A DNA stretch of 64,000 nucleotides from Acidimicrobiaceae bacterium (GTDB lineage: Bacteria > Actinomycetota > Acidimicrobiia > Acidimicrobiales > Ilumatobacteraceae): positions 1 to 64,000 of the forward strand of contig JAHEDX010000003.1 of NCBI GenBank assembly GCA_024641005.1, given 5' to 3'. Position numbers and translations under genes: made by a program. The notes under the pieces were generated by a model that was not told where the DNA came from, did not search any database, and saw only the letters and a list, made by a program, of their open reading frames with translations. Positions 1-64,000 of the stretch are shown here, piece after piece (positions within the stretch are counted from its first letter, which is position 1; each line of letters begins with the position of its first letter).

Positions 1-68
1 TCGTCGCCTCCGCAGGCCGCGACGCCGAGTGCGGCGAGCACGGCGAGTGCTACGAGTCGTTTCTTCAT
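1..68 (-). CDS. Lipoprotein N-terminus (partial), likely ABC substrate-binding protein
   Basis: Only the first 22 codons lie in the window; the gene runs off the left edge. The peptide begins MKKRLVALAVLAALGVAACGGD: two lysines and an arginine, a hydrophobic stretch and a VAAC lipobox, i.e. a classic lipoprotein signal peptide. A purine-rich ribosome site (AGAGGGGG) sits just before the ATG. It is divergent from the glycine betaine-type ABC ATPase 55 bp away, so a betaine/proline-binding lipoprotein is the natural guess, but nothing in the visible residues proves the ligand. Confidence 0.7.
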   Translation of the reverse strand, partial: MKKRLVALAVLAALGVAACGGD

Positions 69-123
69 GTTGTTCCCCCTCTGGCGGCCGACGGCCGATC
101 TGGTATCGCGTACATTACCTGTG

Positions 124-1152
124 ATGGACCCCGCGACTCCCCCTCCTGAATGCCTCCAGGTCCGCGGGCTGTGGAAGGTGTTCGGCGCAAGACCGGATCG
201 AGCCGTCGAGATGGCCGAGTCGGGCTCGACTCGGGCCGAGGTACTCGATGCGACCGGGTGCACGCTCGGGGTGCGCGATGTGTCGTTCGATGTCCACCTC
301 GGCGAGACGTTCGTCGTGATGGGCTTGTCGGGTTCCGGGAAATCCACGCTGGTGCGGTGCGTCGCCCGGCTGACCGACGTCACCAAAGGGCAGGTGACAC
401 TCGACGGCGACGACCTCACTGCGATGGACGAGCGGACGCTCCGACAAATCCGCCGCAAGAAGCTGTCGATGGTGTTCCAGCACTTCGGACTCTTCCCACA
501 CCGCAGCGTGATCGACAATGCCGCGTATGGCTTGGAAGTGCAGGGCATCTCCAAAGCCGACCGTCACGCCGAGGCGCACCGCGTGCTCGAGCTGGTCGGG
601 TTGAAAGGGTACGAATACCACTATCCACAGCAACTGTCCGGCGGGATGCAGCAACGGGTCGGCCTGGCGAGGGCATTGGCCGTCGACCCTGAAGTGCTGT
701 TCTTCGACGAGCCCTTCTCCGCGCTCGACCCCTTGATCCGGCGCGACATGCAGGACGAGTTGATCCGACTGCAGAGTGACCTGCAACGCACGATCGTGTT
801 CATCACCCACGACTTCGCCGAGGCGATCAAGCTCGGCGACCGGATCGCCATCATGAAGGACGGGATCTTCGATCAGATCGGTACCGCGGCAGAACTCATC
901 ACCAACCCGGCGACCGACTACGTACGCGAGTTCACCCACGACATCCCCAAGGCCAAGGTGCTCACCGCTGCCGACGTGATGCAGCCCGGTGAGGGCGGCG
1001 GCCGTCAGGTGCGTGCAGACCAATCGGTCGAATCCCTGATCCCACTGATGCTCGACGACCCGGCACCCCTCACCGTCGTCGACGGCTCAGGTCTCACGGT
1101 GGGCATCGTCGATCGCACCGCGGTCATGGCCGTCTTGGACGACGGCTCGTGA
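124..1152 (+). CDS. Glycine betaine/proline ABC transporter ATP-binding protein
   Basis: This 342-residue ATPase would energise uptake of a quaternary amine osmoprotectant at the inner face of the membrane. Walker A (GLSGSGKST) is at residues 67-75, a Q-loop (VFQHFG) near 118, the signature LSGGMQQR from 171, Walker B (VLFFDEP) at 191-197 and the H-loop THD near 226. The motif spacing and the roughly 60-residue C-terminal tail, a shortened CBS-like region, fit the ProV/OpuAA subfamily. I chose the ATG at 124 over one at 67 because the earlier start would overlap the start of the divergent lipoprotein gene and leave no promoter. Its TGA overlaps the GTG of the permease, so the two are translationally coupled. 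The exact substrate cannot be read from the sequence. Confidence 0.9.
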   Translation: MDPATPPPECLQVRGLWKVFGARPDRAVEMAESGSTRAEVLDATGCTLGVRDVSFDVHLGETFVVMGLSGSGKSTLVRCVARLTDVTKGQVTLDGDDLTAMDERTLRQIRRKKLSMVFQHFGLFPHRSVIDNAAYGLEVQGISKADRHAEAHRVLELVGLKGYEYHYPQQLSGGMQQRVGLARALAVDPEVLFFDEPFSALDPLIRRDMQDELIRLQSDLQRTIVFITHDFAEAIKLGDRIAIMKDGIFDQIGTAAELITNPATDYVREFTHDIPKAKVLTAADVMQPGEGGGRQVRADQSVESLIPLMLDDPAPLTVVDGSGLTVGIVDRTAVMAVLDDGS

Positions 1153-3065
1153 CCGTCGCATCCGGCACGGTCGGACGCTCGGTCCGCCTCGACACCCGAA
1201 CATGGGCGCCGTGGGCAGCCCTCGTCGGCGGGGCGCTCGCGCTCCAGCTCGCCTTCTCGTCCTCGTCGGGGTTCCCGGCCGAGCTCGACACCTTCCTCGA
1301 ATCGCCGATCGACCGGGCAGGCAGCTGGATGCGGACGAACCGCCTGTCGCATCCATTGTTCACGAAGTTCTTCACGCCGCTCAGCAACGCGATCGACAGC
1401 GTGATCACGCACATCGGCGATCTGTTGCTGTGGGCCCCGTGGTACGTGGTGATCGCCGCGTTCATGATGATCGCCGTGCGGGTCAGGATGTGGCGCGAGG
1501 CCGCCGTCATCGGCGGCGCTCTCTTCTACACCGGAGCGATCGGCTTGTGGGAGGAGAGCATGCAGACATTGGCCCTGATGTCTGCGTCGGTGTTCCTGGC
1601 CGTGTTGATCGGCCTGCCCCTCGGCGTGTGGGCGGCATTGCGACCTCGCGTCGAGACGGTCGCCCGGCCGTTTCTCGACGTGATGCAAACGGTTCCCGCG
1701 TTCATCTACTTCCTTCCGCTGTTCATGCTGTTCGGCATCGGCAACGTGCCGGCGGCCGTCGCCACCGTGATCTACGCCCTGCCCCCCGTCGTACGACTCA
1801 CCACGCTCGGCATCCGCCAGGTCCCCCGCTCCGCGGTCGAGGCGTCGGAGATGTTCGGAGCGACACCGCGCCAGACGCTCGTCAAGGTGCAGCTCCCGAT
1901 GGCGGTCCGAACGATCATGACCGGCCTCTCGCAGACCGTCATGATGGCACTCGGCATCGTCGTACTCGCCACGTTGATCGGCGCCGACGGGCTCGGCAGC
2001 CCGGTGCTGCAGAGTCTCAATCAACGGCGAACCGGTCGCGGGATGGCGGCTGGATTGGCGATCGTTGCGATCGCGATGGTGCTCGATCGGGTATGGCGAG
2101 CGTTGGCCGAACGTGACCCGATGCGGCGCCTCCCGCGCCGCATCATGCTGGGTGCGGTCGCGGCGATCGTCGTCGCCACGCTCATCGGGCGTTCTGCGGG
2201 ACGGGTCAGCTTCCCCCACCTGTGGGACATGAGCCTGTTCGACCCGATCGACAACGGGGTCGAGTGGGCTCGCGACAACCTGCGTTGGTTCACCCGTCCG
2301 TTCAGCGACTTCGTCGTGACCAAGCTGTACCTGCCGCCTCGTGACTTCCTGATCGACACCGTCGCCTGGCCGGTGCTGGTATTCGTGACCGGCTTCGCCT
2401 GCTGGCGGATCAAGAACTGGCAGTTCGCCGTGTTCTCGATGTGTGCACTGCTGGCGATCGGATTGACGGGTATGTGGGAGCTGTCGCTCGACACGCTCGT
2501 GCAGGTGATCATCGCCACTGCGTTGTCGCTGGCCGTCGCCGTGCCGCTCGGCGTGTGGGCCGGCCGGAGCCGTCGGGTCGAGGCGGTGCTCGCACCGGTG
2601 CTCGACGCCATGCAGACGATCCCTTCGCTCGTCTACATCATCCCGGTCGTGATCCTGTTCACGGTCGGTGTGGTTCCCGGCATCATCGCAACGGTCGTCT
2701 ACGCGATGGTTCCCGGCGTACGCATCACCGCGCTCGGCATTCGCGAAGTCGCCGAGGAGAGCGTCGAGGCATCGCGCACATTCGGGGCGACCCCCCGCCA
2801 GACCCTGTTCGGGGTCCGCCTCCCCCTCGCCGCCCCGACGATCATGGCAGGGGTCAACCAGGTGATCATGATGGTGTTGGCGATGGTGATCATCACGGGC
2901 CTCGTCGGCGGTGGAGCGCTCGGTTTCGAAACCGTTCGGGCGTTGCAGCGCAGCCTGTTCGGGCTCGGTTTCGAGGTCGGGCTGGCGCTGGTGCTGATGG
3001 CGATGATCCTCGACCGGTTCACCGAAGCGTGGGCCGATCGACTCAAGCCACCGGCCTCGTCCTGA
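1149..3065 (+). CDS. Tandem-fused betaine/proline-type ABC permease
   Basis: A 638-residue inner-membrane permease made of two homologous ProW-like halves in one chain. Each half carries the cytoplasmic EAA loop that docks on the ATPase: EASEMFGATPRQTLVKVQLP near residue 232 and EASRTFGATPRQTLFGVRLP near 539. Each EAA loop is preceded by a matching D-x-MQT-(V/I)P segment and several hydrophobic helices. Family permeases are usually about 280-350 residues and dimerise; here the dimer is covalent. The GTG start overlaps the ATPase stop (GTGA). A hairpin terminator follows immediately. The first half has about 120 additional N-terminal residues with one or two hydrophobic segments. Confidence 0.9.
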   Translation: MTVASGTVGRSVRLDTRTWAPWAALVGGALALQLAFSSSSGFPAELDTFLESPIDRAGSWMRTNRLSHPLFTKFFTPLSNAIDSVITHIGDLLLWAPWYVVIAAFMMIAVRVRMWREAAVIGGALFYTGAIGLWEESMQTLALMSASVFLAVLIGLPLGVWAALRPRVETVARPFLDVMQTVPAFIYFLPLFMLFGIGNVPAAVATVIYALPPVVRLTTLGIRQVPRSAVEASEMFGATPRQTLVKVQLPMAVRTIMTGLSQTVMMALGIVVLATLIGADGLGSPVLQSLNQRRTGRGMAAGLAIVAIAMVLDRVWRALAERDPMRRLPRRIMLGAVAAIVVATLIGRSAGRVSFPHLWDMSLFDPIDNGVEWARDNLRWFTRPFSDFVVTKLYLPPRDFLIDTVAWPVLVFVTGFACWRIKNWQFAVFSMCALLAIGLTGMWELSLDTLVQVIIATALSLAVAVPLGVWAGRSRRVEAVLAPVLDAMQTIPSLVYIIPVVILFTVGVVPGIIATVVYAMVPGVRITALGIREVAEESVEASRTFGATPRQTLFGVRLPLAAPTIMAGVNQVIMMVLAMVIITGLVGGGALGFETVRALQRSLFGLGFEVGLALVLMAMILDRFTEAWADRLKPPASS

Positions 3066-3068
3066 ACA

Positions 3069-3091
3069 CCCGCCGTCGGCGGCGGGTTTGT
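3069..3091 (+). terminator. Rho-independent terminator after the ABC permease
   Basis: A perfect 8-bp stem (ACCCGCCG / CGGCGGGT) with a TCGG loop begins 3 bases after the permease stop and is followed by TTGTT. It separates the transporter operon from the nitrogen genes. Confidence 0.75.
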
Positions 3092-3118
3092 TCACACGCC
3101 GTTCACATTGCGAACATG
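3091..3118. promoter_or_regulatory. Candidate GlnR operator upstream of glnII
   Basis: Three related half-sites recur with 11-bp spacing: GTTCAC at 3091, GTTCAC at 3102 and the inverted GAACAT at 3113. Known actinobacterial GlnR boxes are built from 5-base half-sites (GTnAC / GaAAC) separated by 6 bases, i.e. an 11-bp period, which this matches. It lies about 70 bases before the glnII start, and a GlnR-like gene is encoded 2.6 kb downstream. No binding data are implied. Confidence 0.5.
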
Positions 3119-3183
3119 GCGGAGTAATCGCACGCTGGCATCGTGCCGCTACCCCTACAACCGTTCATTGGAAGGACCCATCC

Positions 3184-4254
3184 GTGGCGTACCAAGCTGA
3201 ATACATCTGGCTCGACGGCACCGAGCCCACCCCGTTGCTCCGGAGCAAGACCAAGATCCTGCACGACGAGGTCTCCGAGCCCCCGATCTGGGGATTCGAC
3301 GGTTCGTCGACGAACCAGGCGACCGGCGACAAGTCCGACTGTGTGCTGCGCCCGGTGTTCCATTGCCACGACCCGATTCGCGGTGGGCGCAACATGCTCG
3401 TGATGTGCGAGGTGCTGCTGGCATCGAACATGCGCCCGCATGCCACCAACACGCGCGCCAAGGCGGCACGCATCGAGAAGAAGTACGCCCACGACGACAT
3501 GTGGTTCGGCCTCGAGCAGGAGTACACGATGCTCCGCCTCGACGGCACGCCGCTGGGCTTCCCCGAAGGTGGCGGGCTCCCCGCCCCGCAGGGTCCCTAC
3601 TACTGCGGCGTGGGCTCCGGCCGAATCATGGGTCGCGACATCGTCGAGGAACACACGCAGGCGTGCATCGATGCCGGCCTGTCGATCTCGGGCACCAACC
3701 CCGAGGTCATGCCGGGCCAGTGGGAGTTCCAGATCGGCCCGCTCGGTCCGACGGCGGTCGGCGACCAGATGCACGTGGCCCGATGGCTGCTGCATCGCAT
3801 CGCCGAGGACTACGACGTCGTGATCAGCCTCGCCGCCAAGCCCGAAAAGGGCGACTGGAACGGCGCCGGCTGCCACACGAACTTCTCCACCGTCGCCATG
3901 CGCGAGGGCTATGACGCGATCATCGACGCCTGCGAGGCGATCGGTGCGAACTACATGGAACTCGTCAAGAACTACGGCGACGGCATCGAAGAGCGCCTCA
4001 CGGGCAAGCACGAGACCGCTCCGTGGAACAAGTTCAGTTACGGGGTGTCCGACCGCGGCTCGTCGATCCGCATCCCATGGCAGGTCGAAAAGGACGGCAA
4101 GGGCTATGCAGAGGACCGCCGTCCGAACGCCAACATGGACCCCTACGTCGTCGCCGCGATGATCACCGAAACGGTGTGCAGCGCCGCCGACGCCAAGGCC
4201 GACAAGACGACCAAGAAGGCGCCCGCCAAGAAGGTCGCCGCCAAGAAGAAGTGA
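3184..4254 (+). CDS. glnII: Glutamine synthetase type II (GSII)
   Basis: Cytoplasmic ATP-dependent ligase joining ammonia to glutamate. The protein (356 aa) has the eukaryotic-type GSII hallmarks: YIWLDGTEPTPLLRSKTKIL near the N-terminus, WGFDGSSTNQ from residue 36, MPGQWEFQIGP near 177 and GAGCHTNFST near 228. I chose the GTG at 3184 because GGAAGGA lies 7 bases upstream and the earlier in-frame codons encode no family residues. The last 20 or so residues (ADAKADKTTKKAPAKKVAAK...) form a lysine/alanine-rich tail that the family does not normally have. A candidate GlnR operator lies upstream and a strong terminator follows, so this gene is probably monocistronic and nitrogen-regulated. Confidence 0.93.
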   Translation: MAYQAEYIWLDGTEPTPLLRSKTKILHDEVSEPPIWGFDGSSTNQATGDKSDCVLRPVFHCHDPIRGGRNMLVMCEVLLASNMRPHATNTRAKAARIEKKYAHDDMWFGLEQEYTMLRLDGTPLGFPEGGGLPAPQGPYYCGVGSGRIMGRDIVEEHTQACIDAGLSISGTNPEVMPGQWEFQIGPLGPTAVGDQMHVARWLLHRIAEDYDVVISLAAKPEKGDWNGAGCHTNFSTVAMREGYDAIIDACEAIGANYMELVKNYGDGIEERLTGKHETAPWNKFSYGVSDRGSSIRIPWQVEKDGKGYAEDRRPNANMDPYVVAAMITETVCSAADAKADKTTKKAPAKKVAAKKK

Positions 4255-4280
4255 ATTCGACCGGCGACGGTTGATCTTCC

Positions 4281-4320
4281 GAGCGGGAGCCCTGGTGACC
4301 AGGGCTCCCGCTCGATTTTT
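4281..4320 (+). terminator. Strong Rho-independent terminator between the two glutamine synthetases
   Basis: A perfect 13-bp stem (GAGCGGGAGCCCT and its complement at 4301-4313) with a 7-base loop is followed by GATTTTT. It lies 26 bases past the glnII stop, so the downstream synthetase needs its own promoter or read-through. Confidence 0.92.
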
Positions 4321-4363
4321 CCAGACATTTCCCTTTGGGCCTCGGCCCGACCAGACTGGTGAG

Positions 4364-5710
4364 GTGAGCGGATTGCTCGATCAGCATCGTGACTATGTGT
4401 TGCGCACCGTCGAAGAGCGCGGCGTTCGACTCGTTCGCCTGTGGTTCACCGACGTGCTCGGCAATCTCAAGAGCTTCGCGATCAGTCCGGCCGAACTCGA
4501 GAACGCGCTCGAGGACGGGATGACGTTCGACGGGTCCTCGATCGACGGGTTCTCGCGCGTGCAGGAGTCCGATGTGCTCGCGGTCCCAGACCCCGACACG
4601 TTCGAGCTGCTGCCATGGGGTGAGCCCGGCGCCGCCGAGGCCCGGGTGTTCTGCGACATTCGCGCCCTCGACGGTACGCCGTTCGAAGGCGACCCCCGCC
4701 AGGTGCTGCGCCGCACCGTGAAGGCAGCGCACGACCTGGGATTCACGTTCTACATCGCTCCCGACCTCGAGTTCTTCTATTTCGAGCAGCCGACCGCGGG
4801 GCTCAAGCCGCAACCGCTCGACTACGGCGGATACTTCGACCTCACGACACGCGACGCGGCAGGTGACCTGCGCAAGCAGACGATCCGCAAGCTCGAGCAG
4901 ATGAGCATCCCAGTCGAGTACAGCTTCCACGAGGACTCGCCCAGTCAGCAGGAGATCGACCTGCGTCACACGGACGCGCTCACCATGGCCGACAGCGTGA
5001 TGACGTTCCGGCTGATCGTCAAAGAGGTCGCGGCCAGCCAAGGGGTGCACGCCACGTTCATGCCCAAGCCGCTCGAGGGCGTGCAGGGCTCCGGCATGCA
5101 CCTGCACATGTCATTGTTCCGTGGCGACGAGAACGCGTTCTACGACGGTTCCGACCCGCACGCGTTGTCGCCGCTCGCCAAGTCGTTCATGGCCGGCCTC
5201 CTGGTGCACGCCGCCGAGATCACGGCGATCACCAATCAGACGGTCAACAGCTACAAGCGGCTCGTTCCCGGATTCGAGGCTCCGGTGCACATCAGCTGGG
5301 CCCGCAACAACCGCAGCGGGCTGATCCGGGTACCGATCGCCAAGAAGGGCAACCCGCTCGCCACCCGGATCGAATACCGGTCCCCCGACCCCGCCTGCAA
5401 CCCATACCTCGCCTTCAGCTTGTTGCTGGCGGCCGGCATGCGCGGGATCGAACAGGGCTACGAGCTGCCCGAGGAGGCCGACGCCAACCTGTTCGAGATG
5501 GACGACACAGCGCTCGCCAAACTGGGCATCACCCAACTCCCCCAATCGCTCTCCGATGCACTGCGCACGATGGAGCGTTCCGACCTGGTGCACGACGTGC
5601 TCGGCGAACACATCTTCGAGTGGTTCCTGCGCAACAAGCGTCACGAGTGGCGCGAGTACAAGACCCATGTCAGCCAGTTCGAGCTCGACCGATACCTGAG
5701 GTCCGTCTAA
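4364..5710 (+). CDS. Type I glutamine synthetase family protein (GlnA2-like)
   Basis: A 448-residue GSI-family ligase. Visible motifs are MTFDGSSIDGF in the N-terminal beta-grasp domain, EFFYFE-type glutamates near residue 140, GSGMHLHMSLF near 244, and NRSGLIRVP with EYRSPDPACNPYL in the catalytic barrel. It most resembles mycobacterial GlnA2, including the ending FLRNKRHEWREY. It lacks the NLYDLPP adenylylation motif of GlnA1-type enzymes, so regulation by GlnE is unlikely. GlnA2-type members in streptomycetes glutamylate polyamines, so glutamine synthesis is not certain here. The GTG at 4364 is preferred because earlier codons run through the terminator hairpin. The stop overlaps the ATG of the GlnR-like gene (TAATG). 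Confidence 0.88.
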   Translation: MSGLLDQHRDYVLRTVEERGVRLVRLWFTDVLGNLKSFAISPAELENALEDGMTFDGSSIDGFSRVQESDVLAVPDPDTFELLPWGEPGAAEARVFCDIRALDGTPFEGDPRQVLRRTVKAAHDLGFTFYIAPDLEFFYFEQPTAGLKPQPLDYGGYFDLTTRDAAGDLRKQTIRKLEQMSIPVEYSFHEDSPSQQEIDLRHTDALTMADSVMTFRLIVKEVAASQGVHATFMPKPLEGVQGSGMHLHMSLFRGDENAFYDGSDPHALSPLAKSFMAGLLVHAAEITAITNQTVNSYKRLVPGFEAPVHISWARNNRSGLIRVPIAKKGNPLATRIEYRSPDPACNPYLAFSLLLAAGMRGIEQGYELPEEADANLFEMDDTALAKLGITQLPQSLSDALRTMERSDLVHDVLGEHIFEWFLRNKRHEWREYKTHVSQFELDRYLRSV

Positions 5711-6417
5711 TGGACGATGCCTCGACCGCCGCCGGCATGCTCGCGGTGTTCGCCGATCCGATCGCGCCCGAACTGGCGCGCTCGCTCGACCTGGCGGGTT
5801 ACTCGTGGAAGAGCGTCGCGTCCATCGACGAGGCCTCCGACAACGAACCAGCAGACGGATGGCAGGGCGCCATCATCGACTGCACCGGCGACCCCGAGAA
5901 CGCCTGGGCGTTCGCCCGCACCCTGCGCAAGTCTGATGGTTCGCACCTGAAGGTGCTCGTGCTGATCGGTGGGGCTCATCTCGGCGACCTCCACCTGCGC
6001 GACGACCTGTTCGACGACTTCTGCTTGTCACCATTCCACCCCGCCGAGTTCGAAGCCCGGCTGCGCCACCTGCTGTGGAACGTCGGCGACGCGGTCAGCC
6101 CGGCAGGCGAGCTCGTCGAGTACGGACAGCTGGTGCTCAATCTCGAGACGTATCAGGCCACGATCGCCAACCGGCCACTCGACATGACCTACATGGAGTA
6201 CGAGCTGCTCAAGTTCCTCGCTCAGAACCCGGGCAAGGTGTTCACCCGCGAGATACTGCTGTCGCGCGTGTGGGGGTACGAGTATTACGGCGGTGCACGC
6301 ACGGTCGACGTGCACATCCGGCGTCTGCGCGCCAAGCTCGGCGAAGAGCACGCCGGCCTGATCGCGACCGTGCGATCCGTCGGCTATCGATTCGGTCAGT
6401 CTCGCTGGGGGAACTGA
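5710..6417 (+). CDS. glnR: GlnR-like orphan OmpR-family nitrogen regulator
   Basis: A 235-residue transcription factor with a degenerate receiver domain (residues 1-120) and an OmpR winged helix (about 130-232). The C-terminus is very close to GlnR: MEYELLKFLAQNPGKVFTRE, then WGYEYYGGARTVDVHIRRLR and ATVRSVGYRF. The receiver keeps one aspartate at the phospho-acceptor position (IIDCTG, D57) but lacks the usual acidic pair near the N-terminus. That fits GlnR as an atypical regulator working as a dimer without a kinase. No sensor kinase lies nearby. The start overlaps the stop of the glutamine synthetase gene, so the two are co-translated, which supports a nitrogen role. Confidence 0.82.
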   Translation: MDDASTAAGMLAVFADPIAPELARSLDLAGYSWKSVASIDEASDNEPADGWQGAIIDCTGDPENAWAFARTLRKSDGSHLKVLVLIGGAHLGDLHLRDDLFDDFCLSPFHPAEFEARLRHLLWNVGDAVSPAGELVEYGQLVLNLETYQATIANRPLDMTYMEYELLKFLAQNPGKVFTREILLSRVWGYEYYGGARTVDVHIRRLRAKLGEEHAGLIATVRSVGYRFGQSRWGN

Positions 6418-7064
6418 CGACGAGTTCGCTGCAGCGGCGGATCGAACTCGCGAACCGCCTGCCACACCGGCTCGCACTCGTAATCCCAGTACTTGGTGCG
6501 GTCGAGCACGATCGCGTGATTGCTCGACACCCCACCATCGAGGTGACCGTTGTGGATACGGATGGCCGAGTAGAGACGGGGCGAGATGTCGACCGCCTTC
6601 GAGTGCGCCGAACTGCCGCGCCAGGCCTCGGTGTCGTCGGGCAAGCTGTGTACCACGAGGTTGCCCCAGAAGTCGTTGGCGAGCTCGATCGAGCTGTAGC
6701 TCAAGATGCCGGGAAACCTGCGGAACTCGAGGAGCAGGCTCAGTTCCATCCCATCGAGCGAGTCATAGTCGATGTCCTCGCGCCGTTCGGCGAAGAAGCC
6801 GACGATGCACACCCGATCGCGCTCGCGGATGTGCTGGGGTTCGCAGACGACGGTTCGGCGACGCAGACCGTGCACGTCCCACAGCTTGGGCTCGTGGGCC
6901 GCCAGGTCGGTCTTGCCCGCATCGTTGGACCGAATCAGTGTGCGAAGGTCCTGCAGCATGTAGGCCAGCAGGTCGAGATCCGGTGTGTAGAGCGACACAT
7001 CCGTACACGGATGGTTCGGATCCGTCTCGTCAGGACGCAGCTGACGAATCATGCCCTCGACCAA
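6396..7064 (-). CDS. Conserved hypothetical protein
   Basis: A soluble protein of 222 residues with no signal peptide or membrane segment and no motif I recognise. It is rich in charged and aromatic residues (for example ELSLLLEFRRFPGILSYSS, and a conserved-looking YWDYECEPVWQAVREF at the C-terminus). The TTG at 7064 is preferred: AGGAG lies 8 bases upstream, whereas the internal ATG at 7052 is about 20 bases from it. The 3' end overlaps the 3' end of glnR by 22 bp, tail to tail. Composition is typical of the neighbours. No function is proposed. Confidence 0.7.
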   Translation of the reverse strand: MVEGMIRQLRPDETDPNHPCTDVSLYTPDLDLLAYMLQDLRTLIRSNDAGKTDLAAHEPKLWDVHGLRRRTVVCEPQHIRERDRVCIVGFFAERREDIDYDSLDGMELSLLLEFRRFPGILSYSSIELANDFWGNLVVHSLPDDTEAWRGSSAHSKAVDISPRLYSAIRIHNGHLDGGVSSNHAIVLDRTKYWDYECEPVWQAVREFDPPLQRTRRQFPQRD

Positions 7065-7145
7065 CTCGGTGACTCCTCTCGACGTTCTGGCGACGAGCGC
7101 AGACTACGTCGCGCGCCGGCCAACGGGCTCGATCCGCGTCGGTCG

Positions 7146-7925
7146 CTAGTCGGCGAAGGTCGAGTCGATGGCCACCACGATCGACTCGGCGAACAGCAGT
7201 TGTCCCTCGTCGGTGAGATGGATGCCGTCGCGGGTGATGACGCCCGGCGCGTCGGCACGCGTGTGCCAGTCGACCACAGCGCCGACGCGGCGACCACGCG
7301 CCAGCTCGGAACGGATCGCCTCGTTGGCCCGCACGATCTGGTCGTCACGGTCGCGGATCCACAGGTCGACCCAGATCACCGAAGCGTTCGCGGGAAGCAG
7401 GCCCAGCAGCTGATCCATGTCGTCCCGGAACACATCGGTTCCGGATTGTGCGCCGACATCATTCGTTCCGAGGGCGATCACCCACAGATCCGGGTCGGAG
7501 GTCTCGAGAATCTGCTCGATCGCGCTGGCCCCCGAGGGCACCTGCTTCGAGCCACGCACCATCCGTCTGCTCTCGACACCGTCGACGGCGACGACATCGA
7601 TACCGGTGCGACCGAGCGCTGACGCGATCTCGTCTCGAGCAGACAACGTGAGTGAATCACCGACCATCGCGACGCTTCGGGGTCTCGACGCCTGCGTCGA
7701 CCCGGCCACGATGTCGATCCCGGTCAGCACCTCGAACGAGCGGTCGTCGAGGGATGAACCGTCGCCAACGCTCGACGGGTCGTCGACGACCGCAGCGTCG
7801 GGTCCTGGTCGTTCGACGGCGACGGTGCGGGACTCGACCACCTCGACACCGGCCGTCACCGACCCCGCGCCACAGCCGGCGAGCAGCATGCACGAGATCA
7901 GGGCGAGACGGGGCACGGCGGCCAT
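7146..7925 (-). CDS. SGNH/GDSL-family hydrolase lipoprotein
   Basis: A 259-residue predicted extracytoplasmic esterase or acyl hydrolase anchored by lipid. Residues 1-18 are a lipoprotein signal ending in LLAGC. The SGNH blocks are present: VGDSLT at 88-93 (nucleophile S91), GTND at 153-156 (block III asparagine) and DGIH at 233-236 (catalytic Asp/His). About 65 low-complexity acidic residues link the lipid anchor to the domain. The ATG at 7925 is the only start that yields a signal peptide. It stands 68 bp downstream of the amidohydrolase and may share its transcript. Substrate unknown; related actinobacterial proteins act on acyl or acetyl esters of the envelope. Confidence 0.85.
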   Translation of the reverse strand: MAAVPRLALISCMLLAGCGAGSVTAGVEVVESRTVAVERPGPDAAVVDDPSSVGDGSSLDDRSFEVLTGIDIVAGSTQASRPRSVAMVGDSLTLSARDEIASALGRTGIDVVAVDGVESRRMVRGSKQVPSGASAIEQILETSDPDLWVIALGTNDVGAQSGTDVFRDDMDQLLGLLPANASVIWVDLWIRDRDDQIVRANEAIRSELARGRRVGAVVDWHTRADAPGVITRDGIHLTDEGQLLFAESIVVAIDSTFAD

Positions 7926-7993
7926 TCTGTCCGGTCTGCCCGGGTCACGTGCAGCACCCGGCCGGATCATGCCGGCCGGATCATGCGACCACG

Positions 7994-9352
7994 TCACGCG
8001 AGTTGCTGGATACGGCGAGCCAATCGATCGTGGGCGCGCAACATGTCGTCGACCCGTGACGACACGAGCTGTTCGTCTCGAACGATCGGGCGGCCGTGCA
8101 CGATCGTGTCGCGAGCCCCGGTCGGCCCGCACCTCAGCCAGGCCTCGATCGGATCGGCCAAGGCGCCCGCGAAGCTGGGCCCGGTCAGCGACCACACGGC
8201 AACATCGCCGACCGCACCAGGTTGTAGCACGCCGAGCTCTCCCGACCGTCCGAGGCATGCGGCGCCGCCCAACGTCGCCATCTCGAGCGCCATCCGAGCG
8301 GTCCCCGCAGCTGCTCCGTCGCGCAGTTTGGCGAGCAACATCGCCTGTCGCGCTTCCAACCACAACGACGCTGCGTCCGCGGACGACGAGCCGTCGACGC
8401 CGAGGCCGACATCGACACCGGCCGCCCGCAGGTCGACGACCGGCGCGATACCCGACGCGAGGATCAGATTGCTCGACGGGCAGTGAGCGACGCCGACACC
8501 GGCTGCGCCGAGACGGGAGATCTCGGCCCGGTCGGGCATCACACAATGGGCTACCCAGGTGCGATCGCTCGCCCACCCGGTTCGCTCGAGATACTCCATC
8601 GGCCGGCAGCCGAACGTCGCCAGGCTGAACGCGTCGTCCTCGGCGTTCTCGGCGAAGTGGGTATGGAGCCGGACGTCGAGGCGCTCGGCCAGCTCGGCGG
8701 TGCGCACCATCAGCTGCTCGGTGACGCTGAACGGCGAACACGGTGCGAGCGCCACTCGGGTCATCGCCCCCCACGACCGATCGTGATGGCGTTCGACCGC
8801 TTCCTCGCTGGCCGCCAGGATCGAGTCGTCGTCGGCGACAACCTGGTCAGGAGGCAGTCCGCCGTCTTTCTCCGACAGCGACATCGATCCCCGGGTCGGA
8901 TGAAAGCGCAGACCGAGATCGCGGGCTGCCTCGATCTCGGCCGCCAGCAGATCCCCGGCCCCGAGCGGATGGAGATACAGATGGTCGGACGACGTGGTGC
9001 ACCCCGACAAGGCCAGCTCCGCCAGACCCACCCATGCCGACACGTACACCGATTCGGTGTCGATCGCCGCCCAGAGGGGGTACAGCGATTGCAGCCAGCC
9101 GAACAACGGCTTGTCGGTCATCGGCGGGAACGCACGAGTGAGGTTCTGGTACAGGTGGTGATGCGTGTTGACGAGCCCGGGAGTGACCAGACAGCCGCTG
9201 GCATCGATGACGTCGGCGGCCGACGGCGCCACCCCGTCACCGACCGCTTCGATGAGGCCGTCGGTGATCGCCACCCATCCGTCGGCGATTTCCCGACGGG
9301 CGCCATCGAGCGTCGCCACGCAACGGGCATGCCGAATCACCAGGTCGGTCAC
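7994..9352 (-). CDS. Amidohydrolase, 8-oxoguanine deaminase / hydroxyatrazine hydrolase family
   Basis: A 452-residue cytoplasmic metal-dependent hydrolase of the ATZ/TRZ group. Metal ligands are visible: HHH at 64-66, H230-x-H232 with E235, H269 and D320 (GVDGSSSADA). The stretch RGSMSLSEKDGGLPPD at about 154-169 is characteristic of enzymes annotated as 8-oxoguanine deaminase (8-oxoguanine to urate plus ammonia), so that is the best guess; other N-heterocycle deaminases share much of it. The GTG at 9352 overlaps the TGA of the upstream PLP decarboxylase (GTGA), so the pair is translationally coupled. A purine-salvage or oxidative-damage role is inferred from family alone. Confidence 0.82.
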   Translation of the reverse strand: MTDLVIRHARCVATLDGARREIADGWVAITDGLIEAVGDGVAPSAADVIDASGCLVTPGLVNTHHHLYQNLTRAFPPMTDKPLFGWLQSLYPLWAAIDTESVYVSAWVGLAELALSGCTTSSDHLYLHPLGAGDLLAAEIEAARDLGLRFHPTRGSMSLSEKDGGLPPDQVVADDDSILAASEEAVERHHDRSWGAMTRVALAPCSPFSVTEQLMVRTAELAERLDVRLHTHFAENAEDDAFSLATFGCRPMEYLERTGWASDRTWVAHCVMPDRAEISRLGAAGVGVAHCPSSNLILASGIAPVVDLRAAGVDVGLGVDGSSSADAASLWLEARQAMLLAKLRDGAAAGTARMALEMATLGGAACLGRSGELGVLQPGAVGDVAVWSLTGPSFAGALADPIEAWLRCGPTGARDTIVHGRPIVRDEQLVSSRVDDMLRAHDRLARRIQQLA

Positions 9353-10710
9353 GACAACGAATCCAGGATCGTCGCCAGATCTTCGACAGTGGTGAGCGGG
9401 TTCACCACGCAATATCTCAGCACGGTCTCACCGGCCCACGATGTGGGCACGACGAAGCACTCTTGTGCGGCCAGCTGGTCTTCGCTCCACCGGCGATACT
9501 GCTCGGCGGTCCAGCCCTTCCGCCGAAAGACCACGACCGAGAGCTCAGGCTCGAGCACCAGTTCACAGTGCTCGCTCTGGCGGATCAGGTCGGCGCCGGC
9601 GTGGGCGACCGACAAGGTGGTCTCGACGGCGAACCGGTACGCATCGGTGCCATAGGTCGCGAGGCTGAACCAGAGCGGCAGCCCTCGCGCGCGGCGCGAC
9701 AGGTGGTGCGCATAGTCGCTGGCGTTCCACTCGTCGTCTTGCAGCACATCGAGGTATTCGGCCTGTTGCGAGTGCGCCGCCTTCGCGATGCGCGGATCTC
9801 GATACAGCAACGCGCACGAGTCGAACGGGGCGAACAGCCACTTGTGCGGATCGACGATGAAGCTGTCGGCACGCTCGATGCCGTCGAAGAGCGGCCGGAC
9901 CGACGGCGCAGCGAGTGCGGCGCCGCCGTACGCGCCGTCGACATGCAGCCACAGGTTGCGCCGTTCACAGACATCCGCCGCTCCGGCGAGGTCGTCGACG
10001 ATGCCGGCATTCGTGGTTCCGCTGGTGGCGATGACGGCGAACAGTCGCGCCGAATCGTGTGCGGAGAGCCCATCGATCGTCGAGGTGAGGTCCCGGCCGT
10101 GCATACGCCCCGCGTCGTCGGCGGGCACCAACACCACGTCGGCATCCATCGCCCGGCCGGCTTGGGCCACCGACGAATGCGCGCCCTGCGAAGCGACCAT
10201 CAGGCCTCTCGTGCGATCGTGGACACCTTCGGCGTCGTGACGCCACTTCCATCGCGCGGCGATCAGGGCACTCAGGTTGCCCGCCGTGCCTCCGCTGACG
10301 AACACCCCTCCCGCGGCTGCGGGAAAGCCGGCCAAGTCGGCAATCCAGCGCAACGCCTCGTTCTCGGCGAAGACGGCACCGCCGCCCTCCATCCACGAGC
10401 CGGCGTAGATACTCGACGCGCCGACGACGAGATCGAACAGGATCGAGGCCTCGGTCGGGGCGGCGGGCACGAACGACAGGAATCTGGGATGGTCGACGGA
10501 GATGCAGGCAGGGGCGAGCACGTCACCGAATACGCGCAGTGCTTCGAGCCCGCCGATGCCGTGCGACGTGATCGTGCGGCCCGCCATCGCCCGCAACTCC
10601 GCCAGCGTGCGCGGGCCATCCAACGGCGGAGGGTCGAGCCGCACTCGATCGATCGCGTACCGGACGACCGCTTGGGTGAGCACCTCGAGCGAGGAGTCGT
10701 GAAGATGCAT
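9349..10710 (-). CDS. PLP-dependent group II amino-acid decarboxylase
   Basis: A 453-residue fold-type I PLP enzyme of the aromatic-L-amino-acid / glutamate / 2,4-diaminobutyrate decarboxylase family. The Schiff-base lysine is K290 in DPHKW, the PLP-ring-binding aspartate is D258 in HVDGAYGG, and FVSGGTAGNLSAL (137-149) is the phosphate-binding region. Length is typical for the family (450-500 residues). The ATG at 10710 starts just before the N-terminal helix and leaves a 44-bp gap to the upstream small membrane-protein gene. Its last codons overlap the deaminase-like gene. Substrate cannot be decided; an aromatic amino acid is plausible. Confidence 0.86.
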   Translation of the reverse strand: MHLHDSSLEVLTQAVVRYAIDRVRLDPPPLDGPRTLAELRAMAGRTITSHGIGGLEALRVFGDVLAPACISVDHPRFLSFVPAAPTEASILFDLVVGASSIYAGSWMEGGGAVFAENEALRWIADLAGFPAAAGGVFVSGGTAGNLSALIAARWKWRHDAEGVHDRTRGLMVASQGAHSSVAQAGRAMDADVVLVPADDAGRMHGRDLTSTIDGLSAHDSARLFAVIATSGTTNAGIVDDLAGAADVCERRNLWLHVDGAYGGAALAAPSVRPLFDGIERADSFIVDPHKWLFAPFDSCALLYRDPRIAKAAHSQQAEYLDVLQDDEWNASDYAHHLSRRARGLPLWFSLATYGTDAYRFAVETTLSVAHAGADLIRQSEHCELVLEPELSVVVFRRKGWTAEQYRRWSEDQLAAQECFVVPTSWAGETVLRYCVVNPLTTVEDLATILDSLS

Positions 10711-10754
10711 GACCGCGAGTGTGCCAGAGGCCGGGCGTGACCGCGAGCAGCGAC

Positions 10755-10910
10755 TCAGTCGTCGAGCTGGAGCAGTTCGCTGCCTTCGTGCCGGATCTCG
10801 CCGTCCTTCTGCAGGAAGAACCCGAGGATCGCCGACGCGACGCCACCGCTCATCAGAACGAGCGAGGGGAAGATCAACAGGACAACGACGATCGCGATGG
10901 CTCCGGCCAT
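10755..10910 (-). CDS. Small single-pass membrane protein (51 aa)
   Basis: A short gene that length cut-offs would miss. Translation gives 51 residues. One hydrophobic helix (AIAIVVVLLIFPSLVLMSGG, residues 4-23) is followed by a second apolar stretch (VASAILGFF) and a polar tail ending DGEIRHEGSELLQLDD. The polarity pattern and high third-position GC look like a real coding frame. It sits in a minus-strand run between RidA and the decarboxylase, with 62- and 44-bp gaps. No strong ribosome site precedes the ATG. Function unknown; the tail resembles short actinobacterial membrane proteins I have seen but cannot name. Confidence 0.6.
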   Translation of the reverse strand: MAGAIAIVVVLLIFPSLVLMSGGVASAILGFFLQKDGEIRHEGSELLQLDD

Positions 10911-10972
10911 GGCAGCAGGCTAGCTCGCGCCGCACCTGCGCCACGGATCGTCGATCGGGCAGACCAGCGGTG

Positions 10973-11323
10973 TCAGACCGGTTTGTGGGCGATCGCTTCG
11001 ATCTCGACCCGGGCACCGACGGGCAGCTCGCGGACCGCGACGGTCGAACGGGCAGGCCGATGGCTGCCGAAACCCTCGACGTATGCGGCATTGAACGTGG
11101 CGAACGCGTCCATGTCGACCAGGAAGCATGTGGTCTTCACCACGTCCGTCAACTCGGCATCCATCTCCGCGAGCCGTTCGACCAGGTTCGCGATGGCCTG
11201 ACGGGTCTGGCCGGCGACGCCGCCATCGGCCAGCGAACCATCGACGACGCCGACTTGGCCCGAAACGAGGATGAAATCACCGGCGCGGACTGCAGGTGTG
11301 TACGGACCCAACGGCTTGCTCAT
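10973..11323 (-). CDS. RidA family protein (enamine/imine deaminase)
   Basis: A 116-residue YjgF/YER057c/UK114 protein. RidA hydrolyses reactive enamine/imine intermediates released by PLP enzymes. Visible family features are SGQVGVVDG at 21-29, the substrate-carboxylate arginine R92 in PARSTV, and the C-terminal VEIEAIA with E108. Length is standard (about 115-130). The neighbouring PLP-dependent decarboxylase is a plausible source of the intermediates, though the 51-residue gene lies between them and the link is inference. Confidence 0.85.
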   Translation of the reverse strand: MSKPLGPYTPAVRAGDFILVSGQVGVVDGSLADGGVAGQTRQAIANLVERLAEMDAELTDVVKTTCFLVDMDAFATFNAAYVEGFGSHRPARSTVAVRELPVGARVEIEAIAHKPV

Positions 11324-11386
11324 GGCCGCGACGGTAGCCGCAGTATGACCCGGTCGGGTGCAGCGAGGGCGTGTGGCGGATGCCGG

Positions 11387-12925
11387 TCAGTGAGCCGTGG
11401 GCCATCGCGCCGCCCATCCCGTGCGATGCCACGCCGCCGTTGCCACCGCGACGAACACGGCATCACTCCCGTTGACGGGCGGGCCGTCACAGACCTCGAC
11501 TTCGACCTCGACGTTCGGCGTGTCGACGGCGCGCAGCACACCGAACGAACGAATCGTGAGATCGTGAGGAACGCCGTCCGCGTCGATCGACAAGCCCTCT
11601 GACGCGACCCAACCGAGTGCCATGTGAGCAGCACCGATGCAGTAACTGCGCAGCACATTGGCATCGAGAGCTGCTCCGCACGAGACCAGGACCCGGACGC
11701 TGCCATCACCATCGATCTCTGCGGTTGCCCGGGCCCCCTGCGGCGTGACGGCGGTGAAGGGCGGACCGTCGGCGAGCGAGCACAGCAACACGGCCAGTTC
11801 AGCCCATCCCGCTCCGCGCAGAGCAGCGGAAGTCGGCGGTCCGGGAACGTCGAACTCGACGACCTCGACGAGCGGCGCAACCGAATGCACGGCGGCGACG
11901 ATTCCGTCTGTGCGGGCGACGTGAACGCTGCCCGACCCATCCGAACGCACACCTGCCGCGAGCGGTGGCCGCTTTGCTCCCAATCGCACCACGTCTTCGC
12001 GGGTGCTGAGCACCCTGACCGGCCGCCCGTGCAGATCGGCGAGCCGGCGGGCAACAGCGCCCAACTCGCCGGATTGTTTGGCCCCGAATGCGCCGCCGTT
12101 GCCGTGGGAGCTCATCGGCTCGCCTCCCGGCCGGCACCACGAGGCGTCGGGTTCGAGATATGCCGGCTCGACCCATGTGGTCTGCAGCGTCCGGTCCCAA
12201 TCGCCGGCCGGCAGGTCGATCGGCCACGCCAGCGGCGCAGTGGTTCGCCGACCCTGCACCTTGCCGCTCGACTCGCGAGCTTCCGCCAACGACTCGCCGA
12301 CGACCCAGTTCCCGTCGACCCCCCGCACCGCGACAAGCGCATCGGACGGTGCGGTGTCGTCGGCGAAGCCACCGCGTCCGAGAGCGACGGCCACCCCGAC
12401 GTGTTGCGGCACGCCACCTTCCAGAGTGGCTCGCCGCTCGGCGAGCCCGACATCGATCGTGGACACCGTGCGGCCGAGGTCGACCGACGTGATCGACTCG
12501 ACGATCGGCTGCCATCCGGTACACCGGCACATGTGGGCGAGCAACGCCTGCCGAACGGCATCGACCGACCGCTGCTTGGTGGTATCGAGGGCAGCCGCCC
12601 GCATGATGATGCCCGGGGTGCAGAAACCACACTGGCTTCCCCCGTGCTCGGTGAAGGCGACCGCCCAGGCCTCGGCATCAGCGAGCCCTTCGATCGTCGT
12701 GACCGAACGCCCGCGCACACGCGCGACGGGCGTGACGCACGACACGCGAGGTTGGCCGTCGACCCACACCGTGCAGCAGCCGCACTGCCCCTGGGGGCTG
12801 CACCCATCCTTCACCGAATGCAGGCCGAGGTGCTCCCTCAGCACATCGAGCAGCGAACCGACGGCCGGTACCGAGACCGCTTCTCCATTGACGACGAGGC
12901 TGATGTCAGCCGGCTGATCGGCCAC
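11387..12925 (-). CDS. Fused [2Fe-2S] / truncated xanthine-dehydrogenase-like protein
   Basis: A 512-residue protein. Residues 1-150 are a complete small subunit of a molybdenum hydroxylase: a plant-type [2Fe-2S] site (C42, C48, C51, C63) and a second cluster site (C99, C102, C133, C135). The rest matches the molybdopterin-binding large subunit only in parts: YLEPDASWCRPGGEP, GNGGAFGAKQSGELGAVARR and RPVRVLSTREDVVRLG. At about 350 residues it is roughly half the usual 750, and no FAD subunit is nearby. It may be a reduced or inactive hydroxylase, or a partial one needing partners elsewhere. The GTG at 12925 overlaps the upstream gene by 20 bp; the alternative is a start further in. Confidence 0.75.
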   Translation of the reverse strand: MADQPADISLVVNGEAVSVPAVGSLLDVLREHLGLHSVKDGCSPQGQCGCCTVWVDGQPRVSCVTPVARVRGRSVTTIEGLADAEAWAVAFTEHGGSQCGFCTPGIIMRAAALDTTKQRSVDAVRQALLAHMCRCTGWQPIVESITSVDLGRTVSTIDVGLAERRATLEGGVPQHVGVAVALGRGGFADDTAPSDALVAVRGVDGNWVVGESLAEARESSGKVQGRRTTAPLAWPIDLPAGDWDRTLQTTWVEPAYLEPDASWCRPGGEPMSSHGNGGAFGAKQSGELGAVARRLADLHGRPVRVLSTREDVVRLGAKRPPLAAGVRSDGSGSVHVARTDGIVAAVHSVAPLVEVVEFDVPGPPTSAALRGAGWAELAVLLCSLADGPPFTAVTPQGARATAEIDGDGSVRVLVSCGAALDANVLRSYCIGAAHMALGWVASEGLSIDADGVPHDLTIRSFGVLRAVDTPNVEVEVEVCDGPPVNGSDAVFVAVATAAWHRTGWAARWPTAH

Positions 12926-13571
12926 CGCGCAACCCGTCGGTGAGGGCCTTGAAGTCGTCCCAGCGGCCGGCTGCGAGCAGCCCCGCTTGTTCGGGCCACG
13001 TCGACGGATCATGTCTGCGGAAGCGCGACCCGGCATCGGCCAGCATCGTGCGCAACAACGACACCTCGGTCGTCGAGAGGTCGAACCAGGTTCGGATGCC
13101 GATGCCGTGGCAGAGCGACTCGATCTTCGGGCCGATGCCTTCGACGACCTGCAGATCGTCGGCGGTGATCGGCCTACCCAGCGCCGCCTGCGCCCGTGAC
13201 ATATCGGGTGCCGCAGGAGCTGAAGCGATCTCGCCCGATGAGGCTGCCGCCTCGGTCGAGTCGTCCGCAGCGCTGAGCTGATCATCGGAGGCCACCGGGG
13301 TGTCGTTGGCATCTGCTCGGACCGACGAGGCGGCCGCCTCCGAACGGTTCTGCTCGAGTTCGGCCCTGAGCCGGTCACGTTCGACGACGACCGGCTCGAG
13401 ATTGGCGACGCGGCCTCGAAGCCGTTCGAGTTCGACGCTGTCGACATGGTGGTTGCGAGCCCGCGCGACCTGACGCTTGGCAGCGATGCTGCGCAACAGC
13501 CAGCCGATGAAGATGCCCAACAGCACCCCCAGCAGCACCCATGCCCAGCCCTTCATCAACGTGTACGGCAT
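12906..13571 (-). CDS. Membrane-anchored protein with C-terminal helix-hairpin-helix domain
   Basis: A 221-residue protein with an N-terminal transmembrane helix (WAWVLLGVLLGIFIGWLL, about 9-26), a charged coiled-coil-like segment (VELERLRGRVANLEPVVVER), an Ala/Ser-rich linker, and a C-terminal helix-hairpin-helix of the DUF4332 or L21-associated type (DDLQVVEGIGPKIESLCHGIGI). Such domains usually touch nucleic acid or proteins. They are common at the end of actinobacterial envelope proteins, where their role is unclear. The start overlaps nothing upstream; the stop lies 20 bp inside the Fe-S fusion gene, so the two are likely co-transcribed. Confidence 0.75.
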   Translation of the reverse strand: MPYTLMKGWAWVLLGVLLGIFIGWLLRSIAAKRQVARARNHHVDSVELERLRGRVANLEPVVVERDRLRAELEQNRSEAAASSVRADANDTPVASDDQLSAADDSTEAAASSGEIASAPAAPDMSRAQAALGRPITADDLQVVEGIGPKIESLCHGIGIRTWFDLSTTEVSLLRTMLADAGSRFRRHDPSTWPEQAGLLAAGRWDDFKALTDGLRGGRSAG

Positions 13572-13618
13572 CAGTGGTTCACCTCGAAGACCTCTCGCTC
13601 ATGCTGGCACGCCCGTGG

Positions 13619-15226
13619 TCACGCAACGACCACCACGCGGAACTCGACCCGTCGGCTGGCGACCTTGTCCTCGGTGCCGTCGACCAGAATCGGGCGCTCG
13701 CTACCGAACCCCTCCGCCGTGATCACTCCGGCGGGGATACCCCTGTCGATCAAAGCCTGGCGCACGACCAGGGCCCGGAAGCGGCTGAGCAGCACGTTCT
13801 CCGCGGCGCTCCCGTCGCTGTCGGTGTGGCCCTCGACCGTGATCGCGATGCCGCTGAACTGCTGGACGATCTGCGCCAATCGGTCGATCACGTCGGTGGA
13901 CGAGTCGGTCAACACCGACGAACTCGGCTCGAACTGGACCGGGCGTGCTGCCACGAAGGCGTTGAGCTGCTGCTCGACATCGGCCGCATCCGTGTCTGTT
14001 GCCACCGGTGGTGGTTGCAGATCGGCGGCAGCGCCGACCGCTTCGGCCACGGTCGCCATTGCGTCCCGGTCGGCCTCGGTGAGATAGGTCCCGCGCACAT
14101 AGAACTCGTTGCCGTCGAACCCGCTGACACCTTGGACCAGGTTCACCGGCACAGCCGCGACCAGCCGGGCGAGCGATGCGGTCGCGGCGGCATCGAGTCC
14201 TCGATCGGGGTCGACGGTCAAGAGGTCGATGACCGGCACTGTCTCGGGGACGCCGCGCGCAGCATCGATCAGCGCCGCGCGCTCGACCTCGGTGGCCACG
14301 ACGCCCGACAGGGTGACTTCGCCGGATTCGAACACCGCAGAGGTCTCGGCAAACCGGCCGACGACCGAGAGGTCGGGCGGCAGGACTGCATCGACGACGT
14401 GCACGACCCCGTTGCGGGCCGTGAGATCAGCGGCGATCACCATGGCGCCGGACACCGACACCTCGGTGCCGCTCCGCGCGATGTCGACCGTGCCGCCGTC
14501 CATGGTGACCAACTCACCGTTGACCAGGTCGGCGATCCTGATGTCCCCGGCGACCGCATGATGACTCAACACCTTCATCAAGAGTTCGGGATCGGAACGC
14601 AACTTTGCGAACTCGTCGGCGGGCAGGGCATCGAACGCCTCATCGGTCGGAGCGAACAGCGTGACCGGTGCGCTGGTCTCGGATCCCAACACCTCGGAGA
14701 GCCCGGCTTCGGCGATGAGGACCGCCAGGAGGGACAACTGTGGGCTCGTGGCGACGATGTCGGCGACCGTGTCGAAGTCGGGAGGGATCGACGTCGCCGT
14801 CGGCGCCTGGGCGGTGTCGGCCACGTCCTGCTCGGTACCGGTGACGAACACAGCGCTGGCTTCGGTCAGTTCGTCGCCCTCCACAGTGGTCGTGGTCTCG
14901 ACGAGCGGCGCCCGGTTCACCCGGCACGAACGGTCGACCTCGATGGCTCGCACGCCCCAGACGTCGTAGGCGGCAGCGATCGCCCCCTCCGGATCGTCGA
15001 GTGGAGCGGCGCAACGCAGCGTGCCGTCCTGTCCCGAGAACGAGGCGGCAACGCCGGGAAAGCCCGCAGCTGCGAGTTCGGTCGGGACGCGTTGTTCGAG
15101 GTCACCCTCGACGTGGTTGACGAAGAACGGAGCGCCGATGATCACCAGCAGCAGGGTCGCGAGCGCGCCGAGCCCAAGGATTCGACGCTGGAACCGAGAT
15201 GTGGATCTGGTGATCGGCGAGGCCAT
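13619..15226 (-). CDS. Envelope protein with BON-like, FAS1 and OmpA domains
   Basis: A 535-residue protein with an N-terminal signal-anchor (LGALATLLLVIIGAPFFV). It continues with a BON-like segment (about 40-95), a fasciclin domain (about 155-270; VTLFAPTDEAFDALPADEF and NGVVHVVDAVLPP are FAS1 H1/H2 motifs), a second BON-like region (about 285-400) and a C-terminal OmpA peptidoglycan-binding domain (about 425-535; ITVEGHTDSDGS, LSRFRALVVRQALIDRG). It is reminiscent of mycobacterial ArfA (BON plus OmpA) with an inserted FAS1 adhesion domain. Topology suggests anchoring in the membrane with the OmpA domain on the wall. Probably acts in cell-wall attachment or adhesion. Confidence 0.85.
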   Translation of the reverse strand: MASPITRSTSRFQRRILGLGALATLLLVIIGAPFFVNHVEGDLEQRVPTELAAAGFPGVAASFSGQDGTLRCAAPLDDPEGAIAAAYDVWGVRAIEVDRSCRVNRAPLVETTTTVEGDELTEASAVFVTGTEQDVADTAQAPTATSIPPDFDTVADIVATSPQLSLLAVLIAEAGLSEVLGSETSAPVTLFAPTDEAFDALPADEFAKLRSDPELLMKVLSHHAVAGDIRIADLVNGELVTMDGGTVDIARSGTEVSVSGAMVIAADLTARNGVVHVVDAVLPPDLSVVGRFAETSAVFESGEVTLSGVVATEVERAALIDAARGVPETVPVIDLLTVDPDRGLDAAATASLARLVAAVPVNLVQGVSGFDGNEFYVRGTYLTEADRDAMATVAEAVGAAADLQPPPVATDTDAADVEQQLNAFVAARPVQFEPSSSVLTDSSTDVIDRLAQIVQQFSGIAITVEGHTDSDGSAAENVLLSRFRALVVRQALIDRGIPAGVITAEGFGSERPILVDGTEDKVASRRVEFRVVVVA

Positions 15227-15360
15227 GGACGATCACCATCTCATCGGCATACGGCCTGATGCAACCTCGTCAACACAGTGCAACACAAACGTTCGCAAGG
15301 CTTCACGCACTGTCGGACGCGTCGCAAGACCTATACGGCCCGCACATCAGACAGCTGGGT

Positions 15361-15684
15361 TCAGGAGAAGCTCTGACCACACCCGCAGGTGCGGCTGGCG
15401 TTGGGATTGGTGATCGAGAAGCCGGACTGGTCGAGGCCGTCCTTGTAGTCGAGCGTGGCGCCTTGCAGCAGCTGAGCCGACGCCGGGTCGACGACGACCT
15501 TGACGGCCTCGCCGTAGTTGGCCAGCTCGTCGTCGGTGGCGATGTCGCCGTCGAAGAACATCTCGTACGAGAACCCACTGCAACCACCTGGACGGACGGC
15601 AACGCGCAGCGCGAGATCAGCGGCGCCCTCGGCGTCGAGCAACTCTTTCACCTTGGATGCAGCGGTGTCGGTCAGTGTGATCAT
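15361..15684 (-). CDS. A-type Fe-S cluster carrier (ErpA/IscA family)
   Basis: A 107-residue HesB-family protein that carries and delivers Fe-S clusters. The three conserved cysteines are C35 (GGCSGF), C100 and C102 (TCGCG) near the C-terminus. Of two adjacent starts, the ATG at 15684 is preferred; GAAGGGA lies 7 bases upstream. A SufR-like regulator and an Mrp ATPase are close by, suggesting a small Fe-S maturation group. Subfamily (ErpA, IscA or SufA) cannot be separated by eye. Confidence 0.92.
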   Translation of the reverse strand: MITLTDTAASKVKELLDAEGAADLALRVAVRPGGCSGFSYEMFFDGDIATDDELANYGEAVKVVVDPASAQLLQGATLDYKDGLDQSGFSITNPNASRTCGCGQSFS

Positions 15685-15769
15685 CAATCGGTCCCTTCTC
15701 GAGTCGATGAAGTTGCCAGCCTACCTGTCCGAGAGGTCCTCGTCACCGCCATGCAACGGACCCTGGTGT

Positions 15770-16477
15770 TCATGCCGGATCGCCCACGGTGACCTGGCAA
15801 GGGGTGCGGTCGACCACGTCGCAGAAGTGCCGCACCCCGGCGTCGCCCATCGTTTCGAGGAACCCCTCGATCATGCCGCGATGCAGGCTGCACACCAGCT
15901 CGGGGTGGGACCGGGCCAGTTCGCCGAACGGGCAGTTGGCGAACGCCACGACGGCGACGTCGAGCGGATCGTCGGGATCGGAGACGATCGGGTCGAACCC
16001 GAGCCGATCGAGATCGGTCACGAACGCCTCGAGGCTCGAGGGAGCATTCCGGAACGGGGCCGATCGGCGCGCTCCCTCATCCCTACCGACGGCCCGTGCA
16101 TCTTCCGCCGCGGCGCCGAGGCGGTCCGCCATCGCCAGCACCATTCGGGCCAAGACGGGCATCACCGGTGGTTCGAGCCCCAGCGATGGTGCGTCCGACG
16201 AGAGCGAGTACCGGTGTTGTGGCCGGCCGATCTCACCCCGACCGCCGACTTGCACATCGATCAGACCGACGTCGCGCATGCGCTCGAGATGCGGTCGAAC
16301 CGTATTGGGATGCAGACCGATCATGTCGGCCACTTCTGCCGTCGTGAGAGGGCGCGGCGAGCGGGCGAGCTCGAGGTAAATGGCGTACCGCGTGTTGTCG
16401 CCGAGCGTCTTGAACAGGTCGAGCCGATCCTGGCTCTGGGCACTCGACACTGACGGCACACCAGCATCCGACGCCAT
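15770..16477 (-). CDS. SufR-like Fe-S-sensing winged-helix regulator
   Basis: A 235-residue transcription factor. Residues 18-90 form a winged helix (LTTAEVADMIGLHPNTVRPHLERMRDVGLI). The C-terminal region carries four cysteines, C182, C196, C219 and C227, spaced like those that bind an Fe-S cluster in SufR. SufR-type proteins repress Fe-S biogenesis genes while holding a cluster. The gene is divergent from mrp with only 40 bp between starts and upstream of the A-type carrier on the same strand. Control of both is a reasonable inference. The ATG at 16477 starts the protein just before the helix-turn-helix. Confidence 0.78.
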   Translation of the reverse strand: MASDAGVPSVSSAQSQDRLDLFKTLGDNTRYAIYLELARSPRPLTTAEVADMIGLHPNTVRPHLERMRDVGLIDVQVGGRGEIGRPQHRYSLSSDAPSLGLEPPVMPVLARMVLAMADRLGAAAEDARAVGRDEGARRSAPFRNAPSSLEAFVTDLDRLGFDPIVSDPDDPLDVAVVAFANCPFGELARSHPELVCSLHRGMIEGFLETMGDAGVRHFCDVVDRTPCQVTVGDPA

Positions 16478-16517
16478 GACCCCGAGATTACACGGCGGCG
16501 ACCGGTAAAATACGTCG

Positions 16518-17729
16518 ATGACCGCCTCCTCGCGCCCTGCTCCACCGAGCCGAGACGACGTCATGGGTGTGCTCGGCACCGTTGTCGACCCCGAACTCGG
16601 CGACGACATCGTCTCGCTCGGAATGGTCCCGGATGTCTCGGTCGACGCCGACGGCCGTGTGATCGTCGGCATCAAGCTCACGATCGGCGGGTGCCCTCTG
16701 CGCGCCGACATCAAACGCGAGGTCGAAACCCGCGTCGGGCTCCATCCGGGGGTCGTCGACGTCCAGATCGAGTGGGGCGAGATGAACGCCGACGAGCGGG
16801 CGGAGGTCATGAGCAAGGCACGTTGGAAGGCCCGCGAGTTGGCCCCCGACACACAGATCCCGTTGCGGTGCCAGGTGCTCGCGATCGCCAGCGGCAAGGG
16901 CGGTGTGGGGAAGAGCTCCGTCACGGTCAACCTCGCGACGGCGCTGGCCGCGCTCGGCCACACCGTCGGAGTACTCGACGCCGACATCTGGGGATTTTCT
17001 GTTCCGCGCCTGCTCGGCATGTCCGATCGTATGGAGGCCGAACGCATCGAAGGTTCCGACAAACCCAAGATCGTGCCCAACCGCAAGCCGGTCGGGGCCG
17101 GCCGGCTCGAGGTCGTATCGACCGGGTTCCTGGTCGAGGAGTCCACAGCTCTGATGTGGCGCGGGTTGATGCTCACCAAGGCGGTCGAACAGTTTCTGGC
17201 GGACGTGGCGTGGGGAGACCTCGACTACCTCCTCATCGACATGCCGCCCGGCACCGGCGACGTGCAGATGGGGTTGGCGAGGATGCTGCCGCGTACGTCG
17301 ATGGTGATCGTCACGACCCCGGCGATCGCAGCCCAGAAGGTCGCCCAACGCGCCGCCGACATGGCCAGACGCAGCTTCCTACCAGTCGTCGGTGTGATCG
17401 AGAACATGAGCGCGTTCACGTGCGAGCACGGAGTGACGTACGCGCTGTTCGGTGAAGGCGGCGGTGCGGCACTGGCGGCCGACATCGATTCCCCACTGCT
17501 CGGGCAGATTCCGCTCGAGCCGGCCGTCGCTGCCGGCAACGACGCTGGCAATCCGGTGTCGCTCGACGGCGACAGCGCCGCGGCACTCGCCTTCCGCTCG
17601 ATAGCGGCCCGTATCAGCGACCAGATCGCGCCGGTGACCAGCGCAGATCCTGTCGAGATGGCCGGCTGCTCGGCCCGCATGCTCGACGCAGTCAACGCCG
17701 CCTTCGACGCCCAGCACGACGCCGGCTGA
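16518..17729 (+). CDS. mrp: Mrp/NBP35 family Fe-S carrier ATPase
   Basis: A 403-residue P-loop ATPase that loads Fe-S clusters onto apoproteins. The N-terminal MIP18/DUF59 domain (about 12-90, with GGCPLR) is followed by the deviant Walker A GKGGVGKSS at 126-134, DADIWGFSVPRLLG and the Walker B-like LLIDMPPGTGD. Many Mrp proteins have a CxxC near the end for cluster binding; here only one cysteine remains (IENMSAFTCEHG), as in several actinobacterial members. It is divergent from the SufR-like gene; an AT-rich TAAAATA lies 8 bases before the ATG. Confidence 0.9.
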   Translation: MTASSRPAPPSRDDVMGVLGTVVDPELGDDIVSLGMVPDVSVDADGRVIVGIKLTIGGCPLRADIKREVETRVGLHPGVVDVQIEWGEMNADERAEVMSKARWKARELAPDTQIPLRCQVLAIASGKGGVGKSSVTVNLATALAALGHTVGVLDADIWGFSVPRLLGMSDRMEAERIEGSDKPKIVPNRKPVGAGRLEVVSTGFLVEESTALMWRGLMLTKAVEQFLADVAWGDLDYLLIDMPPGTGDVQMGLARMLPRTSMVIVTTPAIAAQKVAQRAADMARRSFLPVVGVIENMSAFTCEHGVTYALFGEGGGAALAADIDSPLLGQIPLEPAVAAGNDAGNPVSLDGDSAAALAFRSIAARISDQIAPVTSADPVEMAGCSARMLDAVNAAFDAQHDAG

Positions 17730-17747
17730 ACCGATCGGGTGAGCGCC

Positions 17748-18605
17748 TCAGCGCCGCCCGCCCAGCACGAACTCGGGTAACGGGGTGTCGTCGTAGCCGG
17801 GATCACCCGGACGACAGATGCCGATCAGGCGATCACCATCGAACACGAGGCGAGGCAGCACGACCGGTGGAACACCCACGGCGGCGGCGGCGACCAGTGC
17901 GTCAGATGCCGTGGCGTGGGGCTTCAGGAACTCGAGCGAAGCCAGCGTGGGTGGGAACATCTGCAACTCGCCGTCGCTCCACATCTGCAAGGCATCTGTC
18001 GGCCGCACCCACAAGCTGGCGATCGTCTCGCCGTCATCGTGCAACGGCTCTTGAGCCTCCGGCGCCAACGCCACGAAGAACCGGGTGTCGAATCGCCGGC
18101 GCTCCCCGACCGGGGTCACCCAATGATCGACCAGATGAATGCGATCGGTCAGCAGCAACAGACCCTCGTCGGCACAGAGATCGACCAGCGATCGGGTGCC
18201 GTCATGGATCTCGTGGCGGGCGGCATTGAAACGGGCCTCGACCTCGACGCCGTCGAACCGAACGATGTCGTTGCCGCCCACCGGGCGAGCCAGCAGCACG
18301 CCGGCTTCCTCGAAGCACTCGCGGATAGCGGCGACCAGCCAGGCCAGACCGCCGTGATCCATCCCCATGCGAGCCGAAGCATCGGCATCGTCGAGCCCGT
18401 CACAGATCGGTTCGAACGCTTCGCCGTGATCGGCGTCGTCGACCTTGCCGCCCGGGAACACGTACTGCCCCCTCGCGAACGCAGCCGACATGGTGCGCTG
18501 CAACATGAACACCTCGAGCCCGTCGGAGCCGTCACGCAACAACATCACGGTCGCCGCGGGTCTCACCGGCACCGACGAGGCAGGCACAAAGTCTGTATCG
18601 CTCAC
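17748..18605 (-). CDS. Nudix hydrolase (NUDT19-like)
   Basis: A 285-residue cytoplasmic Nudix enzyme. The Nudix box is split: PGGKVDDADH near residue 54 and RECFEEAGVLL near 97, with an insertion of about 35 residues between. This layout is typical of the NUDT19/RP2-like subfamily, many of which cleave CoA or acyl-CoA esters. The GTG at 18605 precedes a hydrophobic beta strand (AATVMLLRDG). The gene is divergent from the CoA-transferase/hydrolase at 18654, 48 bp away, which fits a shared acyl-CoA theme but does not prove it. Confidence 0.83.
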   Translation of the reverse strand: MSDTDFVPASSVPVRPAATVMLLRDGSDGLEVFMLQRTMSAAFARGQYVFPGGKVDDADHGEAFEPICDGLDDADASARMGMDHGGLAWLVAAIRECFEEAGVLLARPVGGNDIVRFDGVEVEARFNAARHEIHDGTRSLVDLCADEGLLLLTDRIHLVDHWVTPVGERRRFDTRFFVALAPEAQEPLHDDGETIASLWVRPTDALQMWSDGELQMFPPTLASLEFLKPHATASDALVAAAAVGVPPVVLPRLVFDGDRLIGICRPGDPGYDDTPLPEFVLGGRR

Positions 18606-18653
18606 GACTGGCGACCGTATCCGACCTCCGCGACCACGAGTAGCGTCGTAGGC

Positions 18654-19919
18654 GTGGATTTCTGCAATCAACCCGGTGACGTGCTCGATCACATCGGCCC
18701 TGGTACGCAGTTGATCGTGCCGCTGGCCAACGGCGAGCCCACCTGTCTGCTCGACGCGATCGAGGGCGCCGCAGACGATCTCGTCGGAGTTCGCGTCCAC
18801 CAGATGCACGCGATCCACGAGCGTCGCTATCTCGCCGGCGAGTTCGGCGATCGTCTGAAACACCTGTCGTACTTCCTGTCGCACGTGACTCGGAAGCATT
18901 TTGCGAACGGCACCATCGGGTTGATCCCGGCCCACTTCTCCGAAGTGTTCGCATTGATGCGAGCCCGCACCGCCGACCCGTTGGTGATCGCCGCAGCTTC
19001 ACCGCCCGACCGGCACGGATACTTCTCGCTCGGTGTCTCGGCCGACTACACGTCGAGCTTCATCGGGCGCGCCCGGTTCTTTCTCGAAGTCACCGAGGAC
19101 ATGCCGAGGACGTTCGGCCGCAATCAACTCCACGTCAGTCAGGTGGCCGGTTGGTGCCGCAGCGACCGGCCGTTGGTCGAGGTCGAACCACGCGAACCCG
19201 ACGACCTCGACCGCACCATCGCCAACTACGTCGCAGAACGCATCCCCAACGGCGCCACCCTGCAAACCGGCATCGGCGCGATTCCGAACGCGATCATGGG
19301 GGCCCTGATGAACCACCGCGATCTCGGTATCCACACCGAGTTGCTGTCGGACGGAGTCGTCGATCTGATCGAGGCCGGTGTCGTCAACGGGGTACGAAAG
19401 GACCTCAACCGCACCAAGACCGTCGGCTCGTTCGCTCTGGGTACCGACCGACTCCACTCATTCCTGCACGAGAACACCGCGGTCGAACTGTGGCCGGTGC
19501 GATATGTCAACGACCCTGCCATCATCGGACGCGAGCGCGGCTTCGTGTCGATCAATGCCACATTGTCGGTCGATTTCCTCGGCCAGTGCGCGAGCGAGAC
19601 CATCGGGGGGCACTACTACTCGTCGTCGGGCGGGCAGAACGACTTCGCACGCGGTGCCATGAACTCTCGCGACGGCCAGGGCTTCGTGGTGATGCACTCG
19701 ACGACCAGCGCCGGGGCGACCCGCATCGTCTCGCGTCTCGCCGCAGGCGACGCCGTCACGACCCCCAAGAACACGGTCGACAAGGTCGTGACCGAATACG
19801 GGGTCGCCGAACTGCGCGGTCGCTCGGTGCGCGAACGAACCCAGGCGCTGATCGACATCGCCCACCCCGACCATCGAGCCGAACTCACCGAACAAGCCGA
19901 ACAGATGCACTATCTGTGA
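18654..19919 (+). CDS. Acetyl-CoA hydrolase / 4-hydroxybutyrate CoA-transferase family protein
   Basis: A 421-residue family I-type CoA-transferase. Both halves are present: N-terminal residues 1-190 (HVTRKHFANGTIGLIPAHFSE) and the C-terminal domain with ATLQTGIGAIPNA, TELLSDGVVDLIE and the active-site loop SSSGGQNDF near residue 326. Members move CoA between acetate and 4-hydroxybutyrate, succinate or similar acids, or hydrolyse acetyl-CoA. The exact pair cannot be read off the sequence. The GTG at 18654 begins at a conserved N-terminal start and no better codon precedes it. Its 3' end faces the ccdA gene. Confidence 0.88.
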   Translation: MDFCNQPGDVLDHIGPGTQLIVPLANGEPTCLLDAIEGAADDLVGVRVHQMHAIHERRYLAGEFGDRLKHLSYFLSHVTRKHFANGTIGLIPAHFSEVFALMRARTADPLVIAAASPPDRHGYFSLGVSADYTSSFIGRARFFLEVTEDMPRTFGRNQLHVSQVAGWCRSDRPLVEVEPREPDDLDRTIANYVAERIPNGATLQTGIGAIPNAIMGALMNHRDLGIHTELLSDGVVDLIEAGVVNGVRKDLNRTKTVGSFALGTDRLHSFLHENTAVELWPVRYVNDPAIIGRERGFVSINATLSVDFLGQCASETIGGHYYSSSGGQNDFARGAMNSRDGQGFVVMHSTTSAGATRIVSRLAAGDAVTTPKNTVDKVVTEYGVAELRGRSVRERTQALIDIAHPDHRAELTEQAEQMHYL

Positions 19920-19944
19920 GCGACCGGGTGCCGCCACGAACCTG

Positions 19945-20778
19945 TCAGGGCGCGTCGGTATCGGGCCGCCGGCGGCCGAGAGCGTAGACGGTCGCGGTCA
20001 CGACGACCGCCGACAGCACCACCGCCACCGGCTGCCAATGATCGAGCAGCTGTGCCTGGATCCGTTGCTGCAGCCGCTCGACGCGGTCGGTGACCACCGA
20101 CCGGTTCTCGTTCACGTCGACGACCCAGAAGTAGTACAGGAGATATAGGCCCGACAGCAGCACGAGCACGGCCGCGATCCGGTCGACGTATTGCGATCCG
20201 CTTCGCAGCACTCGCAACAGACTCGTGTTCGCGACGGCCAGCGCGATCGTCAGCGCCGTCACGATCAGCGCCATGCCGGCCCCGTACGCCACGACGTGGG
20301 CCACACCGCTGCCCCATCCTTCGCGATCGACGGTGCCACGCAACACGACCGTCGAGAACAACGGCAGCGTGCACCCGATCGACGCCACGGCGTAGGCCAC
20401 GCCGTATACGGCCATCGCGCGGAATGTCCGGTCCGGCGTGCCCGTGTCGACCTTCGGCGTCGATATCGGCGGCTGGTATCCGGCGAGCATTGCGACGCCG
20501 AGCACGACGAACGTGATGCCGATCAGGACCGTCGCGTATTTGGCGTTGCTCTCGATCCATCGAGTCGCGTACTCGGAGACGACGCCGACCGCGACGAACA
20601 CCGCCATGAAGCCGGACGACACGGCAGCGGAGACCAGCAGTGCTCTCCTCACCGTCGAGCGTTGATCACCCGGTCGGTGACCCTCCATGCCGAGGAAGTA
20701 CATGAGATAGGTCGGCAACAGGACGAAGGCGCACGGATTGACCGCCGCCACCAGGCCCCGCAGGAACGACAGCCCCAT
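19945..20778 (-). CDS. ccdA: CcdA-type thiol-disulfide membrane transporter
   Basis: A 277-residue polytopic membrane protein of the CcdA/DsbD-core family. It passes electrons across the membrane to periplasmic thioredoxin-like partners, usually for cytochrome c maturation. The redox cysteines are C16 in AAVNPCAF and the one in ASIGCTLPLF near residue 136, each in a membrane helix with prolines. An additional C-terminal hydrophobic helix (about 245-265) follows a basic linker. The start overlaps the stop of the thioredoxin-like gene (ATGA), so they act as a pair. Confidence 0.88.
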   Translation of the reverse strand: MGLSFLRGLVAAVNPCAFVLLPTYLMYFLGMEGHRPGDQRSTVRRALLVSAAVSSGFMAVFVAVGVVSEYATRWIESNAKYATVLIGITFVVLGVAMLAGYQPPISTPKVDTGTPDRTFRAMAVYGVAYAVASIGCTLPLFSTVVLRGTVDREGWGSGVAHVVAYGAGMALIVTALTIALAVANTSLLRVLRSGSQYVDRIAAVLVLLSGLYLLYYFWVVDVNENRSVVTDRVERLQQRIQAQLLDHWQPVAVVLSAVVVTATVYALGRRRPDTDAP

Positions 20779-21365
20779 CAGAACAGTTCCTCGATCGCCG
20801 AGCGCAGCCCGTCGCCATCGATCTCGCCGGTCTGGCGAAGCACGCGACCATCGGCGCTGACGAACAGGGTGACCGGGTACGCCACGATGCCGAGGCCATC
20901 GGACACGGTGCCGTCATCGAGCAACAGGTCGTACTCGACGCCACGCTCGTGCGCGAACCGTTGCATGGCGTCTGCGGTGTCGAATGGATCGACGCCCACG
21001 AACTGCACCCGATCACCGAGGTCGGCGTCGACGGTTGCGAAGTCGCGCAGCTCCCGCCTGCAGGGCGCGCAGCGCGAGAACCAGAAATTGATCACGAGCG
21101 GTCGGCCTCGATATCGGTCGAACTCGACGCTTCGGCCGTCGAGATCCGTCAACCCCCCGACCGGCAACTCCGACCCCGTCGTGTCGGGATTGACCTCGTC
21201 GGAGGGTTCTTCGAAGATCCCTGGCTGGTCGAGCACGAACTCACCGTCGATCGGGGGCGTGCCGTCTCGGGCCCCCGCCAACCACACGCCGCCGAACAGC
21301 GAGACGGCCGCGGCGAGGACACCCGCTGTCAGAGCGACAGCAAGGTGACGGGTGCGCGTGGCCAT
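20778..21365 (-). CDS. TlpA/ResA-like thioredoxin-fold membrane protein
   Basis: A 195-residue exported thiol-disulfide protein. An N-terminal helix (VALTAGVLAAAVSLFGGVWLAG) acts as signal-anchor. The thioredoxin fold starts near 65, and the active site is FSRCAPCRREL (C99, C102). TlpA/ResA proteins reduce apocytochrome c or apo-oxidase before metal or heme insertion, receiving electrons from CcdA, encoded immediately downstream with a 4-base overlap. The window holds several c-type cytochrome proteins that could be clients. Confidence 0.88.
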   Translation of the reverse strand: MATRTRHLAVALTAGVLAAAVSLFGGVWLAGARDGTPPIDGEFVLDQPGIFEEPSDEVNPDTTGSELPVGGLTDLDGRSVEFDRYRGRPLVINFWFSRCAPCRRELRDFATVDADLGDRVQFVGVDPFDTADAMQRFAHERGVEYDLLLDDGTVSDGLGIVAYPVTLFVSADGRVLRQTGEIDGDGLRSAIEELF

Positions 21366-21472
21366 GGCCCCAGGCTACGAGACCACCGGCTCCGGCACCC
21401 TTCGGCCTCGGAGTCCGCACGGGGAGGTGCGGGCTCCGAGGCCGTGAACAGGGCTGCGACCCGCCGGCAAGG

Positions 21473-21829
21473 TCACACGGCGACCCGATCGATCGTCTCG
21501 TTCGGATCGACGACGCCGAGTTCGTTCACGATGATCGGAGGCCGAGGCCTCTTGGGAGGTCGGCCGCCGGGTCTCTTGTGAGCGACGATGCGCCCTCCGG
21601 AGAGGAGCTCGCCACCCCAGACGCCCCACGGTTCCTCACGTTCGAGTGCCTCGTCCAGGCAGGACACCCGCAATGCGCACTTGGCACAGATGGCCTTGGC
21701 GCGTGCGATGTCGAGCACATGATCGGAGAAGAACAGCGGAGTGAGGGTGCCGTTGCCATCGGCACAGCGGGCGACCGGGATGGTCGAGATCGAGCAGTCA
21801 TCGATGGATTGGAGCTGGATCGTGTTCAT
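21473..21829 (-). CDS. whiB7: WhiB7/WblC-like transcriptional regulator
   Basis: A 118-residue WhiB-family iron-sulfur regulator. The four cluster cysteines are C22, C48, C51 and C57; the turn GVWGG is at 69-73. A basic AT-hook follows, KRPGGRPPK at 85-93, in the place where WhiB7 proteins carry KRPRGRPRK. That hook separates WhiB7/WblC from other paralogues. WhiB7 binds the primary sigma factor and turns on intrinsic antibiotic-resistance genes. The gene is preceded by a leader ORF and a terminator-like hairpin, the regulatory layout known for whiB7. The C-terminus beyond the hook (25 residues) is specific to this protein. Confidence 0.85.
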   Translation of the reverse strand: MNTIQLQSIDDCSISTIPVARCADGNGTLTPLFFSDHVLDIARAKAICAKCALRVSCLDEALEREEPWGVWGGELLSGGRIVAHKRPGGRPPKRPRPPIIVNELGVVDPNETIDRVAV

Positions 21830-21875
21830 GGTGATTGTCTTTCTGGTGGTGAAACATTGAGGCGGAAAACGAAGA

Positions 21876-21903
21876 AGGCCGCCGGGTCGGAACCCGGCGG
21901 CCT
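21876..21903 (-). promoter_or_regulatory. Attenuator-like terminator hairpin in the whiB7 leader
   Basis: A perfect 12-bp GC-rich stem (AGGCCGCCGGGT and its complement) with a 4-base loop, followed on the minus strand by TTCTTCGTTTTCC. It lies 27 bases after the leader-ORF stop and 46 bases before the whiB7 ATG, so it would stop transcription before whiB7 unless prevented. It could alternatively be the ordinary terminator of the small gene. Confidence 0.7.
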
Positions 21904-21930
21904 CGGTGTGAGGGTGATTCGACGTTCGGT

Positions 21931-22182
21931 CTACGTCGACCCCACTGCGAGGTGCCGGGCTGGGCGCTTGGTGAACGAGAGGTTCTCGGCGCCGGCCGTG
22001 GTGGTGGTGGTGTTGCCCAGATACGCGTGCATCGCGACTGCTGCAACGCCGGAGATGCCACTGCGGTGAGCCGCCGAAGCAACGGTGTGCTCCCGCCAAC
22101 TCGGGCAGGCGACCACAGGGGACGCGCCACGGCGAGCGCGACCGGGCGCCTGGCCCTGGTACTGCGTCGTCGTCGTGTCCAT
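21931..22182 (-). CDS. Leader ORF upstream of whiB7 (83 aa)
   Basis: A short reading frame with a convincing start: AGGAG lies 6 bases before the ATG at 22182. The 83-residue product begins MDTTTTQYQGQAP, has a second run of five threonines (NTTTTTAG, about 57-64) and shows no domain or clear membrane helix. Third positions are GC-rich, as in real genes here. In mycobacteria and streptomycetes, whiB7/wblC is controlled by translation of an upstream ORF: ribosome stalling prevents formation of a terminator. This ORF, the hairpin behind it and the WhiB7-like gene match that layout. Whether the peptide itself has a role is unknown. Confidence 0.65.
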   Translation of the reverse strand: MDTTTTQYQGQAPGRARRGASPVVACPSWREHTVASAAHRSGISGVAAVAMHAYLGNTTTTTAGAENLSFTKRPARHLAVGST

Positions 22183-22296
22183 CGTGTACTCCTGCTCTCG
22201 GGTTGCGCGCCGCAAGGTGCGCGGATGAATCAACAGTGGATCACGCACCGCGCGTCGGAGTCAAGGAGGTTTCGACCGGCCCGTCGATCGACCCGT

Positions 22297-23367
22297 TCAG
22301 TCGGCCAGTACGTACCGGTACGGAGATGGATCCGTTGCACGGGTCATCGCCCCCGACTGACGCAGGTGCTCGAGGTGGGCGAACGTCTCGCTGTCGGCCA
22401 TCCTGCCCTGCACCCGTGCCGAGAACAGCCGCCGGGAGAACTCGGCAACGGTGGCGGGTCTGCCGATCTGCTCGGCTGCCGAACGCAGCTGCTCCAGCCG
22501 GTCGACATGGTGCTGCTTGATGGCCTCGACGCGTCGGGTGAGCCCGGCAAAGGGATGCCCGTGGGCCGGGAGGGCGACCGAGACGTCGTCGCCGTAGGCC
22601 GCGACCTTGTCGAGCGATTCCATGAAGGTCGCCAGGGGATCGGCGAGCGGTGAGAGGCCACCGACGTGTGGCGTGATCGTAGGGAGCACGTGATCGCCCG
22701 ACAGCATCACGCCGCCGGCGGGGTCGTACAGACAGAGGTGGTCATCGGTGTGTCCAGGGGTGTGGATGGACACCCAGTCGCGCCCACCCAGCGAGATCGT
22801 GTCGGCATCGCTCAGACGGACCGTCGGCACCGGCGCGTGCATCAGGCGTGGAAAGCGACGTGATGCCTGCATGGCGAGCTTCCGCCTTCGCGAGAATGCC
22901 ATGCGTTCGCCACCCCACGGCGTCGGGTCCCACGGGAACCTGTGCCCGACCGGTTCGGTCACCTCCGGGAGGTCCTCGACGTCGACGTCAGGCGGTTCGA
23001 GGGGGTCCCACATCAGACGGAATCGTTGGTGCGTGACGATGCGGGCACCCGATTCGTGCCGCACCCGCCCGGCACCGCCGAAGTGGTCGGGATGGCTGTG
23101 CGTGACCACGACGGTATGGACCCGCTTGATCGGGATGCCTGCCGCCGACAGGCGATGGCGTAGCACCTTGAAGGACGACGGGCCGGGCAACCCCGGGTCG
23201 ACGATGGCGACACCGTCTGGATCCTCGAGCACGTAGCAGTTGACGTGCCCCAACCCGGTGAACTCGATCGGGAGTTGGGCGCGCAAGATCCCTGGTGCGA
23301 CCTCGGTGACCTCGTCGCTCGCCTGTTCCTGCTCCTGCTTTGGCACCCGCCCGGTCGTACCGGTCAT
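22297..23367 (-). CDS. MBL-fold metallo-hydrolase
   Basis: A 356-residue metallo-beta-lactamase-fold enzyme. The metal motif HSHPDH is at 90-95 (H90, H92, D94, H95). Further ligands come from HTPGHTDDH near 203 and the aspartate in LSGDHVLP near 224. A C-terminal helical region (about 260-356) looks like the winged-helix-type tail of LACTB2/glyoxalase II-like hydrolases. The substrate may be a thioester or lactone; it is not determinable here. The gene lies immediately upstream of the whiB7 leader on the same strand (114 bp gap) and is divergent from the second WhiB gene. Confidence 0.84.
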   Translation of the reverse strand: MTGTTGRVPKQEQEQASDEVTEVAPGILRAQLPIEFTGLGHVNCYVLEDPDGVAIVDPGLPGPSSFKVLRHRLSAAGIPIKRVHTVVVTHSHPDHFGGAGRVRHESGARIVTHQRFRLMWDPLEPPDVDVEDLPEVTEPVGHRFPWDPTPWGGERMAFSRRRKLAMQASRRFPRLMHAPVPTVRLSDADTISLGGRDWVSIHTPGHTDDHLCLYDPAGGVMLSGDHVLPTITPHVGGLSPLADPLATFMESLDKVAAYGDDVSVALPAHGHPFAGLTRRVEAIKQHHVDRLEQLRSAAEQIGRPATVAEFSRRLFSARVQGRMADSETFAHLEHLRQSGAMTRATDPSPYRYVLAD

Positions 23368-23455
23368 GAGGTCGTGAGCGTAGGCGATTCCCGGCTCCGC
23401 ACATCGATCGAGACGTCGACATCACCCGAGATCACCACGCTCCAGCGAGTCGGCC

Positions 23456-23484
23456 TGGTATTGGTTACTAATGACTGCTAAAAT
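23456..23484 (+). promoter_or_regulatory. Candidate promoter of the second WhiB gene
   Basis: An unusually AT-rich patch contains TGGTAT and, 17 bases later, TAAAAT (23479-23484), 24 bases before the GTG. Spacing suits a sigma-70-type promoter. The -35 match is weak, so this is a suggestion only. Confidence 0.35.
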
Positions 23485-23508
23485 CGTTCATGGAATGCGA
23501 GACGACAG

Positions 23509-23829
23509 GTGAGCACCGCCGAACTGTTCCGTGACGATGCCGGCTGGACGGTCGACTGGCGCGAGCTGGCGCTGTGTAAGGCGCAGACCAGCTTGTTCTT
23601 CGGGCCGAAAGCCGAACGACCGGAAGCTCGGGCGCGACGCGAGGCCAAGGCCCTGCGGCTGTGTCAGGTGTGCCCGGTACGAGTGCCGTGCCAGGAATTC
23701 GCCCGATCGAATCGCGAATACGGCCTCTGGGGCGGCGAGAACGAGGAGGATCGGCACCATGCGGGGTTTACCGTGACAGCGGCGGTCGGAGTCCGTTCCA
23801 CCCGCCGAGATGCCGATACGACTCGCTGA
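23509..23829 (+). CDS. WhiB-family regulator
   Basis: A 106-residue WhiB-like protein. The cluster cysteines are C23, C52, C55 and C61, and the turn is GLWGG at 72-76. The C-terminus (ENEEDRHHAGFTVTAAVGVRSTRRDADTTR) has arginines but no AT-hook, which separates it from the WhiB7-like paralogue 1.7 kb away. WhiB proteins bind a [4Fe-4S] cluster and region 4 of the primary sigma factor. The start is a GTG without a clear Shine-Dalgarno site; an AT-rich candidate promoter lies just upstream. I cannot assign it to WhiB1-6. Confidence 0.87.
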   Translation: MSTAELFRDDAGWTVDWRELALCKAQTSLFFGPKAERPEARARREAKALRLCQVCPVRVPCQEFARSNREYGLWGGENEEDRHHAGFTVTAAVGVRSTRRDADTTR

Positions 23830-23870
23830 ACCGCCGGATCGGCGCCTCGCATCATGGCGAGACCACCGGT

Positions 23871-24845
23871 TCACATGTCGAGCAGAATCTTGCCGATGTT
23901 CGCATTCGCCTCCATGTGACGATGGGCGTCGACGATGTCGTCGAGTGCGAACCGCGAGTCGATCACCGGCCGAAGGGCCCCTGACTCGAACATCGGGATC
24001 ATCTCGGCGACGAATCGCCGGCTGAGTGCCACTTTCTGCTCGATCGGGCGCGCCCGCAGGGTGGTACCGATCCAGTGCACCCGCTTGACCAACAGCAAGC
24101 CGAGATTGACCGGCGTCTGGGCGCCGCCCATCAGGCCGACCTGCACGATCGACCCTTGCGGCATGATCGAGGCCAGATTGCGGTTGGTCTCTTCCCCGCC
24201 GACCACGTCGAGGATCACGTCGACTCCATCGGGAACCGTCGTTCGCAATGCGGTCGCCCAATCCGCCGGTGAACGTTCGAGGACGACGTCCGCACCGAGA
24301 TCCCGACATGCCTGCATCTTGCCGGTCGAACAGGTCACGGCGATGGAGGCTCCGATCGCCTTGGCGATCTGGATGGCTGCGGTACCGACCCCCGAAGCAC
24401 CTGCGTGCACCAGCGCCCACCGGCCGCTCGTCAGCCCACCCTGCACCACCAACGCATCCCACGCGGTCAGGAACACTTCGGGAATCGCCGCCGCATCCGA
24501 GAGCTCGACCGCTCGCGGCACCGGCAGCGCTTGACGCTCGTGGGTTGCGACGAGTTCGGCGTAGCAGGCACCCGATTCGATCCCCATCACCCGGTCGCCG
24601 ACCTGCCACATCGTGACGCGCTCGCCCACAGCAGCGACGGTGCCGGCGTATTCGAGCCCGAGTATCTCGTGCTCTCGCGCCACCGGATCGCGGTAGCCCC
24701 CCATCCGCTGCAGCGTGTCGGCACGATTGCAGGCGCTGTGCGCCACCCGAACGAGGATCTCGTCGGGCCCCGGCACCGGGTCGGGAACTTCGGTGACGGT
24801 GAGGACCTCAGGCCCTCCGTACTCGGTGACGACGACAGCACGCAT
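23871..24845 (-). CDS. NAD(P)H-quinone oxidoreductase (zeta-crystallin/PIG3-like)
   Basis: A 324-residue medium-chain dehydrogenase/reductase without catalytic zinc. It starts with the family opening MRAVVVTEYGGPEVL, has the Rossmann nucleotide loop HAGASGVGTAAIQIAK near 147-162, and ends with the usual HRHMEANANIGKILL. CNRADTLQR (about 39-47) and ILGLEYAG are typical of TP53I3/PIG3-like quinone reductases, which use NADPH on ortho-quinones. Stand-alone gene on the minus strand, 64 bp downstream of the oligoribonuclease gene and possibly co-transcribed with it. Confidence 0.88.
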   Translation of the reverse strand: MRAVVVTEYGGPEVLTVTEVPDPVPGPDEILVRVAHSACNRADTLQRMGGYRDPVAREHEILGLEYAGTVAAVGERVTMWQVGDRVMGIESGACYAELVATHERQALPVPRAVELSDAAAIPEVFLTAWDALVVQGGLTSGRWALVHAGASGVGTAAIQIAKAIGASIAVTCSTGKMQACRDLGADVVLERSPADWATALRTTVPDGVDVILDVVGGEETNRNLASIMPQGSIVQVGLMGGAQTPVNLGLLLVKRVHWIGTTLRARPIEQKVALSRRFVAEMIPMFESGALRPVIDSRFALDDIVDAHRHMEANANIGKILLDM

Positions 24846-24909
24846 CGGACCAGTGTGTCCGCTGGGGGACCACCCGGCGAACTCGGATCAGCCCGTTGAG
24901 CACGCCCGG

Positions 24910-25530
24910 CTACGTAGCGACCGGGTCATCAGCGCCAGGATCGACATCGACGAGCGGTACCCCATTCAGTTCGATCAACCGCGCCGCCACCTGATCTGCG
25001 TTGCAGAAGACGAGGTCGCGGTACAGCTGCAACTCGGAAACACTCTCACGGATGTCGTCGAGTGCGCGATGCGCACCCTGCTTCCATCCGCGCTGGTTGA
25101 GCACCTCGGGATACCACCGCCGCACCAGTTCTTTGATGCTCGACACGTCGACCGACCGGTAATGCAGGTACTCCTCGATCTCCGGTAGGTAGGCGGCCAG
25201 GAACCGGCGATCGGTTCCGATCGAATTGCCGCACAACGGAACGGTACGGGCCTCGGGAACGTGCGCTCTGATGAACGCCAGCGTCTCGGCGCCCGCGTCG
25301 GCCAGGGAGATCGTGGACGCCCGGATCTGATCGAGCAACCCGGACCGGGTGTGCATCTCGACCACGAACGGATCCATCTTGGTGAGGAACTCCTCGGGCT
25401 GATGCACCACGAGGTCGGGGCCTTCGGCAACCACCTGCAGATCGTCATCCGTGATGAGCGTGGCGATCTCGACGATCACTTCGCGCGTGTGATCGAGGCC
25501 CGTCATCTCCAGATCCATCCACACCAGCAT
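24910..25530 (-). CDS. orn: Oligoribonuclease
   Basis: A 206-residue DEDDh 3'-5' exonuclease that degrades 2-5-base RNA fragments and pGpG. The catalytic residues are seen in order: D6 and E8 in MDLEMTGLD, the aspartate in CGNSIGTDRRFL, and the H/D pair in HRALDDIRESVSELQ. YRSVDVSSIKEL is the family middle motif. The ATG at 25530 is directly followed by the conserved LVWMDLEMTG start. The tail beyond residue 180 is slightly longer than in E. coli Orn. The gene is divergent from the gamma-PGA-hydrolase-like gene. Confidence 0.93.
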   Translation of the reverse strand: MLVWMDLEMTGLDHTREVIVEIATLITDDDLQVVAEGPDLVVHQPEEFLTKMDPFVVEMHTRSGLLDQIRASTISLADAGAETLAFIRAHVPEARTVPLCGNSIGTDRRFLAAYLPEIEEYLHYRSVDVSSIKELVRRWYPEVLNQRGWKQGAHRALDDIRESVSELQLYRDLVFCNADQVAARLIELNGVPLVDVDPGADDPVAT

Positions 25531-25568
25531 CGTGGCGACTCTATTGCGGCGTGAGACGATTGGGAGCA

Positions 25569-26177
25569 ATGACCCGTCCGACCTTCGCCGAACTACTGGC
25601 ACTACCCGGTGTCACCGAGCAGTGCGACCTGCGCGGACGGCTCGGATTCATGGCCTATCACGGAGGCGGCCTGGAGGAGACCACCGATGTCATCGCGCGC
25701 CGGGCAGCCATCCTGTCCGACGCCTCGTATTACGGCGTGCTGCACCCACCGGACTGGGATCTCCACATTCCCTCGATCCGGGTGACCCCAGATCAGTCAC
25801 CGGTGCTCGCGGGCTTCATCGAGCACGTCGACATCGTCATCACCATCCACGGATTCGGACGCCGCCCGCTGCTGACCTCGATTCTGCTCGGCGGCCAGAA
25901 CCGCGCACTGGCGACACATGTCGCCGGCCACCTCCGCGCGGTACTGCCCGCCTACGACATCGTCGACGACCTCGACGACATCCCGCTCGAACTGCGCGGG
26001 GTACACGATCGCAACCCGGTCAACCTTCCCCGCTGCGCCGGCGTGCAGGTCGAACTGCCGCCACGCGTCCGCGGTTCGAGCCCATTGTGGTGGGACTGGG
26101 AGTCCGGACTCGTGCCACACACCGAGGCCCTCATCTCCGGGCTGGCAGCCGCAGCGACCTCGTTCGCGACGTCGTAA
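25569..26177 (+). CDS. Poly-gamma-glutamate hydrolase-like protein (DUF867 family)
   Basis: A 202-residue protein resembling the gamma-PGA hydrolase family first seen in Bacillus phages. Visible family pieces are GFMAYHGGGLEETTDVIARRAA (zinc-binding histidine and glutamate) near residue 28 and DIVITIHGFG near 86. The enzyme family is a zinc-dependent, carboxypeptidase-like fold. There is no signal peptide, so it may act inside the cell. The ATG at 25569 is chosen; an in-frame GTG at 25551 is possible and neither has a good ribosome site. It is followed after 37 bp by the alpha-mannosidase. Confidence 0.75.
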   Translation: MTRPTFAELLALPGVTEQCDLRGRLGFMAYHGGGLEETTDVIARRAAILSDASYYGVLHPPDWDLHIPSIRVTPDQSPVLAGFIEHVDIVITIHGFGRRPLLTSILLGGQNRALATHVAGHLRAVLPAYDIVDDLDDIPLELRGVHDRNPVNLPRCAGVQVELPPRVRGSSPLWWDWESGLVPHTEALISGLAAAATSFATS

Positions 26178-26214
26178 CGAGCGATCCCCCTTCGAGGTGG
26201 CGTACGGTCGCGGT

Positions 26215-29166
26215 GTGCAGGTCGACCGCAATCTCATCGACGAGCGAATCACACGGGAACTCCACGAACGAGTGCTGCCACTGATCGAGCGCGAGCGGGC
26301 CACGCTCACGATCACGTCCGGGCCGTCGATCGGCGACCAACACCCGTTCCTGGCCGGCGACCAGTGGGGTCCACCTTGGGGCACGACCTGGTTCACCTTC
26401 CGAGGTGAAGTCCCGGAATCATGGCGAGCGGGACGCGTCGAGGCGGTACTCGATCTGGGTTTCCACCCCGACGCGGCCGGGTTCCAGTGCGAGGGCCTCC
26501 TCGTCGACGCCGAGGGCAGGCCTCTACAGGGCGTCCATCCGCGGCGCACCCACTATCGGGTGCCGGCCGTCCCGGGCCCGGTCGAACTCCGGCTCGAGGC
26601 GGCATCGAACCCGTCGTTTCCGTCGTTCACACCATCTCCGCTCGGGGCGCCCGAAACGGCCGGCGACCGCCTGCTGTATCGCCTACGGCGGGCCGACCTC
26701 CTGTTGATCGACAGCGAGGCAGAAGCTCTGTCACACGATCTCGATGTCCTCGCCGGCCTGATGCGGGCGATGGCCGACCTCGACCCGCGACGTGATCGAT
26801 TTCGACACACGATCACGACTGCGCTCGATCGGTTACCCGACATCGATGCGATGCGGACGGTGCTGCGGCCGCTGCTGGCGACCACGACGGCGCCGAGCGC
26901 ACACCACATCATCGCCACGGGTCACGCCCACATCGACACCGCATGGCTGTGGCCGACGCAGGAAGCCGTCCGCAAGTGCACCCGCACCTTCGCGTCCGCG
27001 GTGGCGTTGATGGACGACTACCCCGAGTACCGGTTCTCGTGCTCGCAAGCCCAGCACTACGCCTGGATCGAAGCGCGCCGGCCCGAGCTGTTCGAGCGGA
27101 TCTCGCAGAAGGTGGGCGACGGCCAGTGGATTCCCGTCGGTGGCATGTGGGTCGAAGCCGATATGAACCTGCCATCCGGCGAGAGCCTCGCCCGCCAGAT
27201 CGTGCACGGTCAGCGCTGGTTCGAGAGCCGGTTCGAGCGACGCTGCACCGAGGTGTGGATCCCCGACGTCTTCGGCTACCCCGCGAGCATGCCCCAGCTG
27301 TACGCGGCCGGGGGGATGCATCGGTTCGTCACCCAGAAGCTGTCATGGAACACCACGAATCGGTTTCCGCACCACACGTTCTGGTGGGAGGGGCTCGACG
27401 GCACCAGAGTGCTCACGCATTTCCCGCCCGTCGACACCTACAACGCCGAGATCACACCGGGCGAGTGCGTGGCGTCGGTCGAACGGTTCAGCGACGCGGG
27501 ATGGTCCGACTGGTCGTTGATGCCGTTCGGGCACGGCGACGGGGGCGGAGGCCCGACTCGTGAAATGCTCGAGCGGGCACGCCGTCTCGCCGATGTCGAC
27601 GGCTCGCCCCGCGTGTCGATCGGCTCGCCGGCCGAGTTCTTCGGTCACGTCGAGCGCGAAGCCTTCAACGGCGCGCCGGTGCCTGTCTGGCGTGGCGAGC
27701 TGTACTTCGAGACCCACCGTGGCACGCTCACCAGTCAGCTGCGAACAAAGGTGGGCAACCGCCGTTGCGAACGGTTGCTGCGCGAAGTCGAACTGTGGTC
27801 GGCAACACTCGGGCAGCCTGCCGACGTCGACCATCTCTGGAAGGAGGTGCTCACGCAACAGTTCCACGACATCATCCCTGGGTCGTCGATCGCCTGGGTC
27901 CACGCGGATGCAGAGCGTGTGCATTCGACCGTCGCACAGATGTTGGAGATTCGACTCGCCGACCTGTTCGGCGAGTTGGTGCCCGAAGCTCTCCACGCGG
28001 TCAATGCCGCCGGGGTAGCTCGCGACGAGGTCATCGAGGTCGAGGGATCAGGACCCATGCGGGTGCGAGCGCCGGCCAATGGCATGGCACCGCTGACCCC
28101 CCTCCCGGTGGACGACCACGTCGTCGTCACCGAGTCGTCGATGACGAACCACCACGTCGCGGTGCGTTGGGACGACTCGGGCGCACTCGTCTCGGTCATC
28201 GATCTCGCACACGCCCGTGAGCTGATCCCCGTCGGCGAGCGCGCCGCCGTCCTCGAGCTGGCGCCCGACCGGCCTGTCCGCTACGACGCGTGGGATCTCG
28301 AATCATGGACCCCGGCGTTGGCCGAACCACTGCTGGCGCCGGCCCGCGTCGAGGTGATCCAACACGGTCCACTCGTGGGCCGCGTTCGGGTTCGTCACGA
28401 GTTCGGTCCGTCCTCGGCCACCGTCACGTACACGCTGCGAGCAGGGAGCGAACGGCTCGACATCGCAATTTCGCTCGACTGGCAACATGACGAGCATCTG
28501 CTCTCGATGGCATTCCCACTCGATATCCGGGCCGAGACCGCTGCCTGCGACATCCAGTTCGGTCATGTGCGCCGTCCGACCCATCCGTCGAACTCGTGGG
28601 ACGCCGCCAAATTCGAGGTGTGCGCCCACCGATACGTCGACGTCAGCGAACCCGACTTCGGCGTGGCGGTGCTGAACGATGGCCGGTATGGCCACGGCCT
28701 GTTCGACGGGCGGGTACGGGTGAGCATCGCCAGAGCCGCCCGCTACCCCGACCCCGACGCCGATCGCGGTGAGCACTCGGTGAATCTTGCCCTGCTGCCC
28801 CATGGCCGCGGACTCGCCGGCGTCGTGGCCGAGGCCGAGCGATTCAACCACCCGCTCAGAGTCGTGTCGGGGTCAGCTGCGCCGGGGCCGCCTGCACCCA
28901 TCGTCCGACTCGTCGGTGACGGCATCGAGATCGACGCGATCAAGCCCGCCGACGACGGTCAGGGCGACATCATCGTGCGGCTCCACGAAGCGGTCGGGAA
29001 CCGCACCCGCATCACCGTCGGCTGTGATCGCACCATCACGGCGGCGAGCCGGTGCAATCTGCTCGAGGAACCGACGGCCGGCCTCGAAGTCGGCGACGGG
29101 ATCTGCGCCCTCACGGTCACACCGTTCGAGCTGGTGACCCTGCGGTTGACCCGCGGGACGGACTGA
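26215..29166 (+). CDS. Alpha-mannosidase, glycoside hydrolase family 38
   Basis: A 983-residue retaining alpha-mannosidase. The N-terminal sandwich domain covers about 1-230. The catalytic barrel opens with HAHIDTAWLWPTQE near 237 (zinc ligands H and D), the nucleophile aspartate lies in WIPDVFGYPASMPQL near 349, and MPFGHGDGGGGPTREM near 440 supplies another zinc histidine. QQFHDIIPGSS near 547 is the usual central-domain signature, and C-terminal beta domains fill the rest. No signal peptide is seen, so it is probably a cytoplasmic enzyme on mannose oligosaccharides. GTG at 26215 is the first start after the upstream stop. A 6-bp hairpin sits in the 18-bp gap before the convergent M20 gene. 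Confidence 0.93.
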   Translation: MQVDRNLIDERITRELHERVLPLIERERATLTITSGPSIGDQHPFLAGDQWGPPWGTTWFTFRGEVPESWRAGRVEAVLDLGFHPDAAGFQCEGLLVDAEGRPLQGVHPRRTHYRVPAVPGPVELRLEAASNPSFPSFTPSPLGAPETAGDRLLYRLRRADLLLIDSEAEALSHDLDVLAGLMRAMADLDPRRDRFRHTITTALDRLPDIDAMRTVLRPLLATTTAPSAHHIIATGHAHIDTAWLWPTQEAVRKCTRTFASAVALMDDYPEYRFSCSQAQHYAWIEARRPELFERISQKVGDGQWIPVGGMWVEADMNLPSGESLARQIVHGQRWFESRFERRCTEVWIPDVFGYPASMPQLYAAGGMHRFVTQKLSWNTTNRFPHHTFWWEGLDGTRVLTHFPPVDTYNAEITPGECVASVERFSDAGWSDWSLMPFGHGDGGGGPTREMLERARRLADVDGSPRVSIGSPAEFFGHVEREAFNGAPVPVWRGELYFETHRGTLTSQLRTKVGNRRCERLLREVELWSATLGQPADVDHLWKEVLTQQFHDIIPGSSIAWVHADAERVHSTVAQMLEIRLADLFGELVPEALHAVNAAGVARDEVIEVEGSGPMRVRAPANGMAPLTPLPVDDHVVVTESSMTNHHVAVRWDDSGALVSVIDLAHARELIPVGERAAVLELAPDRPVRYDAWDLESWTPALAEPLLAPARVEVIQHGPLVGRVRVRHEFGPSSATVTYTLRAGSERLDIAISLDWQHDEHLLSMAFPLDIRAETAACDIQFGHVRRPTHPSNSWDAAKFEVCAHRYVDVSEPDFGVAVLNDGRYGHGLFDGRVRVSIARAARYPDPDADRGEHSVNLALLPHGRGLAGVVAEAERFNHPLRVVSGSAAPGPPAPIVRLVGDGIEIDAIKPADDGQGDIIVRLHEAVGNRTRITVGCDRTITAASRCNLLEEPTAGLEVGDGICALTVTPFELVTLRLTRGTD

Positions 29167-29184
29167 CAGCGCCGCAGCGGCGCG

Positions 29185-30405
29185 TCAGGCCTGCACGCCC
29201 AGGTGGCGCAACGCCATCTGGGCGTACAGCTCGACGCCGATCGGCATGGCCGCCTCGTCGAACGTCACCAGATTGGAGTGGTTGGCCGGCGCCGTCCGCG
29301 GGTCGCGGCCGGGCCCCGTACCACCCAGGAACATCATCGTGCCGGGCACCTCGTTGAGCACGTACGAGAAATCCTCGGCGCCCATGATCGGGTTCGGGAG
29401 CCGATGCACGTTCTGTGATCCGAGTACCTGGGTCGCGCTGTCGAGCGTGAACTCGGCGAACTGGTCGTGGTTCGACGTGACCGGGTAGCCGAGCACGATC
29501 TCGGGCTCCGCGGTGGCACCGTGCGCCTCTGCGATGCTCGTGACGACCCGCTTGAGGTGCTCGTGCACCTTCGCCCGCGTGCTCTCGCTGACGGTTCGGA
29601 TCGTGCCTTCGATCTCGGCGAGTGGCGGGATGATGTTGTTGACGGTGCCCGCGTGGATCCGACCCACCGTCACCACGGCCGGGTCGAAAACATCGATCCG
29701 TCGCGTGATCATGAGCTGCAAAGCCTGCACGATCTCGCAGGCGATCGGGATCGGGTCGATCGTACGGAACGGTTCGCTGGCATGGCCGCCGGCTCCATGG
29801 ACACGGATGTAGAACTGATCGGCCGAGGCCATGCATGCCCCACCCCTGGTGGCCACCATCCCGGTCGGGAGCGTCGACGTGATGTGCAACGCGAACGCTC
29901 CGGTGACCGGTGATTCGGTGCCGTCGGCCAGAGGAGGGACGTCGAGCAGACCCTCCTCGAGCATGAACTTGGCTCCGTGATGGCCTTCTTCGCCGGGCTG
30001 GAACATGAACAGGACCCGACCCGGTAGTTCGTCGCGGTGTGCCGACAGCACCTTGGCGGCGCTCGACAACATCGCGGTGTGGGTGTCGTGCCCGCAGGCA
30101 TGCATGCAGCCTTCGGACTTCGACGAGAAGTCGAGACCGGTGTCCTCGTGCAGCGGCAGCGCATCCATGTCACCGCGCAGCAACACCGTCGGCCCCGGTT
30201 TTCCACCCGTGAGCAAGGCCGAGATACCCGACGTGGTCTGGTGCAACGTCAGATCCAGCGGGAGCCCCTCGAGCGACTCGAGCACCAGTTCCCGTGTGAC
30301 CGGCAGCTCGTTGCCCAGCTCGGGCCGCTGGTGCAGCGAGCGTCGCAGCGCAACGGTGTCGCCCTGGAGATCGATGGCCTCGGCGCGCAGTGTGTCAAGC
30401 GTCAT
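29185..30405 (-). CDS. M20-family amidohydrolase (hippurate/IAA-amino-acid hydrolase-like)
   Basis: A 406-residue di-metal aminoacylase/carboxypeptidase. Metal-binding segments are HACGHDTHTAML near 104-115, the catalytic and ligand glutamates in QPGEEGHHGAKFM near 137, and a late histidine in PANHSNLVTFDE near 381. The lid domain carries the substrate residue region GAGGHASEPF near 204. The family hydrolyses N-acyl or N-aroyl amino acids. The ATG at 30405 is well placed before RRSLHQRPELG. It is on the minus strand, convergent with the mannosidase and divergent from the thiamine-binding gene. Confidence 0.88.
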   Translation of the reverse strand: MTLDTLRAEAIDLQGDTVALRRSLHQRPELGNELPVTRELVLESLEGLPLDLTLHQTTSGISALLTGGKPGPTVLLRGDMDALPLHEDTGLDFSSKSEGCMHACGHDTHTAMLSSAAKVLSAHRDELPGRVLFMFQPGEEGHHGAKFMLEEGLLDVPPLADGTESPVTGAFALHITSTLPTGMVATRGGACMASADQFYIRVHGAGGHASEPFRTIDPIPIACEIVQALQLMITRRIDVFDPAVVTVGRIHAGTVNNIIPPLAEIEGTIRTVSESTRAKVHEHLKRVVTSIAEAHGATAEPEIVLGYPVTSNHDQFAEFTLDSATQVLGSQNVHRLPNPIMGAEDFSYVLNEVPGTMMFLGGTGPGRDPRTAPANHSNLVTFDEAAMPIGVELYAQMALRHLGVQA

Positions 30406-30519
30406 GACCGCATCGTATGCGTCGGGTCGCCGTCGATCACCAGCCGCCCCGACGGCCGAATCGCCGACGACAACCACGCCTGGTGTCGCTGATCTCGATC
30501 TCGCGTACCATGAGATGTC

Positions 30520-30771
30520 GTGAAGCGTGTCGAGTTCACGATCGAGCCATTTGTCGAGGGTCAACCTGGTCGTCATGTCACCGAATCGATCTCGGCGGTG
30601 CGCGATCTCGGCGTCGAGGTCGACGTCGGGCCGTTCGGTTCGGGCTGTTCGGTCGACGACGAGGACGCCGCCGCCGTCACGGCGGCGATCGTGCGTGCAG
30701 CCTTCGCTCATGGAGCGACCCATCTGAACATCGACGTGTCCGCCGACGACGGTGCGCGAGGTGGAACATGA
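30520..30771 (+). CDS. Thiamine-binding / YkoF-MTH1187 family protein
   Basis: An 83-residue ferredoxin-like protein of the family once called DUF77, whose structural members bind thiamine or related pyrimidines. It matches over its whole length: VEFTIEPFVEGQPGRHVTESISAVRDLG, then VEVDVGPFGSGCSVDD and a C-terminal helix. GTG start, with no convincing Shine-Dalgarno. The stop overlaps the ATG of the HTH gene (ATGA), so the two are coupled. A ligand-sensing or scavenging role for thiamine precursors is possible. Confidence 0.78.
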   Translation: MKRVEFTIEPFVEGQPGRHVTESISAVRDLGVEVDVGPFGSGCSVDDEDAAAVTAAIVRAAFAHGATHLNIDVSADDGARGGT

Positions 30772-31127
30772 GCGACCCACATAATCTGCTGCGTGCCGTC
30801 AAGCCGGTCGTCGATGCTGTCGGGGCCACCCTGGTGTCACCCGCCGATCAAGAACCCTCCGACGTACCCCTGGTGTGGGACGGAGTCGTGATCGCGGCGG
30901 TCCGAATGCCTCCATTGCACGGAGCGCTCGATCGCCTGATCGACACGGTCGAGACCGAACTCGGCAGCCCGCTCCCCGCGTTGTCGCGCGAAGACAAGCA
31001 ACGCGCCGTTCGCCTGCTCGACGAACGTGGCGCGTTCATCCTGCGACGCGCCGTCGAGGACGTCGCCGACGCAATGGGCGTCAGCCGCATCACCATCTAC
31101 AACTACCTGAACGCCATCCACCGCTGA
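30768..31127 (+). CDS. YheO/DauR-like HTH protein lacking the PAS domain
   Basis: A 119-residue protein. The C-terminal 45 residues match the HTH_22 domain of YheO/DauR regulators: LSREDKQRAVRLLDERGAFILRRAVEDVADAMGVSRITIYNYL. In those proteins a PAS-like domain of more than 120 residues comes first; here only about 70 residues precede the HTH, with the pattern DVPLVWDGVVIAAVRMP. It is translated together with the thiamine-binding protein. It may form a two-protein sensor with it, the small binding protein standing in for the missing sensory domain. That last point is conjecture. Confidence 0.72.
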   Translation: MSDPHNLLRAVKPVVDAVGATLVSPADQEPSDVPLVWDGVVIAAVRMPPLHGALDRLIDTVETELGSPLPALSREDKQRAVRLLDERGAFILRRAVEDVADAMGVSRITIYNYLNAIHR

Positions 31128-31157
31128 GGGTCATCGATCGCCGCTACCGTCGCAGGC

Positions 31158-31859
31158 ATGGCACGAAGCGGGCAATACGCGGTGATCGGGTTCGACGCCG
31201 ACGACACGTTGTGGCGCAGCGAGGATTTCTTCCGGTCCGCCGAGGACATGTTCGCCGAGACCGTGAGGCCGTATGCGCCAGCGGGCATCGATGTCCTCGA
31301 TGTCCTCCACGCGATCGAGCTCGACAATGTGCCGATCTCGGGCTACGGCGTGAAAGCGTTCGCGCTGTCGATGGTGCAGGCCGCCGTCACAGCTACCAGC
31401 GGCCGTGTGCCCGCATCCGTGATCGGCACCCTCGTCGACCATGCGCACGAGATGCTGATGCATCCGGTCGAGCTGCTCCCAGGCGTACCCGAGACCCTCG
31501 CAGCCGTCGGACACAGCCATCGCCTCGTGCTGATCACCAAGGGTGATCTCGTGCATCAGACCCGAAAGGTGCGAACGTCGGGGCTCGAACACCACTTCGA
31601 ACACATCGAAGTCGTGCTCGACAAGGACGTCGCCACGTATCGACGCGTGCTGACGGAGTGGGGTGTCGACCCGGCGACGTTCTTGATGGTCGGCAACTCG
31701 GTGCGCTCCGACATCTTGCCGATCGTCGAGTTGGGTGGACATGGGGTACACGTGCCGTATCACCTCACGTGGGGACACGAGGTCGTGCACGATCACGACG
31801 GCGGATTCGCTGAGCTCGACCGAATCGCCGATCTGGTCGCGTGGCTCGCCGACGATTGA
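31158..31859 (+). CDS. HAD-superfamily hydrolase
   Basis: A 233-residue haloacid-dehalogenase-like phosphatase. Motif I is GFDADDTLW at about 10-18 (nucleophile and acid aspartates), motif II is LITKGD near 127, the lysine of motif III is in VVLDKD, and motif IV is MVGNSVRSDILP near 178. A helical cap lies between motifs I and II, as in subfamily I. The gene follows the HTH gene after 30 bp on the same strand and may belong to the same transcript. Substrate unknown; a phosphate ester of a thiamine precursor is one idea from context. Confidence 0.85.
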   Translation: MARSGQYAVIGFDADDTLWRSEDFFRSAEDMFAETVRPYAPAGIDVLDVLHAIELDNVPISGYGVKAFALSMVQAAVTATSGRVPASVIGTLVDHAHEMLMHPVELLPGVPETLAAVGHSHRLVLITKGDLVHQTRKVRTSGLEHHFEHIEVVLDKDVATYRRVLTEWGVDPATFLMVGNSVRSDILPIVELGGHGVHVPYHLTWGHEVVHDHDGGFAELDRIADLVAWLADD

Positions 31860-31877
31860 CGAACATTCCGGACCGAG

Positions 31878-32795
31878 TCAGAGCTTGCGAAGCGACACCT
31901 GGCTCACGCGATGGTCGCGCTCTTTGCGGATGATCAGCGACGCCCGCTCGCGTGTCGGCTCGATGTTCTCGCGGAGGTTGCGGCCATTGATCGCCGCCCA
32001 GATCTGACGCGCCGTCACCTCGGCCTGCTCGTCGCTCAGATCGGCGAAGTTCCGGAAATAGCTGTCGGGGTCCTTGAACACCGATTCCCGCAGCGCGAAG
32101 AACCGTCGCACGTACCAGTCCTCGATGTCGCGGACATCGGCGTCGACATAGATCGAGAAATCGAAGTAGTCGCTGACGAACTCATCGCCCTCGCGGTTGA
32201 CCTGCAACACGTTGAGGCCCTCGACGATCACGATGTCGGGACGGCGAACCGTGACGCTGACACCGTCGAGCACGTCGTAGGCGACATGGTCGTAGACCGG
32301 GGCCGACACCTCCTCCTGGCCGCTCTTGACCGCCCTCAGGAAGCTCAGGAGCGCACGGGTGTCATAACTCTGCGGGAACCCCTTGCGGTCCATCAGGCCA
32401 CGCTCGGCGAGGACCGCGTTCGGGTGCAGGAACCCATCGGTGGTCACCAGGTCGACCTGGGGATGGTTCGGCCAGCGCGACAACAGGGCCTGCAGTATCC
32501 GGGCAAAGGTCGACTTGCCGACCGCTACCGAACCGGCGACACCGATCACGTAGGGCACTTTCGGGGCGATCGACCCCAAGAACGTCGACGACACACGCTG
32601 GAGGTCCTGCACGGCGCTGACGTACAGGTTCAACAGCCGGCTGAGTGGCAGATAGATCGCGGCGACCTCGTCGAGATCTATCCGCTCGTTGATGCCCTGC
32701 AACGACTCGAGATCGTGCTCACGCAACGTCAGCGGCGTGGCAGCTCGTAGTGCCGCCCAGTCGTCTCGGTTGAAGGTCAGGTACCGATCCGGCAC
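31878..32795 (-). CDS. coaA: Pantothenate kinase type I
   Basis: A 305-residue P-loop kinase making 4'-phosphopantothenate, the first step to Co[18 protein letters not shown] (about 84-100) is the Walker A region, [23 protein letters not shown] near 118 is the family substrate loop, and [11 protein letters not shown] near 187 follows. The C-terminal ANLREN-like motif appears as [14 protein letters not shown]. The best in-frame start is a GTG at 32795 because the N-terminal helices align from there. Convergent with the HAD gene and divergent from the methylase gene at 32827. Confidence 0.93.
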
Positions 32796-32826
32796 GAGGT
32801 CAACCTATTCTCAGACGGTGCCCCCG

Positions 32827-34212
32827 ATGCAACCGACCCGCAAATCGCGGGGCGCTTGGTACACCCCACCCGAGTTGGTCCACATCGTCGTCGACCACTT
32901 GTTCGCCGACGCCGGCGACGACATCTTGGGCTCGCGCACCGTACGGGTGCTCGATCCTGCTTGTGGGGACGGCCGGTTCCTCGTCGCCGTTGCCGAACGT
33001 CTCGCGGCGCTCGGGCACACCGCCGAACTGGTCGGATGCGACATCGACGACCGCGCGCTCGCCCAGATCGGCGACGAACGGATTCGACGGATCCGCGCCG
33101 ACGCGTTGGCATTCGATTGGGGCGACGAACGATTCGACATCGTGATCGGCAACCCACCCTTCCTGTCCCAGATGGCCGCCATCACGACCAGAGGCGGGTC
33201 CAGCCGACACGGCGGCGGCCCCTACGCGGATGCGGCAGTCGAGTTCCTCGCGCTCGCGGTACGTCTCGCCCACCCCGATCGGGGACGGGTCGCGCTGGTG
33301 CTGCCACAGTCCATACTCGCCGGTCGCGACGGCGGACCGGTTCGGAACGCGATCGCAGAACAAGCCGACCTGTGCTGGTCGTGGTGGGAGCCGCGTCAAC
33401 AGCACTTCGACGCCAGCGTGAACGTCTGCGTGCTCGGTTTCGTTCGGCCCGCCACAGGGTCGACCAGCCCGACGACCTGGACGCGGGTGGTGACCGGCCG
33501 GCTCGGCGTACCTGAGCTCGATCTCGACGAACTCCAGATCACTGGCACGCTCGGCGACCGGGCCGAACTGAACGTGAACTTCAGGGACGAGTACTACGCG
33601 CTGGTCCCCGCCGTCAGCGACGACGCAGACGGCCCACCGCTCGTCACGAGTGGCCTGATCGACCCGGGGCGGTGCCTCTGGGGACACCAGCCGGTCCGGT
33701 TCGCGAAACGTTCGCTCGACCACCCTCGCGTCGACCTCTCGAAGCTCACCGGCCGATTTCCCGCATGGGCATCCCGCAAGCTGGTCCCGAAGGTGCTGGT
33801 CGCCAATCAGACCCGGATCATCGAAGCCGTCGCCGACCCCGACGGGGCCTGGCTTCCCGGAGTCCCCGTGACGACGGTGACACCGCGGGTGACGAGCGCC
33901 GGGAGCGCCGCCACAGTCTGGGAGCTCGCAGCGGTCCTGACCTCACCGGTCGCGTCGGTGCTGGCATGGCATGCGGGCGGAGGTACCGGTCTGTCGACGA
34001 CGTCGGTGCGTGTCGGGCCCAAGGTGCTCGCTGCGACCCCGTGGCCCTCCGGCACCCTCACCTCGGCGGTGAACGCACTGCGTGCCGGTGACATCGAGGC
34101 CTGCGGGCGCGCGGTGACCCAGGCATACGGATTGCCGGCACACGATCCTGACGGCACGACTGTCGACCGACTCGTCAACTGGTGGGTCGAGCGACTCCCC
34201 CGTGGTGCCTGA
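32827..34212 (+). CDS. Orphan N6-adenine DNA methyltransferase (Eco57I-like fold)
   Basis: A 461-residue SAM-dependent methylase. It opens with RKSRGAWYTPPELV (GxYYTPxE-type motif X), followed by motif I DPACGDGRFLVAVAERL near 40 and the catalytic motif IV NPPF near 110. A target-recognition-like region fills residues 200-440. Motif order X-I-IV and length fit type IIG/gamma-class N6-adenine methylases. No restriction endonuclease or specificity gene lies next to it, so it is a solitary methylase. The ATG at 32827 and an in-frame GTG three codons earlier are equally possible. The 3' end overlaps the anti-sigma gene by 38 bp. Confidence 0.82.
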   Translation: MQPTRKSRGAWYTPPELVHIVVDHLFADAGDDILGSRTVRVLDPACGDGRFLVAVAERLAALGHTAELVGCDIDDRALAQIGDERIRRIRADALAFDWGDERFDIVIGNPPFLSQMAAITTRGGSSRHGGGPYADAAVEFLALAVRLAHPDRGRVALVLPQSILAGRDGGPVRNAIAEQADLCWSWWEPRQQHFDASVNVCVLGFVRPATGSTSPTTWTRVVTGRLGVPELDLDELQITGTLGDRAELNVNFRDEYYALVPAVSDDADGPPLVTSGLIDPGRCLWGHQPVRFAKRSLDHPRVDLSKLTGRFPAWASRKLVPKVLVANQTRIIEAVADPDGAWLPGVPVTTVTPRVTSAGSAATVWELAAVLTSPVASVLAWHAGGGTGLSTTSVRVGPKVLAATPWPSGTLTSAVNALRAGDIEACGRAVTQAYGLPAHDPDGTTVDRLVNWWVERLPRGA

Positions 34213-34840
34213 TCGTTCGCCACGCGCTGCGGGCGCGATCCCAACCCGGTGAACCGGCCACCATCCACAACAGCACCAATCCCACCGCCTCCGCGAGGTG
34301 CACCATCTCGGCGAGGGCTGAGCGCTGCCCGCTCAGGGTGTCGAGCACTGCACCCAACATCGTGGTGACCAGCAACGCACCGACAAATGGCAACAAGCCG
34401 AACGCCCGATGTGGGCGCCACGCGGCATAGAGCAACCCGATCGCCAGCGCCAGCCCCGACGCACCGACATGGCGCGCGATGTGGGTCGGCGTACCGTCGA
34501 TCTCGCCGAAGACCAGCGGCCGCACACTCTGCGCGGCGATCAACACCCCGCACCACGCGAGTGCAGGGCGCAACCATCCACCTCGCCCCAGCCGCGCCGG
34601 GCGCGAGCGCGACATCACGGTTGCGACGAGGTCGGGTTCGAACCGGGCAGAGCGAACCCTCACCGATCGGTTGAGTGACGCGACGGCATCGACATGCGAA
34701 CGGCAAACCGGACACCGATCGAGATGGTTGTCGAGCCAACGCTGCTCGTCGTGGTGCAGCTCGTCGTCGGACGCCGCCGAGATGAGTACCCGCGCCTCCT
34801 CACACGATGGTGCCGAACTGGCCCCGGGTGTTGCTTCCAC
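34175..34840 (-). CDS. Zinc-finger anti-sigma factor, polytopic
   Basis: A 221-residue membrane protein whose cytosolic N-terminus carries the ZAS motif H-x3-C-x2-C in NHLDRCPVCRSH near residue 40. About four or five hydrophobic helices follow (for example LALAIGLLYAAW, LLPFVGALLVTTMLG, AEAVGLVLLWMVAG). ZAS proteins bind ECF sigma factors and release them on a signal. The sigma factor is divergent, with 54 bp between the starts, instead of the more usual co-operonic order. GTG at 34840 is the first start that keeps a sensible N-terminus. Pairing with that sigma is inferred from position. Confidence 0.78.
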   Translation of the reverse strand: MEATPGASSAPSCEEARVLISAASDDELHHDEQRWLDNHLDRCPVCRSHVDAVASLNRSVRVRSARFEPDLVATVMSRSRPARLGRGGWLRPALAWCGVLIAAQSVRPLVFGEIDGTPTHIARHVGASGLALAIGLLYAAWRPHRAFGLLPFVGALLVTTMLGAVLDTLSGQRSALAEMVHLAEAVGLVLLWMVAGSPGWDRARSAWRTIRHHGGVARPTS

Positions 34841-34894
34841 GATGTGACGGTCGGCCCTACTGACCGTTTGGTTCCCGCGGCACACTGATTTCGC

Positions 34895-35467
34895 ATGGAC
34901 CACCTGACGGCGCTCCTCCTCGACGCGCAACGCGGAGACCGCGACGCGCTCGAGCGGTTCGTCGCGGCGACCCAGCACGACGTCATGGCCATGTGTCGCT
35001 ACCTCGGCGACCGTGACAATGCAGACGATCTGGCACAAGAGGCCTACGAGCGAGCGATCGCATCGATGCATCGCTACCGGGCGACAGGCCCGGCGAAGCA
35101 TTGGCTGCTCACCATCACACGGCGCACCTGTGCCGATGCCACGAGGCGCCGTGGTCGCCGCCGCAAGAACGAACAGCGCGAGTTGGGCATGGCACACGAC
35201 GCGCTCGACGAGTACGTCCCCGTCGATGAGGGCGTGGAGATCGAGGAGTTGCTGCACGAGCTCGACGACGACCGTCGAGCGGCGTTCGTGCTCACCCAGT
35301 TGACCGGGCTGCGCTATGACGAGGCCGCTGACCTCCTCGGCGTTCCGATCGGTACGATCCGTTCCCGGGTGGCGCGTGCGCGTGACCAGCTCCTCCAGGT
35401 GCTCGACGCCACAGGCCCCCTCGATCAACAAGAACCAGAACGACACCGACGACGACCACACCGATGA
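34895..35467 (+). CDS. ECF-type RNA polymerase sigma factor
   Basis: A 190-residue sigma-70-family protein of the extracytoplasmic function type. Region 2 spans about 20-85 (CRYLGDRDNADDLAQEAYERAI is the 2.2-2.3 helix). Region 4 spans about 120-170 with the HTH YDEAADLLGVPIGTIRSRVARAR. The linker between them is short, as usual. It is the first gene of a plus-strand run and its stop overlaps the ATG of the cytochrome c gene (ATGA). All later genes of the run encode electron transport or copper proteins, so it probably controls a respiratory or copper regulon, itself included. Confidence 0.9.
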   Translation: MDHLTALLLDAQRGDRDALERFVAATQHDVMAMCRYLGDRDNADDLAQEAYERAIASMHRYRATGPAKHWLLTITRRTCADATRRRGRRRKNEQRELGMAHDALDEYVPVDEGVEIEELLHELDDDRRAAFVLTQLTGLRYDEAADLLGVPIGTIRSRVARARDQLLQVLDATGPLDQQEPERHRRRPHR

Positions 35468-35883
35468 TGCCCACCCCCCGTTTCCTTGGTCTTGGCATGT
35501 TCGCGCTCGCGGGCATCGTCTCGTTGCCGGCGTGCGCCGCGAATGGTTCGGATGGGGACGCGATCCAACTGTCCCCCGTGGCGGCCGAGGGTCGCTCGAT
35601 CGCCAACTCGAATGGCTGCGCGGCGTGCCACGGGGCCAACGGGCAAGGCAGCGTGGGCCCTCCGTTCGTCGGGCTGTACGGCTCCACGGTGCAGCTCGAC
35701 GACGGCACCACCGTCACCGCTGACCGTGACTACCTGATCGAGTCGATCAAGGATCCGAAGGCGAACAAGACCGACGGGTACCGGATCCCGATGCCCACGA
35801 ACCGTCTCACCGATGACGAGATCGACAAGATCGTGGCCTACATCGAGGAGCTGGCCGAACCCACCGAGAGGGCCGTCCCATGA
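35464..35883 (+). CDS. Cytochrome c class I lipoprotein
   Basis: A 139-residue exported electron carrier. The signal ends at a lipobox (VSLPAC, C24). A single heme site CAACH is at 52-56, and the axial methionine is in GYRIPMPTNRL near 110. Overall it looks like the cytochrome c domain of cytochrome oxidase subunit II. It overlaps the sigma factor gene before and the Sco gene after by four bases each. It may feed electrons into the copper proteins encoded behind it or into the oxidase in this window. Confidence 0.9.
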   Translation: MMPTPRFLGLGMFALAGIVSLPACAANGSDGDAIQLSPVAAEGRSIANSNGCAACHGANGQGSVGPPFVGLYGSTVQLDDGTTVTADRDYLIESIKDPKANKTDGYRIPMPTNRLTDDEIDKIVAYIEELAEPTERAVP

Positions 35884-36503
35884 CGCACCACCGACCAGTG
35901 CGCAGACGCGGTCTCGTCGCGTTCGCGGCCGGCGCCGTGCTGCTGCTCGGTGCATGCGGCAACGAACCAGCACGCGAACTCGCCGGGTACCGACGCGAGC
36001 CGGCCCCAGCGGTCGGCGACCTGTCGCTGCCCGACCTCACCGCGTCCGGAGCCGAGTTCGCGTTCCAGGCGGCTCCCGGCCACGTGCTCGTCATGTATTT
36101 CGGGTACACCAACTGCCCCGACTTCTGCCCGACCACGCTCAGCGACCTCCGGCTCGCGACGCGCCGAATGAGCGATGACGATGCGGCTCGTGTCGAGGTC
36201 GCCATGGTCACCGTCGACCCTGAGCGGGACCTGCCGGTGCTGGCCGACTACATCCAGAGCTTCTTCGACGATGGCCATGCGCTCGGCACCACCGACGCCG
36301 AGCGGCTCGCGAAGGCAGCGGCACCGTTCGGAGTCAGCTATAGCGTCGAGACAGCCGCCGACGGAACCATCGAGGTCGCACACACGACTTCGCTGTACGC
36401 GATCGACGACACCGGCCACCTGGCGCTGACCTGGCAGTTCGGTGTGTCGATCGACGACCTGGCCGCCGACCTGACGGCACTGCTCGCATCGAGCGACACA
36501 TGA
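35880..36503 (+). CDS. Sco1/SenC family copper chaperone lipoprotein
   Basis: A 207-residue thioredoxin-fold lipoprotein (lipobox LLGAC, C26). The copper/thiol motif is C79-x3-C83 in YTNCPDFCPTTL, and the third ligand histidine lies in VAHTTSLYAID near 162. Sco proteins deliver copper or reduce the CuA centre of oxidase subunit II. The gene is embedded in a coupled run: it overlaps the cytochrome c gene upstream and the cupredoxin gene downstream by 4 bases. An oxidase with a CuA subunit is encoded 12 kb away in this window. Confidence 0.92.
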   Translation: MTHHRPVRRRGLVAFAAGAVLLLGACGNEPARELAGYRREPAPAVGDLSLPDLTASGAEFAFQAAPGHVLVMYFGYTNCPDFCPTTLSDLRLATRRMSDDDAARVEVAMVTVDPERDLPVLADYIQSFFDDGHALGTTDAERLAKAAAPFGVSYSVETAADGTIEVAHTTSLYAIDDTGHLALTWQFGVSIDDLAADLTALLASSDT

Positions 36504-36910
36504 ACAGGAAACAGATCGTCGCCCTGTGCGTACTCGTGCCTCTGGTCGTCATCGGCGGGCTGCTGCTCGGTAGAGCATTCGGTGGTTCGACGGACGGATC
36601 AGCGCGCAGCGGTATCCAGATCTCGGGGGCCGACGACGCCAGCACGTTCGCTTTCGACATCACGATTCCACTCGGAACGGCCAGCCGGATCGCAGCGGGA
36701 GAAGCGGTCGAGATCGTGCCTGCTGAACTCGTGGTGCACGTTGGGGACGCGATTCGCATCGTGAACGACGACAGCGAGGATCACATCGTGGGCGTGTTCT
36801 TCGTCGCGTCAGGTGAGACACTGACACAACAGTTCAACAGCGAAGGGACACTGGAGGGAGAGTGCGACGTGCATCCGAGCGGCTCATTCACCCTGCGAGT
36901 CGTCGCCTGA
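36500..36910 (+). CDS. Cupredoxin-like membrane-anchored protein
   Basis: A 136-residue protein with a short N-terminal anchor (IVALCVLVPLVVIGGLLLG) and a small beta-barrel domain. Type-1 copper ligands are suggested by H95 in NDDSEDHIVG and by C and H in GECDVHPSGSFTLRV near 125-128. The axial methionine found in plastocyanin-type domains is not visible in that loop. So copper may be bound in a different geometry, as in some CuA/sulfocyanin-like domains, or weakly. It is co-translated with Sco. Confidence 0.75.
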   Translation: MNRKQIVALCVLVPLVVIGGLLLGRAFGGSTDGSARSGIQISGADDASTFAFDITIPLGTASRIAAGEAVEIVPAELVVHVGDAIRIVNDDSEDHIVGVFFVASGETLTQQFNSEGTLEGECDVHPSGSFTLRVVA

Positions 36911-37926
36911 CCCGCCGCCCGCGACGCGTCGGCGTCGCGGCGTTCGCGCTCGCCATCGGCCTGCTCGTCGCCCCCGAGGTTGCTCACGCCGACGCCGCCG
37001 GGCCCACCGACTATCGCACGGAGGTGCTGGCGATCACCCCGGCGACGGACGCGATCAGCGTCTCGATCGAGGGAGGAGACTCGTTCGTGGGGATCACCGT
37101 CACGGAAGGGCACGAGGCGATCGTGCTCGGTTACGACGACGAGCCGTACCTTCGGATCGCCACCGATGGGACCATCTCGGAGAACCTGCGCTCGTTTGCC
37201 ACCTACTACAACGCACAGCGCTACGGCGCCGACGAGATCCCCGACGTCGTCGACAACGACGCGCCACCCGAATGGCAGCAGATCGGGCTCGGCGGCAGCT
37301 GGGCATGGCACGACCACCGCGCCCACTGGATGGGTTCCGAACCCCCGATCGGGCTCGATCCCGGCATGTCGTTGCCGGCGCAGCAGATCCCGCTCGTAGT
37401 CGACGGTGACCACGTCGAGATCACGGTGCAGACCACGCTGTTGCCCGCGCCGTCTCGATGGCCGGCCCTGTTCGGGCTGCTGATCGGGCTCGCCGTGGCC
37501 TTGTTCGGAGTCCTCGCCGGGGCGGCGACCCGCACGTTCGGAACCATGTTGCTCGCCGCAGCGGCCACCCTTGCCGGCGTTGCACAGTTCCGCTCATTGC
37601 CGTCCGAGACCGGGCCGCTGTACACATGGTGGCTGCTCCCGGCGATCGCCCTGGCGTGCATGATCATCACGATCCTGACCTACGGACGTTGGGCGCTGCT
37701 GCAGAGCGGTCTCGCGGCACTCGCCGGCATACAACTGACCATCTGGGCGTTCGGTCGGCGTGCCACGATGACGCGGGCGGTGCTGCCGACCGATCTGCCG
37801 TTCTGGCTCGACCGCATGATCACCGGCGCAGCACTGACCGGTGGCGCAACGCTCACGGTCGTCGCGTTGCTCGAGCTGTTCCGGTCACAGGCCGGCGCGA
37901 CGCCAGGTTCCGTGCACGAGTCGTGA
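36862..37926 (+). CDS. Exported membrane protein of the sigma/copper operon, unknown
   Basis: A 354-residue protein. A long basic signal with paired arginines ends in ALAIGLLVAPEVAHADA. About 190 extracytoplasmic residues follow, then five predicted helices (for example PALFGLLIGLAVALFGVLAG, LLPAIALACMIITILTYG). The exposed region contains WHDHRAHWMG near residue 145, a histidine/methionine cluster that could bind metal. I recognise no named domain; the context suggests a copper or respiratory role. The GTG at 36862 lies inside the cupredoxin gene (49 bp overlap) with GGAGGG close before it. A later start near 36910 cannot be excluded. Confidence 0.65.
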   Translation: MRRASERLIHPASRRLTRRPRRVGVAAFALAIGLLVAPEVAHADAAGPTDYRTEVLAITPATDAISVSIEGGDSFVGITVTEGHEAIVLGYDDEPYLRIATDGTISENLRSFATYYNAQRYGADEIPDVVDNDAPPEWQQIGLGGSWAWHDHRAHWMGSEPPIGLDPGMSLPAQQIPLVVDGDHVEITVQTTLLPAPSRWPALFGLLIGLAVALFGVLAGAATRTFGTMLLAAAATLAGVAQFRSLPSETGPLYTWWLLPAIALACMIITILTYGRWALLQSGLAALAGIQLTIWAFGRRATMTRAVLPTDLPFWLDRMITGAALTGGATLTVVALLELFRSQAGATPGSVHES

Positions 37927-37957
37927 CGACCGGTGACGTTGTCCCTGACCGAAACAG

Positions 37958-38476
37958 CTAGTTGTCGATGCCGAGCGCCGAGTCGATCGCAGCGTTCAGA
38001 TCGTTCTGGTCCATCGGACCCAGGTGCCGAGTCGTGATGACCCCGTCCGGGCCGAGCACCACGGTGACCGGCATCGTGCTGGTTCGCAGCTCGGTGACCA
38101 CATAGCCCTCCGAGTCGAGGTACTGGTCGTACGTGGCACCGACATCGGCAAGGAACTCGGCGGCCCGTGCCGGGTCCTCGCCGACGTTGACACCCACGAA
38201 ACGCACTTCGTCTCCGCGTGCCTGGTGGACCGCCTCGAAGTCGGGGATCTCACGACGGCAGGGTGCACACCAGGTCGCCCAGAGGTTGACCACTGCAGGC
38301 CCGTCGATGTCGGCGAGGCTGATCTTGGCACCACCGTCGAGTTCGGTGATCTCCACGTCGGGGAGCCGGTCGCCACTGCTGTCGGAACCCGACGTGTCAT
38401 CGCCGGAGGAACCGCACGCCGACAGGACCGCTCCGGTCAGGACGAGTACTGCCGCCGTGGCGCGCCATCCACGCAT
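37958..38476 (-). CDS. TlpA-like thioredoxin lipoprotein
   Basis: A 172-residue exported thioredoxin-fold protein. Lipobox LSAC (C21), then a Ser/Asp-rich linker. Active site WCAPCRRE (C70, C73), plus the cis-proline region TSTMPVTVVLGPDG. It likely reduces the cysteines of an apo-copper or apo-cytochrome protein. The ATG at 38476 shares a base with the TGA of the copper chaperone gene (TGATG), so the two are coupled; a GTG one codon earlier is also possible. This is a second TlpA beside the CcdA-linked copy at 20.8 kb. Confidence 0.88.
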   Translation of the reverse strand: MRGWRATAAVLVLTGAVLSACGSSGDDTSGSDSSGDRLPDVEITELDGGAKISLADIDGPAVVNLWATWCAPCRREIPDFEAVHQARGDEVRFVGVNVGEDPARAAEFLADVGATYDQYLDSEGYVVTELRTSTMPVTVVLGPDGVITTRHLGPMDQNDLNAAIDSALGIDN

Positions 38477-39063
38477 CACGGTGCGGATTCGGCCACCTCG
38501 ACCGTGATCTCGAATGCGCCGGCTTCGGCGAACTCGAGCGTCAGGTCGATCTTGTCGCCGACCACGAGTGGTGCAGCGATGTCGATCAGCATCACGTGAT
38601 AGCTGCCGGGCTCGAACTTGACGGTCGTGCCGGCGGTCAACTGCAGCCCATCGACGAGTTGTTGCATGGTCATCGCGCCCATGTCGCCCGAGTCCATGTC
38701 GCCGCTCGGCGTCGAGTCACCAGTCATGTCGTCACCCGACATCGAGTCATGGGTCATGTCATCACCGGGCATCGACGAATCAGGCATCGAGTCACCGGTC
38801 ATGTCATCCGAGCCGCCCATGTCGGCCATCACGACCTCGTGGATCTGCGCGTCGGCGGCGATCGAGGCGGGGACCGACGCACTCAGCAGGGTGTCGTCGG
38901 CGTCGACGGTCAGATCGAAATAGATCGCACCGGTCGTTTGACCGGCGGCGCTGGTGCGGGCCCAGGCGTTGTCGATCGAGACCTCGTCGCCGGAGCCGCA
39001 AGCGGCGAGTGAGAGCAGGCCGACGGACATGCCGACCGACAGGAGGGTGAGTGAGCGCTTCAT
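38476..39063 (-). CDS. PCu(A)C copper chaperone lipoprotein with Met-rich insertion
   Basis: A 195-residue lipoprotein (lipobox LAAC, C22). The PCu(A)C domain binds Cu(I) and loads the CuA site of oxidase subunit II. Its conserved pieces are IDNAWARTSAAGQTTGAIYF, H75 in QIHEVVM, and H156-x-M158 in YHVML near the C-terminus. Between these, residues about 80-130 form an inserted Asp/Ser/Met-rich stretch with imperfect repeats (GDDMTHDSMSGDDMTGDS) holding around a dozen methionines from 79 to 133. Family members normally have a short loop there. The insertion resembles methionine-rich copper-binding segments. Co-translated with TlpA. Confidence 0.9.
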   Translation of the reverse strand: MKRSLTLLSVGMSVGLLSLAACGSGDEVSIDNAWARTSAAGQTTGAIYFDLTVDADDTLLSASVPASIAADAQIHEVVMADMGGSDDMTGDSMPDSSMPGDDMTHDSMSGDDMTGDSTPSGDMDSGDMGAMTMQQLVDGLQLTAGTTVKFEPGSYHVMLIDIAAPLVVGDKIDLTLEFAEAGAFEITVEVAESAP

Positions 39064-39119
39064 ATCAGTGCCAGGTCGTCGGAGGGGCCCGAGCAGTTCC
39101 CAATATGTCCGAACAATTG

Positions 39120-40103
39120 TCAACGACTCCAGGGAGCACTCGGCGACACGGCGCCCTCGCCGGCCGTCAACACCTCGACACCGCTCTCGGTGACGAGGCA
39201 GGTGTGCTCGAACTGTGCCGTGCGCTTGCCGTCGGCGGTGACCGCGGTCCACTCGTCGTCCCACATCTTGTGCTGCCAGGTACCGAGGGTGATCATCGGC
39301 TCGATCGTGAACGTCATCCCAGGGCGCATGATCATCGAGTTGCGCGAGTCGTAGTAGTGCAGCACCTGAATGTCGGAGTGGAACTGCTCGCCGATACCGT
39401 GGCCCACGAAGGCCTTCACGACACCGAGACGGTGCGCCTTGGCATGCTCTTCGATGGCGCGCCCGATGTCGCTGATTGGTCGACCGGGCTTGACCGCCTC
39501 GATGCCCTTCCAGGTGCATTCTTCGGTGATGCGCACCAACTCACGGCCCTGTGGATCGACGTCGCCGATCAGGAAGGTGGCGTTGGTGTCGCCGTGGACG
39601 CCGCCGACGAACGCCGTCACGTCGAGGTTCATGATGTCGCCGTCGCGCATGGCCCGTGAATCGGGAATGCCGTGGCAGATGACCTCGTTGGCAGAGGTGC
39701 ACAGGCTCTTCGGATAGTGATGGTAGTTCAGGGTGCTCGGGTACGAATCACGCTCGATGTAGAGCTGGTGGCAGTACTCGTCGACCTCGTCGGTGGTGAC
39801 GCCCGGACGCAGGAACTCTCCCGTGAGCCTGAGGATCTCTGCGGCGACCACACCGGCGTGCCGCATCCGTTCGATGGTCTCGGGTGACTTGATACGAGGC
39901 TCGTCCCACGCCACCGGCTCGCCCGTGTCGGCATACGTGGGGCGGGCGATGTGGTCGGGCACCGATCGCATCGGGCTGATCTCGCCCGGCAGCACACGGC
40001 CTTCCGAACGCTTGTGACACCGTTTGTACTTGCGGCCGCTACCGCACCAGCACGGGTCATTCGCCTGCGGGAGCACGGATGGCGCTTGGAGAACACTACG
40101 CAT
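39120..40103 (-). CDS. map: Methionine aminopeptidase type I with SEC-C zinc motif
   Basis: A 327-residue enzyme that removes the N-terminal methionine from nascent proteins. The N-terminus carries a SEC-C motif, NDPCWCGSGRKYKRCHK (residues 15-31), which binds zinc and may attach to ribosomes. This matches actinobacterial MAPs with an extended N-terminus. The pita-bread domain has the metal ligands in MNLDVTAF, HGDTNATF, GHGIGEQFH, FTIEPMI and the last glutamate in QFEHTCLV. The ATG at 40103 is needed to include the SEC-C motif. It stands alone on the minus strand. Confidence 0.93.
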   Translation of the reverse strand: MRSVLQAPSVLPQANDPCWCGSGRKYKRCHKRSEGRVLPGEISPMRSVPDHIARPTYADTGEPVAWDEPRIKSPETIERMRHAGVVAAEILRLTGEFLRPGVTTDEVDEYCHQLYIERDSYPSTLNYHHYPKSLCTSANEVICHGIPDSRAMRDGDIMNLDVTAFVGGVHGDTNATFLIGDVDPQGRELVRITEECTWKGIEAVKPGRPISDIGRAIEEHAKAHRLGVVKAFVGHGIGEQFHSDIQVLHYYDSRNSMIMRPGMTFTIEPMITLGTWQHKMWDDEWTAVTADGKRTAQFEHTCLVTESGVEVLTAGEGAVSPSAPWSR

Positions 40104-40186
40104 GAGGTGTGCAGTCTAGGAGGCACACGCCCCGGCCGCGCCCCGAGCGCCCAGGCGCGCATCAACTGTGGCGCCGCGCGGCACGA

Positions 40187-41227
40187 TCAGCGCGGGAGCC
40201 GCACCTCGACGACACCGCGTTGCCCATCGACGACCCTGATCGTGCCGCGGTGCGCAACGACGATGCCCTGGGCGATCGCGAGACCGAGCCCGGCGGTACC
40301 CGTGCTGACATCGCGCGCCGGGTCACCCCGAGTGAACGGATCGAACGCCCGGTCGCGGATCTCGGGGGGAAACCCAGGGCCGTCGTCGACCACCTGGAAC
40401 ACGACGTGGCCTGGAACCGACTCGACATGGATGCGGACGTCGGATCCGGGCGGCGTATGCCGAATCGCGTTGTCGAGCAGGTTCCGGATCACGCGTGAGA
40501 GCTGTGCCGGATCACCGGTGATCGCGAGCCGCTCGTCGGCGTCGATGTGCATCGTGACACCACTGCGCTGGGCGAGCGGGCGGAGGATCTCGACGGCCTC
40601 GTCGGCCAGTTCGGTGACGTCGACCCTGACCTGTCGCATCTCGAGCGTGCCGCTCGCCAGCCGGGTGTGGAGTTGCAGGTCGTCGACGAGTTCGCCGAGC
40701 GCGCGGACCTGATGCTCCATCCCGTTCAGGTACGCATCGGGGTCCGGGGCCACGCCATCCCGAATCGCTTCGACCGAGGCGCGCAGGGCCGCGAGCGGTG
40801 TCCGTAGATCGTGCGAGATCGATGACAACATCAGCGAGCGTTCCTTCTCGACAGCGTCGAGACGATCGACCATCCGGTCGAATTCTCTGGCCGCGTCACC
40901 GAGTTCGTCACCGCGCAACACGCCGGTACGGGCGGTGAGATCACCGCCCGCCACTCGCATCGCCGCATCGCTCAGCCGGCTCGCGTCGCGGGCGATCGGC
41001 GACGACAACAGATACGCGACCAGCGCGGCCGCGATGCTCGCGGGGATCATGATCCACAACAGGAAGCCCAGGTCCTGATCATTGATGAACATCTGCTGAG
41101 CGGCGATGACGATCATGATCACCGCCACGGCGAGTACACCGAGCGACGCCCACATGAAGCGCCTGCCGAGGCGGTTGAGCTGCCATACCGGCCGATCCGA
41201 CGGGCGGTGGCCCTCTCGCGCGGTCAC
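40187..41227 (-). CDS. Membrane sensor histidine kinase
   Basis: A 346-residue kinase with two N-terminal helices (about 24-43 and 54-75) separated by only about 10 exposed residues, so it has almost no outer sensor domain. A HAMP domain covers about 77-130. The phosphorylated histidine is H139 in SISHDLRTPLAAL. The N box (RNLLDNAIRHTP) and G boxes (DDGPGFPPE, GTAGLGLAIA) follow. The GTG at 41227 overlaps the stop of the regulator gene (GTGA), which makes the cognate pair clear. Stimulus unknown. Confidence 0.9.
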   Translation of the reverse strand: MTAREGHRPSDRPVWQLNRLGRRFMWASLGVLAVAVIMIVIAAQQMFINDQDLGFLLWIMIPASIAAALVAYLLSSPIARDASRLSDAAMRVAGGDLTARTGVLRGDELGDAAREFDRMVDRLDAVEKERSLMLSSISHDLRTPLAALRASVEAIRDGVAPDPDAYLNGMEHQVRALGELVDDLQLHTRLASGTLEMRQVRVDVTELADEAVEILRPLAQRSGVTMHIDADERLAITGDPAQLSRVIRNLLDNAIRHTPPGSDVRIHVESVPGHVVFQVVDDGPGFPPEIRDRAFDPFTRGDPARDVSTGTAGLGLAIAQGIVVAHRGTIRVVDGQRGVVEVRLPR

Positions 41228-41925
41228 GGTTCGAACCGGTAGCCGACGCCCCACACCGTCGTGATCCAGCGTGGATTCTCGGGGTCGGATTCGATCTTGT
41301 TGCGGATTCGACGCACGTGCACGGTGACGGTCGCCGAGTCCTGCCAATCGGGGGACGACTGCCAGACGTCCCGCAGCAGGTCGGCGCGGGAGAACACCTG
41401 CCGCGGTGACGCCGCGAGATGGGCGAGCACGTCGAACTCCTTCGGGGTCATCTCGACGAGTTCGCCGTCACGGCGAACCTCTCGCGACCGGCTGTCGATG
41501 ACGAGTCCGTCGAACTCGATCAGATTGCCCGATGGGATCACCTTCGGCGCCGCGCGTCGGAGCACTCCGTTCACGCGAGCGGCGAGCTCGCGAGGCGAGA
41601 ACGGCTTGACGACATAGTCGTCGGCACCCAACTCGAGGCCGGCCACGCGATCGGACTCCTCGGCCCGAGCCGTGAGCATGATCACGGGCATGTCGCCCAT
41701 CTGCCGGATCCTGCGGAGGATGTCGAGCCCATTGACACCCGGGAGCATCATGTCGAGTACCACCAGATCAGGCGGCTCCGATTCGAGCAGTGCCAGCGCA
41801 GTCGCTCCGTCCGCAGCCTCGCTGACCTCGTGGCCATCGCGACGGAGATAGCCGGCGACGACCTCGCGTACCGTCGGTTCGTCGTCGACCACCAGCACCC
41901 TGGTGCCACCACCGCCAATGCTCAT
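41224..41925 (-). CDS. OmpR/PhoB-family response regulator
   Basis: A 233-residue two-component regulator. The receiver has the acidic pair DDE at 14-16, the phospho-acceptor D58 in LVVLDMMLPG, T/A at LTARAE and the lysine in VVKPFSPREL. The winged helix (about 130-232) includes TPKEFDVLAHLAASPRQVFSR and VTVHVRRIRNKIE. It is the first gene of a two-gene operon with its kinase. Targets cannot be inferred from what is next to it (map, pdxH). Confidence 0.92.
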   Translation of the reverse strand: MSIGGGGTRVLVVDDEPTVREVVAGYLRRDGHEVSEAADGATALALLESEPPDLVVLDMMLPGVNGLDILRRIRQMGDMPVIMLTARAEESDRVAGLELGADDYVVKPFSPRELAARVNGVLRRAAPKVIPSGNLIEFDGLVIDSRSREVRRDGELVEMTPKEFDVLAHLAASPRQVFSRADLLRDVWQSSPDWQDSATVTVHVRRIRNKIESDPENPRWITTVWGVGYRFEP

Positions 41926-42013
41926 GACGTCAGGTTGGCCGGTCCGGCGTCACGGTTCAACCCGGCCGGCCCACGTTTCGGAAACGTTCGCGTTCGAGGG
42001 CACGGCCGTTGCG

Positions 42014-42670
42014 TCAGGGGGCGAGCCGATCGATGCGCCACTCGTCGTCGACGAGGCGATAGCGGAACCGGTCGTGCAGACGGCTGGGACGCCCCTGCCA
42101 GAACTCCCACTCGTGAGGGACCAGCCGCCAGCCGCCCCAATGTGCTGGACGTGGCACCGCCTGCCCGGCGAACCGCTTTTCGTATTCGACGACGAGTTCC
42201 ATCAACTCGTGACGATCACGCAGCACCTCGGATTGCGGCGAGGCCCATGCACCGACCTGGCTGGGGCGTGGTCTGGACGCGAAGTACTCGTCGCTCTCGT
42301 GTTCGCTGACCCGTTCGACCGAACCCCTGACCCTTACCTGACGGTGCAGATCGAGCCAGGCGAAGGTCGCTGCTGCCGCCGGCCTGGCGCTCAATTGGTG
42401 GCTCTTCACCGACTCGTAGTTCGTGAAGAACGTGAACCCGAAACGATCGGCGTCACGCACCAGCACCGCGCGGGCGTCGGGCACGCCGTGCAGATCGACC
42501 GTCGACAGCACCATGGCGTTGGGTTCTCCGATGCCCGCATCGAATGCCTCGGTATGCCAGACGTGCCATTGCTGCATGGGATCGAGCGCGAGGTCGGCGA
42601 GTTCGAGGCCAGCAGTTTCGTACTGCACCCTCCACTCCCGGATCCGTGCACGGTCCCCGTAGTTCTCCAT
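42014..42670 (-). CDS. pdxH: Pyridoxamine 5'-phosphate oxidase
   Basis: A 218-residue FMN flavoprotein that oxidises PNP/PMP to pyridoxal phosphate. Motifs visible are EPNAMVLSTVDLHGVPDARAVL near 48 (FMN site), FFTNYESVKSHQL near 81, and the C-terminal PxxWGGWRLVPHEWEFWQGRPSRLHDR near 175. Length and order are standard. The ATG at 42670 is 3 bases after the serS stop, so the pair is co-transcribed. It supplies PLP for decarboxylase and transaminases such as those in the window, though so it would anywhere. Confidence 0.93.
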   Translation of the reverse strand: MENYGDRARIREWRVQYETAGLELADLALDPMQQWHVWHTEAFDAGIGEPNAMVLSTVDLHGVPDARAVLVRDADRFGFTFFTNYESVKSHQLSARPAAAATFAWLDLHRQVRVRGSVERVSEHESDEYFASRPRPSQVGAWASPQSEVLRDRHELMELVVEYEKRFAGQAVPRPAHWGGWRLVPHEWEFWQGRPSRLHDRFRYRLVDDEWRIDRLAP

Positions 42671-42673
42671 GGA

Positions 42674-43975
42674 TCAATTCTCGATGACTTCGATGCCGCG
42701 CATATAGGGGCGAAGGACCTCCGGAACCGTCACCGAGCCGTCCTCGTTGCGGTAGTTCTCGATGATGCCCGCCCACACCCGCGGCACGGCGAGGGCCGAG
42801 CCGTTGAGCGTATGCACGAACGCCGTGCCCTTTTGTGGTTTGCCGTCGGCGTCGAGGGGGCGATAGCGGATGTCGGCGCGACGGGCCTGATAGTCGCTGA
42901 ACCAGCTCACCGACGACACCTCGAGCCACTGGTCGGCGCCGGGGGCATAGACCTCGATGTCGAAGCTGCGGTGGTGGCTCTGGCCCATGTCGCCGGTGCA
43001 GATCTCGATGATCCGGTAGGGCAGACCGAGCGCCCGGATGGTTCCCTCCGACCGTGCCACCATGTCGTCGAGGAGCGCTGGCGCTTGTTCGGGAGTGGCC
43101 AGAGCGAGGATCTCGACCTTGTCGAACTCGTGGGCCCTGAGCATGCCCCTCGTGTCACGGCCTGCCGAGCCGGCCTCCCTGCGATAGGACGGGCTGTACG
43201 CCATGAATCGTTTGGGCAGATCAGCGGCGGCGAGGATCTCGCCGGCGTAGATCGAGGTCAGGGGCACCTCGGCAGTGGGGATACACCACAGGTCGTCGCG
43301 CTCGATCGCGAAGGCATCGTCGGCGAACTTGGGGAGCTGACCGGTCGCTGTCAGCGTGGCCGTGGACACGAGCGACGGCGGTCGGATCTCTTCATGGGCG
43401 TCGGCATTGCGATCGAGCGCGAGCTGGCACAGCGCCCGTGCGAGCGTCGCCCCGGCACCGCGTTGCATGGTGAACATCGACTGGGCGATCTTGGTGGCGC
43501 GTTCGTTGTCGAGAATCCCCAACGCGGTGGCCGTTTCCCAGTGTGGGACACGTTGATGGTCGGGAAACGAGTCGGGCAGGAACGGACCCTTGACCACTGG
43601 GTTGTCGGCATCGCCGACCCCGTCGGGCGCACCTTCGTAAGGCAGGTTCGGAATCACCAGCAGCTCTTGGCGGAGCTGCTCGTTCAACTGGTCGTGTTCA
43701 CCGGCCAGCCGGCGTTCGACCTCACCGATTTCACGGCTCTCGGCCTGCAGCAGTTCGGCGTCGTCAGCGCGACCGTCGCGGCGCAGCGTGCCGACTTCCT
43801 TCGAGATCGCGTTGACCCGAGCCCGCAACTCGTCACGCTCGGCGGTGATCTCCCTGAGCCGACCGTCGAGCGACGATGCCCGGTCGAGCGATTCGAGGAT
43901 GCTCGTGTCGTGGCGGCGCGAGAGCGCCGCACGGACACCATCGAGGTCAGTGCGAATCAGCCGTACGTCGATCAC
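42674..43975 (-). CDS. serS: Seryl-tRNA synthetase
   Basis: A 433-residue class IIa aminoacyl-tRNA synthetase that charges tRNA-Ser. The N-terminal 110 residues are the long antiparallel coiled-coil arm (ITAERDELRARVNAISKEVG). The class II motifs appear as motif 2 (RFMAYSPSYRREAGSAGRDTRGMLRAHEFDKVE) and motif 3 (NGSALAVPRVWAGIIENYRNEDG). GTG at 43975 starts at the canonical VIDVRLIR beginning. It follows the CtaG-type gene by 29 bp on the same strand and may be read with it. Two tRNA-Ser genes lie about 17 kb away in the window. Confidence 0.94.
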   Translation of the reverse strand: MIDVRLIRTDLDGVRAALSRRHDTSILESLDRASSLDGRLREITAERDELRARVNAISKEVGTLRRDGRADDAELLQAESREIGEVERRLAGEHDQLNEQLRQELLVIPNLPYEGAPDGVGDADNPVVKGPFLPDSFPDHQRVPHWETATALGILDNERATKIAQSMFTMQRGAGATLARALCQLALDRNADAHEEIRPPSLVSTATLTATGQLPKFADDAFAIERDDLWCIPTAEVPLTSIYAGEILAAADLPKRFMAYSPSYRREAGSAGRDTRGMLRAHEFDKVEILALATPEQAPALLDDMVARSEGTIRALGLPYRIIEICTGDMGQSHHRSFDIEVYAPGADQWLEVSSVSWFSDYQARRADIRYRPLDADGKPQKGTAFVHTLNGSALAVPRVWAGIIENYRNEDGSVTVPEVLRPYMRGIEVIEN

Positions 43976-44004
43976 CTCTGCGATCGTAGTGTCGACGATC
44001 GGGG

Positions 44005-44964
44005 TTAGACGCTGGGCGGGCGGCTCTTGGCGAATTCGCGCTCGACATCGGCGGTCGTGAGGGGGATCTCCTCGTTGCCGACGATCTCGGACGGTGGGAT
44101 CTTGCCGCCGCGCTTGAAATCGTACGACTCGCTGTGGCGAGCCGCGAACTTGGTGAAGAAGAGGTAGATCACGATCGACCAGAGGAACAGACCACCTGCG
44201 GTCTTCATCACCGCTCCCGCCAGCTGCTGATCGTCGACCGCCGAGATGCCCCACAGCCGCAGCGGCTTGTCGTAGACCTTGTAGACGACGTCGTCGGCAA
44301 AGGTGAGCCATGCCGCCGGGACCGTGGGCACCACCGACTGCAGGAACAGATAGATCATCGTGCCTGCCACACCCATCCGGAACTCGGGCACCGGGCCGCA
44401 GACCGGCATCCACATCAGCAGACCCGCCGAAACCACCAGCACGTGCAGGCCGTAGTGCAGCGGCCCGTTCTGCACGGACGCGTTGACCAGGGCCGGGATG
44501 TGGATGATCATCACCGTTACGTTGAACAGCACCCCCGCGACGATGGGCATCGAGAACCAGCGGACGGCCCGGTACAGCGCGCGATCGCCGAGCAGGGTGC
44601 GAGCCAGCCAGGTCGGTGTCGCCATCAGCGCGAGGGGCGGCAGGAAATAGCTCAACATCATGTGCTGGACCATGTGGGCCGAGTACAGGTAGTCCTCGCT
44701 GATGTCGTGGAGGGGCCAGTCGGACGCCGTCCACAACACGAGCATCGCCATCACGAACGTGATGATGTTGGCCCGCGACACGGCATGTTCTCCGGGTGGC
44801 ACGGCCTTCGGGCCGATCACACGCACCATGTACACATAGGCCGCAACCAGAAATCCCACGAGCACCCAGACCTCGGGGTGCCATTGATACGCAAGAGGAT
44901 GGGCCGGCAGATCTGCTGCCACGCCACCGGTCCGTTCGATCATGAGATTCAGATGTTGCGCCAT
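44005..44964 (-). CDS. ctaG: Cytochrome c oxidase assembly protein, CtaG (Caa3_CtaG) family
   Basis: A 319-residue polytopic membrane protein of the Caa3_CtaG type seen in Bacillus and actinobacteria, unrelated to the Cox11 protein also called CtaG. Family pieces are the histidine-rich SAHMVQHMMLSYFLPPLALM near residue 95 and YGLHVLVVSAGLLMWMPVCGPVP near 171, with about seven helices in all. It is needed for assembly of the CuB/heme site. It is last in the oxidase operon, 22 bp after subunit IV. Confidence 0.88.
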   Translation of the reverse strand: MAQHLNLMIERTGGVAADLPAHPLAYQWHPEVWVLVGFLVAAYVYMVRVIGPKAVPPGEHAVSRANIITFVMAMLVLWTASDWPLHDISEDYLYSAHMVQHMMLSYFLPPLALMATPTWLARTLLGDRALYRAVRWFSMPIVAGVLFNVTVMIIHIPALVNASVQNGPLHYGLHVLVVSAGLLMWMPVCGPVPEFRMGVAGTMIYLFLQSVVPTVPAAWLTFADDVVYKVYDKPLRLWGISAVDDQQLAGAVMKTAGGLFLWSIVIYLFFTKFAARHSESYDFKRGGKIPPSEIVGNEEIPLTTADVEREFAKSRPPSV

Positions 44965-44986
44965 GTCGGCGACTCTCCGAGATCGG

Positions 44987-45337
44987 TCAGGGGCTGAAGA
45001 ACTTGAAGGTGAACAATGCTGCCGTGTACACCGCTACCGCGAGCCCGAGGCCCAGGTAGAACATCAGGCTGAACAGGCGATTGTCGAACTTGAGGTGCAT
45101 GAAGAACAACACCACACTGAAGAACTTGATCAGCATCAGACCCAGCAACAGCGGCAGGAAGAAGGGGCCGAGATCGTCGACCATGTAGCTGATCGCCACT
45201 TCGATCGCGGTGATGACCGCCAACGCCAACGCCAACTTGATGTAGTTCAGGTCGGTCCAGTGCCCCTCGTCGTTCCAGTGGTCCTCGTCGTCGTGGACGT
45301 CGTCGTGGTCGGTGGCGTGTGCAGTGTCGGTGCTCAT
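44987..45337 (-). CDS. Cytochrome c oxidase subunit IV
   Basis: A 116-residue protein of the prokaryotic subunit IV type. A His/Asp-rich N-terminal stretch (TAHATDHDDVHDDEDHWNDEGHW) is followed by three helices, YIKLALALAVITAIEVAISYM, FFLPLLLGLMLIKFFSVVLFFMHL and FSLMFYLGLGLAVAVYTAALF. The motif KFFSVVLFFMHLKFD is typical of this subunit. The acidic, histidine-rich head could hold metal ions loosely. It lies 10 bp after subunit III. Confidence 0.88.
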   Translation of the reverse strand: MSTDTAHATDHDDVHDDEDHWNDEGHWTDLNYIKLALALAVITAIEVAISYMVDDLGPFFLPLLLGLMLIKFFSVVLFFMHLKFDNRLFSLMFYLGLGLAVAVYTAALFTFKFFSP

Positions 45338-45347
45338 GCGAGGTACC

Positions 45348-45977
45348 TCAGGCCGGGATCAGGTAGACGAGGGTGAAGATCAGGATCCACACGATGTCGA
45401 CGAAGTGCCAGTACAGACCGACGAGCTCGACGACTTCGGCCTTGTCGCCGGGTATCCGGTTCTTCAGGATCATGCCGACCGTGGCCAGCAACATGATGAC
45501 CCCGACCGACACGTGCACACCGTGGAACCCGGTGAGCGTGTAGAAACTCGACGAGAACAGACTGGTCGTGTAGCCGAGGCCCTCACGGTAGAAGGTGGTG
45601 AACTCGTACACCTGGCCGGCCACGAACAGCGAGCCGAGGATGGCGGTGACCGTGAGCCACAAGTTCGTGTTGCGATCGTCCTTGCGCTTGGCAGCTGTGA
45701 CCGCCAACACCATGGTGAGCGACGACATGAGCAACACGAAGCTGGAGGCCGACGTGAACGGGATGTCCCAGAACTGGTCGGGACCGCCGTTGGCCGAGTG
45801 GCGGCCGCGGTAGAGCATGTAGGTCGAGATGAGCCCGCCGAACAACAGGCATTCGGAGCCGAGGAACAACCACATCGCCAGCTTGTTGTTGGACAGCCCC
45901 GTCGATGTGTGGTGCACATCGCCGTGGCCATGGTCGTCGTGCTCGTCGACGGCGTCGTGAACGGCGGTATCAGCCAT
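45348..45977 (-). CDS. ctaE: Cytochrome c oxidase subunit III
   Basis: A 209-residue subunit with five helices, the short form common in actinobacteria. It contains KLAMWLFLGSECLLFGGLISTYMLYR at the first helix, the TGFHGVHVSVGVIML motif near 145 and the terminal YWHFVDIVWILIFTLVYLIPA. The N-terminal histidines (DEHDDHGHGDVHH) form a polar head. ATG at 45977 overlaps the end of ctaD by 8 bases. It stabilises subunit I and the D-pathway. Confidence 0.93.
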   Translation of the reverse strand: MADTAVHDAVDEHDDHGHGDVHHTSTGLSNNKLAMWLFLGSECLLFGGLISTYMLYRGRHSANGGPDQFWDIPFTSASSFVLLMSSLTMVLAVTAAKRKDDRNTNLWLTVTAILGSLFVAGQVYEFTTFYREGLGYTTSLFSSSFYTLTGFHGVHVSVGVIMLLATVGMILKNRIPGDKAEVVELVGLYWHFVDIVWILIFTLVYLIPA

Positions 45978-47964
45978 TGGTCGAGACCTCCAGTTCGGCG
46001 CCACCCTGCGGGGTCGGCGGGTCATAGTCGGCAGGGGACGCCGTATGCGGCTCGAGGCTCCAACCGAACATCGAGGCAAGCGCGATCGCTGCGCCGACCG
46101 GCACGAGCAACAGATTGAAGATCAATCCGTAGCCCATCACCGGCAACGAGAACGCCAGCAACAACGGCCAGTAGGACGGAGACGGCAGATGGATGTGTTG
46201 ATCGGCGTTGGCCTCTTGCTCGGCCATGATCTCCTCGGCCGTGGCGACCTGATGGAAGTCGTGATGATCGCCCTCGCCGCGGTCTTCGTACTTGCGATGG
46301 AAGAACTCGTCGAGGTGCCCGACGGTCGGGATCACGTCGAAGTTGTGCTCCTTGGGCGGGCTGGTGGTCATCCACTCGAGCGACCGGGCGTCCCACGGAT
46401 CGAGGGGTGCCCGCTCCTTCTTGCGTGACGACACGAAGACGTTGATGAAGAACAACAGCACGCCGATGCCCAGGATGAAGGCTCCGATCGACGAGATCAG
46501 GTTCCAGAAACCGAGATTGAAGAAGCCCTCGCCGGCCCGAGCGTCGGTCCAGACGTACATGCGTCGGGGCTGGCCCTGGAGACCGATGATGTGCATCGGG
46601 CCGAACGCCAGGTTCATGCCGACGATCATCGTCCAGAAGTTCCACTTGCCGAGCCGCTCGCTGAGCAGCTTGCCGAACATCTTCGGCCACCAGTAGTAGA
46701 GACCGGAGAAGATGCCGAGGATCGCACCACCGAACAGCACATAGTGGAAGTGGGCGACGATGTAGTAGGTGTCGGTTTGTTGGGTGTCAGACGGCGCCAC
46801 CGCATGGGTGACCCCTGACAGACCACCGATCGTGAACTCGATGATCAGACCGATCGAGAACATCATGGCCGTGGTGAAGCTGAGCTTGCCGCCCCACAGG
46901 GTCATCGTCCAGTTGACGATCTTGACGCCGGTCGGGATGGCGATCGCCATGGTGGCCACAGAGAAGACAGCGACCGAGATCGGCCCGAGTCCGGATGCGA
47001 ACATGTGGTGGGCCCACACGCCCCAGCCGACGAAACCGATCGCTGCGCCGGAGAACACCACCAGCGGGTATCCGAACAGCGGCTTCTTCGAGAAGACCGG
47101 CAGCACTTCGGAGACGATGCCGAACGACGGCAAGATCAGGATGTACACCTCGGGATGTCCGAAGATCCAGAAGAGGTGCTGCCAGAGCAACGGATCGGCG
47201 CCTGCCTCGACCGTGAAGAACGTCGCATCGAAGTTTCGTTGGAACATCAGCAGGAACAGCGCCACGGTGATGACGGGGATCGCGAACAGCAACAGGAACT
47301 GCACGACCAGGATCATCCAGGTGAAAATCGGCATCTTCATGAGCGACATACCCGGTGCCCGCATGTTGATCACCGTCACGATCAGGTTGATCGCGCCGGT
47401 CAGCGAGGCGATGCCCGTGATCTGCAGACCGAGCCCCCAGAAGTCGATGCCGTGTGTCGGCGAGAAGGGCACCGACGAGTTGGGGGCGTACATGAACCAG
47501 CCACCGTCGGCCGCTCCACCGAGCAGCCACGAGGTGTTGATGAAGATCGCGCCGCCGATGAAACACCAGAAGCCGAACGCGTTGATGCGTGGGAACGCAA
47601 CGTCGCGAGCGCCGATCTGGAGCGGCACGAAGTAGTTCGCGAACGCAGCGGCCATCGGCATCACGAACAAGAACACCATGGTGGTGGCATGCATGGTGAA
47701 CATCTGGTTGTACTTGTCGGCCGACAGGATCGTGCCGTTGGGTCCGGCCAGCTGCAGACGGATCAGCAGCGCTTCGAAACCACCGACGAGGAAGAAGAAC
47801 AGCGCGGCCGCGCCGTACATGATGCCGAGCTTCTTGTGGTCGATCGTGAACAGCCACGACTTCCACCCGGTGGACTCGACCGGCCGGCGAAACACGCCAA
47901 ACGACGATGAAGGAGTCGCGACTGCCGGCGCTTCGGCCGGTGCGGGACGTTCGATCAGGGCCAT
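45970..47964 (-). CDS. ctaD: Cytochrome c oxidase subunit I
   Basis: A 664-residue heme-copper oxidase catalytic subunit that reduces oxygen and pumps protons. All ligands are present: low-spin heme a H92 (MFTMH) and H407, heme a3 H405 (VAHFHYVLFG), CuB H270 with cross-linked Y274 (GHPEVY) and H319-H320 (WAHHMF). The C-terminal half adds about 100 residues including WTTSPP-type ending (LEWMTTSPPKEHNF). Start ATG at 47964 follows ctaC by 7 bp. It serves as the reference for the ligand-free paralogue at 50992-52665. Confidence 0.96.
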   Translation of the reverse strand: MALIERPAPAEAPAVATPSSSFGVFRRPVESTGWKSWLFTIDHKKLGIMYGAAALFFFLVGGFEALLIRLQLAGPNGTILSADKYNQMFTMHATTMVFLFVMPMAAAFANYFVPLQIGARDVAFPRINAFGFWCFIGGAIFINTSWLLGGAADGGWFMYAPNSSVPFSPTHGIDFWGLGLQITGIASLTGAINLIVTVINMRAPGMSLMKMPIFTWMILVVQFLLLFAIPVITVALFLLMFQRNFDATFFTVEAGADPLLWQHLFWIFGHPEVYILILPSFGIVSEVLPVFSKKPLFGYPLVVFSGAAIGFVGWGVWAHHMFASGLGPISVAVFSVATMAIAIPTGVKIVNWTMTLWGGKLSFTTAMMFSIGLIIEFTIGGLSGVTHAVAPSDTQQTDTYYIVAHFHYVLFGGAILGIFSGLYYWWPKMFGKLLSERLGKWNFWTMIVGMNLAFGPMHIIGLQGQPRRMYVWTDARAGEGFFNLGFWNLISSIGAFILGIGVLLFFINVFVSSRKKERAPLDPWDARSLEWMTTSPPKEHNFDVIPTVGHLDEFFHRKYEDRGEGDHHDFHQVATAEEIMAEQEANADQHIHLPSPSYWPLLLAFSLPVMGYGLIFNLLLVPVGAAIALASMFGWSLEPHTASPADYDPPTPQGGAELEVSTNG

Positions 47965-47971
47965 CTCAGGA

Positions 47972-49261
47972 TCACTTCCGCTCGATCAAGTAGGCGACCA
48001 GTTCGTTGATCTGGTCCTCGGACAGGGCGAGATACGGCATGCCCCGGGTCTTGCCGTCGGTGTCGGCGAGGCTCTCCGGATCGGTGTACATCGGCTTCTT
48101 GGCCGGTGCGTTTCGCAGCCATTCCTTCAGATCGATCTCGTTGAGACAACTCTTGGTGACACCTTCGAGGTACTTCGCACCGAACTCGGCGGGCGGCGCC
48201 TCCCACACGTCCGCCCGACAATCCTCGGTGAGCAGGTCCCAGCTGGCACCCGCAAACGTGTTGCGGGTCATCAGATTGGTGAGGTTCGGCGCTGCGCCGC
48301 TCCACACGAACTGTTCGGGTGAGGCGACCACCAGTTCACCGTCGGCATTGGTGAGACCATCGATCTGATGACACCGCGAACACTGCGAGATGAAGGTTTG
48401 CTCACCGGTCGCTGCGAGGGTACCCGCCTCCGGCGACTGATACGGCTCGAGCTGATTGTCGATCCAGGCCTGGAAGTCGGCATCGTCGAGGGCGACGATC
48501 TCCATGCGCATGTTGGCATGGGACAGTCCACAGAATTCGGCGCACTGACCGGCGTAGATGCCGGGTTGCTCGGCCTCGAAGTTCCACGTGTGCACTCTGC
48601 CGGGCACCATGTCGCGCTTGCCGTTGAGCTTGGGAACCCAGAACGAATGGATCACATCACGGCTGGTGCCACGGATGACGACCTTGGCACCGACCGGAAT
48701 CACCATTTGTCCGCTGGTGACGATCGGTGCGGCATCGCCGGTCGGGGCGAACCCGCAGATGTTGTTGCTGGCGTCGACCGGGTAGTCGTACTCCCACCAC
48801 CACTGCTGACCGGTGACGTTGATCACGCAGTCGGCGTTGTCGGTGTCGTTGAGCGAGATGACCTCGGCGACGGTCGGCACCGCGATGCCGGCGAGCAACA
48901 GCGCCGGAATGGCGATGAACACATACTCGATCAAGGCGTTGCCGTGGCCCTGCTCGGGAATCGGCTGACCGCGGTCCTTGAACTTGATCACGACGAACAG
49001 CACGACACCGAACACGATCACACCCACGATGCCGGCGATCATGAAGATCGGCCACTGCAGATTGTGGATGTCTTGTGCGTACTTGCCCTCCGGCGCCCAT
49101 GTGTCCTGCGGCGCATCGCTGGCGCACGACGCCAACAGCGCTGTTGCGCCCAGACCGAATGCGGCCGTGCGCAGGCGTGAACCGCCGGAACGAGGGGTGG
49201 GGAGTTCGGTTTGAATCAAGTCGGTCCGTACTTTCTCGGGCTGAGTCACCTGACGGCTCAT
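47972..49261 (-). CDS. ctaC: Cytochrome c oxidase subunit II with fused cytochrome c
   Basis: A 429-residue subunit. Signal and lipobox (ALLASC, C46) are followed by two helices (about 70-95 and 110-135) and the cupredoxin CuA domain. Its ligands are H in DVIHSFWVPKLNG and the cluster GQCAEFCGLSHANM near 245-258. A c-type cytochrome domain is fused at the C-terminus: CSRCH near 303 and the axial methionine in TRGMPYLALSEDQ. This makes the enzyme a caa3-type oxidase. ATG at 49261 overlaps the stop of the preceding gene (ATGA). Copper is probably delivered by the Sco and PCu(A)C proteins encoded nearby. Confidence 0.94.
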   Translation of the reverse strand: MSRQVTQPEKVRTDLIQTELPTPRSGGSRLRTAAFGLGATALLASCASDAPQDTWAPEGKYAQDIHNLQWPIFMIAGIVGVIVFGVVLFVVIKFKDRGQPIPEQGHGNALIEYVFIAIPALLLAGIAVPTVAEVISLNDTDNADCVINVTGQQWWWEYDYPVDASNNICGFAPTGDAAPIVTSGQMVIPVGAKVVIRGTSRDVIHSFWVPKLNGKRDMVPGRVHTWNFEAEQPGIYAGQCAEFCGLSHANMRMEIVALDDADFQAWIDNQLEPYQSPEAGTLAATGEQTFISQCSRCHQIDGLTNADGELVVASPEQFVWSGAAPNLTNLMTRNTFAGASWDLLTEDCRADVWEAPPAEFGAKYLEGVTKSCLNEIDLKEWLRNAPAKKPMYTDPESLADTDGKTRGMPYLALSEDQINELVAYLIERK

Positions 49262-50388
49262 GGCACCACCACCTGCAGTTCGGCATCGGAGCCCGCCACG
49301 GTGAAAGCGAATCCCTCTTCGACGACAAAACTGGGCTGGTCGATCACGACGGTCAGCAATTGGCTGCCGCCCGACTCGACCAGCGCCGTGCAGACCCGTT
49401 CGGGTCCGAGCGGCTGACCATTGTCGTCGGTGGCCGGGTGCAGTTCGATCACGAGGCGAGCATGTTCGTCGGACTCGTTGTGAAACAAGATGTTGCTCGG
49501 GTTCGATCGTTGCAGTGTGAGCTGTGCGAAGTTGTCGTTGTATCCGGGAACCTTCGCACGCAGTTCCTCATCCTTGTAGGTGATCTCGGCGGTGACGTTC
49601 GACTTGCTCGCCACCGACTGGCTGGCCTTCTCGTCGGCCTCGGTCTCCTCGGCCGTGCACTCGTTCTTCGCAGCGAGGTCGCCCGTCGTGTGGTGCGGTT
49701 CGATCTCGCGCTCGCCGACGAGCCCGGCAACGACACCGCCGGCGACCAGTGCGACGAGGACGATCGACAGGGTTCCGCCGAGGGTCGTCTTGGAGGCTCC
49801 GCGCTTGACGGCGACGAGCGTCCCGATACCGAGCGCCAGGGTGGCGACGACCGCGAACGCTGCGACGGTGGCGGTCTTGGTGGGCAGACCGAGCATCACC
49901 CGACTGAAGGCGTACACCACGATCGCCGCAAGGATCGCGCCGGCGACGGGGAGTTCGAGAGGGTCGACCATCTGATCGCGAGCACGTGCGTTGTAGGTCT
50001 CGTCGCCGGACGCCCGCTCGCTCCATCCCTGGATCAGCCATTCGAGCGTTCCCGCAATAACAGCGATCAATCCGAGGGTGAAGAAGGTGCGATTCGTGAC
50101 CAGACCCAGCGTCATCGTGGTGGCGCCGAGCGCAACGAGCAGCGGCCACAGACTCGGCCTGGCCGTGGACTGCGCTGCCGCCGATGCACCGAATCCGGCC
50201 GGCTCGTTCGCCGAAACGTTGGAGTCACGGGCGAGGACGTTGATCCCGGCGAGCAGCGACAGGGCGATCGCCGCCGAGATGAGGCCGATCGAGCCGAGCG
50301 TGCCGCCCTGGGCGATGCCGTAGACAGCAGCGAGGATCCAGGCCGCCGCAGCGGAGCCGATCAGAAGTTTGGAGCCGGTGGTGAACAT
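49258..50388 (-). CDS. Polytopic membrane protein of the oxidase operon, unknown
   Basis: A 376-residue protein with about seven helices (residues 5-220), then a roughly 150-residue exposed domain. That domain includes GYNDNFAQLTLQRSNPSNILFHNESDEHARLVIELHP and ends SFVVEEGFAFTVAGSDAELQVVVP. The beta-rich, LxLQRSNPxNIxFxN-type pattern suggests a cupredoxin-like or immunoglobulin-like fold, but conserved copper ligands are not evident. It is bracketed by the CoxIII-like gene (13 bp upstream) and ctaC (4-base overlap), so it belongs to the oxidase operon. I do not recognise the family. Confidence 0.7.
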   Translation of the reverse strand: MFTTGSKLLIGSAAAAWILAAVYGIAQGGTLGSIGLISAAIALSLLAGINVLARDSNVSANEPAGFGASAAAQSTARPSLWPLLVALGATTMTLGLVTNRTFFTLGLIAVIAGTLEWLIQGWSERASGDETYNARARDQMVDPLELPVAGAILAAIVVYAFSRVMLGLPTKTATVAAFAVVATLALGIGTLVAVKRGASKTTLGGTLSIVLVALVAGGVVAGLVGEREIEPHHTTGDLAAKNECTAEETEADEKASQSVASKSNVTAEITYKDEELRAKVPGYNDNFAQLTLQRSNPSNILFHNESDEHARLVIELHPATDDNGQPLGPERVCTALVESGGSQLLTVVIDQPSFVVEEGFAFTVAGSDAELQVVVP

Positions 50389-50401
50389 CGTGGTGCTGAA
50401 C

Positions 50402-50995
50402 TCACTTGGTGACGTAGACGACGAACCAGACCGCGCTGTATGCAGCAGCGGCGAAGTACCAATAGAGGGCGTGGGCCGAGAGGACCTCGGCTTCCTGGAG
50501 GCGGCCGCCGAGCGCCCGGAAGGCGGCGACCGTGGTGTAGAGGAGGCCGGCGACGACGATCGCCAACATGGTCCCGGTGACGGCGTAGAAGAGGACGCCG
50601 TAGTAGTCGGTCCTGATCTCGACCGCCATGTCTGCGTAGATGAACGCTTGGGCGTTGATGAAGGCGATCGCCAGGAGCGCTGTGACCGCGAGGGCCAGAC
50701 CCGTGTGGGCGCGATCGCCTCGACTTCCCGAGTACACGGCCCACTGAGCGAAGATGCACAACGCCCAGATCGTCATCAACATCACGTTCGACGCGACTTC
50801 GGGGATGACGTAGTCGGCCGGGAACCGGCCTCCCGAGTCGACCACGCGCTCGCGTAGCAGCACCCAGATGGCGAGCATGCCGCCCATCAACATCGTGGCG
50901 GCGGTGCAGGCAAGTGCCGTGCCGACGAGGAGTTGCCGCCGCGGAGCGGCGACGGGAGCGGGAGGCAGTTCGAACACAGCGGTGGAGGTGTTCAT
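50402..50995 (-). CDS. Heme-copper oxidase subunit III-like protein
   Basis: A 197-residue five-helix protein. It shares the subunit III layout: a first helix ending in a charged turn (MLMGGMLAIWVLLRERVV), a middle helix pair, and an end YWYFAAAAYSAVWFVVYVTK that parallels the YWHFVDIVWILIF of subunit III with the histidine replaced. It is clearly different from ctaE in the same operon. It overlaps the CoxI-like gene by 4 bases, so the two products are made together and probably form a CoxI-CoxIII-like pair. Confidence 0.75.
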   Translation of the reverse strand: MNTSTAVFELPPAPVAAPRRQLLVGTALACTAATMLMGGMLAIWVLLRERVVDSGGRFPADYVIPEVASNVMLMTIWALCIFAQWAVYSGSRGDRAHTGLALAVTALLAIAFINAQAFIYADMAVEIRTDYYGVLFYAVTGTMLAIVVAGLLYTTVAAFRALGGRLQEAEVLSAHALYWYFAAAAYSAVWFVVYVTK

Positions 50996-52665
50996 GACGG
51001 GCTCCCTTCGTTCGCCGTCTCGAACAAGGGCTCGGGCGATGTCACCGCGACGACCTGCTCATAGTTGTCGGCGGGCGCCGGCGAGGAGGTGGACCATTCG
51101 ATGGTGTAACCGCCGAACGGGTTCTCGTCCGCCGTATCACCATCTCCGGTGAACGTTCTGAGCATCAGACCGGCGAACGCCAGCACGGTCACCGCCATCA
51201 CGCCGTGGCCGGCGAGCGACAGGATGTTCCAGAGCGACCCGGACGTGACATCGCCGATCGACAGCATCGCAGCGACATCGGTGTCGTTCGCCGGCACGCC
51301 ACCCACCTGGTCGAGGAAGCCTGCGACATACAGAGGAGCACCGGCGAGCAGGGTACCGACCAGGCCCAGCATGGCAAGCGGGAGTACCTGCTTCTCGGGA
51401 AGCACACGACCCCACAGTTTGGGTGCCCAGAACAAGATGCCACCCATGACACCGAGCGCCGTGCCGTAGACGACGAAGAGGGTTGCGCCCTCCTCGAAGA
51501 CGGTACCGATCAGTTCGAGGTCGGTGATGCCGTACAAGAAATTGCCGATCAGGCCGACGGCGATCATCTTGAGGCCCAACAACGAGAACACGAACGGCGA
51601 CGAGATGCGGGGTTTGCCATTGCCCATGCCCTGCTTGGCGGTCAGAAGACCGAGCCCCAGCACCATCGCGAGACCGAGCAGCGGAAGACCCGCGAACAAG
51701 ATGAACGGGACGACGTCCTTGATGAACGTGGTGCCGTCGGTGTCGAAGGTGACGCCGAGGACGGATTGCTGGGTCGTGGCGGCGAGCGCCGTGACACCCA
51801 CGAGAGCGATGCCTGCGAACGCAACGCCTCGCATCGGTTGGCGCTGCCTGAAGGTGACCGGGAACATCTCGGCAGCCATTCCCACCGCCGGCAAGGCGTA
51901 CACGACGATCGCCGGAATCGAGAATGCCCAGCCGATCCACGTGGCGATGCCTTCCGAACCACCGAAGTTCAGTTGGGCGTAGCGGTGATCGAGGAAGAGG
52001 TAGACGATCGCGCCGAACAGCACAGGGAGGGCCAGCAGCATCGCGAGCGCACCGACCAATGCGGACCAGGCGAACATCGGGACGCGTCGCATGGTCATTC
52101 CGGGGGCCCGGGTGGTCAGCACCGACGTCGCCACGCAGCCGGCCGATACCAGCAGCCCGATGATCATCAGGCCGTGACCGGCCAGGAACAGATCGACGGC
52201 TTGGTCGTCTCCGCCACCGATGCCACCGTTGCGACCCAGGGCGGCCATCGTGAGCACGAGGCCGCCGAGCCAGCCGTAGAAGCCCGTCAGGGCAAGACGA
52301 GGAAAGGCGATCGAGCGGGCGCCGAGTTGGAGCGGGGCGACCGCGATCGAGAGCCCGAGGCCGAGCGGGATGACAGCCGCGAAGACGAGACCGACCCGAT
52401 AGGCCTGGAACATCTGGAGCAGCGCGTCAGCGTTGAGGAGCGCGTTGGCATCGTCGGAACGCTCGAGGCCCAGCAGCACACCCAACACCGTCGTGGCGAG
52501 CAACGCGAGCAGGCCCGAACCCACGTACAGGCGGCCGATGCGCTTGTGATCGGTGGTGGTGACCCACGCAGCGGTACCGACAAAGAACGACGCCACAGCG
52601 GATTCGCTGTGGGCGTCGTCTGCCGCTGGGTCTGCGGCGTCTGGACGTATATCGATCGTCGTCAT
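50992..52665 (-). CDS. CoxI-like protein lacking all heme and copper ligands
   Basis: A 557-residue protein homologous to subunit I: TDHKRIGRLY, APLQLGARSIAFPRL, TTRAPGMTMRRVPMFAW, and a C-terminal NPFGGYTIEWSTSSPAPADNY. Yet none of the ligands of ctaD survive. MFTMH reads MFQAY (85-89), HPEVY reads IPAIV (250-254), AHHMF reads ATTQQ (296-300), and AHFHYVLFG reads EGATLFVVYG (392-401). It cannot bind heme a, a3 or CuB in the known way, so it is not a working oxidase by itself. The reading frame is intact over its full length, and it heads an operon with the real oxidase. A structural, assembly or regulatory partner role is likely. Confidence 0.85.
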   Translation of the reverse strand: MTTIDIRPDAADPAADDAHSESAVASFFVGTAAWVTTTDHKRIGRLYVGSGLLALLATTVLGVLLGLERSDDANALLNADALLQMFQAYRVGLVFAAVIPLGLGLSIAVAPLQLGARSIAFPRLALTGFYGWLGGLVLTMAALGRNGGIGGGDDQAVDLFLAGHGLMIIGLLVSAGCVATSVLTTRAPGMTMRRVPMFAWSALVGALAMLLALPVLFGAIVYLFLDHRYAQLNFGGSEGIATWIGWAFSIPAIVVYALPAVGMAAEMFPVTFRQRQPMRGVAFAGIALVGVTALAATTQQSVLGVTFDTDGTTFIKDVVPFILFAGLPLLGLAMVLGLGLLTAKQGMGNGKPRISSPFVFSLLGLKMIAVGLIGNFLYGITDLELIGTVFEEGATLFVVYGTALGVMGGILFWAPKLWGRVLPEKQVLPLAMLGLVGTLLAGAPLYVAGFLDQVGGVPANDTDVAAMLSIGDVTSGSLWNILSLAGHGVMAVTVLAFAGLMLRTFTGDGDTADENPFGGYTIEWSTSSPAPADNYEQVVAVTSPEPLFETANEGSPS

Positions 52666-52749
52666 GAGACGTGGCTGGTTCCTTGAACGTTTGCTGGCAC
52701 TTCGCTGGGCACGGATGAACTGGGTTCGAGCGCTCGGACGGTCGTCACG

Positions 52750-52770
52750 ACACTACCGGCGGAACACTAC
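52750..52770 (-). promoter_or_regulatory. Direct-repeat site before the oxidase operon
   Basis: GTAGTGT (minus strand) occurs twice, at 52750-52756 and 52764-52770, with starts 14 bp apart, in the 156-bp gap between the DUF1479 gene and the CoxI-like gene. It could be an operator. No recognisable regulator motif is matched. Confidence 0.3.
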
Positions 52771-52821
52771 TGGCCCGGAGACACCCAGAAGGAAATCGAC
52801 CGTGCCGGGCCGCCGCTGGCC

Positions 52822-54003
52822 TCATCCGATCGGCTCGAGCCCGAACTGCTCCCGACCGAGTGCCGAGAGGTCGGAGATGCCGGCGCGACCGACGAAATCG
52901 GTCTCGAAATCCTCGGCCGGGAAGTCGAGCGGGCTGGCGCCGCGTACGAAACGCTCGAGCATCGAGGGAGCGTAGGCATCATTGCGAGGGCAGCGCGGCG
53001 CCGAACCGATGTACATGACATTTCCCCAGCGTTGTTCGTTCGTCGCGTCGCCCACACTGTGGATGATGTCACCATGCCACCAAACGGTGTCACCCGGGTC
53101 GACGGCGGGGATCGGAACGAGCCCCGACTGCACGAGCTCGTCGGGGCGGGCCCGAGGCGGCGCCGGGGTGGGTTCGCCATCGAGCCCGAGCTCACCGGCG
53201 ATTCCCAACACGAGCAGGTATGCGGCCGCCATGGGCACCCCAGCGAGATGGAGGACACCGTCGGAGGGTCGCATCTCGGACAGGGCCGTCCAGCCCTGAA
53301 ACGTACGAAATGTGGTGCACGACACCGGCGAGCGCACGTCGATCGAAGTGCGGTGTGCTGCATCCCACAGGTCGTACTGCTCGGGTCGCCCGGCGAGGAC
53401 GTGACGAAACACGTCGACGTTCTCGGGGATCCGCCAACCTCCGCTCGACGGTGAATCCGAGTGCGCGGCGAGCCCCTTCGCGGTGACGCCGGGGCGCCGG
53501 CGGCGCAGCCGATCGGGGTATCCGATGTCATGGTCGGGGTCGAACCAGGTGACGCCGTTCGACTCGTGGCTCCAGAACGAGTTGAGGAACCTCCGCACCG
53601 TCGCCATCCGGTCGTGCTGACGGGCGGCCACCTGCGGACGCGACCAATAGACCCCCCAGATACGCGGGCCGGTGTCGGCCGCCTCCGGATAGCGCTCGGC
53701 GTAACGATGTTCGAAGTCGTTGGCTGCCAGATAGTCGCCGACCTCACGGTCCCACCCGTCGGCCTCCGCACGGTCGAAAACACCCCTGACGACGACACAT
53801 CCGCGACGGCGAATCGAGTCGCGGATGTCGCCCGACACCTGTTCCAGCTCGTCGAATCGGACCGTGGGCACAGGGCTGGCAGCCGCTTCGGCGGCCTCGG
53901 TGGCGACGATGTCGCGGGTGTGGGCGAGCAGATCCGCTACACCGGCACGGGTGAGTCCCACCCTGTCGAGCAGTTCGAGCAGAGCAGGGTCCGGTGCGGT
54001 CAT
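52822..54003 (-). CDS. DUF1479 family protein (Fe(II)/2-oxoglutarate dioxygenase fold)
   Basis: A 393-residue protein of the YbiU/Gig2-like DUF1479 family. SIRRRGCVVVRGVFDRAEADGWDREVGDYL (about 60-90) is the family start, AAHSDSPSSGGWRIPENVDVFRHVLAG near 177 carries the iron-binding HxD, and DTVWWHGDIIHSVGDATN near 308 supplies the distal histidine. Family members act as non-heme iron oxygenases of unknown substrate. The gene begins 8 bp after ctaB on the same strand, so it is co-transcribed with heme O synthase and sits just before the oxidase operon. A link to heme or oxidase biology is suggested only by position. Confidence 0.82.
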   Translation of the reverse strand: MTAPDPALLELLDRVGLTRAGVADLLAHTRDIVATEAAEAAASPVPTVRFDELEQVSGDIRDSIRRRGCVVVRGVFDRAEADGWDREVGDYLAANDFEHRYAERYPEAADTGPRIWGVYWSRPQVAARQHDRMATVRRFLNSFWSHESNGVTWFDPDHDIGYPDRLRRRRPGVTAKGLAAHSDSPSSGGWRIPENVDVFRHVLAGRPEQYDLWDAAHRTSIDVRSPVSCTTFRTFQGWTALSEMRPSDGVLHLAGVPMAAAYLLVLGIAGELGLDGEPTPAPPRARPDELVQSGLVPIPAVDPGDTVWWHGDIIHSVGDATNEQRWGNVMYIGSAPRCPRNDAYAPSMLERFVRGASPLDFPAEDFETDFVGRAGISDLSALGREQFGLEPIG

Positions 54004-54011
54004 GTGGGATC

Positions 54012-54947
54012 TCAGATCAAGACGTCGAGCGTCATCGCTCCGAACAACACCGTCACGTAGGTGATCGAGAAGCCGAACACCCGCATCGACGCCGACGCCG
54101 TCGGGTGGCTGCCGAGCCAGATCGTTGCACCGATGAACATCGCCCCCATGACGACGGCGGTCACGCTGTAGACGAAGCCGAGATCAGCGACCGGGATCAG
54201 GATGAGCGTGCAGGCGACCATGGCCAGGGTGTGGCCCACCATCTGGCGGATCGCGTTCTGGAACGGCACCACGGCGGGCAGCATCGGAACGTTGGCGGCG
54301 CGGTAGTCATCGGCGTACTTGATGGCGAGCGCCCAGAAGTGTGGGGGCGTCCAGAAGAACATCACGGCGAACAACACGACCGGCGTCCAGCTGAGATCGT
54401 TCTGCACGGCGGCCCAGCCGACGAGCACGGGGACGGCGCCGGCGGCACCACCGATCACGATGTTCTGCTTGCTCGTGCGCTTGAGCCACAAGGTGTAGAT
54501 GCCGACGTAGAACGCTGTGGCGGCGAGGGCCAGTGCTGCGGCGAGCAGATTGGCGCCCGCCCACAGCACGACGAACGCGACCATCTCGAGCACCAGGGCG
54601 AACACCAGGGCATTGCGGGGCTCGATCACACCCGTGACCAACGGCCGGTTCCTCGTGCGTTCCATCAGCTTGTCGATGTCGCGGTCGACGTACATGTTGA
54701 TCGCGTTCGCTCCGCCGGCTGCGAGCGTGCCCCCGATCAGGGTGATGATCACCAGCCAGGTGGACGGCCAGCCGCCTTCGGCGAGCACCATCGTGGGTAC
54801 CGTCGTGATCAACAGCAGTTCGATGATGCGCGGCTTCGTGAGCGCCACGTAGGCGCCCACGCTCGTCGTGGCGGTCCGCCGGCTGCCGTGAGCGATACCG
54901 CCAGGCGCCAGCCGAGACGGGACGAGAGGTCGACTGCCGACTGCCAT
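54012..54947 (-). CDS. ctaB: Protoheme IX farnesyltransferase (heme O synthase)
   Basis: A 311-residue UbiA-family prenyltransferase of the inner membrane. It adds the farnesyl tail to heme b, producing heme O for the oxidase. The first aspartate-rich motif is NMYVDRDIDKLMERTRNRPLV near 82-102, and the second polar loop is FFWTPPHFWALAIKYADDYRAANVPMLP near 195. About nine helices are visible. The ATG at 54947 gives the usual N-terminal length. Heme A synthase (CtaA) is not in the window. The clpS gene is divergent, 96 bp away. Confidence 0.93.
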   Translation of the reverse strand: MAVGSRPLVPSRLAPGGIAHGSRRTATTSVGAYVALTKPRIIELLLITTVPTMVLAEGGWPSTWLVIITLIGGTLAAGGANAINMYVDRDIDKLMERTRNRPLVTGVIEPRNALVFALVLEMVAFVVLWAGANLLAAALALAATAFYVGIYTLWLKRTSKQNIVIGGAAGAVPVLVGWAAVQNDLSWTPVVLFAVMFFWTPPHFWALAIKYADDYRAANVPMLPAVVPFQNAIRQMVGHTLAMVACTLILIPVADLGFVYSVTAVVMGAMFIGATIWLGSHPTASASMRVFGFSITYVTVLFGAMTLDVLI

Positions 54948-55043
54948 ACCGCTCCCATCGTACGGCCCCGCGCACGAACCGGCCAACGCACCATGTCGCG
55001 CGTGTTCGTGACGCGATGTTCCGCCGCCAGGCACAATGGTGGG

Positions 55044-55349
55044 GTGCCGACGACCCTCGAACCGACGCGGGTGATCGAACCCGACGTGGACGAGCAGGTC
55101 GCGGCCGATCACCCATGGATCGTGATCGTGTGGAACGACCCGGTGAACCTCATGAGCTATGTCACCTTCGTGCTGCAGAAGCTGTTCGGCTTTTCGAACG
55201 AAAAGGCCACGGCACTGATGCTCGACGTGCACCACAAGGGCAGAGCCGTCGTCGCCAACGACACCAGGGAGCGGGCCGAGATGCACGTGTTCCGGCTACA
55301 CGAGCACGGGCTGTGGGCGTCGATGGAGAAGGACGGCCCGAGCACATGA
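55044..55349 (+). CDS. clpS: ATP-dependent Clp protease adaptor ClpS
   Basis: A 101-residue adaptor that hands N-degron substrates to the Clp protease. The core is present: PWIVIVWNDPVNLMSYVTFVLQKLFG (about 24-49; NDxxxxMxYVxxVL binding pocket), HHKGRAVV and the end RAEMHVFRLHEHGLWASME. The N-terminal tail of about 20 residues before the fold is needed to trigger ClpA/C in relatives. GTG at 55044 is the closest frame-matching start. The DUF2017 gene follows, as in many actinobacteria. Confidence 0.93.
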   Translation: MPTTLEPTRVIEPDVDEQVAADHPWIVIVWNDPVNLMSYVTFVLQKLFGFSNEKATALMLDVHHKGRAVVANDTRERAEMHVFRLHEHGLWASMEKDGPST

Positions 55350-55386
55350 GCCTGCGACCGCACACCCGTGCGCAGGACGTTGCGTC

Positions 55387-55875
55387 GTGAGTCGCTTCCG
55401 TCCGCCCGTGCGATCCAAGGGAGACGGGTTCGTGGTCGATCTCGGCACCGACGAGTCCGACCTGATCCGCCGGCTGATCGGTGAACTGCGGTCGATGCTG
55501 ACCGACCCATCGCCCGATCCCGGTGTCGAGGCGCTGCTCGTGCGGCTCTTCCCGCCCGCCCACCACGACGATCACGAGATGGAAGCCGAGTACCAACGCC
55601 TGATGCGTGAAGAACTCGTCCAGTCGAAACTCAGTGCCTTCGACATCGTCGACGAGACCTTGGCGGGCAAGGGCCGGATCGACGAGGCCCGGCTGCTGGC
55701 GGTGATGCAGTCGATCAATTCGATCCGCCTCGTACTGGGCACGATGCTCGGTGTCAGCGACGACCCGGACGCCGATGAGGTCACCGCAGGCCTCGAGAGT
55801 TCGGCCGAGTACCACCTGTACAGCTACTTGAGTTGGCTGCTCGAGTGGTGCGTCCGGGCCCTCGGCGCCGGCTGA
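55387..55875 (+). CDS. DUF2017 family protein
   Basis: A 162-residue all-helical cytoplasmic protein conserved downstream of clpS in actinobacteria. Typical pieces are EADLIRRLIGELRSML-like DESDLIRRLIGELRSML near 25, LVRLFPPAHHDDHEMEAEYQRLMREELV near 57, and LESSAEYHLYSYLSWLLEWCVRAL at the end. Its function is unknown; its fixed position beside clpS hints at a role in regulated proteolysis. Translated from a GTG at 55387. Confidence 0.87.
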   Translation: MSRFRPPVRSKGDGFVVDLGTDESDLIRRLIGELRSMLTDPSPDPGVEALLVRLFPPAHHDDHEMEAEYQRLMREELVQSKLSAFDIVDETLAGKGRIDEARLLAVMQSINSIRLVLGTMLGVSDDPDADEVTAGLESSAEYHLYSYLSWLLEWCVRALGAG

Positions 55876-55897
55876 GCCGTTCCCGCTTTGCGGGCGG

Positions 55898-56680
55898 TCA
55901 GCGACGATCGGGAAGGAAGCGGAACTGATCGCGGACTGCAGCGACGTGTTCGGTCGACAGATCGGCGAGCAGCACCGTTTCCGTACTGCCGCCGGTGGCG
56001 AGCAACTCACCCGATGGATCGATGATCCTCGAGTCACCGGCGTAGTCGAGGCCGCCACCTCGGCCGACGCGGTTCACGCCGATCACGTACGCCTGGTTCT
56101 CGATCGCTCTCGCCCGCAACAGGATCTGCCAGTGTTCACGACGTTTCTCGGGCCAGTTGGCGGGGACCAGATACAGATCGGTGTCGTCGGCCAACTGCCA
56201 GAACTCGTCGGCAAAACGCAGGTCGTAGCACACGAACATCGACACCCGGAAGCCCTCGACCTCGACCGTGACGAGCTCGGTACCGGCGCGCACGAACCGC
56301 TCCTCACCGGCGTACGAGAACGGGTGAACCTTGCGGTAACGATGCTGCGTGCCGTCCGGTCCGGCCAACACGAAGCTGTTGGACGGACGCTGATCGTCAG
56401 CCGGGGCGTCGGCACGAACCTCTGGGCACGAGCCGCCCATCCAGACACCGTGGAGACTCGCCTGGTCGGCCAGGAACCGCGACGATGGTCCGCCTTCCGG
56501 TTCGGTGACGAACTCGGGATCGTCGAACCCGAACCCGGTCGAGAACGTTTCGGTCAGCATCACCAGTCCGGCTCCCGAAGCGACCGCGCCTGCGACCATC
56601 GGTGCGAGACGGTCGAAGTTGGCGGCGCGATCGTTCCAGACGATGTCGTGCTGTATCGCGGCGACGCGCAGGGTGCTCAC
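55898..56680 (-). CDS. Nitrilase-family omega-amidase-like hydrolase
   Basis: A 260-residue carbon-nitrogen hydrolase. The catalytic triad is E44 (LTETFSTGF), K117 (YRKVHPF) and C151 (FVCYDLRF), the pattern of Nit2/YafV omega-amidases. These split 2-oxoglutaramate or 2-oxosuccinamate to the keto acid plus ammonia. Its start (a GTG at 56680) overlaps the stop of the aminotransferase upstream (GTGA), so both products come from one message. Other amide substrates are possible. Confidence 0.87.
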   Translation of the reverse strand: MSTLRVAAIQHDIVWNDRAANFDRLAPMVAGAVASGAGLVMLTETFSTGFGFDDPEFVTEPEGGPSSRFLADQASLHGVWMGGSCPEVRADAPADDQRPSNSFVLAGPDGTQHRYRKVHPFSYAGEERFVRAGTELVTVEVEGFRVSMFVCYDLRFADEFWQLADDTDLYLVPANWPEKRREHWQILLRARAIENQAYVIGVNRVGRGGGLDYAGDSRIIDPSGELLATGGSTETVLLADLSTEHVAAVRDQFRFLPDRR

Positions 56681-57861
56681 GGCGCCAGGGCTGCCAATCG
56701 CTCGACGGCGGCGTCGATGACGTCGAGGCGCTTACAGCAGGCGAACCGCACCAGATGCCGACCGTGTTCGGGGTTGGCGTAGAAGACCTGGTTCGGGATC
56801 GCGACGACGCCGACCCGTTCGGGCAGCCCCAGACAGAAGGCGATCCCGTCTCCATCGGGTTGGATCGGCCGGATGTCGACGGTCGTGAAATAGGTGGCTT
56901 CGGGCCGATAGGCCGTGAACCCGGCGGCGACCAGGCCGGTGTACAAGCGGTCACGTTTGGTCTCGAGATCGGCGGCGAGTGCGGCGAAGAACGAATCGGG
57001 CAGCCGCAGCCCGACCGCTGTCGCGGGTTGGAACGGGGCGCCGTTCACGTAGGTGAGGAACTGCTTGGCAGTCTTGGCGGCGTCGACCATGCTCGCCGGC
57101 CCACACATCCAGCCCGTCTTCCAGCCGGTGGTGTTGAAGGTCTTGCCGCCCGACGAGATGGTGAGCGTGCGTTCGGCCATTCCGGGCAGCCCCGCCATCG
57201 GAACGTGCTCGGTACCGGTGAACACGAGATGTTCGTAGACCTCGTCGGTCACCACCAGGACGTCATGTCGCTTCGCGAGACCGGCGATGAACTCGAGTTC
57301 ATCGAGTGTGAACACCTTGCCGGTCGGGTTGTGGGGCGTGTTGAGCAGGATCAGCTTCGTGCGGTCCGTCACCGTCGCGCTGAATTCGTCGCGGTCGAAC
57401 TGGTAGCGGCCCGTATCGGCATCCGGTCGCAGTACGACCGGCCTGAGCACCCCGCCGGCGAGCGCGATGCAGGCCTGGTAGCTGTCGTACATCGGCTCGA
57501 ACAGCACGACCTCGTCGCCGACATCGAGCATGCCCAGTAGCGCCCCCGCCAGCGCCTCGGTGGCCCCCGCCGTGACGAGCACCTCGGTCTCGGCGTCGTA
57601 GTCGAGCCCGTAGAACCGCCGTTGGTGTTCGACGATCGCCTCGCGCAGGACGGGCATCCCCGGCCCGGGCGGATACTGGTTGACCCCGCTGCGGATCGCA
57701 TCGACGGCCGCGTCGAGCACCTCCGCCGGCCCGTCGGTGTCGGGAAATCCTTGGCCGAGGTTGATCGCGCCGGTCTTGACCGCGAGCGCCGACATCTCTG
57801 CGAAGATCGTGGTGCCGAAACCGGCCAACTTCGAGGTCAACGGATGATCGACAGCGGCCAC
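56677..57861 (-). CDS. PLP-dependent class I aminotransferase (KAT/YbdL-like)
   Basis: A 394-residue fold-type I transaminase related to glutamine transaminase K / kynurenine aminotransferase and E. coli YbdL. LGQGFPDTDGP at 35-45 and VNQYPPGPGMPVLREAI at 60-76 are family signatures. The catalytic lysine is K240 in SSGGKTFNTTGWKTGW, and D206/Y209 in VTDEVYEHL bind PLP. GTG at 57861 gives the usual N-terminus (VDHPLTSKLAGFGTTIFAEMS). Coupling to an omega-amidase suggests it uses glutamine or asparagine as amino donor to reform methionine or an aromatic amino acid. Confidence 0.89.
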   Translation of the reverse strand: MAAVDHPLTSKLAGFGTTIFAEMSALAVKTGAINLGQGFPDTDGPAEVLDAAVDAIRSGVNQYPPGPGMPVLREAIVEHQRRFYGLDYDAETEVLVTAGATEALAGALLGMLDVGDEVVLFEPMYDSYQACIALAGGVLRPVVLRPDADTGRYQFDRDEFSATVTDRTKLILLNTPHNPTGKVFTLDELEFIAGLAKRHDVLVVTDEVYEHLVFTGTEHVPMAGLPGMAERTLTISSGGKTFNTTGWKTGWMCGPASMVDAAKTAKQFLTYVNGAPFQPATAVGLRLPDSFFAALAADLETKRDRLYTGLVAAGFTAYRPEATYFTTVDIRPIQPDGDGIAFCLGLPERVGVVAIPNQVFYANPEHGRHLVRFACCKRLDVIDAAVERLAALAP

Positions 57862-57901
57862 GCCGACAGCGTAGGCGTCGCGCCCACCTCGAACCGTCCG
57901 G

Positions 57902-58882
57902 TCACGCTGCGTCGCCCGACGGGTCCTTGCCCATCCGGACCGGATCGGACCGAATCGTGACATCTTCGGTCGACGAAGCAACCGTGATCCCCGCCTCGGC
58001 GAACCGTTCCAGGACACGCCGGGTCAGATCGTCCTTCACCCACCTGGCGGTGCGCACCGGCACCACGAACCGGGCGGCGAGTTCGAGATAGTTGTCCGTC
58101 GCGCGGACGAACACGCGAGGCTCGACCTCGGTGCGGGCGACCGGGTAGCGGTGCAGCATCGCCGAGATCGCTTCCTCCGCCTGCTTCGACGAGGAGACGC
58201 GCAGGGCCTCCTCGGTCATGATCCGTTCGGCGAGATGCCAGTCGTCGCGGTAGGCGACCGGGATCGTCACTTCCTCCCAGATGAACTCGAACGAGGAGCT
58301 GTAGTTGAAGACCGGCTCGGTGAAGGTCGCCTTGTTCGAGATCGACACGATCCGCCCCGTGTACTGCCGACCCCGCACCCATGTGTCGTCACCGACGCTC
58401 GATCCGATCTCCATCACCTTGGTGCGCAACGGCGTGATGTCGATCACGTCACCGCGGACACCGCCGAGTTGCACCCTGTCCCCGACTCGGAAGATCGAGC
58501 CCGAGACGATGTTGAACCAGCCGGCCAGAGCGCCGATCAGTTCCTGCATGGCGAATGCGAGGCCCGCTGCCGTCAATCCGAGGACCAACCCGAGTTGGCC
58601 GGCAAACGGACGCCACACGATGCCGAGACCGATCAGTGCCACGACCGCAACCGAGTAATGGGCGATCTTGCGGGCGTAGTACTTGCGGTACCGGTCCGCG
58701 ACCCGCCGTGACGACAATCGGCCGGCCACGGCACCCACGAACACCGCCAGTGCCGCAACGACGGCAGTCGTCGCCAACTTGCCCTCGACCGAGGCGTTGT
58801 CGACGAACAGGTCCCACACGACCGTTGCCCTCCACTCGGGGCCGATTCGGCCACCGATGTCATCTACTGGCTCCACCACCAA
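57902..58882 (-). CDS. MscS-family mechanosensitive channel
   Basis: A 326-residue channel protein. Three N-terminal helices (about 33-60, 75-94, 97-115) are followed by the pore-lining helix with an Ala/Gly-rich pattern, LTAAGLAFAMQELIGALAGWFN near 103-124. After it come the beta domain (RVGDRVQLGGVRGDVIDITPLRTKVMEI) and a C-terminal alpha/beta domain. It relieves turgor on osmotic down-shock. The arrangement is close to the short MscS form, with a 45-residue N-terminal addition. It is on the minus strand 40 bp upstream of the aminotransferase. Confidence 0.88.
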   Translation of the reverse strand: MVVEPVDDIGGRIGPEWRATVVWDLFVDNASVEGKLATTAVVAALAVFVGAVAGRLSSRRVADRYRKYYARKIAHYSVAVVALIGLGIVWRPFAGQLGLVLGLTAAGLAFAMQELIGALAGWFNIVSGSIFRVGDRVQLGGVRGDVIDITPLRTKVMEIGSSVGDDTWVRGRQYTGRIVSISNKATFTEPVFNYSSSFEFIWEEVTIPVAYRDDWHLAERIMTEEALRVSSSKQAEEAISAMLHRYPVARTEVEPRVFVRATDNYLELAARFVVPVRTARWVKDDLTRRVLERFAEAGITVASSTEDVTIRSDPVRMGKDPSGDAA

Positions 58883-58969
58883 TTGGACGTCCGACGGCGT
58901 CGCCTCGACCAGAGAAGGAGGTCCCGGAGCATGAAGCGAACGGATCGCGCTCGGTCACCGGAAAACGAG

Positions 58970-58995
58970 CGAATCCCCCGAGATCGGGGGATTCG
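58970..58995 (-). terminator. Terminator behind tRNA-Arg
   Basis: A perfect 11-bp stem (CGAATCCCCCG and complement) with a 4-base loop, followed on the minus strand by CTCGTTTTCC. It begins 5 bases past the 3' end of the tRNA. Confidence 0.85.
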
Positions 58996-59000
58996 TGCAG

Positions 59001-59073
59001 CGCGCCCGAAGAGATTCGAACTCCTAACCTTCTGATCCGTAGTCAGATGCTCTATCCGTTGAGCTACGGGCGC
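59001..59073 (-). tRNA. tRNA-Arg (anticodon ACG)
   Basis: A 73-nucleotide cloverleaf on the minus strand. The acceptor stem pairs GCGCCCG with CGGGCGC. The D arm has GTAGCTCAACGGATAGAGC, the anticodon arm is TCTGA-CTACGGA-TCAGA giving anticodon ACG, and the T arm has GTTCGAATC. The 3' CCA is not encoded. ACG (read as ICG) decodes CGU/CGC/CGA. A terminator follows directly. Confidence 0.96.
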
Positions 59074-59142
59074 CGAGCGGCAACAGTGTAGAGCCCGCGC
59101 GAGCGAAACGGAACCTTCGCGTTCGCCACGAACAGCGGGTGT

Positions 59143-60597
59143 TCAGCCACCCCAGGGGCCCCAACCGCCGGCACGCTGGTAGAGACCGTAGGCGGCCCGA
59201 ATGTTCTTGCCCGCGTCGAACAGATCGCTCGAGGAGTAGATGCCGTAGTCGTCGAGCCAGCTCTTGTGCACGCTCCAGTACAGCTGGAACACGCCGTAGC
59301 AACACGAGCCGTTGTGAGCGGTCGCGATGAAGTTGCTCTCGCGCTTGGCGATCTGCAGCGCCTTCTCCTCGAGTTCGTCTGGCCAGACGTCGCGGATGAT
59401 CTGTTGCACCTCGCTCTGGCTGGCCGGCTGTGTCGACGTGGTGGTCGGCTCGGTCGAGGGCGTCGTCGCGGCCGGCGCTTGCGTGGTGACCGGTGACGTC
59501 GTGGGGGTCGGCAACTGTGACGGCATGGTCGCACCGGGCGGCAGACAGATGTCGTCGCCGGGGTAGATCACGGTGTCGACGGTCGCCCGATTCTGAGCGA
59601 GCAGCTCCCCAGGGCTGACGCCGGCAGCATCTGCGATGCGGTACCAGGAGTCGCCGGCGCCGGCAACATACGCCGCAGTGCAGTCCGGAACGATTCGTTC
59701 CGCTGTGGCGGACACCGCAGCGGCCTCGTTGGAGGACTCCGCCTGGGTCTGTGGGACGTCACCGACCGTGACCGACGACGATGCTGCCGAAGTCGGTGAT
59801 GCGGACGAGGTGGCCTCGGCCGCGCCATCGTCGACCGGTGGGGCAACGGCGGCAGCGGCCGGGTTCGTGGATGCAGAGGCGACGGGGGCCGACGCGGCAG
59901 AAGTGTTCGACGACTGATCCGACGCGGCACCGCCGGTCGACAGCGGCGCCTCAACCAGCATCGCGGCCCCGGGTGCGATGGCGCCCCCGATCGGGCCCTC
60001 CGAGTCGGGGCGTAACGCCAACGCGATCGGGAGGAGCAGCACTGCGACCACGATCAGCATGCCGATGCGAACGAGCAGCGGATCGACGGCACTCACACCA
60101 ATGCGGTCGACCAGCGGCTGCAGCGGCGAGAGCGGAACGAGGTCGTGATCGTCTGCATCGTCGAACTCAGGCGTCGGATGCGGGCCAGTAATTGCGAAGT
60201 CGTCGAACGCGTCGAAGTCGTCAGGGCCGTCGTGGTGCCGGCCGGCAGCGAGCTCTCCGAGCGACACCTCGCCGGCGGCCAGGCGCCGGGGGGCGGGCGC
60301 CTGGGACTCGCTCACCACGCCGTGCTGACGGGTTCGTTCGACGGTACCGGTGGCGTACGAGCGAGCTTTGCGCTGCGGACGGAGCGCCCGTACTCCGTCG
60401 CGGATGGCGTTCAGCGATCCGGTGGTGTCGTCTCGCCTCGTGCCACCGGTCGGGTCGTGGTGATCGGTGCCGCCATCCACGACCGGTGTCTCTCGGGAGA
60501 CCCACCCGCGCGAACTGCCCCAGAACTGCTGGGTGATGTCGGCGGCCTCGTCGGCCTCTGCATCGAATGGTGAACTCGTGTGGTCACGTCGCATCAT
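59143..60597 (-). CDS. Membrane-anchored LysM / lytic transglycosylase-like protein
   Basis: A 484-residue protein. About 170 cytosolic, low-complexity residues precede one helix (VRIGMLIVVAVLLLPIALAL, about 179-198). A long Ala/Ser/Thr linker leads to a LysM domain (GDSWYRIADAAGVSPGELLAQNRATVDTVIYPGDDICLP, about 320-360) that binds peptidoglycan. A Thr/Pro linker follows, then a lysozyme-like SLT domain (about 405-484) with the candidate catalytic glutamate in AKRESNFIATAHN. The C-terminal WGPWGG end resembles actinobacterial Rpf/SLT proteins. The two adjacent ATGs (60597, 60594) are equivalent. Likely remodels the cell wall; the large cytosolic head is unusual. Confidence 0.83.
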   Translation of the reverse strand: MMRRDHTSSPFDAEADEAADITQQFWGSSRGWVSRETPVVDGGTDHHDPTGGTRRDDTTGSLNAIRDGVRALRPQRKARSYATGTVERTRQHGVVSESQAPAPRRLAAGEVSLGELAAGRHHDGPDDFDAFDDFAITGPHPTPEFDDADDHDLVPLSPLQPLVDRIGVSAVDPLLVRIGMLIVVAVLLLPIALALRPDSEGPIGGAIAPGAAMLVEAPLSTGGAASDQSSNTSAASAPVASASTNPAAAAVAPPVDDGAAEATSSASPTSAASSSVTVGDVPQTQAESSNEAAAVSATAERIVPDCTAAYVAGAGDSWYRIADAAGVSPGELLAQNRATVDTVIYPGDDICLPPGATMPSQLPTPTTSPVTTQAPAATTPSTEPTTTSTQPASQSEVQQIIRDVWPDELEEKALQIAKRESNFIATAHNGSCCYGVFQLYWSVHKSWLDDYGIYSSSDLFDAGKNIRAAYGLYQRAGGWGPWGG

Positions 60598-60783
60598 GAT
60601 GGTGTGGTCCCCCCCAACGGGGCGCTCCAGATGTCAGGTCTACTCGTTCCGTCACGAAACCGCAACACGGACGACATCGGATCGCAATCAAATGACAGCG
60701 TTGTAACATCCGGACGCGACGGTGAGGACCGACGGATCCCGATCGATCTTGCGATGTCGATCCGGACGCGGAACGAGCCGGGC

Positions 60784-60802
60784 GGGCACGATGCACGTGC
60801 CC
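60784..60802 (-). terminator. Hairpin after tRNA-Ser(GCT)
   Basis: A 7-bp stem (GGGCACG / CGTGCCC) with a 5-base loop lies 16 bases past the 3' end of the tRNA. No clear U-run follows, so termination is only probable. Confidence 0.5.
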
Positions 60803-60818
60803 ACTCGGCTCGACCGAC

Positions 60819-60910
60819 TGGCGGAGAGGGTGGGATTTGAACCCACGGACCACCTTGCGATGGTCAACGCCTTAGCAGGGCGCCCCATTCGGCCGCTCTG
60901 GCACCTCTCC
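60819..60910 (-). tRNA. tRNA-Ser (anticodon GCT)
   Basis: A class II tRNA of 92 nucleotides including an encoded CCA. The acceptor stem pairs GGAGAGG with CCTCTCC. The anticodon loop CTGCTAA gives GCT, decoding AGC/AGU. A long variable arm (TTGACCATCGCAAGGTGGTCC region) and T loop GGTTCAAATCC confirm the serine type. It is divergent from a second tRNA-Ser 93 bp away. Confidence 0.96.
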
Positions 60911-61003
60911 GAGGCGGCCTGAGTCTACGGGATCGCGCAGCCGAACGGAACGGTCGGACGGATGCCGGTGGACGAATCGGCGACGATCACTAACCTGGCC
61001 GAC

Positions 61004-61088
61004 GGAACGGTGGCAGAGCGGACAAATGCACTCGCCTTGAAAGCGAGAGGCTCGAAAGGGCCCGGGGGTTCGAATCCCTCCCGTTCCG
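61004..61088 (+). tRNA. tRNA-Ser (anticodon TGA)
   Basis: A class II tRNA of 85 nucleotides, CCA not encoded. The acceptor stem pairs GGAACGG with CCGTTCC. The anticodon stem-loop CTCGC-CTTGAAA-GCGAG gives TGA, decoding UCA/UCG/UCU. The variable arm and GGTTCGAATCC T loop fit serine. A strong hairpin terminator follows at 61101. Confidence 0.96.
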
Positions 61089-61100
61089 CTGCAAGAACGA

Positions 61101-61134
61101 CAACGGTCCGAACCCCACAGGGTTCGGACCGTTG
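61101..61134 (+). terminator. Terminator behind tRNA-Ser(TGA)
   Basis: A perfect 15-bp stem (CAACGGTCCGAACCC and its complement) with the loop CACA, 12 bases after the tRNA. It can also serve the phasin-like gene from the other side. The U tract is poor in both directions. Confidence 0.8.
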
Positions 61135-61172
61135 CATTCACGGGCGAGGCCGAGCCTCTCCGGATCGAGACG

Positions 61173-61529
61173 TCATGCGGCCTTGGCGACCTTTCGGCGC
61201 GATGCCGTGCGGCTCGCCGCAGGCTTCGCCGGCGCCGAGACGACGTGCCCGGGAACGCTGTCGACCTTCGCCAACATCGGGTCCATCGCCTTCATCATCT
61301 TGCGAGCGAACGCTGCCTGCTCGTCGACGAAGCGCTTGCGGAACTTCAGCTGATAGTCGACGAATTCGGCCGTGGTGGGGACTTGTGCCATGAACGACGG
61401 GCGCTCGGGCACGAATCTCGCGAACGTCTCTGCCCTCTCACCGGCAAACTTCAACACGGGCTCTTCGACCTTCTTCACCATCGTGAAGTAGTCGTCCTGC
61501 CACTCCTTCATGGTCGACATCATGGACAT
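61173..61529 (-). CDS. Phasin-like small protein
   Basis: A 118-residue helical protein with several helix-forming stretches (EWQDDYFTMVKKVEEPVLKFAGERAETF, then FVDYQLKFRKRFVDEQAAFARKMMKAM) and an Ala/Lys/Arg tail (SAPAKPAASRTASRRKVAKAA). Amphipathic helices plus such a basic tail recall actinobacterial phasins, which coat polyhydroxyalkanoate or lipid granules, but no diagnostic motif proves it. The ATG at 61529 has AGGAGAGG 7 bases upstream, which rules out the longer start. No PHA synthase gene is in the window. Confidence 0.68.
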   Translation of the reverse strand: MSMMSTMKEWQDDYFTMVKKVEEPVLKFAGERAETFARFVPERPSFMAQVPTTAEFVDYQLKFRKRFVDEQAAFARKMMKAMDPMLAKVDSVPGHVVSAPAKPAASRTASRRKVAKAA

Positions 61530-61656
61530 GATCACACCTCTCCTTCGAGCCACCTTGGCCCAGTTCCATGGTGCTCCGAAGTGCTGCCTTTTGCAAGCAA
61601 CATGCGTGTGGCAGTTACCACACCCTTGATGGTCTCGCTGATGGTCCCGCTGTTGG

Positions 61657-62613
61657 TCAGACCCGCCGGATACGACGCTCGCCGAACAGGCCGGTCGGTC
61701 GAACGGCCAGCACGAGAATCATCACCACATAGGGCAGGATGATCGGAAACCCGGCTCCGAGCACCCCGGCCCAGCCCGACAGCAAGCGGCCGGTGCTCGT
61801 TTGCAGCAATCCGATCGCGAGCCCGCCGAGCAGCGCGCCGCCGTATGAGTCCCAGCCACCGAGCGCCAGAATCGGCAACGCTCGAAAGAAGAGGCCCGGC
61901 ACCGAGACGACGGCCACCGAACCGGTCGCCTCGGGCGAGAACGACAAACCGACGGCCGCGATCGTGGCGAGCGCGCCCGCCATCGCCCAGCTCAGTCTCG
62001 ACACGAAGGCTGCATCGATCCCCACCGACGCAGCGACCTCGTGATCCGACGAGAACGCGCGCGTCATCAACCCCCACTTCGTTCGTGTGAACGCGTACAC
62101 ACCGCCGAACGCAACGAGCGCCATCACCATCATCGGGATGTACGACTGCGCGACCAGCGCGTCGCCGACCTGCCAGGTGCGCGCCGCCCACGGCGTGTGC
62201 AGATGACGAGGGATCGGCGCCTCCCGGAGCAAGACACCCAACGGGATCGATACTCCGACCGTTGCGAGCAACATCGCGAATTGCGAGCGTCCGAGCATCG
62301 GCCGAATCGCGACCCGTTCGACCATCATCGCGAACACTGCCGCCAAGACCACCGCCAACACGAGGTTCGCAGACCAGCCCCACAACGAATCGGCAAAGCG
62401 GCCCAAGGGATTGGCCCCACGCAGACGGACGACACCGAGCCCCCCGTCACCTACCATCGACGCCATGAACAGGGCGCCGGCTGCACCCAGCACGCCGTGC
62501 GCGAAGTTGAGGATTCCGGTCGCCCGGTAGACGGTGACGAAGCCGAGCGCGACCACCCCGTACATCGACCCGACGGCGACACCCCGCACGGTGATCTCGA
62601 TCAGCGCTTCCAC
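61657..62613 (-). CDS. Branched-chain amino-acid-type ABC permease (LivH family)
   Basis: A 318-residue inner-membrane permease with about eight helices. The family start is EALIEITVRGVAVGSMYGVVALGFVTVYRATGILNFAHG, and RTKWGLMTRAFSSDHEVAASVGID near 178 is the ATPase-contact loop. It ends in PTGLFGERRIRRV, as LivH does. Partners (LivM, LivG, LivF, LivK) are absent from the window: the genes on either side are unrelated. It probably works with subunits encoded elsewhere. GTG start at 62613. Confidence 0.87.
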   Translation of the reverse strand: MEALIEITVRGVAVGSMYGVVALGFVTVYRATGILNFAHGVLGAAGALFMASMVGDGGLGVVRLRGANPLGRFADSLWGWSANLVLAVVLAAVFAMMVERVAIRPMLGRSQFAMLLATVGVSIPLGVLLREAPIPRHLHTPWAARTWQVGDALVAQSYIPMMVMALVAFGGVYAFTRTKWGLMTRAFSSDHEVAASVGIDAAFVSRLSWAMAGALATIAAVGLSFSPEATGSVAVVSVPGLFFRALPILALGGWDSYGGALLGGLAIGLLQTSTGRLLSGWAGVLGAGFPIILPYVVMILVLAVRPTGLFGERRIRRV

Positions 62614-62643
62614 GGTTCGCCGGCCTCAGCTCGTTCGGGCGGC

Positions 62644-63522
62644 TCAGGTGTTGAGGTTGACGTCGAACAGCTCAGCGAACGCCGCGATGTAGTCGTCGAG
62701 CGACTCGGTCCGTCCCAGCGCGATCCATTCCGCATCGGTCATCCGCTCACGACCGGCGATGATCCCGCTGCTCGCCCAACTCACGGGGTAGCGAAGGACG
62801 GGATCGTCGGTCTCGATCGCATGCCGGATCACCTTGGCCACCTCGATCGCATCGGTGGCATTGATCCGGCCGGCGGCGTACAGCTGCAACATGCGTTCGT
62901 AGGCCGGCGCATATGCACCTGAGGTATCGGGCAGGTCGAGGTTCTTGCCGAAGATCGACGACTTGGTGATGCCCGGCTCGACGATCGCGACCCTGATCCC
63001 GAAGGGGGCGACTTCGAGCGCGAGTTGCTCGCTGACACCCTCGAGGGCCCACTTGGCCGCTACATACGGGGCCTGGGCGATCGCTCCGAACCGGCCGACG
63101 ACAGAGGTCACGTTGACGATCGTGCCGCCGCCATGCGCTCGCATTCGCGGCAGCACGGCTTGCGCGCAACGCACGGCGCCGCACAGGTCGACGTCGACGA
63201 CCTCGAGGAAACGCTCGGGACTGGTTTCTTCGACCACACCGTTGCCACCGACACCGGCATTGTTCACCAAATGGTCGATGTGACCTGCACGCTCGTAGAT
63301 CTCTGCGAAGCCGTCGCGCACCGAGTGGTCGGATGCGATGTCGAGCTCGACGAGCTCGACGCCGACACCCATGGCCTCGGCGGCGTCGAGCAACTTTCCG
63401 GCTCGCGGTGTCGACCGGACCGTCGCAAAGACGGTGTGGCCCGACTCCGCTAGATGGAGAGCGGTCGCCCGGCCGATGCCGGAGTTGGCACCGGTTACCA
63501 CGGTCACAGGAGCATCAGACAT
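62644..63522 (-). CDS. Short-chain dehydrogenase/reductase
   Basis: A 292-residue classical SDR. The cofactor loop is TGANSGIGRA at 10-19, NNAGVGGNG lies near 86, and the active site has SVVGRFG followed by YVAAK near 152. R at the fifth position after the first strand (TVRSTPR) suggests NADP(H). The last 60 residues (YERMLQLYAAGRINATDAIEV) are longer than in the smallest SDRs and resemble retinol-dehydrogenase-type members. The ATG at 63522 is chosen because it directly precedes the first beta strand. Substrate unknown. Confidence 0.85.
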   Translation of the reverse strand: MSDAPVTVVTGANSGIGRATALHLAESGHTVFATVRSTPRAGKLLDAAEAMGVGVELVELDIASDHSVRDGFAEIYERAGHIDHLVNNAGVGGNGVVEETSPERFLEVVDVDLCGAVRCAQAVLPRMRAHGGGTIVNVTSVVGRFGAIAQAPYVAAKWALEGVSEQLALEVAPFGIRVAIVEPGITKSSIFGKNLDLPDTSGAYAPAYERMLQLYAAGRINATDAIEVAKVIRHAIETDDPVLRYPVSWASSGIIAGRERMTDAEWIALGRTESLDDYIAAFAELFDVNLNT

Positions 63523-63617
63523 GGCAGAGAGGGTACGACAGCCACGTTCCGTTCGTTCCACCCGTTCCGATCAGCGTTTCGCAGACCCGGTCCGGCAGTT
63601 TGCTGAACAGAACGGGG

Positions 63618-64000
63618 TCAGGGCGTCACGTCGCCGCGGAGCTGGCGGATCCAGTCGTCCGCGAGCTGCCACCGCTCGTCGGCGTGCACTCGAGCATCAT
63701 GTGCCTGATCGTCGGCCCGCGGCCACGAGCCGAAGAACTTGACCATCCCCTGCTTCGCGTGCAGCGCGCGCATCGCGTCGGCAAGGAGGTCATCGCCGAC
63801 ATGCCCCTCGGCGAACAGGATGAAGCAGTAGTCGCCGAGCCCACCGTGCTTGGTGGGGCGCGAGATCAGGTTCGACAGGTTGAGGCGCCTCGCCGCGAAC
63901 TCCTGCAGGATCGAGATCAGGCTGCCCGGCTCGTCGGCTCGCTGGTATACCACCAACGCCGTGCGGTCGTGACCCGTCGGCGCAGGGATGCCGTGGCGCG
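63618..64000 (-). CDS. pheA: Prephenate dehydratase, C-terminal part (partial)
   Basis: The 3' end of a gene that continues past the right edge; about 127 codons are visible. The reading frame opens with IPAPTGHDRTALVVYQ, the end of the catalytic domain. An ACT regulatory domain follows: EPGSLISILQEFAARRLNLSNLISRPTK, GLGDYCFILFAEGHVGDD and VKFFGSWPRA. The ISRPT segment corresponds to the ESRP phenylalanine-binding motif, with E replaced by I/S. Prephenate dehydratase makes phenylpyruvate and is inhibited by phenylalanine bound to the ACT domain. Confidence 0.9.
   Translation of the reverse strand, partial: RHGIPAPTGHDRTALVVYQRADEPGSLISILQEFAARRLNLSNLISRPTKHGGLGDYCFILFAEGHVGDDLLADAMRALHAKQGMVKFFGSWPRADDQAHDARVHADERWQLADDWIRQLRGDVTP

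Follow-up and report, generated by a model that had tools for sequence, protein, structure and literature searches.

A predicted ribosome-mediated attenuator upstream of whiB7 in the Acidimicrobiia and the near-complete amino acid content of its leader ORFs

INTRODUCTION

In the window analyzed here (64,000 nt of contig JAHEDX010000003.1), a leader ORF is followed by a terminator-like hairpin and then by a WhiB-family gene, which raises the question of whether translation of the leader decides if the gene is transcribed and, if so, what the leader reads. The host of the whole leader-whiB7 locus is an Ilumatobacter-like actinobacterium of the class Acidimicrobiia, and the locus lies on the minus strand throughout. 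A sequence-only reading had proposed ribosome-mediated attenuation of whiB7 and had regarded the leader as unusually long, with two threonine runs through which it might sense translation in its own way.

An attenuator with an upstream ORF (uORF) was reportedly set out for whiB7/wblC of Mycobacterium and Streptomyces by Lee, Lee and Roe in 2022. Leader peptides specific for an amino acid are familiar from trp, his, thr, and ilv. The same attenuation logic as that considered here has been described for whiB7/wblC in Mycobacterium and Streptomyces (PMC11550727, PMC10727445, PMC4128351), and an ilv leader has been described for M. tuberculosis (PMC13236596). The mechanism is already known; what was unexpected here is the near-complete amino acid content of the leaders in Acidimicrobiia.

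RESULTS

The regulated gene encodes a predicted WhiB7-type protein

The product of the downstream gene (Table 1) scored 48.5 bits against PF02467 (Pfam Whib; cutoff, 23.6), and its top PDB match was WhiB7 (7kif; E, 7.7e-19). Cys22, Cys48, Cys51, and Cys57 were invariant in 15/15 aligned sequences, with an Fe-S cluster predicted, and EPWGVWGG, also invariant in the 15, fits the definition of WhiB7 as a protein with EPW adjoining G[IVL]W[GA]G (PMC10727445). The protein carries REEPWGVWGGEL plus the AT-hook-like KRPGGRPPK that the sequence-only reading had picked out; the window has GGRP where the RGRP of an AT-hook is expected, and RGRP is present in several relatives in the alignment. The closest named relatives were Ilumatobacter genomes, with 82% identity in L039 and 88% over residues 1 to 108 in L040. 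A WhiB-like match was found in 150 of 150 same-family genomes searched, not every match being a WhiB7. From these matches we predict a WhiB7-type regulator, a putative activator of resistance genes acting with the primary sigma factor.

Other WhiB genes lie nearby. One (positions 23509 to 23829, plus strand, 106 aa, 48.6 bits to PF02467) is 1.7 kb from whiB7. Most members of the genus and a number of relatives (L010, L011, L013 to L017, L020, L021, and L026) have a second WhiB7-like gene, with EPYGVWGG for EPWGVWGG, that starts ~0.8 to 1.2 kb upstream of whiB7; it is absent beside the window whiB7 and in L012, and no terminator was called in the stretch scanned before the EPYGVWGG genes. Four records titled Bifidobacterium breve (L056, L057, L063, and L084) contain Ilumatobacteraceae-like whiB7 loci, and their titles are therefore probably wrong.

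Table 1. Positions of the elements of the leader-whiB7 locus in the window
Feature	Positions	Strand	Basis
WhiB7-type promoter motif: GAAACC, 3 nt (TCC), -35 TTGACT	22259-22273	minus	motif, genus alignment
Candidate -10 TCCACT, 18-nt spacer	22235-22240	minus	guess
Shine-Dalgarno (SD) AGGAG of leader ORF	22189-22193	minus	sequence
Leader ORF (uORF), 83 sense codons + TAG	21931-22182	minus	ORF list, SD, relatives
Strand A, antiterminator 5' strand AGCCCGGCACCTCG, in last uORF codons	21948-21961	minus	fold, duplex scan, covariation
Hairpin B, TCGACGT/ACGTCGA, nested inside antiterminator	21919-21939	minus	fold, covariation
Strand C, terminator 5' arm CGAGGCCGCCGGGTT	21891-21905	minus	hairpin scan, duplex scan, covariation
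Intrinsic terminator, 13-bp stem 21904-21875, T-rich tail to 21865	21865-21904	minus	hairpin scan, covariation
WhiB7-type regulator gene, 118 aa	21473-21829	minus	Pfam, PDB match, alignment

A leader ORF and a terminator precede whiB7 throughout the class

The order seen earlier, of an ORF with a good ribosome site, a terminator-like hairpin, and a WhiB gene, held up. The hairpin has a 4-nt loop and the tail CTTCGTTTTC and is the sole terminator-like site within positions 21000 to 23000 (mean in shuffles, 0.7). It does stand shortly after the ORF, at a distance of 26 nt and not the 27 nt first given. Among 158 fetched Acidimicrobiia records encoding EPWGxWGG, 152 had at least 350 nt upstream, some species being represented twice among these, and 130 of the 152 had a perfect-stem terminator upstream of whiB7. 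The other 22 comprised 16 with a bulged GGCCGCCGGG hairpin, one with a different strong hairpin (L141), one with only a weak, unrelated hairpin (L135), and 4 with no terminator by either method, although one of these 4, L027, had in another scan a hairpin that resembles a terminator but has a poor T tract.

In one clade (L082 to L104, L109, L124, and L126), the terminator has a conserved one-base bulge, mostly GGCCGCCGGG..CCCGAGCGGCC, and in most leaders Trp occurs as part of an MWS motif and the end is preceded by ..NKR... The spacer between terminator and whiB7 (positions 21864 to 21830 in the window) is C/A-rich and G-poor in many relatives (e.g., L015, L019, and L034); such a spacer could contain a Rho-type site or could just keep the mRNA open.

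A uORF of 25 to 125 codons ending 16 to 40 nt before the terminator was found at 127 of 128 distinct terminator loci (one of them, L111, a Frankia locus, also present in the sets of 127 and 96 leaders used below) when weak starts were allowed; with the same limits and a strict requirement for ATG plus SD, 79 of the 127 loci had one, versus 1.6 in base shuffles. The gap from stop codon to terminator was narrowly distributed over the 127 leaders (median, 28 nt; 5 to 95%, 22 to 34 nt). Leader length in Acidimicrobiia had a median of 62 codons and a range of 29 to 111. Leaders had 48 to 121 codons in the order holding Mycobacterium and 97 to 127 in the main group of the order holding Streptomyces, these orders being assigned from record titles or by inference, and loci of Mycobacterium, Gordonia, and others had leaders of 48 to 127 codons, each with its own terminator. 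Extraction outside Acidimicrobiia failed to return a leader at 37 of 108 loci, in part because the hairpin rules were strict, and two ORFs called there (L243 and L245) appear mis-called. The 83 codons of the window leader are thus ordinary, contrary to the idea of an unusually long ORF.

Conservation of the leader sequence was weak, with dN/dS of 0.15 to 1.65 in 29 of 30 pairs (1 was not computable). The layout of uORF and terminator was nevertheless kept class-wide, so the lack of conservation among close relatives that the sequence-only reading had named as counterevidence was not what we found. A uORF with an SD sequence upstream of an intrinsic terminator is present here, and its translation is predicted. 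We considered pausing at rare codons and rejected it, since leader codons are the preferred ones, with no rare-codon enrichment; the sole codon standing out was TAT (0.42 versus 0.27).

Covariation supports a predicted antiterminator

Folding, which had been suggested as a way to look for an alternative structure, returned an antiterminator composed of the A:C duplex and hairpin B. Strand C is common to this fold (A:C) and to the terminator (C:D). The 5' arm of hairpin B has the T of the uORF's stop codon as its last base, and strand A spans the region from 28 to 14 nt before the stop (medians over 89 loci). We counted pairs in an alignment of 63 of 64 family sequences (62 distinct), with L028 taken out manually on account of a called stem that begins earlier. 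The antiterminator (A:C plus B) paired in 88.6% of cells, versus 24.5 to 42.7% when slid and 83.0% in column shuffles. Cells changed on both sides numbered 75, versus 26.1 in shuffles, a count reached by 0 of 500 shuffles; such changes occurred in 7 of the 17 antiterminator pairs, a number that 33 of 500 shuffles reached, and in 4 of the 7 pairs of hairpin B. The terminator paired in 98.8% of cells. One antiterminator column pair (30-99) was G-C in 43 and A-U in 19 and was never broken (62/62 distinct sequences), whereas in the terminator, 11 of the 19 sequences with U at column 99 had a U-G wobble; judged from the alignment, therefore, the antiterminator is conserved no less strictly than the terminator. 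Clades differ in the peptide that strand A encodes (..ARHLG.. or ..TPGRLEG..) while the pairing persists, which indicates that RNA is the constrained level there.

Duplex z-scores at single loci were weak (median, -1.6; 51/128 below -2), probably because the leaders are GC-rich, and RNAalifold alone returned the terminator and no antiterminator; the case for the antiterminator is made by the alignment counts, not by the single-locus z-scores. Searched with a covariance model (R1), 6 genomes each gave one strong match, which was the whiB7 leader, and no further attenuator copy at high score. The next-best match (26 bits, in one genome) lay amid rapZ-like and methyltransferase-like ORFs and was taken as chance. 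No Rfam family reached its gathering threshold in the leader (best, 21.8 bits; cutoff, 45).

A promoter motif of the WhiB7 type precedes the leader

A WhiB7-type motif stands ~90 nt before the leader ORF in the window, and 76 of 96 leaders had AAW-N3-6-TTGA(C/A) in the 200 nt that precede the ORF, versus 1.1 expected in base shuffles. The published WblC/whiB7 motif is GAAAWY 3 nt upstream of the -35 element (PMC7157823; PMC10727445). GAAACC-TCC-TTGACT of the window fits it except for the C at the W position, and we predict that this is a WhiB7-type autoregulated promoter.

How the leader would switch whiB7

It is highly probable, in our judgment, that this is a transcription attenuator of the whiB7/wblC type, which reads how well ribosomes elongate. 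Transcription would start at the WhiB7-activated promoter upstream of the leader. A ribosome close behind RNA polymerase would cover strand A while C and D emerge, and with A masked, the C:D terminator would form and whiB7 would stay off. Upon exposure to an antibiotic or at a hungry codon, the ribosome would slow or stall upstream of about codon 71, so that A could pair with C and hairpin B could form at the stop codon. The A:C duplex would then preempt the terminator, and the WhiB7 made would feed back on its own promoter.

We modeled masking on the window leader, with a 30-nt ribosome footprint and strand D not yet made. The probability of A:C was 0.80 to 0.94 with the ribosome at sampled positions from codon 21 to codon 69, 0.48 at codon 71, 0 at codons 73 to 82, and 0.09 at codon 83. 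A ribosome on the stop codon left strand A unmasked (P of A:C, 0.86), which makes its timing with respect to RNA polymerase important. For the full leader at equilibrium, the terminator was favored at every ribosome position (P of C:D, 0.82 to 0.86); switching must therefore be kinetic, as it is in other attenuators.

These results establish the parts of the switch and their conservation, and they show that both folds covary and that the masking geometry is compatible with such a switch. The covariation, taken together with the analogy to published systems, makes attenuation by ribosome position very likely, and the attenuation proposed by the sequence-only reading is borne out by the antiterminator covariation, the class-wide conservation, and the presence of a promoter motif upstream of the leader, with none detected between hairpin and whiB7. 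From this we infer that the leader switches in vivo and to which signals it would respond.

Leaders contain more different amino acids than expected

The window leader lacks none of the 20 amino acids and has a single Trp, at codon 29. We thinned the 127 leaders to 96 that share <12% of 9-mers, which is not a phylogeny correction and removes relatedness only partly. All 20 amino acids occurred in 36 of these 96, the window leader included, and 19 or 20 occurred in 60; the mean was 18.76 distinct amino acids per leader. Shuffles of pooled residues gave 17.44 (standard deviation [SD], 0.11), with all 20 in 6.5 leaders (maximum, 14). Shuffling within clade and GC strata gave 17.42 and 6.0 (maximum, 13), and shuffling in pools of four consecutive loci gave 17.60 and 7.0 (maximum, 16). 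Equal-length windows from 642 long ORFs had 16.2 to 16.6 distinct residues, with all 20 in 1.9 to 2.7, and 648 spurious ORFs inside genes showed the opposite trend (16.33 versus 17.38 shuffled). Because strand A constrains the sequence of the last codons, we also removed these: without the last 10 codons, the leaders had 18.28 versus 16.84 distinct residues and all 20 in 27 versus 3.9, and without the last 13, they had 17.61 versus 16.46 and all 20 in 11 versus 3.0. The last new residue was often a terminal Lys (29/96) or Glu (22/96), close to the masked zone.

Absences from the 96 leaders were fewer than composition predicts for Trp (6 versus 34.1), Cys (20 versus 39.3), Tyr (12 versus 30.8), Phe (2 versus 14.9), Lys (4 versus 15.6), Asn (4 versus 14.0), Met (7 versus 17.6), Ile (9 versus 18.3), and His (3 versus 8.7), with no such deficit for Glu (27 versus 26.8), Asp (16 versus 19.8), or Gln (12 versus 15.5). 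Exactly one Trp was present in 79 leaders, two were present in 11, and none was present in 6.

In 361 leader pairs of 40 to 92% identity, which are not independent of one another, we asked how often a residue lost at its column was present elsewhere in the leader. It was so more often than expected (expected counts in parentheses) for Trp in 170/181 (116.6), Phe in 340/341 (295.1), Tyr in 302/366 (245.1), Cys in 216/300 (175.2), Asn in 392/398 (342.0), His in 268/272 (245.3), Met in 282/311 (256.9), and Lys in 90/92 (77.3); Ile was slightly above expectation at 334/404 (320.4), and no excess was seen for Gln in 238/286 (239.7), Asp in 290/400 (304.2), or Glu in 222/347 (239.4). On these sequence comparisons, the amino acid content of the leaders is kept while positions turn over.

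Other sets of leaders delimit the pattern. A held-out set of 60 further stretches yielded 39 leaders, 14 of them new; the 39 had 17.95 distinct residues versus 17.00 (SD, 0.17), and the 14 new ones showed a smaller effect (17.64 versus 16.75; SD, 0.29). The 43 leaders from outside Acidimicrobiia showed a weaker excess, at 18.21 versus 17.49 (SD, 0.14), with all 20 in 12 versus 3.1 and no Trp enrichment. Twenty leaders, from the freshwater clade whose terminators are bulged and from a few other loci, had 17.20 versus 15.96 shuffled before thinning; thinned to 6, the same set showed no excess (16.67 versus 16.80). Trp was present in all 20 of these, Cys was missing in 18, and Glu was missing in 16. 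Mycobacterium-type leaders (L108, L114, L117, and L213 to L215) had 13 to 17 distinct residues. Neither the freshwater clade nor the Mycobacterium-type leaders fit the breadth pattern.

What the leader would sense

We tentatively propose, separately from the attenuator itself and less surely, at a little short of even odds, that selection maintains one or more codons for nearly all amino acids upstream of strand A, so that a shortage of any charged tRNA or a drug that impairs elongation would stall the ribosome and switch on WhiB7. As part of the same tentative proposal, the residues kept above all would be those rare in leaders (Trp, Cys, Tyr, Phe, His, Lys, Met, Asn, and Ile) and not Glu, Asp, or Gln. 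Broad amino acid sensing is the most economical reason that we can offer for the breadth, the turnover with retention, and the neglect of Glu, Asp, and Gln together.

Alternatively, the leader may sense by length only, any translatable stretch sufficing, with more codons giving more chances to lag and breadth arising as a by-product of drift. This is a serious possibility, though we would not bet on it. It would account for the weak conservation of leader sequences, for their preferred codons, for the freshwater clade without Cys and mostly without Glu, and for the narrow residue sets of Mycobacterium-type leaders, in which the mechanism is reported all the same. It does not predict the excess of leaders with all 20 amino acids, which goes beyond composition, GC, and clade strata, nor the opposite trend of spurious ORFs, nor the tendency of Trp, Cys, Tyr, Phe, His, Asn, Met, and Lys, but not of Asp, Glu, and Gln, to be retained elsewhere when lost at a position.

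The near-universal single Trp could instead belong, with a terminal K-R, to an arrest peptide that is read in the ribosome tunnel and stalls in a drug-dependent manner. The Trp column was kept in 530 of 711 pairwise comparisons, and a Lys lies 7 to 18 codons before the stop in 77 of 96 leaders. We nevertheless think this unlikely: the distance from Trp to the terminal Lys is not fixed (68 leaders; median, 17 codons; 10 to 90%, 9 to 38), nor is that from Trp to the stop (15 to 49), the residues and codons flanking the Trp vary, and the terminal peptide differs between clades where the RNA pairing is kept.

That the Thr runs are the regulatory codons of a thr-type leader is very improbable, for although TTTT and TTTTT are present in the window and Thr makes up 9.8% of leader residues versus 5.6% in control proteins, the runs are not retained beyond close relatives (TTT and TTT in L012, TT pairs only in L011, none in most of the class) and the dispersion of Thr among leaders (0.96) is as composition predicts. 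The suggestion that the leader senses translation in its own way was a useful pointer, the signal appearing to lie in amino acid breadth and not in threonine. Equally hard to credit is a hairpin that merely ends an upstream transcript, with whiB7 having its own downstream promoter: an ORF labeled by eye as MBL-fold type (22297 to 23367, minus strand) does lie upstream in the same direction, but there was no match to the sigma-70 consensus in 21000 to 23000, no promoter-like site was detected by sequence between hairpin and whiB7 (such a promoter having been named earlier as evidence against attenuation), the WhiB7-type motif stands before the leader, the antiterminator covaries, and the gap from stop to terminator is held to 22 to 34 nt.

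DISCUSSION

The locus resembles the whiB7/wblC attenuator of Mycobacterium and Streptomyces in its uORF with an SD sequence, its Rho-independent terminator, its autoregulated promoter carrying an AT-rich motif next to the -35 element, an antiterminator that uses overlapping uORF and terminator sequence, and the EPW motif and AT-hook-like tail of WhiB7. It differs in the stem (GGCCGCCGGG here, GGCCACGGA there) and in the nearly complete amino acid set with a single Trp, which is strongest in Acidimicrobiia. The nesting of hairpin B, at the stop codon, inside the antiterminator is described for the present loci. As with the trp, his, thr, and ilv leader peptides, ribosome position would select antiterminator or terminator; unlike in those, there is no conserved run of a single codon but breadth over amino acids. 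The toiL uORF of E. coli topAI is likewise one uORF that senses several ribosome-targeting antibiotics (PMC12121999), and the whiB7 leader differs from it in downstream genes and organism.

Stalling inside the whiB7 uORF is called untested in a passage of a 2025 paper (PMC12121999). Published work reports that wblC/whiB7 responds to amino acid starvation (PMC12421871; PMC12121999), that drugs induce whiB7 (PMC12421871, PMC10287673), and that whiB7 was the most induced transcript in M. abscessus when one serine tRNA was depleted (PMC10287673). Broad amino acid sensing would fit the induction by starvation and by serine tRNA depletion. The titles and abstract openings that we searched, a scope outside which the 2022 attenuator and alanine-starvation papers fall, contained no description of amino acid breadth in whiB7 leaders.

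These results extend the whiB7 attenuator, with covariation support, to the class Acidimicrobiia. If the leaders are indeed broad sensors, this reading predicts which codon change would blind a leader to which starvation. A leader with nearly every amino acid would explain how one alarm serves many signals; whiB7 would then be a general alarm for translation quality, with a type of leader distinct from that of one-amino-acid attenuators.

Follow-up and report, generated by a model that had tools for sequence, protein, structure and literature searches.

A subunit I paralogue of the heme-copper oxidases without heme or copper ligands, in a conserved three-gene module beside the caa3 oxidase genes of Acidimicrobiales

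Heme-copper oxidase subunit I ranks among the most conserved catalytic proteins in aerobic life, and the cox locus analysed in this study raises the question of what is retained when an intact subunit I gene is accompanied by a second one whose product has lost all of its heme- and copper-binding residues. The locus lies within a stretch of 64,000 nucleotides (here termed the window) of contig JAHEDX010000003.1 (GCA_024641005.1), derived from an Acidimicrobiaceae bacterium of the Ilumatobacteraceae; the same genome also gives cytochrome-b-like and NrfD-like matches.

The ligand-free protein belongs to a three-gene module located between ctaB and ctaCDE, with all genes on the minus strand. The module consists of psiCoxI (50992..52665), encoding a CoxI-fold protein of 557 aa with no heme or CuB ligand, psiCoxIII (50402..50995), encoding a short CoxIII-like protein of 197 aa, and P4 (49258..50388). 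These are followed by ctaC (47972..49261), encoding a CoxII with a C-terminal cytochrome c domain (caa3 type), ctaD (45970..47964), encoding a canonical subunit I with all ligands present, and ctaE (45348..46079), encoding a canonical CoxIII, for which the listed start is TTG and the true start probably lies downstream. At its C-terminus the ctaD product has a subunit-IV-like extension (PF12270, E 1.6e-5, narrowly under the gathering score), which bears a weak likeness to P4. A ctaF-like gene for a small subunit IV (44987..45337), assigned by operon position, and a ctaG-like gene for a copper assembly protein (44005..44964), assigned from sequence and operon position, complete the set. From psiCoxI through ctaD, genes overlap by 4 bases (the psiCoxIII start with the psiCoxI stop, and P4 with ctaC) or lie no more than about 13 bases apart. 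A prior sequence-only reading of this DNA, in which the three-gene unit went unrecognised, had placed psiCoxI at the head of the oxidase operon, which holds for this tight run, while ctaB (54012..55149, start approximate; heme O synthase, a conserved neighbour upstream of the module) and a Gig2-like gene (PF07350; 52822-54003) precede it on the same strand. Besides the window, only three close relatives (L003, L005 and L013) were seen to carry the latter gene, which is therefore a lineage-specific insertion into the operon.

The psiCoxI frame is uninterrupted from ATG to stop and its codon-position GC (0.66/0.47/0.83) resembles that of the neighbouring genes, in agreement with the complete frame and normal codon use reported earlier. 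The protein matches Pfam COX1 (PF00115) over residues 42–452 with an E-value of 4.2e-31, above the gathering score, and is 25% identical over 559 columns (BLAST E 6e-43) to the ctaD product encoded 3 kb downstream, with which it shares the motifs DHK, PLQxGAR..AFPR, RAPGM and EWxTxSP, so that the original description of a full-length CoxI paralogue stands. The match to TIGR02891 (CtaD) has an E-value of 3.7e-49 and reaches 168 bits against an equivalog cut-off of 671, and the protein scores far under the curated cut-offs for any functional oxidase. An AlphaFold (AF2) model built from 12 close relatives (pLDDT 78) displays a complete CoxI fold, aligning 485 residues with Mycobacterium smegmatis CoxI (6adq_F) at a Z score of 38.4. 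By homology and predicted fold, psiCoxI is thus a subunit I of the heme-copper oxidase superfamily.

Its active site lacks all the usual ligand residues. The heme-a ligand His92 (bovine H61) is replaced by Tyr89 (codon 52399..52401); the HPEVY motif, which contributes a CuB histidine, a glutamate and the cross-linked tyrosine, reads IPAIV (residues 250–254, 51904..51918, with I250 at 51918 and V254 in the tyrosine column); and HFH, which supplies the heme a3 and heme a ligands, reads ATL (residues 394–396, 51478..51486, with A394 at 51486 and L396 at 51480). These three replacements are as first reported. The fourth, HH to TT at the CuB histidine pair, is correct in that no histidine is present, while the residues themselves are A296/T297 in the pairwise BLAST alignment or Q299/Q300 in the family alignment, around the stretch TTQQ (residues 297–300, 51766..51777). 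The D-channel aspartate (GARD to GARS) and the K-channel lysine are lost as well. Consequently, the features examined as marks of a functional A-family subunit I, i.e. the CuB histidines and cross-linked tyrosine, the axial heme histidines and the D- and K-channel residues, are all absent. An alignment artefact was ruled out: alignments of the family, comprising about 80 members together with 58 canonical sequences, give a consistent picture, and psiCoxI contains only five histidines (residues 19, 40, 164, 227 and 487), none of which falls in a ligand column.

The psiCoxIII protein matches Pfam COX3 (E 1.1e-7; 32.5 bits, above the gathering score of 23.8), has NF050119 as its best NCBIfam match (E 3e-10) and is 27% identical to the ctaE product. 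P4 combines an N-terminal subunit-IV-like part, further TM helices and a C-terminal cupredoxin-fold domain (residues ~262–376). P4 of the window gives no Pfam match; across its family the N-terminal part resembles actinobacterial subunit IV (PF12270 in 12 of 39 members; 7q21_F, E 1e-4), and the second part has its homologue in a membrane cupredoxin that other classes encode as a separate protein at the 3' end of their cox operons. The modelled C-terminal domain (pLDDT mostly 73–87) superimposes on the cupredoxin 4hcg_B with a Z score of 11.6 (2.2 Å over 86 residues); the TM part was modelled poorly (pLDDT mostly 40–65), and interpretation is confined to the C-terminal domain. The type-1 copper ligands (His...Cys-His-Met) are absent from P4 of the window and present in early-branching families (HN..., CDxHPxM). 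By family, this domain is a blue-copper cupredoxin in the early branches and an acidic or His-rich tail in most others, and in the Ilumatobacteraceae it is a ligand-free cupredoxin fold with two conserved cysteines (C244 and C333). From these sequences, the module of the window cannot pass electrons through heme or copper by any conventional route.

The module is widespread and its position is nearly constant. The order ctaB-psiI-psiIII-P4-CoxII-CoxI-CoxIII-CtaF-CtaG was found in nearly all of about 50 Acidimicrobiales loci examined, and P4 (E < 1e-20) was detected in 40 of the 60 Acidimicrobiales families sampled (248 genomes). Among the matches listed, P4 and the caa3-type CoxI were distributed 155/11/3/79 across these genomes (both in 155, neither in 79, mixed in 14), so that presence agrees in 234 of 248 (Fisher p 2e-48, a value that ignores phylogeny). 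Four of the 14 mixed genomes were inspected and revealed contig ends, split frames or frameshifts, or otherwise incomplete assemblies. At G040:C9:43778-45693 the caa3 CoxI lies in two frames beside an apparently normal module, reflecting a frameshift or assembly error. Where a family lacks the module, the scores indicate that its CoxI is exclusively of the other, aa3-like type. Outside the Acidimicrobiales the module was not found in a phylum sample of 396 genomes, where the best matches inspected were all canonical oxidases.

Phylogenetic analysis supports a single origin. All psiCoxI proteins form one clade (bootstrap/SH-aLRT 100/100), which is deep and apart from the caa3 CoxI clade, ruling out a recent local duplication of the neighbouring ctaD; its sister-group placement is tentative (SH-aLRT of 87 in a quick tree). 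Families f29 and f9/f14/f7 branch off first within it, and the remaining members are grouped in a further 100/100 clade. In a census of 72 non-redundant members, D91 or K319 was kept in none, and the CuB histidines were entirely lost in 68 and reduced to one of three in four. The heme-a pair is retained in 19 members and all three axial histidines in eight, while 37 members keep none of the six ligand histidines. Family f29 retains the heme-a pair; in f9/f14/f7 the full set of three axial histidines is mostly present (H376 is Asn in one member), as are, in most, the Glu and Tyr of HPEVY. Both groups encode a P4 whose cupredoxin preserves the His...Cys-His-Met pattern; every member found with the P4 copper site also has the heme-a pair. 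On the tree, the P4 copper site changed once and the heme-a pair six times. Since the early psiCoxI branches adjoin the canonical outgroup, the simplest reading of these sequences would be that CuB and the proton channels were lost first, followed by the copper site and the hemes. Because early-branching relatives retain ligands for heme a as well as a type-1 copper site, both overlooked in the sequence-only reading, the psiCoxI of the window, whose lineage has lost all heme and CuB ligands and the P4 copper ligands, is, as far as alignment and tree allow, the end point of a graded loss and not the family norm. The ligand-free form thus describes this protein accurately and does not extend to the family as a whole, several homologues of which keep heme ligands.

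Two further observations concern the residues that remain. In six loci of f9, f14 and f7 (L068, L130, L131, L134, L139 and L140), CuB and the proton channels are gone, the axial heme histidines persist (mostly all three, with Asn at H376 in L134), Arg occupies the D91 column and P4 bears a copper-type cupredoxin; the psiCoxI proteins of these loci are candidate CuB-less cytochromes. In many families, e.g. L024, L025, L034, L039 and L055, ligand histidines are often replaced by glutamine (HPEVY to QPQxY, H290 to Q, H376 to Q), and this recurrent substitution suggests that a polar pocket is retained.

The module is under purifying selection, and the constraint is weaker than on the enzyme: among close relatives dN/dS was 0.04–0.23 for psiCoxI, 0.10–0.16 for psiCoxIII and 0.09–0.26 for P4, compared to 0.03–0.16 for ctaD in the same pairs, and the psi genes diverge at roughly three times the rate of canonical CoxI (mean distance 1.39 versus 0.46). 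Measured against canonical CoxI, the best-conserved parts (0.77–0.89) are TM3-5, the C-terminal tail and two N-side loops (2-3 and 4-5); TM8 (0.50) and TM9 (0.59), which house the CuB histidine pair and K-channel, are conserved least. The Arg of RAPGM is kept in all members aligned. Subunit III packs against the TM3-6 side of CoxI, and the conservation of TM3-5 would fit a retained scaffold for psiCoxIII. In a mirror-tree analysis, psiI, psiIII, P4 and CoxI show correlated pairwise distances over and above CtaB and CtaG; almost every cox pair gave a positive correlation, and the analysis is therefore non-discriminating.

With intact frames across most of the order, low dN/dS, synteny and conservation of the structural parts, the suggestion that a cofactor-free oxidase subunit has been retained for a new, non-catalytic role is well supported, save that an ion conductor, one of the roles originally proposed, is disfavoured by the loss of both proton-channel residues in all members. 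The same data dispose of the notion that psiCoxI is a decaying duplicate, a pseudogene in progress without function: fast evolution and the stepwise loss of functional residues would be expected of such a gene, but intact frames at synteny in 40 families, dN/dS of 0.04–0.23 and conserved structural motifs refute it for practical purposes, and we give it next to no credence.

We propose that the gene encodes pseudo-subunit I of a second, catalytically dead oxidase module that forms a structural or assembly accessory half of the caa3 oxidase, a reading to which we would give an even chance. The module would have been embedded once, ahead of the caa3 genes, in an ancestor of most Acidimicrobiales; judging by the gene overlaps and short gaps, psiCoxI, psiCoxIII and P4 would be made together with the caa3 oxidase and may come together as a dead protomer; the membrane scaffold of this protomer would dock on, or assemble with, the active enzyme, providing dimer or assembly support as opposed to electron transfer or proton pumping. 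Coupling of the module to the caa3 oxidase is deduced from gene overlap, synteny and co-occurrence, from which we infer a physical association; on these grounds the metal-free module is probably a structural part of the working enzyme. Against this proposal, many caa3/aa3 oxidases function without the module, including those of caa3-type operons in other classes, and the fast evolution of the psi proteins is unusual for a tightly packed core subunit. A bolder version, which we advance only tentatively, holds that the caa3 oxidase of Acidimicrobiales is obligatorily a hetero-dimer in which a live protomer is paired with a dead one, and that the dead partner passed through a CuB-less cytochrome-a/blue-copper electron-transfer stage that survives in the early-branching families.

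An assembly factor or an independent complex would account just as well for synteny and co-occurrence. A transient factor absent from the finished enzyme, acting in heme a or copper insertion or as a placeholder for CoxI/CoxIII, would explain why ctaB and ctaG are constant neighbours of the module, and the heme-a ligands and putative copper-binding cupredoxin of the early branches could carry cofactors; yet the module persisted through repeated loss of these sites, which disfavours heme or copper carrying as the shared function, and three subunits with a full CoxI fold are large for a chaperone, rendering this explanation rather doubtful. We regard as unlikely a separate membrane complex that is merely co-regulated with the oxidase and has its own function in transport, quinone or lipid binding, or sensing. 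Such a complex could account for the module's own subunit III and IV equivalents, its own extra-membrane domain and the conserved glutamines in the ligand columns of many families (QPQxY; Q at H240 in 39 of 72 and at H290 in 43 of 72), but it sits poorly with near-perfect coupling to caa3 operons and not to other loci, with translationally coupled gene ends and with the disappearance of the polar residues, too, from the lineage of the window (IPAIV). It is highly improbable that substitute ligands still allow psiCoxI in the family of the window to bind a redox cofactor: His487 and His164, its only two intramembrane histidines, occur in 14 and 10 of 19 Ilumatobacteraceae sequences, respectively, so that neither is invariant even within the family, and TM4 and TM12, in which H164 and H487 reside, are not adjacent in the CoxI fold, precluding that both jointly hold one heme.

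The CoxI fold, the operon and pseudoenzymes as such are already known, and comparison with these systems defines what is particular to the accessory-half module proposed here. Relative to A-family subunit I (CtaD/CoxA; TIGR02891, NF050116), psiCoxI shares the fold, length, 12 TM helices, DHK/FPR/RAPGM/EWxTSP motifs and an operon with CoxII/III/IV and CtaB/CtaG, and differs in the absence of heme a/a3/CuB ligands, cross-link tyrosine and D-/K-channel residues, at ~25% identity. Relative to the bcc-aa3 set (CtaC-CtaD-CtaE-CtaF) of Mycobacterium and Corynebacterium, psiCoxIII is similarly short and P4 starts like subunit IV, whereas the module has no CoxII, its subunit IV is joined in one protein with additional TM helices and a cupredoxin-fold domain, and its active site is dead. 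The membrane-anchored cupredoxin that closes cox operons at their 3' end in other classes (L128, L129 and L144) likewise joins TM segments to a cupredoxin domain, but is free-standing with plausible copper ligands, unlike the ligand-free, subunit-IV-fused P4 of the window. Respiratory and ATP-driven complexes are known to contain pseudoenzyme subunits, e.g. non-catalytic ATPase alpha subunits, in which a paralogue devoid of catalysis likewise serves as structural partner, whereas here an entire three-gene module is concerned; we know of no such case in the heme-copper oxidase superfamily. The open-access papers searched in full text yielded no description of a conserved ligand-free CoxI with its own subunit III and subunit-IV/cupredoxin fusion.

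In practical terms, psi genes can be miscounted as terminal oxidases by annotation pipelines. An order-wide family that keeps the fold and the operon while shedding proton channels, CuB and then hemes indicates that the scaffold can be selected without redox chemistry, and its intermediates, in which CuB is gone and the heme histidines and a blue-copper partner are kept, offer a natural series for separating the structural from the catalytic demands on complex IV. Should the hetero-dimer of a live and a dead protomer prove true, it would represent a new architecture of complex IV.
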